A DNA stretch of 43,871 nucleotides, taken from NCBI GenBank assembly GCA_015523335.1, contig WAKM01000034.1:1-43871 (forward strand), in the 5' to 3' direction. Each line of letters begins with the position of its first letter. The stretch's first letter is position 1. The notes under the pieces were generated by a model. It was not told the DNA's origin. It saw only the letters and a list, made by a program, of their open reading frames with translations, and ran no database searches. Shown here piece after piece: positions 1-43,871 of the stretch. Both the position numbers and the translations under genes were made by a program. This DNA is from Archaeoglobaceae archaeon. GTDB lineage: Archaea; Halobacteriota; Archaeoglobi; Archaeoglobales; Archaeoglobaceae.

Positions 1-309
1 ATCGTATTCTCTCCAAGTTTTTCCGCACTTCGTGCATCTGAAAAATCTAACTTCGCTCTCGTCCGCCGCTCTCAGTTGCCTCATCCACCAGTATGCTTCC
101 TTGTTTCCGCATGCCGGACAAACGACTCTGACGGTCGGTAGCGTCTTTATGTTTTCTCCTTCGATAACTGGAACTTCCTCCTTGTTCTTCTTCGAAACTA
201 TGACCACCTCTTCATCCGAATCGGCTTGCTTCTCGTAGCCGCACTTCCTGCAGACGACCTTGTCTCCCTTGTATATCATTATACTTTTACACTTAGGACA
301 GAATTCCAC
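1..309 (-). CDS. tfs: Transcription factor S (TFS), cut by the window edge
   Basis: Archaeal TFIIS/RpoM-like factor that enters the RNA polymerase secondary channel and stimulates cleavage of backtracked RNA. The 103 codons seen include an N-terminal zinc ribbon (CPKC at residues 4-7, then CRKC) and a C-terminal zinc ribbon (CPAC, then CTKC). Before the last cysteine pair lies RAADESE, containing the invariant Asp-Glu pair that supports catalysis. The start is GTG at 309-307: it is preceded by a strong GGAGGTG ribosome site, and the overlapping ATG at 311 is out of frame. Family members are about 105-110 residues, so at most a few residues and the stop lie outside the window. A TATA-like run near 338-348 could drive it. 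The identification is firm. Confidence 0.93.
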   Translation of the reverse strand, partial: MEFCPKCKSIMIYKGDKVVCRKCGYEKQADSDEEVVIVSKKNKEEVPVIEGENIKTLPTVRVVCPACGNKEAYWWMRQLRAADESEVRFFRCTKCGKTWREYD

Positions 310-356
310 ATGACCACCTCCAGCAGATCTAAGGTTTGATCGCTCTTTTTAAATTT

Positions 357-767
357 TTATCGCTGAAGTAGTTCGACCAAATAGAGTTTTGCGTCATCTA
401 TCATTTTGTTGTGATCGAAGGCTAACTTTGGTATCCTGCTTAGCTCAAAAAGAGCTACTTCCTTTGCGTCGCTATCGGCTTTGAGCGTTCCGCTCTTGGG
501 AACGGCTATGAAGCATATCGAGACGAAGTGTCCTCTCGGATCTCTGTTCGGATCGGAATAAACTCCCACTAACTTGTATATTTCCACATCCAAACCCGTT
601 TCTTCCTTAACCTCCCTTATCAAAGCTGACTCGACGCTCTCCCCGTATTCAACAATTCCTCCAGGCAGAGCGTAATGATCCTTGAACGGCTCGTTTCTCC
701 TCTTTACGAGCACTATTTTGCCTTCGTATGGAATTATCGCATCCACCGTTAGGGTTATGCACCTCAT
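357..767 (-). CDS. NUDIX hydrolase
   Basis: A 136-residue hydrolase of nucleoside diphosphate derivatives. The Nudix box is complete at residues 37-59, following the pattern G-x5-E-x7-REVKEE-x-G-L, so the Mg-binding glutamates are present. The short single-domain form and the PGGIVEYGES context resemble archaeal ADP-ribose pyrophosphatase or MutT-like enzymes, but the substrate cannot be set from sequence. It is transcribed divergently from the TIP49 gene, and the 106-base gap holds the promoters of both. Its stop lies 47 bases from the tfs start. The family call is firm; the substrate is open. Confidence 0.85.
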   Translation of the reverse strand: MRCITLTVDAIIPYEGKIVLVKRRNEPFKDHYALPGGIVEYGESVESALIREVKEETGLDVEIYKLVGVYSDPNRDPRGHFVSICFIAVPKSGTLKADSDAKEVALFELSRIPKLAFDHNKMIDDAKLYLVELLQR

Positions 768-810
768 GTTCGATTCTAAGCTTTGCCGACGTTAAAACAA
801 ATTGCAAAAT

Positions 811-820
811 CTTTATATAG
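811..820 (+). promoter_or_regulatory. TATA box of the TIP49 gene
   Basis: The sequence tctttatata lies 55-60 bases upstream of the ATG at 874. Transcription would begin near 840 and leave a leader of about 30 bases carrying the purine-rich ribosome site gagggggtg at about 861-869. The gap is shared with the divergent NUDIX gene. Positions were read by eye. Confidence 0.6.
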
Positions 821-873
821 TTTCGCTAACCCACTGATATTGTAACTATTATAATTATAGAGGGGGTGTTAGG

Positions 874-2223
874 ATGGCTGTTGAGATCAAAGAGATCACT
901 CAAAAGTTTGAGAGAATCAGCGCTCACTCCCACATCAGGGGCTTGGGCTTAGATGAGAATTTAAGGGCTAAGGACGTTGCGGATGGGTTGGTGGGACAGA
1001 AAAAAGCGAGAGAAGCTGCCGGGATAATCGTCAGACTCATCAAAGAGGGTAAGATGGCTGGCAGAGGAATTTTAATCGCCGGACCTCCGGGGACTGGAAA
1101 AACGGCTATAGCCGTAGCTATAAGCAAGGAGCTCGGTAAGGACATTCCGTTTGTCCACGTTTCGGCATCAGAGTTTTACAGCAGTGAGATGAAGAAAACC
1201 GAAGCGCTCATTCAAGCGATGAGGAAGGCGATAGGTGTTCGAATAAAGGAGACGAGGGTAGTTTTGGAGGGCGAGGTAGTGGGCTTGGACTACAACATGG
1301 TTCCGAATCCATACAATCCAACTCAGAAGATTCCCGAATCCGCAACGCTTACGCTTGCAACCACTGATGAGCAGAAGACGTTCAGTGTAAGCGGAAGACT
1401 CGCTTTACAGTTTCTCTATCAGGGTATAGAGGTCGGAGATGTAATAGTAATCGACAAGGAAACGGGGAGGGTTGCGAAGGTTGGAAGGAGCAAGAGGGCT
1501 AAGAAGAAGTTTGACATAGGGGATTACGAACTCGTGGAAGTTCCTAAGGGAAGAATAGAGAAGGAAAAGGAGTTTACATACGTAATCACCCTACACGACT
1601 TGGATGAAGCTAATGCGAGAAGGGGCGGAATATTCAGCTTATTCGAGCCAGCAAGTAGGGAGATAGACAACGAGGTGAGGGAAGCCGTGGATGAGCAGGT
1701 GAAAAAGTGGGTTGAGGAAGGAAGAGCGGAGCTCGTGCCCGGAGTTCTGTTCATCGACGAAACTCATCTAATGGACATCGAGCTGTTCGCGTTCATGAAT
1801 CGAGCCATGGAGTCTGAAATGGCTCCGATAATAATATTGGCATCGAACAGAGGATTTGCGAAGATAAGGGGAACCGACATAGTCGCACCGCACGGAATTC
1901 CTCTCGATCTGCTCGACAGACTACTGATAATTACGACCGAACCTTACAGCGAGGACGAGATAAGAACGATCATAGAGATAAGAGCCGCTGAATCCGGAAT
2001 AATGCTCAGCAAGGAGGCTTTGGATAAACTGACGGAGCTGGGCGTTAAGAACAGTCTGAGGTATGCGATCCAACTACTGGCTCCAGCCCATGAACTTGCG
2101 AAGCTGAGAAATTCGGGCAAGGTGGAACTTGAGGATGTTGAAAGAGCGTCGAAGCTGTTCGTGGATGTAGGGCAAAGCTCGGAATATCTGAAGAAGTGGG
2201 AGGAAAAGATGCTCGGAATGTAA
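874..2223 (+). CDS. TIP49/RuvBL-like AAA+ ATPase
   Basis: A 449-residue archaeal homologue of the eukaryotic RuvBL1/RuvBL2 (TIP49/TIP48) ATPases. Walker A is GPPGTGKT at residues 70-77 and Walker B is LFIDETH with D295 and E296. Between them is the long insertion of about 170 residues typical of TIP49 (the OB-fold DII domain), which bacterial RuvB lacks. An AAA lid follows (sensor region around ILASNRG, then LLDRLLII). In eukaryotes these proteins assemble remodelling and snoRNP complexes; the archaeal role is not settled. A strong gagggggtg ribosome site precedes the ATG. The next gene, DNA polymerase B, starts 47 bases downstream, after an oligo-T stretch that could act as a weak terminator. 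Confidence 0.92.
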   Translation: MAVEIKEITQKFERISAHSHIRGLGLDENLRAKDVADGLVGQKKAREAAGIIVRLIKEGKMAGRGILIAGPPGTGKTAIAVAISKELGKDIPFVHVSASEFYSSEMKKTEALIQAMRKAIGVRIKETRVVLEGEVVGLDYNMVPNPYNPTQKIPESATLTLATTDEQKTFSVSGRLALQFLYQGIEVGDVIVIDKETGRVAKVGRSKRAKKKFDIGDYELVEVPKGRIEKEKEFTYVITLHDLDEANARRGGIFSLFEPASREIDNEVREAVDEQVKKWVEEGRAELVPGVLFIDETHLMDIELFAFMNRAMESEMAPIIILASNRGFAKIRGTDIVAPHGIPLDLLDRLLIITTEPYSEDEIRTIIEIRAAESGIMLSKEALDKLTELGVKNSLRYAIQLLAPAHELAKLRNSGKVELEDVERASKLFVDVGQSSEYLKKWEEKMLGM

Positions 2224-2270
2224 TTTTTTCTCCGCTACATTTAATTAATTTAAATTCAAACTTTTTAGGG

Positions 2271-5200
2271 ATGATCAAGGCTTGGTTGCTCGATATAGAT
2301 TACGTTACTGAACACGGAAGGGCGATCATCAGAATGTGGTGTAAGAACGAAGAGGGTGTGTTTGTTGCTTACGATCGCAACTTCTTGCCTTACTTCTACG
2401 TTTTGAGAGAAGACGGGAAACCTACAGCTGAAGACATCTTGAACGTTAAGGTAAAAACTAAGACCGAAATCGTTACTCCGCTTAAGGTTGAAGAAGTTAC
2501 GGTTAAAAGCTTGGGAAAGGAAGTTGAAGCTTTCAAGGTTTACGCGAGACACCCTCAACACGTTCCGAAGCTGAGGGAGGAGATAAAGAAGTTCGCGGAG
2601 GTGAGAGAAGCTGATATACCCTTTGCCTATCGTTATCTGATCGATAAGGATTTGGCTTGCTTGGACGGGATCATCATCGAACCAACTGCTGAGAGGTCTG
2701 GGTTCTTAAAGTCCTACGAGGTTAAAAGCGTTCGAAGAGAAGAGAGACCCGACTTTCCCGATCTGAAGGTTTTAGCCTTCGACTGCGAGATGCTTTCGGA
2801 ATTCGGAATGCCGGATCCGGAGGAGAATCCGATCATAGTCATAGGAGTTAAGTCCGGCGAATATGAAGAGCTGTTTCACGGCGATAACGAGAGGGAGATA
2901 ATCCTGAAGTTCGTGAACACCGTAAAAAAGCTCGATCCCGATGTGATCGTCGGCTACAATCAGAATGCTTTCGATTGGCCCTATCTAAAGAAGAGAGCGG
3001 AGAAGCACGGGATCAGACTCGACATCGGAAGGGATAGAAGCGAGCTGGTTATAAGAGGAAGACCGAAGATCGCGGGAAGGCTGAACGTCGATCTATACGA
3101 CATAGCTCTGAAGATGAGCGACGTGAAGATAAAGAAGCTTGAGAACGTAGCCGAATATTTGGGAACGAAGGTTGAAATTGCCGACATCGAAGCCAAGGAC
3201 ATCTACAAGTATTGGACTAAAGGAGAGAGAGAAAAGGTTCTGAGGTATGCGAAGCAGGACGTTCTGAACACTTACTTCATAGCCGAAGAGCTTTTGCCAA
3301 TGCATTACGAACTTGCAAAGCTCATCAGGTTGCCGTTGGATGACGTTACGAGGATAGGAAGGGGTAAGCAGGTTGACTACCTTCTGCTAAGCGAAGCTCA
3401 CAAGATAGGAGAAGTTGCTCCGAATCCGTTGGAGATAGAGGAGAGCTATGAAGGAGCTTTCGTTCTTGAGCCAGCTAAGGGATTACATGAAAATGTAATA
3501 TGTTTAGATTATGCGTCGATGTATCCTTCAATTATGATTGCATACAACATAAGCCCTGACACGCTTGTGAGGGGGCAATGTGACGACTGCTATGTTGCTC
3601 CAGAAGTCGGGCATAAGTTCAGGAAAAAGCCGGACGGTTTCTTCAAGAGAATTCTGACGATGCTCATCGAAAGGAGGAGGGAGATAAAGAAAAAGATGAA
3701 GGAGCTTGACCCCGATTCGGTGGAATACAGACTGCTCGATATAAAGCAGTCAGCTTTGAAGGTTTTGACGAACAGTATTCTTCCGGACGAGTGGTTGCCG
3801 ATCGTAGAGAATGGTGAGATAAAGTTCGTAAGGATCGGGAAATTCATAGACGACCGATTTAAGTCGGGTAACGTAAAGATAATCGGCGATAGCGAGGTTC
3901 TTGAAGTTAACGGTATTTACGCATTCTCGTTTAGCAAGGAACATAAGATTTCTGAGCTTAAGCCCGTAAAGGCTCTGATAAGACATAAATACAGTGGAAA
4001 CATATACATAATTGAACTTGATTCTGGAAGGAGAATCAAGGTTACGAAGGGTCACAGTCTCTTTACAGTAAGGAACGGGGAGATAGTGGAAGTTAGAGGG
4101 GATGGTATCAGGGAGGGCGACTTGATAATCGTTCCGAAGAGAATTCGTTTGGATGGTCGAAGGGTTTTATTAAATATCCCAAAGATCGTTGCAAGGTTAC
4201 CGCCAAAGGATACCGAAAACATCGTTCTAACGGTTTCCGCTAAAAACAGGAAGAATTTCTTCAAAGGAATGCTAAGAACTCTAAGGCGGATCTTCGGTGA
4301 AGAGGAAGGTAAGATAAGAACATCCGATAGATACTTCAAACATCTCGAAAGGCTTGGGTTGATCAAAAACGGAGTTAAGGACTGGGAAACCTTAAAGTTT
4401 TACAAGGAGTTCTATGAGATACTGGTTAGAAAGGTCAAGTATGACAGTAATAAAAGAGAATTCGTCGTTCCGTTCAATGACGTTCGGGAAGTCATACCCA
4501 ATATCCCCGACATCGAATTTGAAGATTGGAAAATCGGTGCGGTAAATGGCTTTAAGATGAAAGCTTTGGTGGATTTGGATGAGGATTTCGCGAGGTTACT
4601 GGGTTACTACGTAAGTGAGGGCAGCTCAAGAGTAAGCAGCTATACTGTCGAGATATACAACAGGAATACCGCAATACTCGAAGATATCCGCAGAACTGCG
4701 GAGAAGATATTTGGAAGGGTCAGGGTTGGAGAATGTTACGTTGAGATATGCAAAAAGATTGCATTTTTAATCCTAACGGCACTCTGCGGTTTTAAAGCTG
4801 AAGGTAAAAGAATTCCAAGCGAAATACTTTCGGCTGATGAAAACGTTAGATGGTCTTTCCTTGAGGGATACTTTAATGATGACATTCATCCTTCAAAAAG
4901 GCTGAGAATGTCCACCAAGAGCGAATTACTTGCGAATCAGTTGGTCTTTCTATTAAACAGTTTGGGAATTTCGGCCATTAAACTCGGATTCGACAGCGGG
5001 GTATATAGAATATATGTGAATGAAGACTTGAAATTTTTAAGTTTAGGAAGGGTAAGAAACAGCTACTACTCGAATATTATTCCTAAAGATCTTTTGGAGG
5101 GTAAAAAATTCCAGAAGAACGTCAGCTTTGCCAAATTCAAAGCACTTCTGAACGACGGATGCTTTGAGAGTGCAAGAATTTTGGAATGGATAGTGAATGG

Positions 5201-6194
5201 TGACTTAGTTCTTGACAGGGTTAAGAGGATAAGAGTGGAGGATTACGATGGATACGTTTACGATCTAAGCGTTGAAGATAACGAGAACTTTTTGGTTGGT
5301 TTTGGACTGATCTACGCTCACAATTCGTTCTACGGCTATACAGGCTGGACTTTGGCGAGATGGTATTGCAGGGAATGTGCGGAAGCAACTACCGCTTGGG
5401 GGAGGCACTGCATAAAGAAGTCCGTAAGGATAGCGGAGGATATGGGATTCGACGTTTTATACGGAGACACAGATTCAATTTTTATAAAGAAGAATTCTTT
5501 GAGTTTGGAGAAGCTCGAAAAAGAAGCTCTGAAGTTAATCGATCGGTTATCAAAGGAACTGCCTGTTCAGATCGAGATCGATGAATACTACAGAACGATA
5601 TTCTTCGTTGAAAAGAAGAGATACGCGGGACTTACCAGAGATGGAAGGCTCATAGTCAAGGGATTGGAGGTTAGGAGAGGAGACTGGTGTGAATTGGCTA
5701 AGAAGGTTCAGAAAGCAGTTATAGAGATAATCCTGAAGGAGAAGAATCCGCAGAAGGCCGTGGATTACGTTCGGAAGGTTGTGGAGGAGATAAGAAAGGG
5801 TAAGATTCCGCTTGAAGATTATGTAATCTACAAGAGTCTTACGAAGCAACCTTCCAAATACGAAAGCAAGCAGGCTCATGTGAAAGCCGCTTTGCGGGCT
5901 ATGGAGATGGGTATCGTTTATCCGGTCGGCTCTAAGGTGGGTTTCGTAATAGTTAAGGGTGCCGGGAGCATAAGCGATAGGGCTTATCCGATCGAGCTTA
6001 TCGAAGACTTCGACGGTGAAACGCTTTCTATCAGAACTTTTGCCGGGATAGACAAGAGAAAGATCGACAAGGATTACTACATAGAACATCAGGTTATCCC
6101 CGCGATCTTAAGAATACTTGAGAGGTTCGGATACACGGAAGCCAACATCAAAGGTGTGAGCAAGCAGAAGACACTCGACGCATTCTTCAGTTAA
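2271..6194 (+). CDS. polB: Family B DNA polymerase with an in-frame intein
   Basis: Replicative or repair family B polymerase: 1307-residue precursor, 790 residues after removing the 517-residue intein, the usual archaeal PolB size. The exonuclease motifs are intact: Exo I FDCE (D171, E173), Exo II YNQNAFD (D235) and Exo III YAKQD (D330). Polymerase region II is DYASMYPSI (D413) and region I is YGDTDS (precursor D1066 and D1068, mature 549 and 551). Region III is split by the intein between LTN and SFYGY. The C-terminus is a PCNA-interaction box, QKTLDAFF. The start at 2271 was chosen because MIKAWLLDIDY matches the family N-terminus; 25 upstream in-frame residues overlap the TIP49 gene and do not look like PolB. 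Confidence 0.96.
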   Translation: MIKAWLLDIDYVTEHGRAIIRMWCKNEEGVFVAYDRNFLPYFYVLREDGKPTAEDILNVKVKTKTEIVTPLKVEEVTVKSLGKEVEAFKVYARHPQHVPKLREEIKKFAEVREADIPFAYRYLIDKDLACLDGIIIEPTAERSGFLKSYEVKSVRREERPDFPDLKVLAFDCEMLSEFGMPDPEENPIIVIGVKSGEYEELFHGDNEREIILKFVNTVKKLDPDVIVGYNQNAFDWPYLKKRAEKHGIRLDIGRDRSELVIRGRPKIAGRLNVDLYDIALKMSDVKIKKLENVAEYLGTKVEIADIEAKDIYKYWTKGEREKVLRYAKQDVLNTYFIAEELLPMHYELAKLIRLPLDDVTRIGRGKQVDYLLLSEAHKIGEVAPNPLEIEESYEGAFVLEPAKGLHENVICLDYASMYPSIMIAYNISPDTLVRGQCDDCYVAPEVGHKFRKKPDGFFKRILTMLIERRREIKKKMKELDPDSVEYRLLDIKQSALKVLTNSILPDEWLPIVENGEIKFVRIGKFIDDRFKSGNVKIIGDSEVLEVNGIYAFSFSKEHKISELKPVKALIRHKYSGNIYIIELDSGRRIKVTKGHSLFTVRNGEIVEVRGDGIREGDLIIVPKRIRLDGRRVLLNIPKIVARLPPKDTENIVLTVSAKNRKNFFKGMLRTLRRIFGEEEGKIRTSDRYFKHLERLGLIKNGVKDWETLKFYKEFYEILVRKVKYDSNKREFVVPFNDVREVIPNIPDIEFEDWKIGAVNGFKMKALVDLDEDFARLLGYYVSEGSSRVSSYTVEIYNRNTAILEDIRRTAEKIFGRVRVGECYVEICKKIAFLILTALCGFKAEGKRIPSEILSADENVRWSFLEGYFNDDIHPSKRLRMSTKSELLANQLVFLLNSLGISAIKLGFDSGVYRIYVNEDLKFLSLGRVRNSYYSNIIPKDLLEGKKFQKNVSFAKFKALLNDGCFESARILEWIVNGDLVLDRVKRIRVEDYDGYVYDLSVEDNENFLVGFGLIYAHNSFYGYTGWTLARWYCRECAEATTAWGRHCIKKSVRIAEDMGFDVLYGDTDSIFIKKNSLSLEKLEKEALKLIDRLSKELPVQIEIDEYYRTIFFVEKKRYAGLTRDGRLIVKGLEVRRGDWCELAKKVQKAVIEIILKEKNPQKAVDYVRKVVEEIRKGKIPLEDYVIYKSLTKQPSKYESKQAHVKAALRAMEMGIVYPVGSKVGFVIVKGAGSISDRAYPIELIEDFDGETLSIRTFAGIDKRKIDKDYYIEHQVIPAILRILERFGYTEANIKGVSKQKTLDAFFS
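3774..5324 (+). mobile_element. PolB intein with LAGLIDADG homing endonuclease (region III insertion)
   Basis: A 517-residue protein intron inserted in the polymerase motif LTN/SFYGY, the region III site I know as pol-b. Splicing residues are present: Ser at intein position 1, a block B T-x-x-H (TKGH), a block F-like VYDLSVEDNENF, and a terminal His-Asn followed by Ser as the first C-extein residue. Two dodecapeptide motifs mark a DOD homing endonuclease: LLGYYVSEG (intein residue about 275) and FLEGYFNDD (about 363), both keeping an acidic catalytic residue. The length fits a full-size endonuclease-containing intein rather than a mini-intein, so both splicing and homing look possible. No stop or frameshift is seen. 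Confidence 0.95.
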
Positions 6195-6225
6195 CTATAT
6201 TAACTTCCTATGATATTTCGATGTT

Positions 6226-6567
6226 GTGGAGAGGGATATAATTTTGGAAAGGCTCGAAAAGAAGCTTGCAGAGAAGGAGAAGGAGCTTGAGGAGTTGAGG
6301 AAGATGCTGTCCTCGAACACGATCGAGGAGCTTAAGAAGGAAATTATTAGGGAGCTTGAGGAGAAGTATAACTTGAAGAGCTTGGAAGCCAAGCTGATCG
6401 AACTTTCGAAAGCCATAGAAAATATAATGTCGGATATCCTATACATTAAATCCGAGCTTAAAGGTTCTCAGAGCAGAAAGAGGGATCTCGTTGAGATTAA
6501 GGAGCCGGAGAAATCCGAAGAGGTTACTGAGGAAGAGGACGAAAGCGAACTGATAATAGTCGACTGA
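6226..6567 (+). CDS. Small coiled-coil protein upstream of smc
   Basis: I do not recognise this 113-residue protein. It is highly charged and almost certainly a coiled coil: residues 1-70 show heptad-like Leu/Ile spacing amid Glu and Lys (for example LERLEKKLAEKEKELEELRK). The last 35 residues are acidic and probably disordered, ending EEEDESELIIVD. It starts with GTG at 6226; no clear ribosome site precedes it, so the start is uncertain. The stop is one base before the smc ATG, which implies translational coupling with smc. It could be a partner of the condensin complex, or merely an unrelated coiled coil; the position is the only functional hint. Confidence 0.7.
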   Translation: MERDIILERLEKKLAEKEKELEELRKMLSSNTIEELKKEIIRELEEKYNLKSLEAKLIELSKAIENIMSDILYIKSELKGSQSRKRDLVEIKEPEKSEEVTEEEDESELIIVD

Positions 6568-6568
6568 A

Positions 6569-9500
6569 ATGTTCATCAAAAGAATCTCCTTGAAAAACTT
6601 CAAATCTTTTAAAAAAGCTGAGATTACTTTTGACTATCCCTTCGTAGCTGTAAGCGGTCCGAACGGGAGCGGTAAGTCGAATATAGTAGATTCTATTCTC
6701 TTCTGCTTAGGTTTGACTTCCTCCTCAAAAGCTTTGAGGGCTGATAAGCTCACCGATCTGATAAGGATAGGCTCAAACGAAGCCGAGGTTGAAATAACGT
6801 TCACCAACGGATTGAAGATAAAGAGAAGGGTAAAGAAGACGGATAAAGGCTACTACAGTTACTACTATCTGAACGGTAAGAGCGTAAGTTACTCGGAAAT
6901 CGAGAGGGTTTTGGTGGATTTGGGATTGCAAAACGACTACAATATAGTGATGCAGGGAGACGTTACGAGGATTGCGGAGATGTCTCCGATTCAGAGAAGG
7001 AAGATAATAGACGACATCGCCGGAATTTCAGAGTTCGATGAAAAGAAGGAGAAAGCTCTGCAGGAACTTGATGTCGTTAGGGAGAACATAGAGAAGCTTG
7101 AGGCTGTCATTGCTGAAGTAAATCTAAGGCTTGAAAGCTTAAGGAAGGATAGAGAAGAAGCGTTAAGATATAAGGCTCTTTTGGAGGAAAGGGAAAAGTT
7201 TCAGAATTATCTTAGGGCTCACAAGTATCTAAGCCTTAGGAAGAGAAAAGAATCGCTTGAAAACGAGATCGAACAGCTTGAACTTGAAAAGGATGAACTT
7301 GCGAGGAAAATTATCAAGATCAATCTGAGACTTCAGGAGTTGAATACCAAAGCCGAAGAACTTTCGGAGAAGATTGCAAAGATTGGAGATATTAGATTCA
7401 AGCAAATTCAGAATGAGATTCTGAAGATCAACTCCGAAATCGAAGCTATTAAGCGATCCGAAAAGATATACCGCAACGAACTAAAAAAACTTGAAGAAGA
7501 GAGAACACAAATCTTGCTTAGCATTTCAAAACTTAGGGAGGAGCTTGAAGGGGTTAAGAGGGAGATCGGGGAGCTTTCAATTCAGAGGACGAGTATAATC
7601 GGTTTAGTCGAGGATATCCATCGGAAGATCGTATTCGTCAAAGCGAAGCTTGAAGAACTCGGAGAACAATTCAAACAGCTTAAGGATGAACTTATCGGCA
7701 AGAAGGAGGAGCTTGATAGGTTTAAAGAAAGGAGAAGCGAGCTTATAAGAAAGAGAGACCGATTGCTTGAAGCCTTAAGAAGAATAGGAATGGAAATAGA
7801 CGACCTCGAGCTTGAGAAGGAAAGGATAAAGATCGAAAACATATTCGATGATCTGAAACGTAAGAAGATTGAGTTTGAGAAAGCCGAAAAGAAACTGAGG
7901 GCTTTGATAGATAGGAGGAACGACATAGACAAAAAGATCTTCGCTTTAAGGGATGAGCTTGCAAGGATTGAAGAGGAGATTAAGAGCAAGGAGATAGAGC
8001 TTACGAAAGTTAGAACCGAGCTTTCGGCAATGGAGAGGTTTTCCAAAGCCGTGGAGTTAGTTTTGGAAGCAAAGGAGAAGGGGATTCTCAGAAACGTTCA
8101 CGGAACTGTAGCTCAGCTTGGAGAGGTTAAGGAAGATTTCGCGTTAGCTTTGGAAGTAGCCGCCGGAAACGCACTGCAGTTTATAGTTGTCGAAACGGAA
8201 GATGATGCGGTCGAGGCTGTAAAGTATCTGAAGAGGATCGACGGCGGTAGGGCGAGCTTCATACCTCTGAACAAGATAAGGAACTTCAGCGTATATTTGG
8301 ACTACTCGATTTTGAGAGAGGGGGGCGTAATCGATTATGCTGTTAATTTAATAAAATGCGATAAAAAGTTTAAACCCGTCTTCGAATTCATCTACAGGGA
8401 TACGCTGGTGGTTGACAGCATAGATACGGCTAAGAGGTTAATGGACGGCAGAAGAATAGTAACGCTCGACGGAGATCTAATCGAGAAGAGCGGAATAATC
8501 ACCGGCGGAAGTGTTCAGAAGAAGAAAGGAGTCTTACTTTCCAAGGAGCTCCTTAACAAGGAGAGTAAGCTTAGGGAAGAAATTAACAGGTTGATGCAGA
8601 GGAAGGAGGAGATATTCGACAAACTGAAGAGGGAAGAAAATCTGAGAAGGTCTATTCAAGCTGAGATCGACGAGCTAAATGTGACGATTGCACAGCTTAA
8701 GAGTGAAATCTCGGCTATGAATCTTAGAATCGAAGACTCTCAGAGGCTTTTGGATTCAATAAAGCTCAAGCTTAACGAAAAGAGGGTGGAGATGGCTGAA
8801 CTCTATTCCGAAGCTGAAAAGGTCGAGGAGGAGCTCAGGGATGTCGAAAAAGCCATTGCAAAGCTCAGGGATGAAATTGAGACTCTTGAGGGGAAGATGA
8901 AAGATAGCGAAGTTGCAAAGCTGACCAAGGATCTTGAGAGACTTAAGGAGGAGTATTCGAGAAATAAGGAGATTCTGATGAACATTGAAGGCAGGCTTAA
9001 GAATGCCGAACTTAGAAGGGAGCAAATCGAAAGAAGTATTGAGGAGAAGGAAGGTGGATTAAAGCAGATCGAGTTTAGAACCGGAGAAATTAACAAGGAA
9101 ATCGAGAACGGGAGAAAAAGAATTGAGGAATTGAAGCTCAGACTCGAAGAGTTAAGTAAGGAGGAGGAAGAGGTAAGCAAAGAAGCTAAGAAGCTCAGAA
9201 TGGAGAGGGACAAGATTTTGGATGAAATCAGAAAGCTTGAAGGCGAGAAATCGAAGGCTGAGTTTGGGATAAAGGCAATTGAAGAAAGGTTAAAGGCTAA
9301 GGCTGAGGAGCTTAATGAAGTTGTTAAGGAGCTCGAAGGTTTAGAAGTCGTTGAGGTTGAAGAGCTTCCACCTCTCGCAATCGTTGAAAAAAGACTTAAA
9401 GAGATCGAAGCGCAAATTGCCGAATTCGGCGAGGTGAACATGAAGGCTATTCAGGAATACGAGGAGGTCAAGGCAAGGAGGGATGATCTACTAAATAAGA

Positions 9501-10009
9501 AAGCCGTACTTGAGAAGGAGAGAAGGGAGATCCTCGATAGAATAAAGAGATACGAACAGATGAAGAGAGAAGCTTTCTTTAAGGTCTTCAACGCGATAAA
9601 TGAGAACTTCAAAGAAATCGTTAAGGAGCTTGCGAACGGAGAGGGGGAGTTGTATTTGGACGGAAACGATCCGTTCAACAGCGGTTTGCACATAAAGTTT
9701 AAGCCGTTCGGGAAGAGGGTTCAGAAGCTTGAGGCTATGAGCGGTGGGGAAAAGAGCTTAGCCGCTTTAGCATTGATATTTGCGATTCAAAGGTATAAGC
9801 CCGCTCCTTTCTACGTTTTCGATGAGGTAGACATGTTTTTAGACGGCGTGAACGTTGGCAGAGTTGCCAAGATGATAAAGAGACTTTCGAAGGATGCTCA
9901 GTTCATCGTAATTTCTCTGAGGAAGCCGATGCTTGAGATGGCCGATGCCGTGATAGGTGTTACGAGAGGTGAGGACTCATCGATAGTCACGGCGATCCGA
10001 TTGAGATAA
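6569..10009 (+). CDS. smc: Chromosome segregation protein SMC
   Basis: A full-length SMC ATPase of 1146 residues. Walker A is GPNGSGKS at 30-37, followed by a long coiled coil to about residue 500, the hinge domain from about 505 to 660 (starting near GTVAQLGEV, with glycine-rich turns), the returning coiled coil, the ABC signature MSGGEKS near 1058 and Walker B FYVFDEVD with D1085 and the catalytic Glu. It forms a ring with ScpA and ScpB, the next two genes, to organise the chromosome. No truncation or frameshift is visible. Its 3' end overlaps a reading frame continuous with ScpA. Confidence 0.97.
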   Translation: MFIKRISLKNFKSFKKAEITFDYPFVAVSGPNGSGKSNIVDSILFCLGLTSSSKALRADKLTDLIRIGSNEAEVEITFTNGLKIKRRVKKTDKGYYSYYYLNGKSVSYSEIERVLVDLGLQNDYNIVMQGDVTRIAEMSPIQRRKIIDDIAGISEFDEKKEKALQELDVVRENIEKLEAVIAEVNLRLESLRKDREEALRYKALLEEREKFQNYLRAHKYLSLRKRKESLENEIEQLELEKDELARKIIKINLRLQELNTKAEELSEKIAKIGDIRFKQIQNEILKINSEIEAIKRSEKIYRNELKKLEEERTQILLSISKLREELEGVKREIGELSIQRTSIIGLVEDIHRKIVFVKAKLEELGEQFKQLKDELIGKKEELDRFKERRSELIRKRDRLLEALRRIGMEIDDLELEKERIKIENIFDDLKRKKIEFEKAEKKLRALIDRRNDIDKKIFALRDELARIEEEIKSKEIELTKVRTELSAMERFSKAVELVLEAKEKGILRNVHGTVAQLGEVKEDFALALEVAAGNALQFIVVETEDDAVEAVKYLKRIDGGRASFIPLNKIRNFSVYLDYSILREGGVIDYAVNLIKCDKKFKPVFEFIYRDTLVVDSIDTAKRLMDGRRIVTLDGDLIEKSGIITGGSVQKKKGVLLSKELLNKESKLREEINRLMQRKEEIFDKLKREENLRRSIQAEIDELNVTIAQLKSEISAMNLRIEDSQRLLDSIKLKLNEKRVEMAELYSEAEKVEEELRDVEKAIAKLRDEIETLEGKMKDSEVAKLTKDLERLKEEYSRNKEILMNIEGRLKNAELRREQIERSIEEKEGGLKQIEFRTGEINKEIENGRKRIEELKLRLEELSKEEEEVSKEAKKLRMERDKILDEIRKLEGEKSKAEFGIKAIEERLKAKAEELNEVVKELEGLEVVEVEELPPLAIVEKRLKEIEAQIAEFGEVNMKAIQEYEEVKARRDDLLNKKAVLEKERREILDRIKRYEQMKREAFFKVFNAINENFKEIVKELANGEGELYLDGNDPFNSGLHIKFKPFGKRVQKLEAMSGGEKSLAALALIFAIQRYKPAPFYVFDEVDMFLDGVNVGRVAKMIKRLSKDAQFIVISLRKPMLEMADAVIGVTRGEDSSIVTAIRLR

Positions 10010-10011
10010 TT

Positions 10012-10662
10012 GTGGACATGGCTAAGAAGGGGGAGATCGATCCCTGGAACATCGACGTGGTTGAATTAGCGGATAAATTCCTTAAGAAAGTGGAAGAATT
10101 GGACTTAAGATTTTCTGCGAGGGTTCTGCTTTACGCGGCGATTCTGGTTAGAATGAAAGCCGAGATACTTGTGAGTGAAGCCGTATTCAATGAAGATGAG
10201 GAAGAGATTGTTGAAGAAGAATTTGAGGAGGTATTGCCAGAAATCGATCTGAACTTTGAGATATCTATAGAAGAAGACTCGATCAAAAATCCAGAGATAA
10301 AGCCAAAGAGACCGAGAAGATATACAACCTTACATGAGTTAATAAAAGAGCTAAGAAAGGCAGAAATGCTTGAAGTTAAGAAGAGGAAACGGAGAGTTGT
10401 AAAAGCAAAAGCTGAGGACTCGAACATCTTGGAGGTTCCGCATGAGGAAGACATAGAGGAAACTATAAACAAGGTTTACGAGGAACTATTGGGTGAATTT
10501 AAACTTAGACCTGTGATTTCATTCTTTAAGCTCACCAGAAGCTTCGATTCGAGTAAACTGGTCTCGTACTATATCTCCATTTTGCATTTAGCATACCGAA
10601 GGAAAATAGAGTTATCTCAGGAGAGGTTTTACGAAGATATAAAAATCAAGCCGCTCAGCTGA
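10012..10662 (+). CDS. scpA: Segregation and condensation protein ScpA (kleisin)
   Basis: A 216-residue kleisin linking the SMC heads. The N-terminal signature KKGEIDPWNIDVVELADKF is diagnostic and binds the SMC neck. A C-terminal winged helix (FKLRPVISFFKLTRSFDSSKLVSYYISILHLAYRRKIEL) binds the SMC cap; these are separated by an acidic linker with EEE runs. The nearest normal start codon is GTG at 10012, with ATG at 10018, but the same frame reads GDPIEIIV just upstream, inside smc, and resembles the usual ScpA N-terminus. Initiation could therefore be further upstream at a rare codon, or the match is incidental. The ScpA stop is 4 bases from the scpB ATG. Confidence 0.9.
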   Translation: MDMAKKGEIDPWNIDVVELADKFLKKVEELDLRFSARVLLYAAILVRMKAEILVSEAVFNEDEEEIVEEEFEEVLPEIDLNFEISIEEDSIKNPEIKPKRPRRYTTLHELIKELRKAEMLEVKKRKRRVVKAKAEDSNILEVPHEEDIEETINKVYEELLGEFKLRPVISFFKLTRSFDSSKLVSYYISILHLAYRRKIELSQERFYEDIKIKPLS

Positions 10663-10666
10663 TAAT

Positions 10667-11176
10667 ATGGATATTGTTAGGATAGTTGAAGCTATTCTTT
10701 TCTCAGCCACTGAGCCGCTTTCATCCATCAGCATTGCGAGAATCGCTAAGACAAGCATTAAGGAAGTAGAATCCGCACTTCAAAAGTTAATTGAGGAGTA
10801 TTCTTCCAGAGACTCTGCGATAGAGATCGTCAAGATTAAGGATAAGTATCTTATGAGGGTTAAGCCAGCCTATCAGAAGTTCGTGGGCAAATTCGTCGAA
10901 AGCGAACTCGATAAGGGATGTTTGAGAACTTTGGCAATCATAGCGATAAAACAACCGATAGAACTCAGCAAGTTGGCTAAGATAAGAGGTAATCGTTGCT
11001 ACGAGCACGTTAAAAAGCTTGAGGAGATGGGATTAATCAAGGCTGAGAAGAAAGGTAGAACGAAGGTTCTGACGACTACTAAAGACTTCGCCGTTTACTT
11101 CGGCTTAAATACCGATGATCCGGAGGAGATCAAGAGGTTGCTCAAGTCGGATCTTGAAAGGTTTATAAGAACTTAG
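10667..11176 (+). CDS. scpB: Segregation and condensation protein ScpB
   Basis: A 169-residue ScpB with two winged-helix domains. The first begins VRIVEAILFSATEPLS, the typical ScpB opening. The second holds LRTLAIIAIKQPIELSKLAKIRG and a G-rich turn before KVLTTTKDFAVYFGL. It dimerises and binds the ScpA linker in the SMC complex. The ATG is four bases after the scpA stop, so smc-scpA-scpB form one operon. The order and completeness are normal for archaea that keep the bacterial-type condensin set. Confidence 0.92.
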   Translation: MDIVRIVEAILFSATEPLSSISIARIAKTSIKEVESALQKLIEEYSSRDSAIEIVKIKDKYLMRVKPAYQKFVGKFVESELDKGCLRTLAIIAIKQPIELSKLAKIRGNRCYEHVKKLEEMGLIKAEKKGRTKVLTTTKDFAVYFGLNTDDPEEIKRLLKSDLERFIRT

Positions 11177-11189
11177 ACGAATTTCGATC

Positions 11190-11813
11190 ATGCGACCGAT
11201 AAGAATCGTTACCCCGCCACTCATGGCGAACGCTTACCTATTGCTCGATGATGTTCCGAGTTTGATCGACGCCGGGGGGGATTCGTCGTTCATAGTCAAA
11301 GCTGTAAGCAAACACGTTAATCCAAAGGAGATAGAGTTCGTATTCCTAACGCACTCACATTTCGATCACGCGATGGCTTGCGTAGATCTGAAACGCTGGT
11401 TCGGCTGTAAGATAGTGATGCACGAGAGGGAGTTCGAACTGCTCAAGAGCGGATACACGCTTTTCGGATACAGATTCTACGTCGAGCCGGATGTGCTTGT
11501 GAAGGGAGGAGAAAGATTCAGGCTGGGCGAGATTGAGCTTGAAGTTATCCACACCCCCGGACACACTCCGGGAAGCGTATGCTACTACGAGCCGAACAAG
11601 AAATGGCTCTTCAGCGGGGATACGGTATTCGCTCACGGTGCCTTCGGAAGGGTAGATCTGCCCAGAGGTAACAGCTTCGAGCTGATAAGTTCGCTGGAGA
11701 AGCTAGCAAAATTGGATGTATCGGTGTTGTATCCGGGACATGAGGATGTAGTTGAAGGGAACGCGAGGGATCACATCCTTAAAGCCCTCGAAATAGCTAG
11801 GATGATACTCTGA
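11190..11813 (+). CDS. Metallo-beta-lactamase fold hydrolase (glyoxalase II-like)
   Basis: A 207-residue single-domain MBL hydrolase. The metal site is complete: THSHFDHA (H55, H57, D59, H60), HTPGHTPGS, the bridging Asp in SGDTVF, and the final His in YPGHED. This set fits thioester or phosphodiester hydrolases related to glyoxalase II. The substrate cannot be inferred, and nothing in the neighbourhood narrows it. It follows scpB by 13 bases and precedes the TrmJ-like gene by 12, so it may be the sixth member of a transcript that starts with the coiled-coil gene. Confidence 0.82.
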   Translation: MRPIRIVTPPLMANAYLLLDDVPSLIDAGGDSSFIVKAVSKHVNPKEIEFVFLTHSHFDHAMACVDLKRWFGCKIVMHEREFELLKSGYTLFGYRFYVEPDVLVKGGERFRLGEIELEVIHTPGHTPGSVCYYEPNKKWLFSGDTVFAHGAFGRVDLPRGNSFELISSLEKLAKLDVSVLYPGHEDVVEGNARDHILKALEIARMIL

Positions 11814-11825
11814 GAGAGGTGCGAA

Positions 11826-12548
11826 ATGAGGATCGGCGTCCTTCTTGTTGAGCTTAAGATACCCGAGAACGTAGGCTTTATAGCGAGGGTTATGAAGAAC
11901 TTCGGATTTAGCGAACTCTACCTTTATAACTGCAAAGTTACGGAGCAATCATACGTAACCGCGGCGCATGCCAAGGATGTTCTCGAGAACGCCGTGAGAT
12001 TGAATAGTTTCGAAGAGATACTTGAACACGGGAACATCCTAATCGGAACGACTGGAGTTACCGCCAAGGCTCAGGAGAGATACATCAGAAAGCCTATTTT
12101 CAGTCCTGAGGAGCTTAGGGCATTTTTGGAGGGCAAAGACGGAAAAGTCATCGTAGCGTTCGGGAGGGAGGATTACGGACTCTTCGACGAAGAACTCGAA
12201 CTCTGCCACATGATCGTTACAATTCCGACGAATCCAGAATATCCGGTTATGAACGTCAGTCATGCCGTTGCCGTTATCTTATACGAGCTAAGCAAAGGGA
12301 GATACGGGGTTGAGGAGAAGACTTATGCGACTGCTAAAGACATAGAAAATCTCGTTGCGAACTTCGAAAAGCTAATGAAAGCCGTCTGGTATCCCAAGCA
12401 CAGAATAGACAGAACGATAATAGCTTTAAGAAGGATACTCGGCAGATCACTAATTACGAGGAGGGAGCTTACGGTTCTTCACGGAATAGTCACTAAGTCT
12501 ATAACTTACGTTGAGAAACTCAAGAAGGAGCTTGAGAATTGTAAGTGA
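11826..12548 (+). CDS. trmJ: tRNA 2'-O-methyltransferase, TrmJ-like (SPOUT)
   Basis: A 240-residue SPOUT-class RNA methyltransferase. The N-terminus VELKIPENVGFIARVMKNFG contains the motif 1 Asn and Arg. FGREDYGL at residues 112-119 and IPTNPEYPVMNVSHAVA at 133-149 form the knotted SAM site. Archaeal TrmJ methylates the 2'-O of cytidine 32 in tRNA; other SpoU enzymes have similar motifs, so the exact target is an inference. A helical C-terminal extension of about 80 residues fits the TrmJ dimer arm. A GAGAGGTG ribosome site precedes the ATG. The gene is convergent with the helicase, the two stops abutting at 12548/12549. Confidence 0.82.
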   Translation: MRIGVLLVELKIPENVGFIARVMKNFGFSELYLYNCKVTEQSYVTAAHAKDVLENAVRLNSFEEILEHGNILIGTTGVTAKAQERYIRKPIFSPEELRAFLEGKDGKVIVAFGREDYGLFDEELELCHMIVTIPTNPEYPVMNVSHAVAVILYELSKGRYGVEEKTYATAKDIENLVANFEKLMKAVWYPKHRIDRTIIALRRILGRSLITRRELTVLHGIVTKSITYVEKLKKELENCK

Positions 12549-14519
12549 TCAGCAAAGCTCGACAAGCCTACCTTCCGCTTTGACGAATTCCAAGAATTTC
12601 CTGTAAGTTTCGTGCAAGTTCAAAGTTTCGGCATCGCCAACGCATATCAGTTTTCGCTTAGCCCTCGTTAAAGCGGTATTGAGCCTTCTCAAATCCTTCA
12701 GAAATCCCAAATCTCCATCTTTATTGCTCCTGACGAACGAAATGATTATGATCTCCTTTTCCCTACCCTGATAGCCGTCGACTGTGCTTATTTCCACTGT
12801 TTCCCCTATAACGGATCGAAGCAGATCCACCTGATCGTCGTAGGGAGTTATTACGCCTATCCACTCTGCCTTTACTTTCATCTCAAGCAACCTTTCAACG
12901 ATCTCCCCGACTATCTCAGCTTCAAGCGGGTTTTCCCTTGAAAGAGATCCTTTTCTTTGCCTTTCCCATTTATTCGGACAATTGGATGTATCGACGAAAA
13001 CCAGCACTTCTTCGGGATCGAGAATTTCGTCCCAAGGACTTCCGAATTTAGGTTTTTCAACGCCGAGATCCGAAAGCGTAATTCCCTTAACGCTCTCATC
13101 GGACTTAAGCCTGCCGTCGTAAAACTCCTTGCTCGGAAACATCATGAGCTTCTCGTTCATTCTATACTGAACGTCGAGCATCTTAGAATTCTGAGGAAAT
13201 CTCTCTATTAGCTTTTCAAACAGTGTTTCGCTCAGCTCCTTAGCTTCTTCGCTCAGAATCGTCGGAGGCAGTTGCTTGTGGTCTCCGGCTAAAACGAACC
13301 TCTTAGCTTTTGCGATCGGAATGAGGACGCTCGGAATCGTTGCCTGAGTTGCCTCATCTACAACTGCAACGTCGAACTCTATGTCCTTAATGAAATCGAG
13401 AGCGGCGGAAGAATTCGTGCTCAAAATTACCTGAGTGCGATCGATAACATCCCTAACTATTTCATCCTCGGTCTCCTTCGCCTTATCTAAAAGCTTCTGA
13501 ATTCTTCTATTCAGCTCGATCCACTTAGCCATGGACTTTATCTTTTCAACGCTCAAACCTCTCGCTTTTCTCCCGCTTTTTGCAAGCCTCAGAATTTCCT
13601 CATCGCTCAAACCCCTTCTAAGCTGCGGAATCGGCTTAACGTAGCCGTCCCTTACCTTCATCAATCTTTCAGCTTCTTCCCTGAGCTTTCTTACTTCTCC
13701 GAACTTGGAATGGACTTCCACATGATGGGAAAGAGTGGACTGCTTCAGATGCTTTGAAACCCTCGAAGGATGACCCAATCTGACGAGTCTAACCTTTCCG
13801 AAAAGTCTTTCCACGAGGTTATCAACGGCAATGTTGCTTTCTGCGGTGGCGAGAACTTTACTACCCCTCTTAACCTCTTGCAGAATAAATTCCGCCAGCG
13901 TTCTCGTTTTTCCCGTTCCGAACGGTCCGTGGATGAGAAAGAAATCCTTGCTTCCCAACGCCAAGCTTACAGCTTCTCTCTGACTTTCGTTCAATCCTTC
14001 ATCGAACGGTTCGAAATCTATTGGTTTGAGCTTCTCCGGTTTTCTTAAGCCCAACGCGAACTCCAAAGCTCTCATACCGATCTCGCTAAGGTTGTCTAAA
14101 TTTTCCATCATCCTTCTGAACGTTATGTCGTTCGCGTAGAGATCTATCCTAACGTTCTTTAAAGCCCATTTGGGAACGGATTCGAGTGCAACCACTACGA
14201 ACCTAGTCCCCTTTTCGGTTACGATTCCAACGAGATCACTGGCTAACGGTTTGCCCTTGCTTATGAGAACGAGGTCGCCTACGCCTATTTCCGTTTTGAA
14301 CGGTTTCGACCTTCCGTATTTAACGAGCTTGTAGCCGAATTCCTGCCCGATTACTTTGCCGTTCAGATTCAAAATAGCCCTGCCCAACCTCTCCCTTTGC
14401 TCTCCGCTGAGTTTTCGCATCTCCTCCCGCATCGCATCTATTTCCGCTTTCCTTTCGATCTCCAAAAGCCGCTTGAGCTTTCGGATGTATCTTTGTAGTT
14501 CCTTACGGCAAGTCTTCAT
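12549..14519 (-). CDS. IGHMBP2/UPF1-like superfamily 1B helicase
   Basis: A 656-residue SF1B helicase of the archaeal IGHMBP2 group. A coiled N-terminal region and a beta-barrel of about 120 residues precede the motor. Walker A is GPFGTGKT near residues 198-205, motif Ia follows, motif II is DEAT near 388, motif III is GDHKQLPPT, and [16 protein letters not shown] and TALTRAKRK supply motifs IV-VI. Members unwind DNA or RNA 5' to 3'; the substrate is unknown here. The frame stays open to 14567, but 14541-14598 encodes a box C/D RNA on the same strand, so the start is placed at the ATG at 14519. No good ribosome site is seen. Confidence 0.88.
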
Positions 14520-14540
14520 GCTGATTTTGCGGATTACGGT

Positions 14541-14598
14541 ATCCTCAGCCGCAGGAAATTTCATCACGAATCAGAGCGACCGAAACTCATCATCGGCG
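14541..14598 (-). ncRNA. Box C/D guide sRNA upstream of the helicase
   Basis: Reading the minus strand 5' to 3': box C ATGATGA (14593-14587), guide GTTTCGGTCGCT (12 bases), box D' CTGA (14574-14571), spacer TTC, box C' GTGATGA (14567-14561), guide AATTTCCTGCGG (12 bases), box D CTGA (14548-14545). This is the compact archaeal dual-guide layout. Such RNAs bind L7Ae, Nop5 and fibrillarin and direct 2'-O-methylation of the target base paired five positions before D or D'. The implied targets read AGCGACCGAAAC and CCGCAGGAAATT, each with an adenosine at the methylated place; I could not place them in an rRNA or tRNA. A TATA-like TTTTTATCG at 14627-14619 is correctly spaced for a 5' end near 14597. 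Confidence 0.82.
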
Positions 14599-14630
14599 TA
14601 AAAAAATGAGCAGAATAGCGATAAAAAGTT

Positions 14631-14897
14631 TTAGACTAATTCGGTGGCTACAACCTCTACGCTCTCAACGCCATCTATGCTCTGGATCTTCTCTATGAGC
14701 TCATCGCCTATTCCGCCTTCATCCGGCATAACGGCCATAACGAGGAGAGCCTTCAATCCGAAGGCTATGGGTTCGATCTTGTAGTCCTTGATCTCAACCT
14801 TCTCTGGAGCAACTTCCTTTATCTTTTCGTATATCTTTTCGAGATCGACGTCGACATCTTCGGGCATCACCTTAAGCTTCATGTAGACGTTCCCCAT
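14631..14897 (-). CDS. Translation elongation factor 1-beta
   Basis: An 88-residue archaeal EF-1beta, the guanine nucleotide exchange factor that reloads aEF-1alpha with GTP. It corresponds to the catalytic C-terminal domain of the eukaryotic factor (MKLKVMPEDVDVDLEKIYEKI, the IEPIAFGLKALLVMAVMPDE core and a C-terminal VESVEVV strand). The start is the ATG at 14897, which has GAGGTGG at the right distance upstream; an in-frame GTG at 14906 lies inside that ribosome site. The upstream zinc ribbon gene ends 10 bases before it, so the two are coupled. Confidence 0.95.
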   Translation of the reverse strand: MGNVYMKLKVMPEDVDVDLEKIYEKIKEVAPEKVEIKDYKIEPIAFGLKALLVMAVMPDEGGIGDELIEKIQSIDGVESVEVVATELV

Positions 14898-14907
14898 CCG
14901 AACCACC

Positions 14908-15066
14908 TCACGGCCCTACAAACCCGCAGTTGGGACATTTATACGGATTCGCGAGCTTCCTACACTTTTTGCATCTGTATATCGTCTGACCGCATTCCGG
15001 ACAAGGAAACGCGACGTAATTCGTTCCTATTAAGTTGGCACCGCAAGTTACGCATCTCGCCTCCAT
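14908..15066 (-). CDS. Small zinc ribbon protein, HVO_2753-type
   Basis: A 52-residue protein. It contains four paired-cysteine knuckles: CVTC, CPEC, CKKC and CPNC, spaced for two zinc sites, ending NCGFVGP. Such proteins (HVO_2753 family in halophiles) are widespread in archaea next to EF-1beta; a role in RNA or translation is suspected but unproven. The ATG at 15066 is chosen because GGAGGTG lies six bases upstream; another ATG at 15072 overlaps the stop of the kinase gene directly behind the ribosome site and has no spacing. It lies between the kinase and aEF-1beta in one tight operon. Confidence 0.88.
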   Translation of the reverse strand: MEARCVTCGANLIGTNYVAFPCPECGQTIYRCKKCRKLANPYKCPNCGFVGP

Positions 15067-15071
15067 CAGCA

Positions 15072-15674
15072 TCACCTCCCCTCAACCAACGTGCCTTTCG
15101 CTCTTCCTTTAGTTATATAATCTTTTACCCTGTTGGCAAAAAGCCCGTTGCAGATAAAGGTATCCATTCCACACTCGACCATGAGTTTCGGGGCGTATTT
15201 GTCCAAGCAAGTTTGAATTCCGATCAGCTGAGAAGCCCGAATACGTTCGACAACCCTGTCGTTTAATATTATACCGTCGACGTTCGTCAGCTTTACGACG
15301 TTATCGATCCCTAACTTTGACGCGATCCATATAGCTATGCTGTCGGAAGTTACGTCCCAAGAATGCGGAAGCTCGTCGTTCCGCAAGATGAGTTCGTAGG
15401 GAAGCAGAACCTTTATACCTTCAAACTCTATATCTTCGAAGTCTTTGGGCTTTATCGTCTCAACTCCGAAGCTGGAGATGTAATAACCGAACTGCTCCAT
15501 CGCCAAAATCGCCATCCAATGGGCTTGCTCATCTTTAACGTTAAGCCTTCTAATTTGATCCGCAAATATCCAGCCCCCGGGAACTATTAAGATATCCCTG
15601 CCGGTTGAACTCAGGACAGACAGAATCCTCCTTACATTCGATGCCACGCTTCCACCCAACTTTACGACGATCAT
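15072..15674 (-). CDS. mfnE: Amino acid kinase family protein, probably MfnE (methanofuran pathway)
   Basis: A 200-residue amino acid kinase fold protein. It opens with VVKLGGS, a phosphate-binding lysine and glycine loop, followed by IVPGGW, TSDSIAIWIASKLG and KLTNVDGI, the nucleotide-binding segments of the superfamily. The short length and divergent middle resemble the archaeal branch that includes MfnE, which phosphorylates aminomethylfuran methyl phosphate in methanofuran synthesis. That call is by resemblance and by the nearby formylmethanofuran dehydrogenase genes; another small-molecule kinase is possible. The gene heads the operon with the zinc ribbon and aEF-1beta. A tRNA-Pro gene lies 26 bases upstream on the same strand. 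Confidence 0.65.
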   Translation of the reverse strand: MIVVKLGGSVASNVRRILSVLSSTGRDILIVPGGWIFADQIRRLNVKDEQAHWMAILAMEQFGYYISSFGVETIKPKDFEDIEFEGIKVLLPYELILRNDELPHSWDVTSDSIAIWIASKLGIDNVVKLTNVDGIILNDRVVERIRASQLIGIQTCLDKYAPKLMVECGMDTFICNGLFANRVKDYITKGRAKGTLVEGR

Positions 15675-15698
15675 AACTGAAATTTAAAAGGCACTTTG

Positions 15699-15772
<74 letters not shown>

Positions 15773-15815
15773 TCCTAAATACCTAAACCTCCGCTTTTTA
15801 AAGATTTTTCTTGAG

Positions 15816-17141
15816 CTACATTTTAACGGCGATCTCACTTTTACTGCTCAGCTTACGCTTGACACCCTCCAAAATCCTTTCCATGATCTCCAAATCGGAA
15901 AGCAACCCTTCAGCTTCTATGACTTTCTTCAATCTTAAAGGAACGGCGTCCATTCTGTAAGCCGATCCCTCAGCTTCGATTCCCATGACCTTCGAAGGTA
16001 TCACAACGTCGGCTATTTTGCTCGTTAGACTTTCGAACGGATCTACCACTATCAGCGGAATCTTGGCGAGGTATCTGACCGATTCCCTCGGGAAGTGCGC
16101 CGCTGGGTCGGAAGCTATAACCAAGACCGCATCAACGTCTTTGCTCTGCAACAACGAATTCGCGTCAGTTTCTCCGGGGTTATACCAAGGATACCCCCTC
16201 GTGAAGTCGACGGCGAAGGGATATCCGGTTTCCCAGCTCAAAACTTCGTTGAATCCGGTAACGTTGTAGTGTCCTCTCATAGCCATTATGCTGAACTTCG
16301 TGTAACGGTTCAGATCTCTCACAAGCTTAATGGCTTCGGCTATGTTTCTGTGCTTCCCCCTACTCATCGTCAAGCCAACGCCAAAGAATAGGATCCCGAA
16401 CCGGCAGTTTTTCATTCTCTCAGCAAGTTCCATTAACGTTTCCTTTTTAACTCCGCCCACCTCTTCATGTGGGATGTCTCCCTTGTTCAGAATAGTTCTG
16501 AGGGCGTTCAGAACCTCGAAATCGTAACCCGGTTTTACTTTAACGAATAGATCCGCTATTTCGGCGGTTTCGGTTTTTCTAACGTCAACTACGACCAAAA
16601 ACCTCTCCAACTTTCCTTTGTCCGTGAACATACCCCTCGGAAAGAGGGAGTATCGAGACATGTGCCTCGGATGTGCGTGCATCGGATTGCAAGCCCAGTA
16701 AACGACGAGATCTGCTCTGTTCTTTACCTCTCCAAGCGTAACCGAAGGATAACCGACTTCCTGCACGGCTAAAACGCTTGGACCGTGGCAAACGGAGGCT
16801 GTGTTGTCGATTACAGCTCCGAGCAATTCGGCGAGCTCTATTGCCACTTCATGAACCTCGCAACTCGTCGAGGAGAAGCCGTAGAGGAGCGGCTTCTTAG
16901 CCTTCGTCAAAATCTCAACGGCTCTTTTTATCGCTTCGTCGTAACTGACTTCCTTGAAATCCTGTCCTTCTCTGACCATCGGAGCCTTTATCCTGTGCTT
17001 CTTAACAGCTAAAAATCTGTGTGCACCGAACTTACAAGCATTTTCGACTTCCTTGATCTCGTCGTTTTCGACATACACGACTATGTCGTCGCAAAGGCAT
17101 CCGCAAAACGGGCAAACGACGTCTTCAACCCTCAAACTCAT
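15816..17141 (-). CDS. fwdB: Formylmethanofuran dehydrogenase subunit B
   Basis: The 441-residue catalytic subunit of the tungsten or molybdenum formylmethanofuran dehydrogenase, which in Archaeoglobales works in the C1 pathway (oxidative in sulfate reducers that burn lactate, reductive in carbon fixation). CPFCGCLCDD at residues 10-19 binds a [4Fe-4S] cluster. C118 in SVCHGPS is the metal ligand; selenocysteine versions have TGA at this place, so this is the cysteine form. The body is a molybdopterin oxidoreductase fold. It overlaps fwdD by 17 bases. Other subunits (A, C, E, F, G) are not in the window. Confidence 0.94.
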   Translation of the reverse strand: MSLRVEDVVCPFCGCLCDDIVVYVENDEIKEVENACKFGAHRFLAVKKHRIKAPMVREGQDFKEVSYDEAIKRAVEILTKAKKPLLYGFSSTSCEVHEVAIELAELLGAVIDNTASVCHGPSVLAVQEVGYPSVTLGEVKNRADLVVYWACNPMHAHPRHMSRYSLFPRGMFTDKGKLERFLVVVDVRKTETAEIADLFVKVKPGYDFEVLNALRTILNKGDIPHEEVGGVKKETLMELAERMKNCRFGILFFGVGLTMSRGKHRNIAEAIKLVRDLNRYTKFSIMAMRGHYNVTGFNEVLSWETGYPFAVDFTRGYPWYNPGETDANSLLQSKDVDAVLVIASDPAAHFPRESVRYLAKIPLIVVDPFESLTSKIADVVIPSKVMGIEAEGSAYRMDAVPLRLKKVIEAEGLLSDLEIMERILEGVKRKLSSKSEIAVKM

Positions 17142-17505
17142 ACCTCCTCACCAGTTCGTCTCCCCTCAAAACCCTTCCGTCGGCTTTCTCAATCCTGACC
17201 TTGATTCCCTTGAAGCTCGGCATCCCGGTCGAATCCGTTCCAGCCGGAACTACGGCGTTAGCCCAAGGACCCATGGGGATGAAAACTATCCCTCTGTCCA
17301 AGCCCTCGCAAGGCTTGACGTAAACGTTAACATCTCCCGCTTCAGACGTTACTCTCACGACATCTCCATCCTTAACGCCCAATTCCTTCATATCTTCGGG
17401 ATTCATCTCGCAAATGGCGCATGCCTTCATGTAATCCTCGCTACACTTCTGATGGAGGGTTTCACCCTGATGCATCGTCCTTCCGGAGATGAGAATGAAC
17501 TCCAT
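17125..17505 (-). CDS. fwdD: Formylmethanofuran dehydrogenase subunit D
   Basis: A 126-residue protein carrying the molybdopterin dinucleotide-binding domain that in most oxidoreductases is fused to the catalytic subunit; here it is separate, as is usual for Fwd. Features include ISGRTMHQGE, an ICEMNPEDMKELGVKDGDVVRV beta-barrel segment and GIVFIPMGPWANAV. It is the first gene of the fwdDB pair and overlaps fwdB. A TATA-like GTTAAATAATC lies about 25-32 bases upstream (17528-17538), so the message is probably leaderless or nearly so. Confidence 0.93.
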   Translation of the reverse strand: MEFILISGRTMHQGETLHQKCSEDYMKACAICEMNPEDMKELGVKDGDVVRVTSEAGDVNVYVKPCEGLDRGIVFIPMGPWANAVVPAGTDSTGMPSFKGIKVRIEKADGRVLRGDELVRRYEFEG

Positions 17506-17527
17506 GTTTGTCAGAATTAATATTGAT

Positions 17528-17538
17528 TATTTAACGTT
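17528..17538 (-). promoter_or_regulatory. TATA box of the fwdDB operon
   Basis: On the minus strand GTTAAATAATC lies about 23-33 bases before the fwdD ATG (17505), the spacing of an archaeal TATA box for a transcript that starts at or very near the start codon. Read by eye only. Confidence 0.5.
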
Positions 17539-17628
17539 ATTGGTGAAGTTATCGAAGATTCGAAAATCGAGCTCTATTGAATTTTCGCAACGATCTATGC
17601 TAATCGTCGTTTAATCGCTCGGTATGGA

Positions 17629-17696
17629 TTTGTCATTTCGTATCTAAGCTAAGCGCTCGCAAGTTGCATATGATTGAAGAGTTATCAAATGACAAA
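17629..17696. repeat. Inverted repeat between fwdD and pyrH
   Basis: TTTGTCATTT (17629-17638) and AAATGACAAA (17687-17696) are perfect 10-base inverted arms separated by 48 bases. The repeat lies in the 241-base divergent gap between fwdD (minus) and pyrH (plus), upstream of both promoters. It could be a pair of regulator half-sites or an RNA hairpin, or could be chance in AT-rich DNA. The rest of this gap shows no convincing gene; TATA-like elements for both flanking genes are at its two ends. Confidence 0.4.
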
Positions 17697-17746
17697 CGAT
17701 GACGATCGTCGAAATCGATTTAATTCCAGCTGGTAACTTCAGCCGG

Positions 17747-18421
17747 ATGAAGATCGTTCTGTCGTTGGGCGGTTCGGTTTTAATGAGGGATTTCGATGCC
17801 GAAAAGATAGGGAGATTTGCTGAAGTCATTGAAGAAATTGCAGAGGGTAACAAGGTATTCGTGGTCGTTGGAGGCGGGAAAATTGCGAGAGAATACATAA
17901 AAATTGCTAAAAGGCTCGGTGCCGACAACACCCTTTGCGATTACATCGGAATCGAAGTTACAAGGATCAACGCGATGTTGCTTTGCTCTGCTTTAAGCAA
18001 TGCACCGAAGGTAATTCCTAAGGATTTCAGAGATGCCTACGAACTATCTTTGAATCATAACGTGGTTGTGATGGGCGGAACGTTTCCCGGGCACACGACG
18101 GATGCAACATCGGCACTGCTGGCTGAATTCGTCAAAGCTGACCTATTTTTGAACGCTACATCAGTGGATGGAATTTACTCTGACGATCCGAAGAAGAATC
18201 CGAATGCAAGGCGGTTCGATAAAATCAAAGCGGATGAACTGCTGAAGATCGTTCTGAAGCTATCGGCTGAAGCGGGAGGAAACTTTCCGCTCGACGTTCT
18301 TTCGGTAAAGATCATTCAGCGAAGTGGGATTAGAACGATCGTGTTCTTGGGTGAGCCAGAAAACATAAAGAGGGTAGTTGAGGGGGATTACGCCGAAATC
18401 GGAACCTTGGTCGAACCCTGA
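17747..18421 (+). CDS. pyrH: UMP kinase
   Basis: A 224-residue uridylate kinase of the amino acid kinase fold that makes UDP from UMP. Motifs: LSLGGSVL near the N-terminus, VVVGGGKIARE, VVMGGTFPGHTTDATSALLAE and ATSVDGIYSDDPKKNP, the archaeal UMPK signature. The start is the ATG at 17747, because MKIVLSLGGS matches the family N-terminus and a TATA-like gatttaat lies about 28 bases upstream (17716-17723), consistent with leaderless expression; 16 further in-frame residues upstream would cover that promoter. The rlmE gene follows after 38 bases on the same strand. Confidence 0.92.
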   Translation: MKIVLSLGGSVLMRDFDAEKIGRFAEVIEEIAEGNKVFVVVGGGKIAREYIKIAKRLGADNTLCDYIGIEVTRINAMLLCSALSNAPKVIPKDFRDAYELSLNHNVVVMGGTFPGHTTDATSALLAEFVKADLFLNATSVDGIYSDDPKKNPNARRFDKIKADELLKIVLKLSAEAGGNFPLDVLSVKIIQRSGIRTIVFLGEPENIKRVVEGDYAEIGTLVEP

Positions 18422-18459
18422 GATTAAACTTATATCCCTTCGCACGGGATCTTAGATTT

Positions 18460-19044
18460 ATGAGGAGGAAGAAGGATCGTCAGGATTACTACTACTGGCA
18501 AGCCAAGAAGTTGGGATACCGAAGCAGAGCGGCGTTCAAGCTCCTTCAGATGAACAAAACGTTCAAGCTAATTAAGGAAGGAGATTGGGTCTTGGATTTA
18601 GGAGCCTCGCCCGGCGGATGGAGTCAGGTGGCTGTGGAGCTCGGATCGAAGGTCGTTGCAGTGGATATAAACCCGATGAAGCCGATAGAGGGGGTTACGT
18701 TCATAAAAGGAGACATAACGAAACCCGAAACCCTCGACGAAATACGGAAGATCAGAGAGGAGTTCGATGTTGTTCTGTGCGACGCATCGCCTAAAATAAC
18801 CGGAAAGTGGACGATAGACCACCTTCTTTCCGTCGATTTGGCGAGAGCGGCTTTCAACATAGCCAAGCAGACGCTCGTGCGGGGTGGATGCTTCGTCGTA
18901 AAGATATTCCAAGGTGAGGAAATTCAGAACGTATTTAACGAGTTCAAGCCCTTCTTCAGGTTTAGGAAATTCCACAGCCCGAAGGCTTCAAGGAAGAGTA
19001 GTGCCGAGATTTATTTCGTCGGCAAGGGGTTCAAGAAACCGTAG
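18460..19044 (+). CDS. rlmE: 23S rRNA 2'-O-methyltransferase, RlmE/FtsJ family
   Basis: A 194-residue Rossmann-fold methyltransferase. YYWQAKKLGYRSRAAFKLLQ, LDLGASPGGWSQ (SAM loop), VLCDASPK and VVKIFQGE supply the K-D-K-E catalytic set of RrmJ-type enzymes, and a conserved FHSPKASRKSSAEIY tail ends the protein. Bacterial RlmE methylates U2552 of 23S rRNA; archaeal members are assumed to act similarly. A TATA-like cttatat is at about 18429-18435, giving a short leader. The last 57 bases overlap the minus-strand gene that follows. Confidence 0.93.
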   Translation: MRRKKDRQDYYYWQAKKLGYRSRAAFKLLQMNKTFKLIKEGDWVLDLGASPGGWSQVAVELGSKVVAVDINPMKPIEGVTFIKGDITKPETLDEIRKIREEFDVVLCDASPKITGKWTIDHLLSVDLARAAFNIAKQTLVRGGCFVVKIFQGEEIQNVFNEFKPFFRFRKFHSPKASRKSSAEIYFVGKGFKKP

Positions 19045-19515
19045 TCTAAAGTCTTTGTCTATCTTTAGGGTTGTATCGAACAGCGTGGATATCAGTATTT
19101 CCTCGCTTTTCGATTGGGCCCCTTCTATGAGCATCCCGATTATCATTCCGCCCTTCTCCTCGATAGTGGCTAAGAGGTGTAGCAGGAAATTGTAGAGAGT
19201 GTTCAATCCGTGAATTGCCAAGAGTTCCGATAGGCACGACATTATAACGGCGCAGTTTGGTGTTGCGCTCCTCGAAACCTGAAGTAGTATCTCCTGCAAG
19301 TTTCCCGGATTTAATCTTACGGAGTTGAATCTACGCGTATTGAACGAGAATACCTTTGCCTTCCTATCTTTAAGAGCCTTGTAAGCTAAAAACGGGTTCG
19401 AGGACACCCACAGAATCTCTTTGTTCCCAGCCAGCCTTAGAAGGGTGCGGTATGCTTCGAGACCGATTTTCGAAACGACCAATATTCTCGATAGATCCGC
19501 GTCTTTGATGATCAT
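18988..19515 (-). CDS. Unknown protein, DUF835-like layout
   Basis: I do not recognise this family with certainty. The protein (175 residues from the chosen start) alternates strands and helices: ILVVSKIG, ILWVSSNP, a middle PGNLQEILLQVS, then AVIMSCLSEL and GMIIGMLIEG, which recalls DUF835 or degenerate P-loop (DUF7504/KaiC-like) archaeal proteins with no Walker A motif. The frame opens at 19554, but a TATA-like TTTAAATA inside it lies about 25 bases before the ATG at 19515, so the latter is preferred as a leaderless start. Its 3' end overlaps the tail of rlmE by 57 bases. Confidence 0.6.
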   Translation of the reverse strand: MIIKDADLSRILVVSKIGLEAYRTLLRLAGNKEILWVSSNPFLAYKALKDRKAKVFSFNTRRFNSVRLNPGNLQEILLQVSRSATPNCAVIMSCLSELLAIHGLNTLYNFLLHLLATIEEKGGMIIGMLIEGAQSKSEEILISTLFDTTLKIDKDFRLRFLEPLADEINLGTTLP

Positions 19516-19591
19516 AATCCTAATGAGCATAAAATCATATTTAAAATTTTCCATTTTGAAATATTAAGTTTTTTATGAGCGGCTACGTCCG

Positions 19592-20095
19592 TTAGCTGAT
19601 TACGATCTTCTGAACTCCATCGACCTTCAAAAATTCGTCCACGAGTCTTCCCGGAATCTTTGTATCCGTAACTATCGTCAGCTTGGACTCGACGCTGAGC
19701 TCTGGATCTTCCGCAAGTATATACCTTATAGATATGCCCTCCCTTGCAAGTATCGATGTTATTCCGGCGACTATTCCAACCTTATGGCTTTCCGCGTAAA
19801 CTTCGAGCACACCGAAGCCCAATATCCTTGCAACTTCGGTGATGTTTGCGACGGGCTTTAGAGATGAAAAAACCTTCCTCAACTCTTCGTCTCCTTCTAT
19901 ATTCTGAATTGCGGAGACTACTACCTTCCTATCGACGCCTAAAGCTTCGGCTATCTTAGTCGGCACGAGCTCAATTTCCCCGCAGTAGGCTTTCCCGTTT
20001 TTGATCGAAATACCCAACCTCAAGAACTCCTTGGCTACTACGATTTGGGATGGATACCTTTCGAACTTTTCCGCGATCTTCTTCCACATTGTCAT
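19592..20095 (-). CDS. ACT-domain amino acid metabolism regulator (COG2150 type)
   Basis: A 167-residue protein with an N-terminal helical region resembling a winged helix (LVPTKIAEALGVDRKVVVSAIQNIEG) and a C-terminal ACT domain from about residue 92 (FGVLEVYAESHKVGIVAGITSILAREGISIRYILAEDPEL). The ACT part usually binds an amino acid and the helix-turn-helix part DNA; the effector is unknown. A TATA-like CTATTTTATC lies about 20-28 bases upstream, suggesting a leaderless start. It is separate from the TraB gene downstream in coordinates (about 80 bases with nothing recognisable). Confidence 0.75.
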   Translation of the reverse strand: MTMWKKIAEKFERYPSQIVVAKEFLRLGISIKNGKAYCGEIELVPTKIAEALGVDRKVVVSAIQNIEGDEELRKVFSSLKPVANITEVARILGFGVLEVYAESHKVGIVAGITSILAREGISIRYILAEDPELSVESKLTIVTDTKIPGRLVDEFLKVDGVQKIVIS

Positions 20096-20176
20096 ACTCT
20101 AAGGTTCAACGATAAAATAGTTTTCTCTGATAAAATCATGTTGAGTTGCCGGATTGATCGGACGGATGGAATACAC

Positions 20177-21355
20177 TCAAATTACTCTTCTCAGCAATCC
20201 GTATAGATTCCTCTTTATGATCTCTGGAATATTTATACCGGTAATTTGCACGACTACGTAAGCTCCGTATATCGTTCCGATCATGCTTCCGACGTTAGTC
20301 AAAGCGGCTACGAGTAAAACTCTAAAAACTCTGTTTCTCATAAGCTCACGAAGGCTTTCAGCTTTCGTAAGATCCTCCAAATCTTGTGAAGTCGGCTTTC
20401 TCATCTTAGCCTCGACTATCCCTGAAACCCAACCGGCGGCGATCATTGGATTTAGAGATGTAAGCCAAGCCGAAAGGAATGCCGCCAAAGCTGAAAGTGG
20501 ATGACTGCCGGCGATCAGAGCACCGATTGCGGATAGAACTCCGTTTATTAAAAACCAATAAAGGAAGGCTTTTAATATGAGTTCGGAGTTCATAGTTGTG
20601 AGAACGGCTACGAACGTCAGAATGACAAAAGCTATTATCGCGAAGCTCGCAACTTTGAGGATGCTAAATTTTCGCTCCTTAACGCTTTCAAGCTCTCTTA
20701 AATCCGGCAGAAGCTCGGGATTTTTCAGATACCTTTCGATCCCCTTCTTATGCCCAGCTCCGACTACGGCAACTATCTTCTCGTATCTCTTAGATGCTTC
20801 GATCAGCTTTGCCGCCATGTATGCGTCCCTTTCATCTATCAGAACCTTCGCAGCCGATGGAGCTATATCTCTGAACTCTTTAACGAGTCTTTCGAGTATG
20901 TCTTCCTCCAGCATTTCGTCAACATCTATTTCCTCGTCGCCGAACAAACCTTTTAACATGTGGAAAACCAGCCTAATCTTCTCGAAGATTGATAGGGAAT
21001 TCCAGAACCTCTTGAACGTGATCGCGATATCCCTGTCGATGAGCAAAACGTCCGCTCCGATTTCTCTCGCCTTCTCTATTGCGGCAAGCATTTCCGCTCC
21101 AGGCTTAACGCCGTATTCCTCGCCGATCTTCCTTTGGAAGTATGAGAGAAGTAGCTGGAATAGAACAAGAGCCGCATCGCCCTTTTTTATTACATCTACA
21201 ACCGATATCTCTTGAGGCTTTTGGGTTAACGCCAAAAACCTCTTGTAGCACAACTCCACAGCAACGGCTTGAGGCTTGACCTCCTCTATGATTCTTTTGG
21301 TTTCCTCTATGCTCTTCTTGGATACGTGTGCCGTTCCTACGAGGATTATTTCCAT
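20177..21355 (-). CDS. TraB/PrgY family membrane protein
   Basis: A 392-residue member of the TraB domain family (named after the enterococcal pheromone shutdown protein). The N-terminus EIILVGTAHVSKKS holds the GTAHVS motif, and AVAVELCYKRF and VLLIDRDIAITFKR supply further conserved acidic and basic residues; VGAGHKKGI is a second GxxH motif. The family is predicted to have a metal-dependent peptidase-like fold (related to GumN), unproven. The C-terminal 150 residues contain about four membrane segments (starting SILKVASFAIIAFVILTF), so it is a membrane protein. The start codon begins MEIILVG; upstream lies the C/D sRNA at 21404. Confidence 0.82.
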   Translation of the reverse strand: MEIILVGTAHVSKKSIEETKRIIEEVKPQAVAVELCYKRFLALTQKPQEISVVDVIKKGDAALVLFQLLLSYFQRKIGEEYGVKPGAEMLAAIEKAREIGADVLLIDRDIAITFKRFWNSLSIFEKIRLVFHMLKGLFGDEEIDVDEMLEEDILERLVKEFRDIAPSAAKVLIDERDAYMAAKLIEASKRYEKIVAVVGAGHKKGIERYLKNPELLPDLRELESVKERKFSILKVASFAIIAFVILTFVAVLTTMNSELILKAFLYWFLINGVLSAIGALIAGSHPLSALAAFLSAWLTSLNPMIAAGWVSGIVEAKMRKPTSQDLEDLTKAESLRELMRNRVFRVLLVAALTNVGSMIGTIYGAYVVVQITGINIPEIIKRNLYGLLRRVI

Positions 21356-21379
21356 CGGGTTTAGCGGTGCGTTAAGTCT

Positions 21380-21388
21380 ATTATACTT
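21380..21388 (+). promoter_or_regulatory. TATA box of the C/D sRNA at 21404
   Basis: Attatactt lies about 20-28 bases before the box C of the plus-strand sRNA, which would put the 5' end near 21404, a few bases before the box. This is the spacing of an independent archaeal promoter. Read by eye. Confidence 0.5.
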
Positions 21389-21403
21389 TCCGTTGAAATT
21401 CTT

Positions 21404-21461
21404 GCGGATGATGAAGCCCCCTGAGCTCTGAATCGTGATGAATTAGGGGCTGTCTGACATC
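21404..21461 (+). ncRNA. Box C/D guide sRNA between traB-like and HTH genes
   Basis: Plus strand: box C ATGATGA (21408-21414), guide AGCCCCCTGAGCT (13 bases), box D' CTGA (21428-21431), spacer ATC, box C' GTGATGA (21435-21441), guide ATTAGGGGCTGT (12 bases), box D CTGA (21454-21457). An earlier CTGA at 21421 would leave only six guide bases and is not used. Implied targets are AGCTCAGGGGGCT and ACAGCCCCTAAT, with a cytidine at the methylated place in each. I could not place these; the first resembles a tRNA D-arm motif. The 3' part is antisense to the last codons of the HTH gene. A TATA-like box is well placed upstream. Confidence 0.82.
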
Positions 21462-21943
21462 ACAAAGTATATCAAAATTAAGCCTATCGCAATCGAAGTT
21501 AGACCTACCAGCAGATGAATTTCCGGAGAGGTTTGGACTGGAACATGAGGTCGAATAGGAGCGGGAGCTGGAGTTCGGGCCGGAATTGGTGTTGGTTTGA
21601 TCGTAAGAAATCTGAACACTTCGAAGGAACCGGGTAGCATGCAGGCTAAAGCAGATAAAAGCAAAATTATCCTTGTTAGATCGTTTGGGTATAGTATTTT
21701 TCTTCCCTTCTCCGTGAGCTCGTAATATATCCATTTTCTGCCTTCGTCAACCCTTCTGACGAGTTCCGCTTCTACCAACTTATCTAAATGTTCTCTAACC
21801 GTCGTTTTTGCCATGTTAAGGCTTTTAGATAGCTCTGTTAGAGTCATCCTTCTTTCGTTCAGCTTCTTAAGTATCTCTATTCTAATATTGAAGGCTAAAG
21901 CGAAGATGGTCTTTTTGTCGATTACGATCTTCATAACCTTCAC
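21443..21943 (-). CDS. Membrane-anchored winged-helix regulator
   Basis: A 166-residue protein. Residues 12-80 form an ArsR-like winged helix (IRIEILKKLNERRMTLTELSKSLN, then MAKTTVREHLDKLVEAELV and a wing ending YELTEKGRKIL). Two membrane segments follow, near RIILLLSALACMLPG and LLVGLTSIAIGLILIYFVM, flanking a proline- and alanine-rich stretch (IPARTPAPAPIRPHVPVQ) that would lie outside. The layout suggests a DNA-binding domain tethered to the membrane with an external loop. Its ATG overlaps the stop of the exported protein gene by 4 bases (ATGA), so the two are made together. The sensed signal is unknown. Confidence 0.72.
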   Translation of the reverse strand: MKVMKIVIDKKTIFALAFNIRIEILKKLNERRMTLTELSKSLNMAKTTVREHLDKLVEAELVRRVDEGRKWIYYELTEKGRKILYPNDLTRIILLLSALACMLPGSFEVFRFLTIKPTPIPARTPAPAPIRPHVPVQTSPEIHLLVGLTSIAIGLILIYFVMSDSP

Positions 21944-22563
21944 CGAATGTTAATGGTTATCCAACTCCAGCCCGTTCCTATAGCTCCGGAGAAATTTATG
22001 CAGAAAACGTATCTTCCGGGACGGAGCGAACGATCTGTGTTTATTTTTAGTTTGAAGGTGTATATGCTGTGGGGACTTACGAGTCGCTCCGACGGAATAA
22101 CTTCAACGCTCAATCCGTTTGGCATCGGCATCTCCTTCTTTTCGTAAACTTCCTTAACCCTGTAAACAGTAAATCTCACGATTCCCGACTGGGATTCTCC
22201 GGTGTGCAGAACGATGTTAACTTCCGCGTTTTCTCCGGCTTTCACCGTTACGACGTTCGGATGCTCGATTTTCGGTGGATAAAGCGAAGCGAAGCCCGGA
22301 TTGGGACTTTTAGCTACTAAAACCCTAAGCCAGTCTTCTATCGTTTTTCCATCAACGATTGCACGGATTAAGAATGCGTGCGATCCGCTAGAATTTACAT
22401 GGGTCTTAACGATTACGCTGAAAACGTTCTCATTCGGTTTTAGTTCGGCTTCAGACGGAATTACTCTCACAACTACTTCGCTTTCGATCTTACGGGTATT
22501 CCCAACCTCCGATACTTCGTAGGCTTCAAACCTAACTCTTCCCGTTTTTGCAGTGTATATCAC
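21940..22563 (-). CDS. Exported beta-sandwich protein, N-terminal part apparently frameshifted
   Basis: A 207-residue frame with no recognised function. Its sequence looks like two extracellular immunoglobulin-like or NEW3/CARDB-like beta domains (ELKPNENVFSVIVKTH, VVTVKAGENAEVNIVLHTGE, SPHSIYTFKLKIN, SLRPGRYVFCINFS). The nearest normal start is GTG at 22563, in the middle of a strand; the same frame continues upstream with protein-like sequence (IKIVGGLVNHHIYLRPGE) that has no start codon. A signal peptide in a different frame lies just further upstream (22721), so one base seems to be missing. It is translationally coupled to the membrane-anchored regulator and probably its external partner. 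Confidence 0.65.
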   Translation of the reverse strand: MIYTAKTGRVRFEAYEVSEVGNTRKIESEVVVRVIPSEAELKPNENVFSVIVKTHVNSSGSHAFLIRAIVDGKTIEDWLRVLVAKSPNPGFASLYPPKIEHPNVVTVKAGENAEVNIVLHTGESQSGIVRFTVYRVKEVYEKKEMPMPNGLSVEVIPSERLVSPHSIYTFKLKINTDRSLRPGRYVFCINFSGAIGTGWSWITINIR

Positions 22564-22652
22564 GAACTCCGTCCTTCCGGTTTCACCGGGTCTGAGATAT
22601 ATGTGATGATTAACGAGTCCGCCAACTATTTTTATTTCATTATTATGATTAA

Positions 22653-22721
22653 TTATACTATCGTAGCATATATTGAAATCGATGAAATTAGTATAATCAA
22701 AATTGCAACCTTATTCTTCAT
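22653..22721 (-). pseudogene. Signal peptide fragment, out of frame with the exported protein
   Basis: Starting at the ATG at 22721 the minus strand encodes MKNKVAILIILISSISIYA, a classic short signal peptide, then stops at 22655-22653. A TATA-like TTTTTAAA lies about 30 bases before the ATG (22747-22755), consistent with leaderless transcription from here. To join the downstream frame (codon starts at positions divisible by 3) the ribosome would have to slip back one base, which means one base is missing relative to an intact gene, somewhere between about 22706 and 22653. It may be a real mutation, a programmed slip or a sequencing error. Confidence 0.55.
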
Positions 22722-22745
22722 CGTGTGTTTATTGTGTCAAGCGAA

Positions 22746-22755
22746 GTTTAAAAAT
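22746..22755 (-). promoter_or_regulatory. TATA box before the signal peptide ATG
   Basis: ATTTTTAAAC on the minus strand lies about 26-34 bases upstream of the ATG at 22721. Its spacing marks that ATG, not the GTG at 22563, as the transcript start. The rest of 22722-22939 is AT-rich and shows no gene. Confidence 0.5.
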
Positions 22756-22909
22756 CGATTGGAAAAGTTAGGCTTCAACCTCACAGCCCAATAAATTATA
22801 ATATTTCTAAATAAAATTTCAAAAATGAAAATCGTTATTATTTATAACCGTAATCCCATAAAATTAGACAAATCTTATTTTTTGGAATCAAACCCGTAAA
22901 ATGAGAAAG

Positions 22910-22919
22910 GTTTATATAC
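22910..22919 (+). promoter_or_regulatory. TATA box of the CoA ligase gene
   Basis: gtttatatac is a strong archaeal TATA box. Transcription would start near 22940. This makes the in-frame ATG at 22901 impossible as a start and leaves ATG 22940 (leaderless) or ATG 22970 (led by AAGGAAGGT at 22955-22963). Confidence 0.65.
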
Positions 22920-22939
22920 GCACGATTAATCTTGCATCG

Positions 22940-24196
22940 ATGATGTCCGGCATTAAGGAAGGTATTTACATGTCACGAAAGGAGATCGAAGCGATAAAAG
23001 AGCGCAGGTTCCGAAGTATCGTGCGCTACGCGTTCTGGAGATGCCCGTTCTACAGAAAGAAGTTCAAGGAGGTTGGGATAGACGTCGACAAAATAAGGAA
23101 AGTCGAGGACATCGAGAAATTGCCTTTTACTACGAAACAGGATTTGAGGAACGCTTATCCTCTTAAGATGTGTTGCGTTCCGAAGGAGGAGGTTGTTAGA
23201 ATCCAGATGAGCGGAGGAACGACCGGTCGGCCGGTCATCATTCCATACACGCGCAAGGATGTCGAGCAGTGGAAGGAGATGATGCTCAGAGCTTTCTATT
23301 TGGCTGAAATCACATCGAAGGATGTTATTCAGATTACTCCCGCTTTCGGGCTTTGGAACGGCGGCTTCGGATTTCACTTCGCAGCCGATGCGATAAACGC
23401 CTTTATCATTCCTATTGGCCCGGGAAACACGAGAAATCAGCTTAGATTCATGAGGGATTTCGGAACAACCGTGTTATGCGCAACCGCAAGCTATCCGTTG
23501 AGATTAGCGGAAGTTGCTCAGGAGATGGGTATAGACGTCAAATCCTTGAGTTTGCAGAAGATGTTGCTCGGAGCGGAGCCTTGGAGCGACGAGATGAGGA
23601 AGAGGATCGAAGAGATATTTGAAGTCAGAACTTATGATATCCCTGGACTTACGGAGATGGGTGGTGTTGGGACTGTAGGCTTCGAGTGTCCGGAGAGAAA
23701 CGGTCTGCACATGTGGGAGGACAACTACATCGTCGAGATAATCGATCCGGAGACGGGAGAAGTTGTCGACGACGGGAAGGAGGGGGAGGTCGTTTATACA
23801 TCTTTGAACAGGGAAGCGATGCCCCTGATTCGTTACAGAAGCGGTGAGGTTAGTGCCGTGGCATACAGGGACAAGTGCGAGTGCGGAATAGAGCACATGA
23901 CTATGAAGAGGATAAAGGGTAGGACTGACGATATGGTGATATATAAGGGCGTCAAGTTCTATCCGTCCGATGTCGAAGAGATCCTCGCAAGCTATGGCAT
24001 CGTCCATTACAAGATAGAGGTTGGAAACGGAATTAGGATCGTTTTCGAAGGTGATGAAAGCCTAATACCAGCCATTGAAAGGGATATTAAGGAGTTTTTA
24101 GGATTCAAGCCTAAGCTCGTAGCTGTTCCGTTCGGGAGCTTGGAGAGGTTTGAGGGTAAGGCGAAGAGACTCGTTAGGCTCGACGAGGTGATATGA
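22940..24196 (+). CDS. Phenylacetate-CoA ligase family protein (PaaK-like)
   Basis: An AMP-forming CoA ligase of about 418 residues. Motifs: IQMSGGTTGRPVIIPYT (adenylate-binding loop), GLTEMGGVGTVGFEC, and the hinge/C-domain KRIKGRTDDMVIYKGVKFYPSDVEEIL. A CECG cysteine cluster (KCECGIEHM) before the hinge is common in this branch. PaaK enzymes activate phenylacetate or other aryl acids; this homologue may instead act on another acid. The start at 22940 gives the usual family N-terminal length and lies 26 bases after the TATA box; 22970 is the alternative. It overlaps the following solute-binding protein gene by 4 bases, so an imported acid is likely its substrate. Confidence 0.85.
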   Translation: MMSGIKEGIYMSRKEIEAIKERRFRSIVRYAFWRCPFYRKKFKEVGIDVDKIRKVEDIEKLPFTTKQDLRNAYPLKMCCVPKEEVVRIQMSGGTTGRPVIIPYTRKDVEQWKEMMLRAFYLAEITSKDVIQITPAFGLWNGGFGFHFAADAINAFIIPIGPGNTRNQLRFMRDFGTTVLCATASYPLRLAEVAQEMGIDVKSLSLQKMLLGAEPWSDEMRKRIEEIFEVRTYDIPGLTEMGGVGTVGFECPERNGLHMWEDNYIVEIIDPETGEVVDDGKEGEVVYTSLNREAMPLIRYRSGEVSAVAYRDKCECGIEHMTMKRIKGRTDDMVIYKGVKFYPSDVEEILASYGIVHYKIEVGNGIRIVFEGDESLIPAIERDIKEFLGFKPKLVAVPFGSLERFEGKAKRLVRLDEVI

Positions 24197-25470
24197 TGAA
24201 GAAGCTCGCGATTTTGCTCATTTTCGTTTTGCTACTCACCGGATGCGCTCAGAAAACCGTTACGGAAAAAACAAAAGTTAAGCCGACCGCTGAAGAGAAA
24301 GTGATAAAGGTCGGAGTAATCGGACCCATGAATACGGTCTTCGGCATAGCCGAAAAAAAGGCTGTCGAGTTGGCCGCAAAGGTTATAAACGAAGAAGGTG
24401 GCATTTTAGGAAGGAAGGTCGTCGTAATATCTGCCGATACTGGAATGGATCAGAATAAAGCGGCAACGGCTTTGAGGCATCTTATTCAGGATGAGGGATG
24501 CAAGGTTATAATAGGCGGCTTTGCGAGCGGTGTTACTATTGCCGTTCAGCCGATAATCGCGGAAACAAATACTGTTTGGCTTGCCGACGGAGCCGCTCCT
24601 TCACTGACCGATTGCGTTGTTAAGGATTATAAGCATTACAAATACTTCTTCAGAGCCGGAACTCTGAACGGAACTACTTTCGCTTACGACATATTCGACG
24701 TTCTAAACAACTACTTCAACGGCGAACTGAAGAAGAATTGGACGAGGGTCGCTATAATCAGGGATGGAGCGAAGTGGGATAACGGAGTTATGAAAGTCTT
24801 GAAGCCGATGCTTGAAAAGCACGGCTACAAAATCGTTATGGATAAAGCTATGTCCAAAGAATCGGAGGACTTTACATCGGTTCTGCTTGAAGCGAAGGAG
24901 AAGCATGCGGACGTCATAATAACACTGCTCGCCCACGTAAGCGGTATTCCCTTAGTGAAGCAGTGGGCGGACATGAGGATCAAGATACCGATAATCGGGC
25001 ACGATCTGTCCGCTATATCGCCGACCGCATGGAATTCGAGCGATGGGAAGATAGACGGAGAGGTTTTCATAGCAACGGGCGGAGCAATTCCGGTTCCGCT
25101 GAACGATAGAGCCAAGTGGTTCCTGAAGCTTTGGAAGGAAGAATACGGTGGTTATCCAGATGCGAACACCGCATACGACATGTTCGACGCCCTGTTCATG
25201 TATAAGTGGGCTGTGGAGCAGGCGAAGAAGGCTGGGGAGAAGGATCCGTTCAATTCCGATGTCGTCGTTAAGTATCTCGAAAGGATAAACGCGAGCAATC
25301 CCTTCGAAACGGTTAGGGGTAACTTCGCCTTCACAAAGCGACACGATCCGCTTTGGGGGGACAAATACATCAGAAACTGGGTGTGCCAGTGGCAGGACGG
25401 AAAGATCGTTATAATATGGCCTAAGAACGTAGCAACCGGAGAATACCGACCGCCCGCTTGGATGTCCTAA
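24193..25470 (+). CDS. ABC transporter solute-binding lipoprotein (LivK-like)
   Basis: A 425-residue periplasmic-binding-fold protein of the branched-chain amino acid (LivK/Leu-Ile-Val) type. A signal peptide ends in a lipobox LLLTGC with C18 as the lipid-anchored residue, followed by a short threonine-rich tether and KVGVIGPMNTVFGIAEKKAVELAAKVINEEGGILGRKV, the type 1 binding-protein signature. Relatives bind amino acids, amides, or aromatic acids. Translational coupling to the CoA ligase suggests capture of an organic acid for activation. No permease or ATPase genes are adjacent, so it must work with a transporter encoded elsewhere. A T-run follows the stop. Confidence 0.85.
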   Translation: MMKKLAILLIFVLLLTGCAQKTVTEKTKVKPTAEEKVIKVGVIGPMNTVFGIAEKKAVELAAKVINEEGGILGRKVVVISADTGMDQNKAATALRHLIQDEGCKVIIGGFASGVTIAVQPIIAETNTVWLADGAAPSLTDCVVKDYKHYKYFFRAGTLNGTTFAYDIFDVLNNYFNGELKKNWTRVAIIRDGAKWDNGVMKVLKPMLEKHGYKIVMDKAMSKESEDFTSVLLEAKEKHADVIITLLAHVSGIPLVKQWADMRIKIPIIGHDLSAISPTAWNSSDGKIDGEVFIATGGAIPVPLNDRAKWFLKLWKEEYGGYPDANTAYDMFDALFMYKWAVEQAKKAGEKDPFNSDVVVKYLERINASNPFETVRGNFAFTKRHDPLWGDKYIRNWVCQWQDGKIVIIWPKNVATGEYRPPAWMS

Positions 25471-25513
25471 TTTTTTCATTAACCTTTTAAAGCCAACCGC
25501 TTGTATTAAGGCG

Positions 25514-27010
25514 ATGGAAGAAATCCATTGGGCTGACGTAATTGCGGAGGATCTGCTGAAAAAAAGTAAGAAGCACAGAATAGCTACGGGCATAACTCCT
25601 TCCGGACATATCCATCTCGGAAATTTAAGGGAAATGCTTACGGCAGATGCGGTAAGAAGGGCTGTAATCGATAAGGGCGGTGAAGCCGAGCTCATCTACA
25701 TTGCAGACACATTCGATCCGTTGCGAAAAAGATATCCGTTTTTGCCCGAAGAATACGAGAAATACGTCGGAATGCCTTTAAGCGAGATTCCGGATCCGGA
25801 AGGTTGTCATGAGAATTATGCGGATCACTTTCTTGAGCCTTTCTTGGAATCGCTCGAAATCCTCGGGATTCCGGTTAAAGTTGAGAAAGCCGACGAGATG
25901 TATAAGGAGGGAAGATACGAAGAGGCGATAAGAACAGCATTGAAGCGTAGGGACGACATCGCGAGGATAATCGAAGAAGTGACGGGTAGAAAGCTTGAAG
26001 AGGATTGGTATCCCTTCATGCCACTCTGCGAGGAATGCGGAAGGATAAATTCTGCAAAGGTTACGGGATTCGACGAGAAGTGGATCTACTACAGATGTTC
26101 GTGCGGACACGAAGGAAAAGCGAGTTACAGAGGTGGAGGAAAGCTGACTTGGCGCGTCGATTGGGCGGCGAGGTGGAAGATATTGGGAATAACGTGCGAA
26201 CCTTTCGGCAAGGATCATGCCGCGGCTGGCGGAAGCTACGATACCGGCAAGAGATTGGCGAGGGAGATATTCGGAATAGAGCCGCCGTATCCGATTCCAT
26301 ACGAATGGATTAACCTTAAGGGAGTAGGAGCGATGAGCTCATCGAAGGGCATAGTGATTCCGGTAAGGGAATTTTTGGACGTTCTTCCGCCGGAAATCGT
26401 TCGATACATCATAATTAGGGTTAAGCCGAAGAAGCACATCGACTTCGATCCAGCAAATCTGCTCGAGTTGGTCGATGAGTTCGAAGAGGGGATTAAGAAG
26501 AAGGATAGGGCGGTCGAACTCTCTTTGGTTGGGGATGTTGAGTATTCGGATATTCCGTTTAGACACCTCGTCGTTGTCGGGCAGATCGCCGAATGGGATC
26601 TGAGCAAAGTGTTCGAGATACTCGAGAGAACGGGCTACAAGATCGACGAAAAAGCGAGGAGGGATGTGGAGAGGAGAATAAAGTATGCAAAGAACTGGCT
26701 TGAGAAGTTTGCTCCGGAAAGGCTTAAGTTCGAGATAGCCGAAAGCGTCGATCCTTCAACGTTCAGTGAGGATGAGAAGAAGTTCCTCAGAACGTTCGCT
26801 GAGAGGCTCAGCGATGACATGAAGCCCGAAGACATCCACAACCTCGTCTATCAAGTTGCCAACGAGCTCGGTTTGAAGCCAGCAAAGGGATTTCAGGCTA
26901 TCTACAAGGCAATATTGGGCAAAAACTACGGACCGAGAGCCGGCTATTTCATCAAGATGCTCGGAATTGAATGGGTTAAAAATAGATTCATGCAGATTAG
27001 TTGCGAGTAG
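25514..27010 (+). CDS. lysS: Class I lysyl-tRNA synthetase
   Basis: A 498-residue class I LysRS, the archaeal type unrelated to the usual class II enzyme. The HIGH-like motif is HIHLGN in TGITPSGHIHLGNLRE and the KMSKS-like motif is MSSSKG. A zinc site CEEC followed by CSC sits between them. The C-terminus is the helical anticodon-binding cage. A TATA-like cttttaaag (25484-25492) lies about 25 bases before the ATG, so the transcript is probably leaderless. A box C/D sRNA lies just beyond its stop on the same strand. Confidence 0.96.
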   Translation: MEEIHWADVIAEDLLKKSKKHRIATGITPSGHIHLGNLREMLTADAVRRAVIDKGGEAELIYIADTFDPLRKRYPFLPEEYEKYVGMPLSEIPDPEGCHENYADHFLEPFLESLEILGIPVKVEKADEMYKEGRYEEAIRTALKRRDDIARIIEEVTGRKLEEDWYPFMPLCEECGRINSAKVTGFDEKWIYYRCSCGHEGKASYRGGGKLTWRVDWAARWKILGITCEPFGKDHAAAGGSYDTGKRLAREIFGIEPPYPIPYEWINLKGVGAMSSSKGIVIPVREFLDVLPPEIVRYIIIRVKPKKHIDFDPANLLELVDEFEEGIKKKDRAVELSLVGDVEYSDIPFRHLVVVGQIAEWDLSKVFEILERTGYKIDEKARRDVERRIKYAKNWLEKFAPERLKFEIAESVDPSTFSEDEKKFLRTFAERLSDDMKPEDIHNLVYQVANELGLKPAKGFQAIYKAILGKNYGPRAGYFIKMLGIEWVKNRFMQISCE

Positions 27011-27086
27011 TCGGCGGTGTTGAATTTCCTCTTCTTTATTAAGATCGCACAAGCGAAAGGTCTTTTACGGTTCGGCTTCAATTCCA

Positions 27087-27149
27087 TGTAATGATGATTG
27101 AATCCAATTCTGAGCGCATGCGATGATGAAGTAGCCCGCGCCTGAATTC
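27087..27149 (+). ncRNA. Box C/D guide sRNA targeting 16S rRNA (predicted)
   Basis: Plus strand: box C ATGATGA (27091-27097), guide TTGAATCCAATT (12 bases), box D' CTGA (27110-27113), spacer of 8 bases, box C' ATGATGA (27123-27129), guide AGTAGCCCGCGC (12 bases), box D CTGA (27142-27145). The D' guide is the complement of AATTGGATTCAA, the conserved archaeal 16S segment bound by the Arch958R primer; the target base is a G about E. coli 944. The D guide complements CGCGGGCTAC, part of conserved archaeal 16S around E. coli 1225-1240. The gene sits between lysS and a convergent permease gene; no strong TATA box was seen, so it may be processed from the lysS message. Confidence 0.88.
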
Positions 27150-27972
27150 ATTCGATGAAACTCTTCCTTTCCAAAACGTCCCTCAAGCCCTCTCCGAGCA
27201 GGTTGAAGCCGAGAACCGATAGGGCTATGAACAAACCCGGAAAAAAGGTTAGCCAAGGTGCCGTGGTTATGTAATCCTTGCCGGCGTTTATCATCTGCCC
27301 CCATTCCGGCGTTGGAGGCTGAATTCCCAATCCCAAGAATCCCAAGCTTGCGATCGTCATGATGACGTTACCCATGTTCAACGTTGCCAAAACGACTATG
27401 GGCCCTATCGAATTGGGAATTACGTGTCTGAGTAGTATATACCACTCGCCCGCTCCTATAGCTTTGGCACAGAGAACGAACTCTCTTTCCTTCAAAGATA
27501 ACACGATCCCCCTCGTGATCCTCGCGTAGCTAACCCAGTTCGTTATAACAACAGCCAAGATCACGTTCCAAGTTGAAACGCCGTAAGCTGCGCAGAAGAT
27601 CCCGACCAAGGCTATGTTGAACACGAGCTCAGGAATTGCCAAAAACACGTCGATAATTCTTCCAATTACATCATCGACTATCCCTCCGAAATATCCGCTT
27701 ACAGCTCCGATGATGCATCCCAAAGACATTGAGATAAGAGATATCGTGAGGGCTACGAACAACGAAGTCCTCGCGCCCCATAAAACTCTCGAAAACAGAT
27801 CCCTTCCAAGCTGATCCGTCCCGAACGGATGCTTAAGGCTTGGGGGCTCGAGTCTATCCTTCAAGTCGGTTTTGTATGGATTCTTAGCTATCAAAGGTGC
27901 CAGCAGTCCCAAGATGGCAATCAGCAGTATTATTCCCAATCCCGTAACGCAAAGCCTGTTCATTTCAGTCAC
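27148..27972 (-). CDS. Opp/Nik-type ABC transporter permease (DppC-like)
   Basis: A 274-residue membrane permease with about six segments, an N-terminal TM (LGIILLIAILGLLAPLIA), the periplasmic SLKHPFGTDQLGRDLFSRVLWG signature of DppC/OppC/NikC, and the cytoplasmic EAA-like loop (RTIGAGEW region: CAKAIGAGEWYILLRHVIPNS). It overlaps the DppB-like gene by 8 bases. The stop at 27148-27150 lies at the edge of the C/D sRNA. No ATP-binding gene follows. Solute type (peptide, nickel or other) is not set by the sequence; the operon partner with DUF4198-like folds suggests metal. Confidence 0.9.
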   Translation of the reverse strand: MTEMNRLCVTGLGIILLIAILGLLAPLIAKNPYKTDLKDRLEPPSLKHPFGTDQLGRDLFSRVLWGARTSLFVALTISLISMSLGCIIGAVSGYFGGIVDDVIGRIIDVFLAIPELVFNIALVGIFCAAYGVSTWNVILAVVITNWVSYARITRGIVLSLKEREFVLCAKAIGAGEWYILLRHVIPNSIGPIVVLATLNMGNVIMTIASLGFLGLGIQPPTPEWGQMINAGKDYITTAPWLTFFPGLFIALSVLGFNLLGEGLRDVLERKSFIE

Positions 27973-28900
27973 CGTATCGGATCCTCGGATCTATAAAGGC
28001 GTAGAGTATGTCGACGACCAGATTGACGAATACGAAGAGAACTCCGGATATGAAAACCAACGCCTGAACGACGGGAAAATCCCTTTCAAAAACGGATTCT
28101 ACGAGCAGAGATCCCAAACCGGGCCATGAGAAAACCACTTCAACCATGATCGAGCCTATGATCAGATGGTGAATCGAAAGGGAGAAGTATGTTATTATAG
28201 GAATCAGGGCGTTTCTGAGTGCGTGTCTCAGAACAACGAGCCTTTCCGATAACCCCTTAGCTCTCGCCGTAACTATGTAATCCTGAGACAAAACTTCGAG
28301 CAGACAGCTTCTAACGAACCTCGTCTTTATAGCCATGAATGAAAAACTCCAAGTTAAAACGGGCAGGATCATGTGTTCAATTCCGCCGTATCCGAAAGCT
28401 GGCAGAAGATGAAGTTTTACCGAAAATATCCAAATTAGAATTAAGCCGAGCCAGAAGCTCGGAATGCTTATGCCCAAGAGAGAAAATATCCTGCAGAAGT
28501 GATCCACAGCCTTATCTTTGTATATAGCCGAGATCATTCCAAGAAATAAGGCGAAAGACACCGACACAGCAAACGTTGCGAAGAAGAGTTCGGCTGAAGC
28601 CGGAAGTCTCTGCATTATCAGATCCATAACCGGTTTTCCTTCCGTCCAAGACGTTCCGAAGTTACCCCTCAAAACGTTCGAAAGCCAGTGGAGATATTGG
28701 ACTAGAAACGGTTTATCGAATCCCATCTGTTTTCTAATTCTTTCAACGATTTCCGGAGTCGGTTCTATCTTGTATCTCACCTCAGCCAAAAACTCCGCCG
28801 GATCTCCGGGGAAGAGGTAAAGTAGGGAAAACGAAAGAAAGGAAACGCCGAAAAGCGTCGGAATTACCTGAAGAAGTCTCCTCGCTATGTATCTAAGCAT
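27965..28900 (-). CDS. Opp/Nik-type ABC transporter permease (DppB-like)
   Basis: A 311-residue DppB/OppB/NikB permease. The N-terminus MLRYIARRLLQVIPTLFGVSFLSFSLLYLFPGDPA is typical of the family, followed by LGISIPSFWLGLILIWIF and the EAA-like cytoplasmic loop (TARAKGLSERLVVLRHALRNALIPIIT), and a last TM ending FIDPRIRYGD. It abuts the solute-binding gene (start directly after its stop) and overlaps the DppC gene. The pair would form the channel of one importer. Confidence 0.92.
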   Translation of the reverse strand: MLRYIARRLLQVIPTLFGVSFLSFSLLYLFPGDPAEFLAEVRYKIEPTPEIVERIRKQMGFDKPFLVQYLHWLSNVLRGNFGTSWTEGKPVMDLIMQRLPASAELFFATFAVSVSFALFLGMISAIYKDKAVDHFCRIFSLLGISIPSFWLGLILIWIFSVKLHLLPAFGYGGIEHMILPVLTWSFSFMAIKTRFVRSCLLEVLSQDYIVTARAKGLSERLVVLRHALRNALIPIITYFSLSIHHLIIGSIMVEVVFSWPGLGSLLVESVFERDFPVVQALVFISGVLFVFVNLVVDILYAFIDPRIRYGD

Positions 28901-30481
28901 TCATGCCCTCACTCCCACGTTGTAGAACAACGGCTCTCCGAACGGTATCCCGTTGGGGTAGTGGAAGAGGCTGTAGTAATCCGCATCGACGTTCTTGCTC
29001 GTAACTACCGTCATTATGTCGAAGTATAAGGGCACGACTCCGTGTTCGTCGTGGATAGCCTTGTAGAACTCTATTAGATACCGCTTTCTCTTCTCCTTAT
29101 CGAATTCTTTAAGTATCTTCTTGCAGAGCTCTCCCGTTCTCTCGCTCACGTATGCGCTCCACTTGTTTCCCGGATAGAACCTCCAATACATTCTGAGGTA
29201 AAATCTCCTGTCGGTTCCACCGATGTAATACATCCTCATGTCGTATTCGCCCGAGTCCCTCCTCTCCTTGTAAGCACCAGATTCGAGAACCTCAAGTTTG
29301 ACTTTCAGTCCTATATTCTTCAGTTGTTGCTGTATTAGCTGGCAGACCAAGATCTGGTCGCTTTGGGACTTATCCACTATCATATCAACCTCGGCACCGC
29401 TGTATCCTGCTTCCTCAACGAGCTCCTTAGCCTTCTTAGGATCGTATTCGTAAGTTACTCCAGCCTCCTTTATCCCCGGCGCATCCTCTATGAATAAAGT
29501 CCTCGCCGGAAGGACTTGGTTGTCGAATATCTTAACCACGTCATCCCTGTTAACGGCTAAATCCACTGCTTCCCTCATTTTAACGTCGTTAAACGGCTCC
29601 TTCTTGTAGTTGAAAGCTATTATCCAAGTTAAAGGAATTATCCTTTTGAACACATTGTATCCTTCCCTCTTCAAGGGTCCGAGTAGATTTCTCGGCGTGT
29701 AAGCGCTCCCACCGTGAACGTAATCCGATATCGCATCGACTTCCCCGCTCTTCAAAGCCATTACTCTCGTGTCGTCATCCTTTATGAACTTAACAACGAA
29801 ACGCTTGAACTTCGGCTTTATGCCGAATCGCTCATACCAGAACTCATTCGGAGCATAGATAGCATACTGCTCCTCCTTGTAGTCAACTACCTTGAACGCA
29901 CCGCTTCCTATCGGCAGAACGAACTCACCCTTCGGATCGCCTTCGGGCTTGACGCTCTTCGGGGACATTATGCTCATGTGAAATTCCGCCATCTTGGCGA
30001 GGTTGAAGAACATCGCATCCTTGTAGTTTATGGATACGGTGTAATCGTCCACCACATCGGCTGATTCGAACGTTTCCGCTCCGAGAGGATGGTTTAGCTT
30101 AAGCCATTCAACCGTGAACTTAACCGCCTCAGCGTTGAATTCGCTACCGTCCGAGAACTTTATACCCTTGTTAAGCTCGAACGTTATTATCTTTCCGTCC
30201 TTCTCCACTTCCCACTTCTTTGCGAGGCTTGGAACGTATTCGTCGTGCTTGAGGTCGTATTCAACTAACCTTTCGAGCACGTGGATCTTCGGGAAGAAAC
30301 CGATACCCCACTTGCCGCCCTTCAGTTTGTGATCCTTTCCGTATCCTAGCACGAACTCCGCCTTGTAAGTCGGCTTAGCCGTCGGAGTGGTTACCGGAGT
30401 TACCTCCTTTTTAGCACAGCCGAGCAGAAGGGTTGCCGAGCTTAGAGCAACGTATTTCAGGAAATCCCTCCTCGTAATCAT
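28901..30481 (-). CDS. ABC transporter solute-binding lipoprotein (family 5, DppA/NikA-like)
   Basis: A 526-residue extracytoplasmic binding protein. The start is the ATG at 30481 because GAGGTG lies six bases upstream; two in-frame starts (30490, 30487) overlap that site. The N-terminus MITRRDFLKYVALSS carries a twin-arginine motif and a lipobox LLLGC with C22, so it is probably exported folded and lipid-anchored. The family 5 body is present (KGIKFSDGSEFNAEAVKF, VNRDDVVKIF, VPLYFDIMTVV). It could bind nickel, a metal chelate or a peptide. The order is DUF4198-like protein, binding protein, two permeases, with no ATPase genes. Confidence 0.88.
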   Translation of the reverse strand: MITRRDFLKYVALSSATLLLGCAKKEVTPVTTPTAKPTYKAEFVLGYGKDHKLKGGKWGIGFFPKIHVLERLVEYDLKHDEYVPSLAKKWEVEKDGKIITFELNKGIKFSDGSEFNAEAVKFTVEWLKLNHPLGAETFESADVVDDYTVSINYKDAMFFNLAKMAEFHMSIMSPKSVKPEGDPKGEFVLPIGSGAFKVVDYKEEQYAIYAPNEFWYERFGIKPKFKRFVVKFIKDDDTRVMALKSGEVDAISDYVHGGSAYTPRNLLGPLKREGYNVFKRIIPLTWIIAFNYKKEPFNDVKMREAVDLAVNRDDVVKIFDNQVLPARTLFIEDAPGIKEAGVTYEYDPKKAKELVEEAGYSGAEVDMIVDKSQSDQILVCQLIQQQLKNIGLKVKLEVLESGAYKERRDSGEYDMRMYYIGGTDRRFYLRMYWRFYPGNKWSAYVSERTGELCKKILKEFDKEKRKRYLIEFYKAIHDEHGVVPLYFDIMTVVTSKNVDADYYSLFHYPNGIPFGEPLFYNVGVRA

Positions 30482-30486
30482 CCGCA

Positions 30487-31116
30487 TCACCTCAAAACGG
30501 TTAGTGTGGTTACCATACTCCTCTTAACAAAACCCAATTCGTCTACATATCTCGCGGAGATGACGTTAACTCCCTTGGCAAGCTTCAATTTTACACCCTC
30601 ATCCGCATCGAACTCGAACGATCCGTCGGAATTCTTCAGCCTAACCTTGCCGGCTACTGGTTTACTTCTGAATAGAATTTGAACCGTCATCTCGTCACCG
30701 ATCCTATCCGGCATCAATTCGAGTTCCAAGCCTAAAGGCACGATGTTATCATCTAAATAGACCTTAGCAAAGCCCAATATACGCCTAACCTCCTTGACTG
30801 AGTATTTCGGAGGAACGGATCTTCCGAATATCCACTTTCCATCTTCGGTAAGCGTGTAAACACCTCTGTCGTATTCAACCGCTACGGCATCAGCTTCGTC
30901 GAACTCCAAGAATAGTCCGCCCTTGGCTGAGGAGTCCTTATCCATGCCCACGATTACGGGCTTTGCAATTCCTTTGGCAACAGCGAACGCCCTCGTTATA
31001 CCCAGAGGATCGAACTTTCCGTCCACTTCTGGATAATGTCCCCACTTGAGGTAAGCTCTGCCGTTTCCGATCTCGATCCAAGCCTCGTGATTAACGATTT
31101 TAATAATGTCATCCAT
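30487..31116 (-). CDS. DUF4198-like protein, first gene of the transporter operon
   Basis: A 209-residue protein with no certain function. The N-terminus HEAWIEIGNGRAYLKWGHYPEVDGK resembles DUF4198 proteins, some of which are the extra subunits (NikK/NikM type) of nickel or cobalt importers. C-terminal half is beta-rich (MTVQILFRSKPVAGKVRLKN, FEFDADEGVKLKL, VISARYVDEL). No signal peptide is visible, which is odd for a DUF4198 protein normally exported. AGGTGA precedes the ATG and a TATA-like TTTGATATAC is at 31160-31169. Its stop is six bases before the start of the binding protein gene. The DUF call is tentative. Confidence 0.6.
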   Translation of the reverse strand: MDDIIKIVNHEAWIEIGNGRAYLKWGHYPEVDGKFDPLGITRAFAVAKGIAKPVIVGMDKDSSAKGGLFLEFDEADAVAVEYDRGVYTLTEDGKWIFGRSVPPKYSVKEVRRILGFAKVYLDDNIVPLGLELELMPDRIGDEMTVQILFRSKPVAGKVRLKNSDGSFEFDADEGVKLKLAKGVNVISARYVDELGFVKRSMVTTLTVLR

Positions 31117-31265
31117 TTTATCACCTTTTGTTATTACTAACCTGATCGATCGTAACTTAGTATATCAAATTTTCCAAATTAATCGTCGAATAATACAATG
31201 GCAATCTTATTTTCTTCACATTAATTCTCATAAAAAATTTAAAGAGTAATATCATTCTGCTGGCG

Positions 31266-32006
31266 ATGAACGTTAAGAGGATGATAAGGGAATACTGGGA
31301 TTCGAGGAGCAACAGCTACGACAGATCTCCGGGGCACGTTTGCTTGCCGGAAGTTTGGCGCTCGATCTTGAGTGAAGTTTTCGATTCCACTACGAGCATC
31401 TTGGACGTCGGAACAGGAACCGGATTCTTGGCTTTGATTTTAGCCGAAATGGGACACGAAGTCGTGGGTTTGGACATATCCGAAGGCATGATAAGGGAGG
31501 CGAAAAGAAAGGCTGAGCGAAGGAAATTGAAGATAAAATTCGTTCTCGGAGATGCGGAAAACCTACCGTTCGAAGACGAAAGCTTCGATGCCGTTATAGG
31601 CAGGCATCTCATCTGGACGCTCCCGAATCCGAAGGTCGCTTTGTCGGAGTGGGCGAGGGTTGCAAGGCAAAAGGTGGTTGTCATAGACGGCAAATGGATG
31701 GACGGATCTCTAAGCACGAGAGTTAGAAAGTTCATCGGTAGAATTCTGATCGGTATCTACGAGAGGAGGAATCCTTTTAGGCAGATCCATTACGGAAAGG
31801 AAATAAACAAGCATCTTCCGTTTTACGGCGGAGCGGAGATGGGCGCTATGCTCGATATGTTCAGATCGGTTGGACTGCATCCAAAGGTGAGGGATTTAAC
31901 GTGGGTTAGAGATCTGCAGATTAAGGATATGCCGTTCGTTTACAGGATAGCATGGACTAAGAGGGACTACTTCATGATCGAGGGCTTCAAAAATCGGATA
32001 TCGTAG
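31266..32006 (+). CDS. Class I SAM-dependent methyltransferase
   Basis: A 246-residue enzyme of the UbiE/Coq5-like type. SILDVGTGTGFLALILAEMG is the SAM-binding loop, VVGLDISEGMI binds the ribose, and the acidic DAENLPFEDESFDAVIGRHLIWTLPNP region follows. The substrate is unknown; small molecules are the usual targets of this branch. It is divergent from the transporter operon and leaderless by the look of the TATA-like aaatttaaag (31236-31245), 26 bases before the ATG. The 149-base divergent gap could permit joint regulation. Its end overlaps nreA by 20 bases. Confidence 0.78.
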   Translation: MNVKRMIREYWDSRSNSYDRSPGHVCLPEVWRSILSEVFDSTTSILDVGTGTGFLALILAEMGHEVVGLDISEGMIREAKRKAERRKLKIKFVLGDAENLPFEDESFDAVIGRHLIWTLPNPKVALSEWARVARQKVVVIDGKWMDGSLSTRVRKFIGRILIGIYERRNPFRQIHYGKEINKHLPFYGGAEMGAMLDMFRSVGLHPKVRDLTWVRDLQIKDMPFVYRIAWTKRDYFMIEGFKNRIS

Positions 32007-33150
32007 TTTGGATTCTAAACATTTTGAGAATTTCTTTGACTTTGTTTCCATCTACTTCCTTCCTAAGCCTCAAAGCTCTTCTGACTCCTTCCTCAACTAC
32101 CCAAACTCCCAGAGGTGCGTAATATTCTGGCTTTATAACTCTGACCACGAAAACCCTCCCCTGCCTTCTGATCTTCCTCAAAAATTCCAAAATGGGCAAT
32201 CTCGCCGCGTAGTAGCCTCCTCCGAGCACCGAATACCTCTTCTTCTTCAAAATCGTTTCACCGTCGCAACCTATCCAAGTGGAATTGGGACTCCAAAAGC
32301 TCTTCTTTTCCCATATCTCGACGAGATTGAAGGAGTATCTTCCCGGGAGAATTAAAATTTCGAAGCGATTTCCGAAGTGCTCGTAGCTGAAGAACATAGC
32401 TTCGTTTACGGAATCGAATTCGGCTATCTCCTTCTTCAGGCTTTCACCTAACATGTCGTGAACCGCTGTGATGCTCCATCTTGTCGGCACGAGTTTCTTT
32501 TCAGCACCGAGCATGCCGATTGAGAACAGCTTCTGGATATAGTATGTGTTGAATCCGGCATCGAAAAGCAATCTTACGGCTTCAACAGCCTTGATCTCAT
32601 CCTTCCAAACCTTTTCAACCTTCCTCGGTATCTTAGGATTTTCCGCAAGCCTAACGTCTTCGATCTTAGCCGCAACGCCCATTGGCTGTAAGATATAGTC
32701 GAATATCGGTTTTTCAACGATCTTTTCGATTCTGCCTTCCAAGTCTACATGCCTTACAGAAGCCGTAGCCTCTTGAAGGGTCTCGATAAATCTGTCGCTC
32801 GAACGAACGTCTGACACCTTCATCCCCCTAATCAGAGATATTCTAATTTCAATAACGTCCTCAACGCTATCCTCCCAAAGCCAAGGAGAATCGAAGAACT
32901 CCGGATTTTCATCGTTTAAGGCAATTAAAGGTCCGACGAAAACTTTCGGGTAGCCGACTCTTCCAACGAAGACGGATGGAGGCGTAGGCTTTTCGATTTC
33001 GCCCTTTTCCACCTTAACGCCTTTAAACTTGAACTTCTCAAGCAAAGGACACTTCAGCCTTCCACAGAGCAATCTGCCTTTGCACTTGGCACAGAACACA
33101 CCTAAATTTTGAGTGTTCAGGTAAAAAATGTTATGCATAAGCATGACCAT
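31987..33150 (-). CDS. nreA: DNA repair protein NreA
   Basis: A 387-residue archaeal Nre-family protein. The N-terminal zinc finger is C20-x2-C23, C29, C34 (CAKCKGRLLCGRLKCP). Conserved blocks include SVFVGRVGYPKVFVGPL, EIRISLIRG and a C-terminal PIP-like QTTISDF for binding PCNA. NreA is implicated in DNA repair after interstrand or mitomycin-type damage in archaea; its biochemistry is not settled. The ORF opens at 33150; ATGs at 33144 and 33138 are also possible, and a TATA-like CATATTTAAC (33155-33164) places transcription near 33133-33138. It is divergent from the small cysteine-rich protein gene. Confidence 0.87.
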   Translation of the reverse strand: MVMLMHNIFYLNTQNLGVFCAKCKGRLLCGRLKCPLLEKFKFKGVKVEKGEIEKPTPPSVFVGRVGYPKVFVGPLIALNDENPEFFDSPWLWEDSVEDVIEIRISLIRGMKVSDVRSSDRFIETLQEATASVRHVDLEGRIEKIVEKPIFDYILQPMGVAAKIEDVRLAENPKIPRKVEKVWKDEIKAVEAVRLLFDAGFNTYYIQKLFSIGMLGAEKKLVPTRWSITAVHDMLGESLKKEIAEFDSVNEAMFFSYEHFGNRFEILILPGRYSFNLVEIWEKKSFWSPNSTWIGCDGETILKKKRYSVLGGGYYAARLPILEFLRKIRRQGRVFVVRVIKPEYYAPLGVWVVEEGVRRALRLRKEVDGNKVKEILKMFRIQTTISDF

Positions 33151-33153
33151 AAG

Positions 33154-33164
33154 CGTTAAATATG
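33154..33164. promoter_or_regulatory. Shared TATA region between nreA and a small gene
   Basis: cgttaaatatg reads as a TATA box both ways: about 20-26 bases before the 33138-33150 cluster of nreA starts on the minus strand, and about 25-30 bases before a leader with gtggggg on the plus strand (gene at 33202). One element may serve both divergent genes. Confidence 0.45.
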
Positions 33165-33201
33165 CTGATAGTTATTGTTATGATGATGTGGGGGAATTTC
33201 C

Positions 33202-33441
33202 ATGACCACGATTTACCTTCAAGTTAGGCTCAAGAGGATTATAGCCTTAATAGGAATCGATTTAGAGCGTAGAGAAGTCCTAACAATCGAATGCTCGAAC
33301 GTGGATTTCTGCAGAGATGCTGGAATTCTAAGCGAATGTTGTCCAGGATATTGCGAGATTCTGGTCGCGGCGAAGGACTTTGCATACGGAAGGAGAAAGC
33401 CGAAGGCCGAGGTCATTGAACTAAACGAAATTGAGGTTTAG
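33202..33441 (+). CDS. Small cysteine-rich protein of unknown function
   Basis: A 79-residue protein I do not recognise. It has a beta-alpha beginning (TTIYLQVRLKRIIALIGIDLE), then five cysteines in 21 residues: CSNVDFC, then after eight residues CC, then C (CCPGYC), followed by a basic segment and an acidic end. The pattern could hold a metal or iron-sulfur cluster. A GGGGG ribosome site precedes the ATG, and a TATA-like element is shared with nreA, so a link to DNA repair is possible but unproven. The 3' end overlaps the DUF429 gene by 29 bases. Confidence 0.6.
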   Translation: MTTIYLQVRLKRIIALIGIDLERREVLTIECSNVDFCRDAGILSECCPGYCEILVAAKDFAYGRRKPKAEVIELNEIEV

Positions 33442-33949
33442 GAATTAAAATCGATCCGTCTTCCCCATCGACGATTTCGCCCCATCCTTCGAGGTAAAGC
33501 CTAACGGTTAAAGCCGAGATGATCGCATCGATTACGTTGTGATCCTCGAAATCACGAACATCGACGAATCTTTTCAAGTCCTTAAGAATTTTCGTCCTCT
33601 CCTCTAATTTCTTTTTATTCGCTCTCGGTGCTATGTTTAGTAGAACCCTCGTAGCAAACGGATAAACCTCGTAAACTGTAACACCCTTTCTTCTAAGCCT
33701 ATCGGCTATTTCCATACCCTTCCTTGCAATTCTCTCGACGAACTTCGGCGGAAGTAGTCGGATGCCCATCTTGTGCAGTTTTCTTTCGCACTCCCTGAAG
33801 TATCCCTCTTTCGGAAAACTTAAGGGAGCGTCGATTCCGGCGAACTCGAAATCGATGTCGCAATCTTCGAGCGTTCCGACGTAAACGATTTTCCTTCCGT
33901 CTATAACCGCAACGTGGCAGACCTTGCCGACATCTATACCGGCAATCAT
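33413..33949 (-). CDS. DUF429 family protein
   Basis: A 178-residue protein of the DUF429 family, predicted to have an RNase H-like fold. IAGIDVGKVCHVAVID opens with the first metal-binding Asp, GIDAPLSFPKEGYFRECERKLHKMGIRLLPP is the family core, and DHNVIDAIISALTVRLYLEGWGE gives the last acidic block. Its activity is unproven. The ATG overlaps the HD-domain gene stop (ATGA), so the two are coupled. Confidence 0.8.
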   Translation of the reverse strand: MIAGIDVGKVCHVAVIDGRKIVYVGTLEDCDIDFEFAGIDAPLSFPKEGYFRECERKLHKMGIRLLPPKFVERIARKGMEIADRLRRKGVTVYEVYPFATRVLLNIAPRANKKKLEERTKILKDLKRFVDVRDFEDHNVIDAIISALTVRLYLEGWGEIVDGEDGSILIPKPQFRLVQ

Positions 33950-34497
33950 AGTTTAATTCCGGCGAGCTTTTCCAATTCTTCCTTTATTCTGATGATCCTC
34001 TCCCTCGTCTTTTTCGTAAACCAAGCGGTTTCCGGATGATCTCTTTCAAGCTCGTCGAGTCTCCTTAAGAACTCTTCGAACGGAATCTCTCTGTCACCTC
34101 TCGTAACCTTATCGGCGTAGCAAACGATCTTCTCTTCAATCGTTTCCGGCATGAAGTTTTTGACGACATCAAGCCCCAATTTCTTGGCGTCTTCCTCCGT
34201 AACGCCGGCTGAGAAGTGCCTTTCTGCAATTCTAACGATTTTCTCGTTAAATCCCTCTTTTCTGAGCAGTTCTCCGCTCAATATGAAGTGTTTGAACGGT
34301 TCGTGGGTAATCGCCCTTCCCAAATCGTGCAGTAAAGCCCCCTTTTTAACGGCATCCAAATCGATCTCATATCCGTTCTGCTTTATCCTTTCCGCTATTC
34401 TCAACGCTATCTCGGCAACCTTCATGCAGTGTCTTCGGACATTCTCCGGCAGATCGTATTTCTCCCAAACCTTAAGAACATCCTCCGGAACATCCAT
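33946..34497 (-). CDS. HD-domain protein (TIGR00295 type)
   Basis: A 183-residue HD-domain protein, predicted metal-dependent phosphohydrolase. NVRRHCMKVAEIALRIAERI supplies the first His, LLHDLGRAITH the His-Asp pair and EKIVCYADKVTRG the last Asp. Substrate unknown. The frame opens at GTG 34518, but a TATA-like AGTATAATAACG at about 34519-34531 lies 22-34 bases before the ATG at 34497, so the latter is preferred, as a leaderless start. It is coupled to DUF429. Confidence 0.78.
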   Translation of the reverse strand: MDVPEDVLKVWEKYDLPENVRRHCMKVAEIALRIAERIKQNGYEIDLDAVKKGALLHDLGRAITHEPFKHFILSGELLRKEGFNEKIVRIAERHFSAGVTEEDAKKLGLDVVKNFMPETIEEKIVCYADKVTRGDREIPFEEFLRRLDELERDHPETAWFTKKTRERIIRIKEELEKLAGIKL

Positions 34498-34601
34498 CGA
34501 ACATAAAGCGTATCCCACGTTATTATACTGTTTCGAAGGTCAGCGAAAATTTAAAATCCATTGCGATATACTTCTAAAAAACGAGGAGGTTATGGGCGAA
34601 G

Positions 34602-34907
34602 ATGTCGGAGATTTGTCCGATTTGCGGATTGCCGAAGGATATTTGCGTATGCGAGGAAGTAGCAAAGGAACAGCAACAGATAGTGATCAAGGTAGTTAGG
34701 AGAAGATACGGAAAGGAGGTAACCGTGATTGAGGGAATCGACGGTAGCGAGATAAACTTGGAAGAGTTGGCGAAATTTCTTAAGACCAAGCTCGCTTGCG
34801 GTGGGACGGTTAAGAACGGGGTTATCGAGTTGCAGGGTAATCATGTTGCGAGGGTTAAGGAGCTTTTGATTAAGAAAGGATTCAATCCGGACAGAATTAA
34901 AGCCTAA
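34602..34907 (+). CDS. Translation initiation factor aIF1 (SUI1 family)
   Basis: A 101-residue archaeal IF1, which monitors start codon selection on the small ribosomal subunit. The N-terminus holds a zinc knuckle (C5, C8, C15, C17: [13 protein letters not shown]) and the SUI1 fold follows ([39 protein letters not shown] then [19 protein letters not shown]). A GAGGAGG ribosome site lies upstream. The stop overlaps the truA stop by 4 bases, tail to tail. Confidence 0.95.
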
Positions 34908-35704
34908 TCACCTTTTCTTTCCACAAACATCGAGAACAACTTGTATACCGTTCCGTGATATTTTACGATATTTTCTAACCTGTGTTGTAGCGTTTTCCAA
35001 GCGTATTCGTCCACCTCGAATTCCACGTTGTCGTATGTAACGTCCTTCAGAATCAAGCCGTAGGGAGGAGCCGGCTCTATTCTTTCCCTATGCTTCTCCG
35101 GATTAAGCATAGATTCGAACCACTCCAGATCTCTGTGCCCGCTCCCAACCTCCTCGAGCGCTGTAACTATGCAACGAACCATGTTCCAAGTGAACGCATT
35201 TCCTTCGATCTCAAATATTATGAAATCCTTGTCAACTCTGAGCTCGACGTTGTAGATCGTTCTGACGCAATTTTCACCTTCTCCAAACTTCTTGGTGAAG
35301 TTTGAAAAATCGTGCGTGCCTAAAAGTAGTTTTGCGGCTTTTCTCATAGCTGAGATATCGTAATCCCTCGCGAACAAGACGTAGGTGTATATCCTGCTTT
35401 TGGCATGCCTCGGGTTGAAATCATCGCTAACTTTAGCCCAAGCCCAAACCGTAATGTCGTCAGGCAGATGGGTATTCACAGCCCTCGGAAATACGGGCTT
35501 TTCGACGTTCAAAGCTACAACTTGCCCAAAAGCGTGAACGCCAGCGTCAGTTCTTCCTGCACACTTGTAATCCGACTTCTCAACATCTATTCCGAGTTTC
35601 TCGAAAGCCTTGAACAGTTCTCCTTCAACAGTTCTGACGTTCGGCTGGTATTGAAAGCCGTGAAAGTTCGTTCCGATGTATGCCAATTTCAAAGCGATTC
35701 TCAT
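34904..35704 (-). CDS. truA: tRNA pseudouridine synthase TruA
   Basis: A 266-residue TruA-family enzyme that makes pseudouridine at tRNA positions 38-40. The catalytic Asp is D53 in [15 protein letters not shown]. Further family blocks are [22 protein letters not shown] at the N-terminus, and [26 protein letters not shown]-like element lies upstream at about 35725-35735. The length and order of motifs are typical of archaea. Confidence 0.93.
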
Positions 35705-35740
35705 GGATAGGAAAGATAATTAAAAAACAATATTTAAGTT

Positions 35741-36334
35741 TTAAGGATTTGCGAGCTTCAGGAAGTATTCGTGAATTCTCGTATCATCAGTTAGCTCGGG
35801 ATGAAACGCCAAGCCCAAGATGTTATCCTGCTGAACAGCTACGATGTAATCCTCAAACGTTGCCAAAACTTCAACACCCTCACTCACTTTCGTTATGGCT
35901 GGAGCTCGAATGAAAACTGCTTCGAACTCCCCTATGTGCTTGACGTTAAGCTTAACCTGAAAGCTCTCCCTCTGCCTTCCGAACGCGTTTCTCTTTATCC
36001 AAACATCCAACAGACCGAGCAACTTCGTTTTAGTCTTCTCAACCTGCTCATCTCCGTGTTTTGAAAGTAGAATCAAACCCGCACACGTCCCCATTACCGG
36101 CTTTCCACTTTCTGCGAGCTTGACGATTTCGCTTGCGATGGAGTCTCTAAATATCAACCTGCTTATCGTCGTGCTCTCTCCTCCGGGAATTATCACTGCG
36201 TCGCTCTTCGATACTACTCCGTGCCTTCTCGTCGCAACTACTTCGCCATCTATTCCAAGATTCTTCATCGCCTTCTTAGTCGCTATTACGTGCTCTTCAA
36301 CGGCTCCCTGAACTCCAACTACGGCTACTCTCAT
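35741..36334 (-). CDS. pdxT: Pyridoxal 5'-phosphate synthase glutaminase subunit
   Basis: A 197-residue class I glutaminase that feeds ammonia to Pdx[10 protein letters not shown] opens the protein, PGGESTTI forms the oxyanion region, [10 protein letters not shown] holds the catalytic C84, and [10 protein letters not shown] the His-Glu pair. Start overlaps the pdxS stop (ATGA), so the two subunits are coupled. Confidence 0.96.
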
Positions 36335-37338
36335 ACTCCCCTTTCCTGCAACCTTTCCTCTTCGCTCAACTTGAAAACGTCGAGACCCTTCATAGCTTCG
36401 CCGATTCCCTTGCTAACTTCGGCAACCACTTCCGGCTCGTCCCAGTGCTGGACGGCTTCAACTATAGCTCTCGCATAAGCTTCTGGATTGGACGACTTGA
36501 ATATGCCGGAGCCTACGAAAACTCCATCTGCACCGAGTTGCATCATGAAAGCGGCATCGGCTGGGGTTGCTATTCCTCCGGCCGCGAAGTTAACCACCGG
36601 CAACCTTCCCATCTTTTTTATCTCAAGCAGAACCTCGTAAAGCCCTTCCACGATTTCCTCCCAAGTGTATTCCTCGTATATTACATCATCGCGCTTTATA
36701 TCAGTAAGCAACCCCATTTCCTGCCTCACAAGCTTCGCAAGCTGAACGTATCTCTCAGCGTATTTCTCCGCAACCGCGTAAATCTTTTCATCCGGCATCC
36801 TCTGCAGTTCCGCTATCGCATAGTTCATGATCCGCATGTGCTTAACGGCTTCAACGACGTTACCAGTTCCAGCTTCACCCTTCGTCCTTATCATCGCCGC
36901 TCCTTCCCATATTCTCCTAACTGCTTCACCTAAGCTCCTCGCACCGCAGACGAAGGGAACTACGAACTTCCTCTTGTCTATGTGGAAGAATACGTCAGCC
37001 GGAGTAAGAACTTCGCTTTCGTCGATCATGTCAACGCCTAAAGCTTCCAAAGCCCTCGCTTCGGCAACGTGACCGATTCTGCATTTTGCCATAACGGGTA
37101 TCGTTACGGCATCCATGATCTCCTGAATCTTCTTCGGATCAGCCATCCTCGCAACTCCGCCGGAAGCTCTTATATCAGCGGGAACCTTGTGCAGAGCCAT
37201 GACAGCTACGGCTCCGGCATCCTCTGCAATCTGAGCTTGCTCGGCGTTTGTGACATCCATTATTACTCCACCTTTCTGCATCTTAGCGAATCCCCTCTTT
37301 ATGAGCTCGGTTCCAAATCTGAGTTCCTCAAGCTTCAT
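36331..37338 (-). CDS. pdxS: Pyridoxal 5'-phosphate synthase lyase subunit
   Basis: A 335-residue (beta/alpha)8 enzyme that builds PLP from ribose 5-phosphate, glyceraldehyde 3-phosphate and ammonia. Motifs: [25 protein letters not shown] (usually ERVPADIR), the Schiff base lysine K85 in [10 protein letters not shown], and [28 protein letters not shown]. The N-terminal lysine-rich helix and full length fit a 12-mer core. TATA-like GTTAAATAT at about 37355-37363 serves a near-leaderless transcript of pdxST. Confidence 0.96.
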
Positions 37339-37363
37339 CGTTTAGAGATGGATCGACTGATAT

Positions 37364-37591
37364 TTAACTTCTGCGGGCTAAACGTTCCTTCAGCTCCTTC
37401 AGTTTTCTCTCGCAAAATTCGAAGATCTCCTTGCCTTCTTCCTTGCTGAGTTCTCCGCTTGCAATGTAAGAGCCTATGTGGGGATATATTATGTTGTCGA
37501 GCTCCCATTCGATCCTCTTAACATCAACGTCTTTCTCCATCAGTTCTTCGAAGAATTTCTTTAAAGCGGCCATTATTTCGTCCTTTACCAT
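37364..37591 (-). CDS. Small helical protein of unknown function
   Basis: A 75-residue protein I do not recognise, mostly amphipathic helices, charged: KDEIMAALKKFFEELMEKDVDV, a middle IYPHIGSYIASGELSKEEG, then EIFEFCERKLKELKERLARRS. The reading frame stays open to 37672, but the ATG at 37591 is preferred: the upstream part is basic and would overlap the Nob1 promoter and start (37648) on the other strand. It is divergent from nob1 with 56 bases between starts. Confidence 0.6.
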   Translation of the reverse strand: MVKDEIMAALKKFFEELMEKDVDVKRIEWELDNIIYPHIGSYIASGELSKEEGKEIFEFCERKLKELKERLARRS

Positions 37592-37647
37592 GAGCCAAGC
37601 TCGGCAGGAAAGCTTATCTATTGTTTGGTTCAACATCGATATTGTCG

Positions 37648-38118
37648 ATGAAGGTATACGTAATAGATTCAAGTGTAATATTCCTCAGGAAGGCTCATTA
37701 CGGGGAGATGGTAACGATTCCGGAAGTAGTCGACGAAATAAAGGATGAGAATTCCCGCTTGTATCTCTCCCTACTCGACATCAGAGTTGAGGAAGCATCG
37801 AACGAGAGCGTTGAAAAGGTCATTAGGACTGCCAAAAAGACCGGAGACATTCACAAGCTTTCGAATACGGATATAAAGTTGCTCGCCAAAACTTTGGACG
37901 AAATGAAGAAAGGTCATGAGGTCGTTTTGGTTACGGACGACTACTCGATCCAGAACGTCGCAATGTTTTTGGGATTGAAGATTGAAAATATCATACAGCC
38001 TACGATATCCAAAGCATTTAAATGGATCAAGGTCTGTAGGGGATGTGGAAGAAAGATTGAAGGAGACGTATGCCCGGTGTGTGGTAGTGAAGCTATATTG
38101 AGGAGGGTTAAGAAGTGA
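37648..38118 (+). CDS. Nob1-like ribosome biogenesis endonuclease (PIN plus zinc ribbon)
   Basis: A 156-residue PIN-domain RNase with C-terminal zinc ribbon, the archaeal Nob1 layout; Nob1 trims the 3' end of 16S rRNA. VYVIDSSVIFL holds the first Asp, VTIPEVVDEIKDE further acids, VTDDYSIQNVAMFLG the late Asp pair. The zinc ribbon is CRGCGRKIEGDVCPVCGS. Start is the ATG at 37648, since MKVYVIDSS is the PIN beginning; a TATA-like cttatcta at 37612-37619 is about 28 bases away, consistent with leaderless translation. The gfcR-like gene overlaps its stop (GTGA). Confidence 0.88.
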   Translation: MKVYVIDSSVIFLRKAHYGEMVTIPEVVDEIKDENSRLYLSLLDIRVEEASNESVEKVIRTAKKTGDIHKLSNTDIKLLAKTLDEMKKGHEVVLVTDDYSIQNVAMFLGLKIENIIQPTISKAFKWIKVCRGCGRKIEGDVCPVCGSEAILRRVKK

Positions 38119-38705
38119 TAGAGGATCTTATTGAAAAGGCTAAGAGGTTGAAGGAGAAGGGGCTTACTACTGGCGAGATTGCCGCTGAATTGAACGTTTC
38201 AAAGGAAACGGCGATGTGGCTTCTTGCAAAAGCTAAGAAGGCTGAAGCTCCCCCGTCGGACGTTTACGTTGATCTCAGAAACATCGCGAATCCGTTCAGA
38301 ATGAAGTGCATCGCGAGCGCTATGACTGACATGATAATGGAAAGATTGAACGAAACGCCGGATGTAGTTGTAGGAATAGCTACGAGCGGAATACCTATCG
38401 CGACGCTCGTTGCTGAGGAACTCGGAGCGGATTTAAGCATGTATTATCCGAAGAAGCTTAAGTGGGAAGGAGAGGAGCAGAGAGTTGGAGGACTCTTCAG
38501 CGAGAACTTTGCTAAGGTTGATGAAAAGAAGTGCGTAATAGTCGATAACGTAATAACGACCGGAAGCACTATCAAGGAGACTGCCGAGCAGATAAACAAG
38601 AGAGGGGGTAAGGTTCTCTGTGCGGCTGTGATAATAGACAAGAAGGGGATAGACGAGATGGACGGATTTCCGGTTTTAAGCATATTCAGGATAGTAAGGC
38701 TGTAA
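38115..38705 (+). CDS. gfcR: Orotate phosphoribosyltransferase-like regulator (GfcR-like)
   Basis: A 196-residue fusion of a short N-terminal helix-turn-helix (LTTGEIAAELNVSKETAMWLL) with a PRTase fold. The PRPP loop is CVIVDNVITTGST. Similar proteins in haloarchaea, named GfcR, act as transcription regulators of sugar metabolism; elsewhere they are annotated PyrE-like enzymes. The GTG start overlaps nob1. It is the second gene of a tightly packed run (nob1, gfcR, GT2, mqnE), and the GT2 ATG follows one base after its stop. Confidence 0.82.
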   Translation: MIEDLIEKAKRLKEKGLTTGEIAAELNVSKETAMWLLAKAKKAEAPPSDVYVDLRNIANPFRMKCIASAMTDMIMERLNETPDVVVGIATSGIPIATLVAEELGADLSMYYPKKLKWEGEEQRVGGLFSENFAKVDEKKCVIVDNVITTGSTIKETAEQINKRGGKVLCAAVIIDKKGIDEMDGFPVLSIFRIVRL

Positions 38706-38706
38706 C

Positions 38707-39642
38707 ATGGATGTTTGCATTCTAATTCCAACGCTGAATGAGGAGAAAAGTATAGGTAGCGTTATAGACGGATTTAAGCGTTTGGGATTCGACAACATCC
38801 TCGTAATCGACGGACACAGCACGGATAGAACGGTTGAAATTGCAAGGAGCAAGGGAGCAAGAGTAGTTCTTCAGAGCGGGAAGGGGAAGGGACAGGCGAT
38901 AATAGAAGCTTTCCGGATCTTGGATAATGAAGTAGTCGTCATGATCGACGGGGACGGAACTTACCTGCCGGAAGAAGTCCACGCTCTCCTTGAGCCTATA
39001 AAGAAGGGCATAGCGGATCACGTGATCGGAAACAGATTCGCAAAATTCGAGAAGGGAGCTTTCACGAGGTTAAACTTAATCGGTAACAAGATACTCAACT
39101 TCTTCTTCAGGATGATGTATGGAGTCGAACTGCACGACATTCTTTCTGGCTATCGTGCCCTTACGAGGGATGTTTACAAAAACGTAGAATTGAAAAAGCA
39201 CGGATTTGAAATTGAGACGGAATTGACGATCGAAACTCTTGCGAAGGGATTCAGGATAGTTGAGGTTCCGATAACATACAAGAGACGCGCCGGAAGGACG
39301 AAGCTGAAACCTTTCAGAGACGGTTTCAGAATAGCACTAACTATTTACGAGCTTTTGAAGAGATACAGCCCGGGAAGATACTTCTACCTCCTCGGGTTGG
39401 TAATGATCTTTATCGGAATATTTTTGGGTATAATAGTCGTTCGTGACTGGTTCAGGCATATAACCCACTATCTGCTTGCCATTCTGACTGCTCTGCTGAT
39501 AATTTCCGGTATGCAGGTTCTGATATTCGGAGTTATGAGCGACTTCGTATTCAAAAGTAATGCCGAGGTTAGAAAGGAGCTTATAGCGGTTAAAAACGAG
39601 ATTAGAAGGTTGAAGGAGTATGTGGACTCCAAAAAAGATTGA
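38707..39642 (+). CDS. Family 2 glycosyltransferase with C-terminal membrane segments
   Basis: A 311-residue GT2 enzyme of the dolichol phosphate sugar synthase kind. VCILIPTLNEEKSIGSVIDG is the nucleotide sugar start, VIDGHSTDRTVEIARSKGA and MIDGDGTYLPEE give the DxD region, LSGYRALTRDV and ETELTIETLAKGFRIVEVPI follow. Two hydrophobic segments near the end (FYLLGLVMIFIGIFLGIIVV and YLLAILTALLIISGMQVLIFG) anchor it to the membrane. Probable role: loading a polyprenyl carrier for archaeal glycoproteins. The last 23 bases overlap mqnE. Confidence 0.88.
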   Translation: MDVCILIPTLNEEKSIGSVIDGFKRLGFDNILVIDGHSTDRTVEIARSKGARVVLQSGKGKGQAIIEAFRILDNEVVVMIDGDGTYLPEEVHALLEPIKKGIADHVIGNRFAKFEKGAFTRLNLIGNKILNFFFRMMYGVELHDILSGYRALTRDVYKNVELKKHGFEIETELTIETLAKGFRIVEVPITYKRRAGRTKLKPFRDGFRIALTIYELLKRYSPGRYFYLLGLVMIFIGIFLGIIVVRDWFRHITHYLLAILTALLIISGMQVLIFGVMSDFVFKSNAEVRKELIAVKNEIRRLKEYVDSKKD

Positions 39643-40645
39643 AGAATTGTTTTATGAGGATCTGCACGAATTGGGAATGAGGGCAAACTCACTAAACAAT
39701 GATATAGTCACATTCGTCATAAATCGGCACATAAACTACACGAACATCTGCGTTTCGAAGTGCCCGCTGTGTGCTTTTCACAGAAGCAAGGGGGACGAGG
39801 ATGCATACCTCATGTCAGTTGAAGAAGTCATAAAAAAGGCTTGTGAAGCTGTTAAGCTCGGTGCAAAGGAGTTGCACATCGTAGGCTCCCACAATCCGGA
39901 TGTTACGGTGGAATACTTCGAAGAGATGTTTTCGGAGATCAAGCGGAGGTTTCCTGATGTCGTTATCAAAGCTCTGACAGCTACGGAGATACACTTCTTA
40001 GCTAAGAAGGAAAAAATGAGCGTTAGAGAAATCCTTAGCAGGCTGAAGGATGCGGGATTGAAGGCCATGCCCGGGGGAGGTGCTGAGATACTCGTAGACG
40101 ATATAAGGAAGAAGATTTGCCCGAATAAGGCTAAGGCTGATGAATGGTTAAAGGTGATGGAAATAGCGCACAGTTTGGGAATTAAGAGCAACGCTACAAT
40201 GCTTTTCGGTCATATCGAGAGCTACAGGCATAGGGCGATCCATCTTTACAAGCTGTGGAAACTTCAGTGCAAGACCGGAGGATTTTTAGCGTTCATCCCT
40301 CTCGTCTTCCATCCGAAGAACACGAAGCTTGAGAGCGTAGTTGGAGATAAAACGGATCCCGTAGACATACTGAAAACGATAGCAGTTTCAAGAATCGTGC
40401 TGAGCAACTTCAAGAGCGTTAGGGCTTACTGGGTCATGCTCGGAGAAAAACTCGCCCAGATAGCCTTAAATTACGGTGCGAACGACATAGACGGAACGCT
40501 AATGGAAGAAAAAATTACGCATTCCGCAGGAGCTGAGACACCGGTGTATCTCCCAACTGAGAAGATCTTAAGGATAATAAGGGGTGCCGGAAAGATTCCG
40601 GCTGAGAGGGACACGTTCTACAACATCTTGAAGGTTTACGCGTGA
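39620..40645 (+). CDS. mqnE: Aminofutalosine synthase MqnE (radical SAM)
   Basis: A 341-residue radical SAM enzyme of the CofH/MqnE/MqnC group. The cluster-binding motif is C44-x3-C48-x2-C51 (CVSKCPLCAFHR). The string PGGGAEILVDDIRKKICPNK, then KSNATMLFGHIESYRHR, GGFLAFIPLVFHP and RAYWVMLG are MqnE-like; ALNYGANDIDGTLMEEKI and HSAGAETP are as expected. MqnE adds the carboxyvinyl chorismate product to SAM in the futalosine route to menaquinone, which Archaeoglobales use as respiratory quinone. Start ATG at 39620 has GAAGGAG upstream. CofH is the main alternative but fits less well. Confidence 0.87.
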   Translation: MWTPKKIEELFYEDLHELGMRANSLNNDIVTFVINRHINYTNICVSKCPLCAFHRSKGDEDAYLMSVEEVIKKACEAVKLGAKELHIVGSHNPDVTVEYFEEMFSEIKRRFPDVVIKALTATEIHFLAKKEKMSVREILSRLKDAGLKAMPGGGAEILVDDIRKKICPNKAKADEWLKVMEIAHSLGIKSNATMLFGHIESYRHRAIHLYKLWKLQCKTGGFLAFIPLVFHPKNTKLESVVGDKTDPVDILKTIAVSRIVLSNFKSVRAYWVMLGEKLAQIALNYGANDIDGTLMEEKITHSAGAETPVYLPTEKILRIIRGAGKIPAERDTFYNILKVYA

Positions 40646-40646
40646 G

Positions 40647-40997
40647 TTATTTCAGCAAGGGCAAGTTGCCCGTGACCTTATCTATCTTTTTAGCATCATC
40701 CGGCCCTATCACAACTGCTGTAATCGTTCCCGGTGGTATTTCGGTCAAGCCAGCATCGACTACAACTCCGGTCGGTAAGCCGAGCTTCTCAGCCTTCTCC
40801 TTTACTTCCATAAGCTTTTTCAGATCCGGAACCTTCAGAACTATCTTCTTCTGCCCCTGCAACTTCCAAGCTTCAACTGCCTTTTTATCCGCTCTCTCGT
40901 ATCCGATTATGGCTGCGTGGGCTACTTGAACCGCCAATTTTCCCCTCGAAAGTTTTAGATCTTCTCTGACGATTATAACCTGCTTGAACTCACTCAT
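40647..40997 (-). CDS. pth2: Peptidyl-tRNA hydrolase, Pth2 type
   Basis: A 116-residue archaeal and eukaryotic type Pth2, which releases peptides from tRNA. KQVIIVREDLKLSRGKLAVQVAHAAIIGY is the conserved beginning, with KLAVQVAHA catalytic; VVDAGLTEIPPGTITAVVIGPDD closes it. The gene overlaps the small downstream-in-coordinates protein by 8 bases and is convergent with mqnE (one base apart). Confidence 0.95.
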   Translation of the reverse strand: MSEFKQVIIVREDLKLSRGKLAVQVAHAAIIGYERADKKAVEAWKLQGQKKIVLKVPDLKKLMEVKEKAEKLGLPTGVVVDAGLTEIPPGTITAVVIGPDDAKKIDKVTGNLPLLK

Positions 40998-41253
40998 ACT
41001 TCATTCTTTCAAGTTCTTCCAACGTAACCGGCTTGGACTTTTCCACAACCCAAACCTCGCCCAATTCTTCAGCCGTTTTCTCATCGAAGTCGGATACGTG
41101 GATGTTTTCCGCTTCGACTTTGACTATGCAACTCTTCGGAATCGCTATGAACTTGTCACCAACCTTGACGATGAGATTGTTCTCATAAATGTCTATGCTT
41201 TCGCCGATCTTCTTGCCATTTTTTATGACGTATTTGCATATGAGATCGTCCAT
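40990..41253 (-). CDS. Small beta-rich protein (possibly DUF5749)
   Basis: An 87-residue acidic protein made mostly of short strands (KYVIKNGKKIGESIDIYENNLIVKVGDKFIAIPKSCIVKVEAENIHV), then a helical end. I cannot assign a function; it may belong to a beta-barrel family such as DUF5749. It lies upstream of pth2 in the same operon, overlapping its start by 8 bases, which hints at a translation-related role. Its start faces the RuBisCO gene, 74 bases away. Confidence 0.65.
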   Translation of the reverse strand: MDDLICKYVIKNGKKIGESIDIYENNLIVKVGDKFIAIPKSCIVKVEAENIHVSDFDEKTAEELGEVWVVEKSKPVTLEELERMKYE

Positions 41254-41296
41254 AACCGACAGTGAAACCTCAAAAATATAAGGTTATCCCAAAAAG

Positions 41297-41306
41297 GTAT
41301 TTATCC
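41297..41306 (+). promoter_or_regulatory. TATA box of the RuBisCO gene
   Basis: gtatttatcc lies about 22-31 bases before the ATG at 41328, the position expected for a leaderless archaeal message. It lies inside the in-frame upstream extension and argues against the GTG start at 41262. Confidence 0.5.
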
Positions 41307-41327
41307 GAGCGACGTAAATTCGATGGT

Positions 41328-42575
41328 ATGTCCGAATGGTATCTCGACTTCGTTCAAATCGGCTACGAGCCGAAAGAGAATGAAATGATCTGCATTTTTA
41401 GGGTTGAACCGGACGGAATTTCCATGGAGGAAGCGGCTGGAAGGGTTGCATCCGAAAGCTCGGTAGGAACGTGGACGACTTTAGCAAAGTTGCCGGACAG
41501 GATAAAGAACCTGATGGCTAAAGTCTTCGAGATCGACGGAGATGTAGTCAAAATTGCGTATCCGCTCGATCTTTTCGAGGAGGGAAACATTCCGCAACTT
41601 TTGAGTTCGATCGCCGGAAACATCTTCGGAATGAGAGCTTTGAAGAATCTTAGGCTCGAAGACGTAATATTTCCGGAAGAATACGTTCGAAACTTCAAAG
41701 GTCCGCAGTTCGGGATAGAAGGAATCAGAAAAAGACTTAAGATAAGAGATCGACCCCTAACTGCTACGGTTCCGAAGCCGAAAGTCGGATTCGACGTCGA
41801 TGAATACGCCGAAGTGGCTAAGGAGGCTTGGATGGGAGGGATCGATCTGCTTAAAGATGACGAGAATCTGACGAGTCAGAACTTTATCCGCTTTGAGAAG
41901 AGGATTGAAAAGGTCATGAAGGTAAGGGATAAAGTAGAGGCTGAAACCGGGGAAAGGAAAAGCTACCTCGTAAACATCACATCAGAATGCAATGAGATGC
42001 TTAAGAGGGCTAAGTTGGTAGCGGATTACGGTAACGAATACGTGATGGTAGACATAATCACCGCCGGCTGGTCGGCTTTGCAGACTGTGAGAGAAGAATG
42101 CGAAGATCTGAAGCTTGCGATCCATGCTCACAGGGCCATGCATGCCGCCTTTACGAGAAATCCGAAGCACGGAATTTCTTTGGATGTCATAGTCAAGCTC
42201 GCGAGACTGGTTGGAGTTGACAACATGCATGTTGGAACGGGAGTAGGAAAGATGGTGGGAAAAGCCGATGAGGTTAGGAGACTCACGGATCTATGCAGAA
42301 ACGATTGGTTCCATCTGAAGCCGGTATTTCCGGTTTCCTCTGGAGGACTTCACCCCGGACTCGTTCCAGACATAATAAACCTCTTCGGCGTGGACGTGAT
42401 AATCCAAGCCGGTGGAGGAGTCCACGGACATCCTAAAGGAACTTACGCCGGTGCCAAAGCATTAAGACAGGCGATAGATGCAACCCTTCAAGGAATAAGC
42501 TTGGAAGATTATGCTGAAAGCCATAAAGAGTTGAAGGAAGCCTTGGAGAAGTGGGGTCATCTCAAGCCTAAATGA
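41328..42575 (+). CDS. rbcL: Form III ribulose-1,5-bisphosphate carboxylase/oxygenase large subunit
   Basis: A 415-residue archaeal form III RuBisCO. VPKPKVGFDVDEYA supplies the first active-site lysines (K150, K152), GGIDLLKDDENL the carbamylated K176 with D178 and E179 for Mg, IHAHRAMHAAF the catalytic histidine region, GTGVGKMVG loop 6 and VSSGGLHPG the phosphate site. In archaea form III works in AMP recycling with AMP phosphorylase and ribose bisphosphate isomerase, not in a Calvin cycle. The start ATG at 41328 (MSEWYLDFVQIGYEP) matches the family beginning; a longer frame opens at 41262 but crosses a TATA box. No small subunit is present, as expected. Confidence 0.95.
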   Translation: MSEWYLDFVQIGYEPKENEMICIFRVEPDGISMEEAAGRVASESSVGTWTTLAKLPDRIKNLMAKVFEIDGDVVKIAYPLDLFEEGNIPQLLSSIAGNIFGMRALKNLRLEDVIFPEEYVRNFKGPQFGIEGIRKRLKIRDRPLTATVPKPKVGFDVDEYAEVAKEAWMGGIDLLKDDENLTSQNFIRFEKRIEKVMKVRDKVEAETGERKSYLVNITSECNEMLKRAKLVADYGNEYVMVDIITAGWSALQTVREECEDLKLAIHAHRAMHAAFTRNPKHGISLDVIVKLARLVGVDNMHVGTGVGKMVGKADEVRRLTDLCRNDWFHLKPVFPVSSGGLHPGLVPDIINLFGVDVIIQAGGGVHGHPKGTYAGAKALRQAIDATLQGISLEDYAESHKELKEALEKWGHLKPK

Positions 42576-43455
42576 CGTCCGAAATCTCTATTTTCACAAA
42601 ATTTTTATCGATAAGATCATACTTGAACTCGCAGAACTGCGATAGGTAGTTCAGGATCTCCGACAACCTCGGAAATCCCTTGAACTGCGGGATGAGGGAG
42701 TAATAAAGCTCGAACAACTCGGCTTTTTCCGGTTCAAGATCTGCAAAGACTTCGGAGAATATAACTATAACTCCGTTCCCACCCAACGCTTCAACCGCAT
42801 TTCTCAGCACCGCTCTAACGTCCGCATACTGAAGGATGGACGAACATATTACGTAGTCGTATCTCCTCCTGAATATAAGCTTGGAATCGGCGTATTCCTG
42901 CCTCAGGTTCACCCAGTCCAAGCGGTTCTCCCTAACTCTTATCTTGGCTAAGTTCAGGAGGGGTTTCGAAAAGTCTATTCCAGAATACATCCCGTTCGGT
43001 CCGATTACTTCGCCGTAGAATACCGGCGATGCGCTTCCGCAACCGAAATCGACGACCTTGTCTCCATCCGAAAGCGAAAGGATCTCAGCAATCCTTTCCC
43101 TTGCAAGTCTGAATATCCCCTCCCTGAGCCACAGATCCCAGAGGTCGGCATCCTTGATGAATCCCAAAGTTATGTTCGGATGATCCCTGTGTATCAGCGC
43201 GAAGTAGGATGACCTATCCAAGCAGTCGAATAAGTTTAAGCAATCCGAAGATGGCGGTGCGGAGATGAGTTCGAAAGCCTTTCTAAGCATCGACTCGAAG
43301 TCGATCTTACTGCAAAATTCCCTCCACCGCCTCGCGTATTCCGAGTTTGGATACTCCATACTCTCGACGTTGGTCTTTATCTTGAAGAAGTAGGACTTCA
43401 GTATCATGTATCCGTAAACGAAGTCCATGTCGTTTACGCTCATACTCTTAAGCAT
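42568..43455 (-). CDS. Class I SAM-dependent methyltransferase, paired with a regulator
   Basis: A 295-residue protein. The SAM site is KVVDFGCGSASPVFYGEVIGPNGMYSGIDFSKPLL, after an N-terminal helical region of about 125 residues. YDYVICSSILQYADVRAVLRNAVEALGGNGVIVIFSEVFAD is the catalytic face. The substrate is unknown. The ATG overlaps the stop of the winged-helix gene by 8 bases, so the two are coupled. Its end overlaps the RuBisCO end by 8 bases. It is not related closely to the methyltransferase at 31266. Confidence 0.72.
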   Translation of the reverse strand: MLKSMSVNDMDFVYGYMILKSYFFKIKTNVESMEYPNSEYARRWREFCSKIDFESMLRKAFELISAPPSSDCLNLFDCLDRSSYFALIHRDHPNITLGFIKDADLWDLWLREGIFRLARERIAEILSLSDGDKVVDFGCGSASPVFYGEVIGPNGMYSGIDFSKPLLNLAKIRVRENRLDWVNLRQEYADSKLIFRRRYDYVICSSILQYADVRAVLRNAVEALGGNGVIVIFSEVFADLEPEKAELFELYYSLIPQFKGFPRLSEILNYLSQFCEFKYDLIDKNFVKIEISDVI

Positions 43456-43783
43456 GGATGAACCCCCTGTAAACTTCTCTCACGTGCTTCGCAACTTTCC
43501 TGCCCAACTCCGTTATTCGGTAATACTTGTAGCCTTCCCTTTCAACTACTTCGACGAGTCCTAATTCTATCAGCGAGCTGTTACCGTTGTAACGGTTGCC
43601 CATACCTTTGAGGCATCCCAAAACGTTCGAAGGATCGCTACCTATCATTCTGGCGATGTTAGTGAGGTAATCGGCATTGGGATATATCGAATCCAAATAT
43701 AAAAGAACCTTTTTTCTAAGAGAACTTTTGTTTATGGATCTCAGTATGTGCGGGTCGATCGTTAAGATGCACGACTCGAACAT
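43448..43783 (-). CDS. Archaeal winged-helix regulator
   Basis: A 111-residue winged-helix protein of a type common in Archaeoglobales. LRKKVLLYLDSIYPNADYLTNIARMIGSDPSNVLGCLKGMGNRYNGNSSLIELGLVEVVEREGYKYYRITELGRKVA is a helix-turn-helix plus wing. The start is the ATG at 43783, because GAGGTGA lies six bases upstream; 18 further in-frame residues (asparagine-rich) upstream look non-coding. It overlaps the methyltransferase gene, which it may control. The 88 bases beyond are AT-rich, with a TATA-like AAACTTTTAAAG (about 43840-43851). Confidence 0.75.
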   Translation of the reverse strand: MFESCILTIDPHILRSINKSSLRKKVLLYLDSIYPNADYLTNIARMIGSDPSNVLGCLKGMGNRYNGNSSLIELGLVEVVEREGYKYYRITELGRKVAKHVREVYRGFIHA

Positions 43784-43871
43784 CGTCGTCACCTCATAAT
43801 GATTATCGTTATTATCAGTAAAATTATTGTTATTCAAGCTTTAAAAGTTTTTCGATTTATATTAATATAAT

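Follow-up and report, generated by a model that had tools for sequence, protein, structure and literature searches.

In archaeal box C/D ribonucleoproteins, L7Ae binds both box pairs, Nop5 serves as a bridge and fibrillarin methylates the target nucleotide that is paired five bases upstream of box D or D' (PMC4644070, PMC5389607). One such RNA, sR46 of Thermococcus kodakarensis, is abundantly expressed and partly circular (PMC9014305); another, sR15 of Nanoarchaeum equitans, is a 16S double guide whose targets are the two strands of h30 and which has been proposed to act as a chaperone (PMC4644070). In Methanopyrus kandleri, sR88 is related to sR39/sR119 by a circular rearrangement in which the D and D' guides have changed places (PMC4644070).

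We analyzed a 43,871-nucleotide stretch of DNA (the window) that forms part of contig C34 in a 1.40-Mb archaeal assembly of 60 contigs. The host belongs to the Archaeoglobales, as originally supposed. At 27087 to 27149 it carries what we identify, from sequence and comparative data, as a genuine, conserved box C/D sRNA of the textbook archaeal type. Box C, the D' guide (UGAAUCCAAU) and the D' box are identical to those of Pyrococcus/Thermococcus sR46 (RF01130), and the predicted h31 target is therefore the same, whereas the sR46 D guide (ACCCCAGAGUGG in the Rfam consensus) is unrelated to the D guide found here. The best Rfam match of the locus in a whole-window scan was likewise sR46, at 31.8 bits (E 9.5e-4) and thus short of the gathering cut-off of 50; no Rfam family scored at or above its gathering threshold in that scan.

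Anatomy and gene neighborhood

The features of the locus and its surroundings are listed below; the boxes and the spacer were read directly from the sequence.

25514-27010, + strand: lysS, class I lysyl-tRNA synthetase, the upstream neighbor (context, outside the sRNA)
27060-27068, + strand: GGTCTTTTA, a possible TATA-like element lying some 25-30 nt before box C, within the A+T-peak zone of ten relatives (suggestive only)
27087-27149, + strand: box C/D sRNA gene, ends approximate, mature RNA predicted at about 55-63 nt, kept in 10 Archaeoglobales genomes
27091-27097, + strand: box C, AUGAUGA
27098-27109, + strand: D' guide UUGAAUCCAAUU, pairing 12/12 with the organism's own 16S at 934-945 (E. 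coli 958-969); predicted 2'-O-methylation of G938 (E. coli 962) in the h31 stem
27110-27113, + strand: box D', CUGA
27114-27122, + strand: D'-C' spacer GCGCAUGCG
27123-27129, + strand: box C', AUGAUGA
27130-27141, + strand: D guide AGUAGCCCGCGC, whose positions D+2 to D+11 form 10 bp with the organism's own 16S at 1207-1216 (E. coli 1228-1237); G1210 (E. coli G1231), in the 3' strand of h30, is the predicted 2'-O-methylation site
27142-27145, + strand: box D, CUGA
27148-27972, - strand: dppC/oppC-like peptide ABC transporter permease, the downstream convergent neighbor (context, outside the sRNA)

The order that defines the archaeal class, RUGAUGA (C), CUGA (D'), RUGAUGA (C') and CUGA (D), can be followed from 27091 to 27145 as originally predicted, and the C/D' and C'/D intervals hold guides within the 10-12 nt range (both of 12 bases, again as predicted) whose rRNA complementarity spans D+5. 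The predicted spacer of 8 bases holds if C' is counted as GAUGAUGA; with C' taken as RUGAUGA, the spacer is 9 nt. All seven forward-order relatives retain a GC...GC stem that closes the spacer. The terminal C/D stem is, by inspection, weak or absent in the forward-order genes, which counts against the assignment. A regular expression for the full C/D architecture found three places in the window, at 27091 (+), 21408 (+) and 14545-14593 (-), all three being the main C/D matches of Rfam in the window, and found none in 300 first-order Markov simulations of it.

The other two loci are further box C/D sRNAs. The RNA at 14543-14597 (-) is sR1-like (36.2 bits, below the cut-off). With the 23S rRNA of the congener G035, 10 bp are formed by its D' guide GUUUCGGUCGCU (at 229-240) and likewise by its D guide AAUUUCCUGCGG (at 191-202), which makes it a probable 23S double guide. 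The RNA at 21404-21460 (+) is snoPyro_CD-like (33.5 bits, below the cut-off), with 9 bp for the D guide and 8 bp for the D' guide at nearby sites in the same 23S (about 1936 and 1903). The window also holds an ordinary tRNA-Pro (ggg) at 15700-15772 (-), to which Rfam gave a weak tmRNA match because of a shared clan.

The position between lysS and dppC, where the 3' end of the sRNA touches the dppC stop codon, was described correctly for this genome (G000), but the setting recurs only in G037; G036 shares the dppC side and has a different upstream neighbor, and the flanking genes are unrelated in G035, G023, G041/G042, G038, G015 and G017, so that the sRNA is found in at least seven gene contexts. 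This variation led us to reject a regulatory element linked to lysS and dppC. In G036 and G035, upstream identity ends at box C. Over ten genomes, A+T content peaks at -36 to -25 before box C, which suggests that the sRNA gene has its own promoter.

Predicted targets in 16S rRNA

The organism's own 16S gene was located (G000:C43:31960-33468) and both guide complements were sought in it; each was present and was the best site of its guide. The segment AATTGGATTCAA at 934-945 is a 12/12 complement of the D' guide, as anticipated for archaeal 16S, and the next-best site for this guide reaches 6 bp. The 10 bases that the D guide was thought to share with conserved 16S were recovered as 10 contiguous pairs (D+2 to D+11) within ACGCGGGCTACA at 1206-1217; positions D+1 and D+12 are unpaired and 9-bp sites exist at 65 and 429, and both observations count against this target. 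When 2,000 random 12-mers from the window were compared with the same 16S, 9 of them gave 10 or more consecutive pairs spanning D+5, a single one gave 11 and none gave 12.

Alignment of this 16S with E. coli rrsH places the D' target at E. coli 958-969, with 962 as its fifth base, and the D target at 1227-1238, with G1231 as its fifth base. The original prediction erred in putting the D' fifth base near 944; it was right that both sites lie on 16S, but the distance between them in the organism's own 16S is 272 nt rather than 300. Residue 962 pairs with 973 in h31, as C-G in E. coli and as G-C here, and G1231 pairs with U950 in h30, where neighboring pairs covary (A949-U1232 to C-G and U952-A1229 to C-G). 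Despite their separation in sequence, the two targets fall in neighboring helices within the 30S head, at the P site; the helix names (h30 and h31) follow the general 16S structure, in which h31 stacks on h30. The RNA very probably guides 2'-O-methylation at the equivalents of E. coli 962 and 1231.

The 23S rRNA was rejected as a target of both guides, the best runs in the 23S of the congener G035 being 6 and 7 bp. No 23S gene was found in the G000 assembly, probably owing to an assembly gap rather than a real loss. The contig with the 16S gene stops 5 bases past that gene (33468-33473).

Conservation and permutation of the guide pair

A pattern of box C, the h31 guide and a D box matched 10 of the 57 Archaeoglobales genomes. 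A second, independent pattern, in which the h30 guide is flanked by boxes C and D, matched the identical 10 and no more; the two guides thus occur jointly in 10 genomes and singly in none. Because exact guide cores were required and divergent relatives may have been missed, 10 of 57 is a lower bound. Pairing extends through D+5 in all 10 genomes (10-12 bp at h31 and 9-11 bp at h30), with genomes lacking a recovered 16S scored against that of G000. The h30 site is the best for the D guide in nine; the exception, which counts against the assignment, is G042, where another 16S site is better by 1 bp, and no 16S was found in the G042 genome when it was sought for a change compensating its odd D guide.

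Outside the Archaeoglobales, none of the phylum's remaining sampled genomes carried the h31-guide half (393 genomes searched). When 85,000 species were scanned, it turned up in Thermococcus and in other MAGs labeled Thermococci, Methanomicrobia or Methanofastidiosia, with unrelated D guides, and the few bacterial matches lacked the remaining C/D architecture. The Thermococcus MAG copies L025, L039, L042, L043 and L044 are sR46-like and have the same D' guide, with an apparent second guide, only about 9 nt long, ahead of a CUGA. The copies L023, L024, L026, L031, L034 and L038, from MAGs carrying the other labels or that of Thermococci, combine the same D' guide with a different D guide common to them (AACUUAUGA...), and this type, as its sequences indicate, is another conserved guide pair.

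The h31 guide precedes the h30 guide in seven of the Archaeoglobales genomes. The order is reversed, with both guides intact and good boxes, in G015 and G017, which belong to one genus, and in G038, which belongs to the genus of the window; in these permuted copies (loci L051 in G015, L052 in G017 and L058/L006 in G038) the h30 guide takes the D' position and the h31 guide the D position. On an rpoB tree the swap requires at least two changes. G038 had been entertained as a half gene, an idea that was dropped since it carries a complete permuted gene. The 3' end of the G038 RNA, GCCTTA, equals the start of the D'-C' spacer GCCTTAGC in G041 and G042, and we infer that it may reflect a circular form opened within the spacer. 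The constant company of the two guides, through varied contexts and swapped order, points to selection acting on the guide pair.

Proposed mechanism and alternative explanations

G000 encodes fibrillarin with an adjacent Nop5 gene, as well as L7Ae. We infer that the sRNA is expressed and would assemble with L7Ae, Nop5 and fibrillarin into an sRNP, in which the D' guide would direct 2'-O-methylation of the G at E. coli 962 (own 938) in the stem of h31 and the D guide that of G1231 (own 1210) in the 3' strand of h30. Since these helices are neighbors at the P site, a single particle would probably keep h31 and one h30 strand open at the same time and let go after methylation, so that the same sRNP could also act as a local folding chaperone. 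We regard this explanation as a whole as highly likely. The putative folding role finds a precedent in Nanoarchaeum sR15 (PMC4644070) and draws indirect support from the preserved guide pair. Counting against the methylation at h31, the cryo-EM model of the Pyrococcus abyssi 30S subunit lists no 2'-O-methyl G at the 962 equivalent, although Pyrococcus has the same D' guide; that structure may fail to resolve the methyl group.

The shorter pairing of the D guide (10 bp against 12 for D'), its 9-bp alternatives and the combination of this D' guide with different D guides in Thermococcus and in relatives of the Methanofastidiosia type would agree with an RNA in which only the D' guide works on 16S, the D guide being a remnant or addressing own 16S 65 or 429 or a nonribosomal RNA. 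Such a guide would hardly be expected to keep its core in all 10 Archaeoglobales copies, even where it has moved to the D' position, or to have h30 as its best site in nine of them, and several relatives lack positions 65 and 429 among their best sites; we consider this account very unlikely. An RNA that is mainly an assembly chaperone uniting h31 and h30, with the methylations secondary, would match the cohesion of the guide pair across order swaps and contexts and the adjacency of the target helices, and it has a published counterpart in the proposal for Nanoarchaeum sR15 (PMC4644070). What a methylation guide needs, a paired D+5, is nonetheless found at both sites in 10 of 10 genomes, and we judge a predominantly structural role to be rather unlikely.

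The location between convergent genes, with a 3' end at the dppC stop codon, might suggest a chance motif or part of the lysS and dppC 3' ends rather than an RNA gene. The comparative data refute this reading, to which we attach practically no credence: the simulations yielded no such architecture, the same RNA recurs in unrelated contexts and upstream identity in G036 and G035 breaks off right at box C.

The preferred double-guide reading can be extended to the base modifications of the P site. The D' guide duplex covers the equivalents of two base-modified residues of P. abyssi, m1Psi938 and m5C939 (E. coli 966 and 967), and the D guide duplex covers that of a third, m5C1202 (E. coli 1228). 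The D' target runs into UUCAAC, which has been reported as the binding motif of Nep1 in yeast, an organism in which the C/D snoRNA snR57 and Nep1 interact genetically (PMC1829167). By analogy, duplexes over modified residues, together with the link between Nep1 and snR57, make a role in the order of modification conceivable. More boldly, the guide pair could be the selected unit, a permutable sRNA that clamps together h31 and the h30 3' strand while the 30S head assembles and, by covering the equivalents of 966, 967 and 1228, sets the order of P-site base modification, its gene being re-established at new places in circularly permuted form, perhaps via circular sRNA; we put this forward as a doubtful conjecture. 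The Archaeoglobales family, with two guides on one RNA across four genera, at many gene places and in both orders, provides comparative evidence that the joint presence of the guides matters beyond each methylation alone. Its permutable pair renders the chaperone hypothesis testable, and the coverage by both duplexes of residues modified in a relative poses a concrete question about modification order.

Comparison with known guide RNAs

The sRNA resembles sR15 in being a 16S double guide whose sites are some 270-290 nt apart yet close in the folded rRNA. The D target of sR15, G1217/1218 in the alignment of the published account, corresponds by offset to about E. coli 1230-1231 and is thus the same nucleotide as here or its neighbor. 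The D' targets differ: that of sR15 (G930 in the published numbering, sR15 being compared by description) lies on the 5' strand of h30, whereas the D' guide here addresses h31 at E. coli 962, so that the two guides are not on opposite h30 strands but on the 3' strand of h30 (1228-1237) and on h31 (958-969). Strict orthology with either sR46 or sR15 is rejected, since one guide differs in each case. The M. kandleri swap involves a duplicate with one decayed guide within a single genome, whereas here both guides are intact and the swap lies between species.

In the openly readable literature, we found no earlier description of this two-guide combination. By its sequence, the sRNA has a D' guide of the sR46 type and a D target of the sR15 type, which the Archaeoglobaceae keep as a permutable unit. 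The D' site and the idea of chaperoning at helix 30 are already known; what this family adds is the conserved, permutable guide pair.
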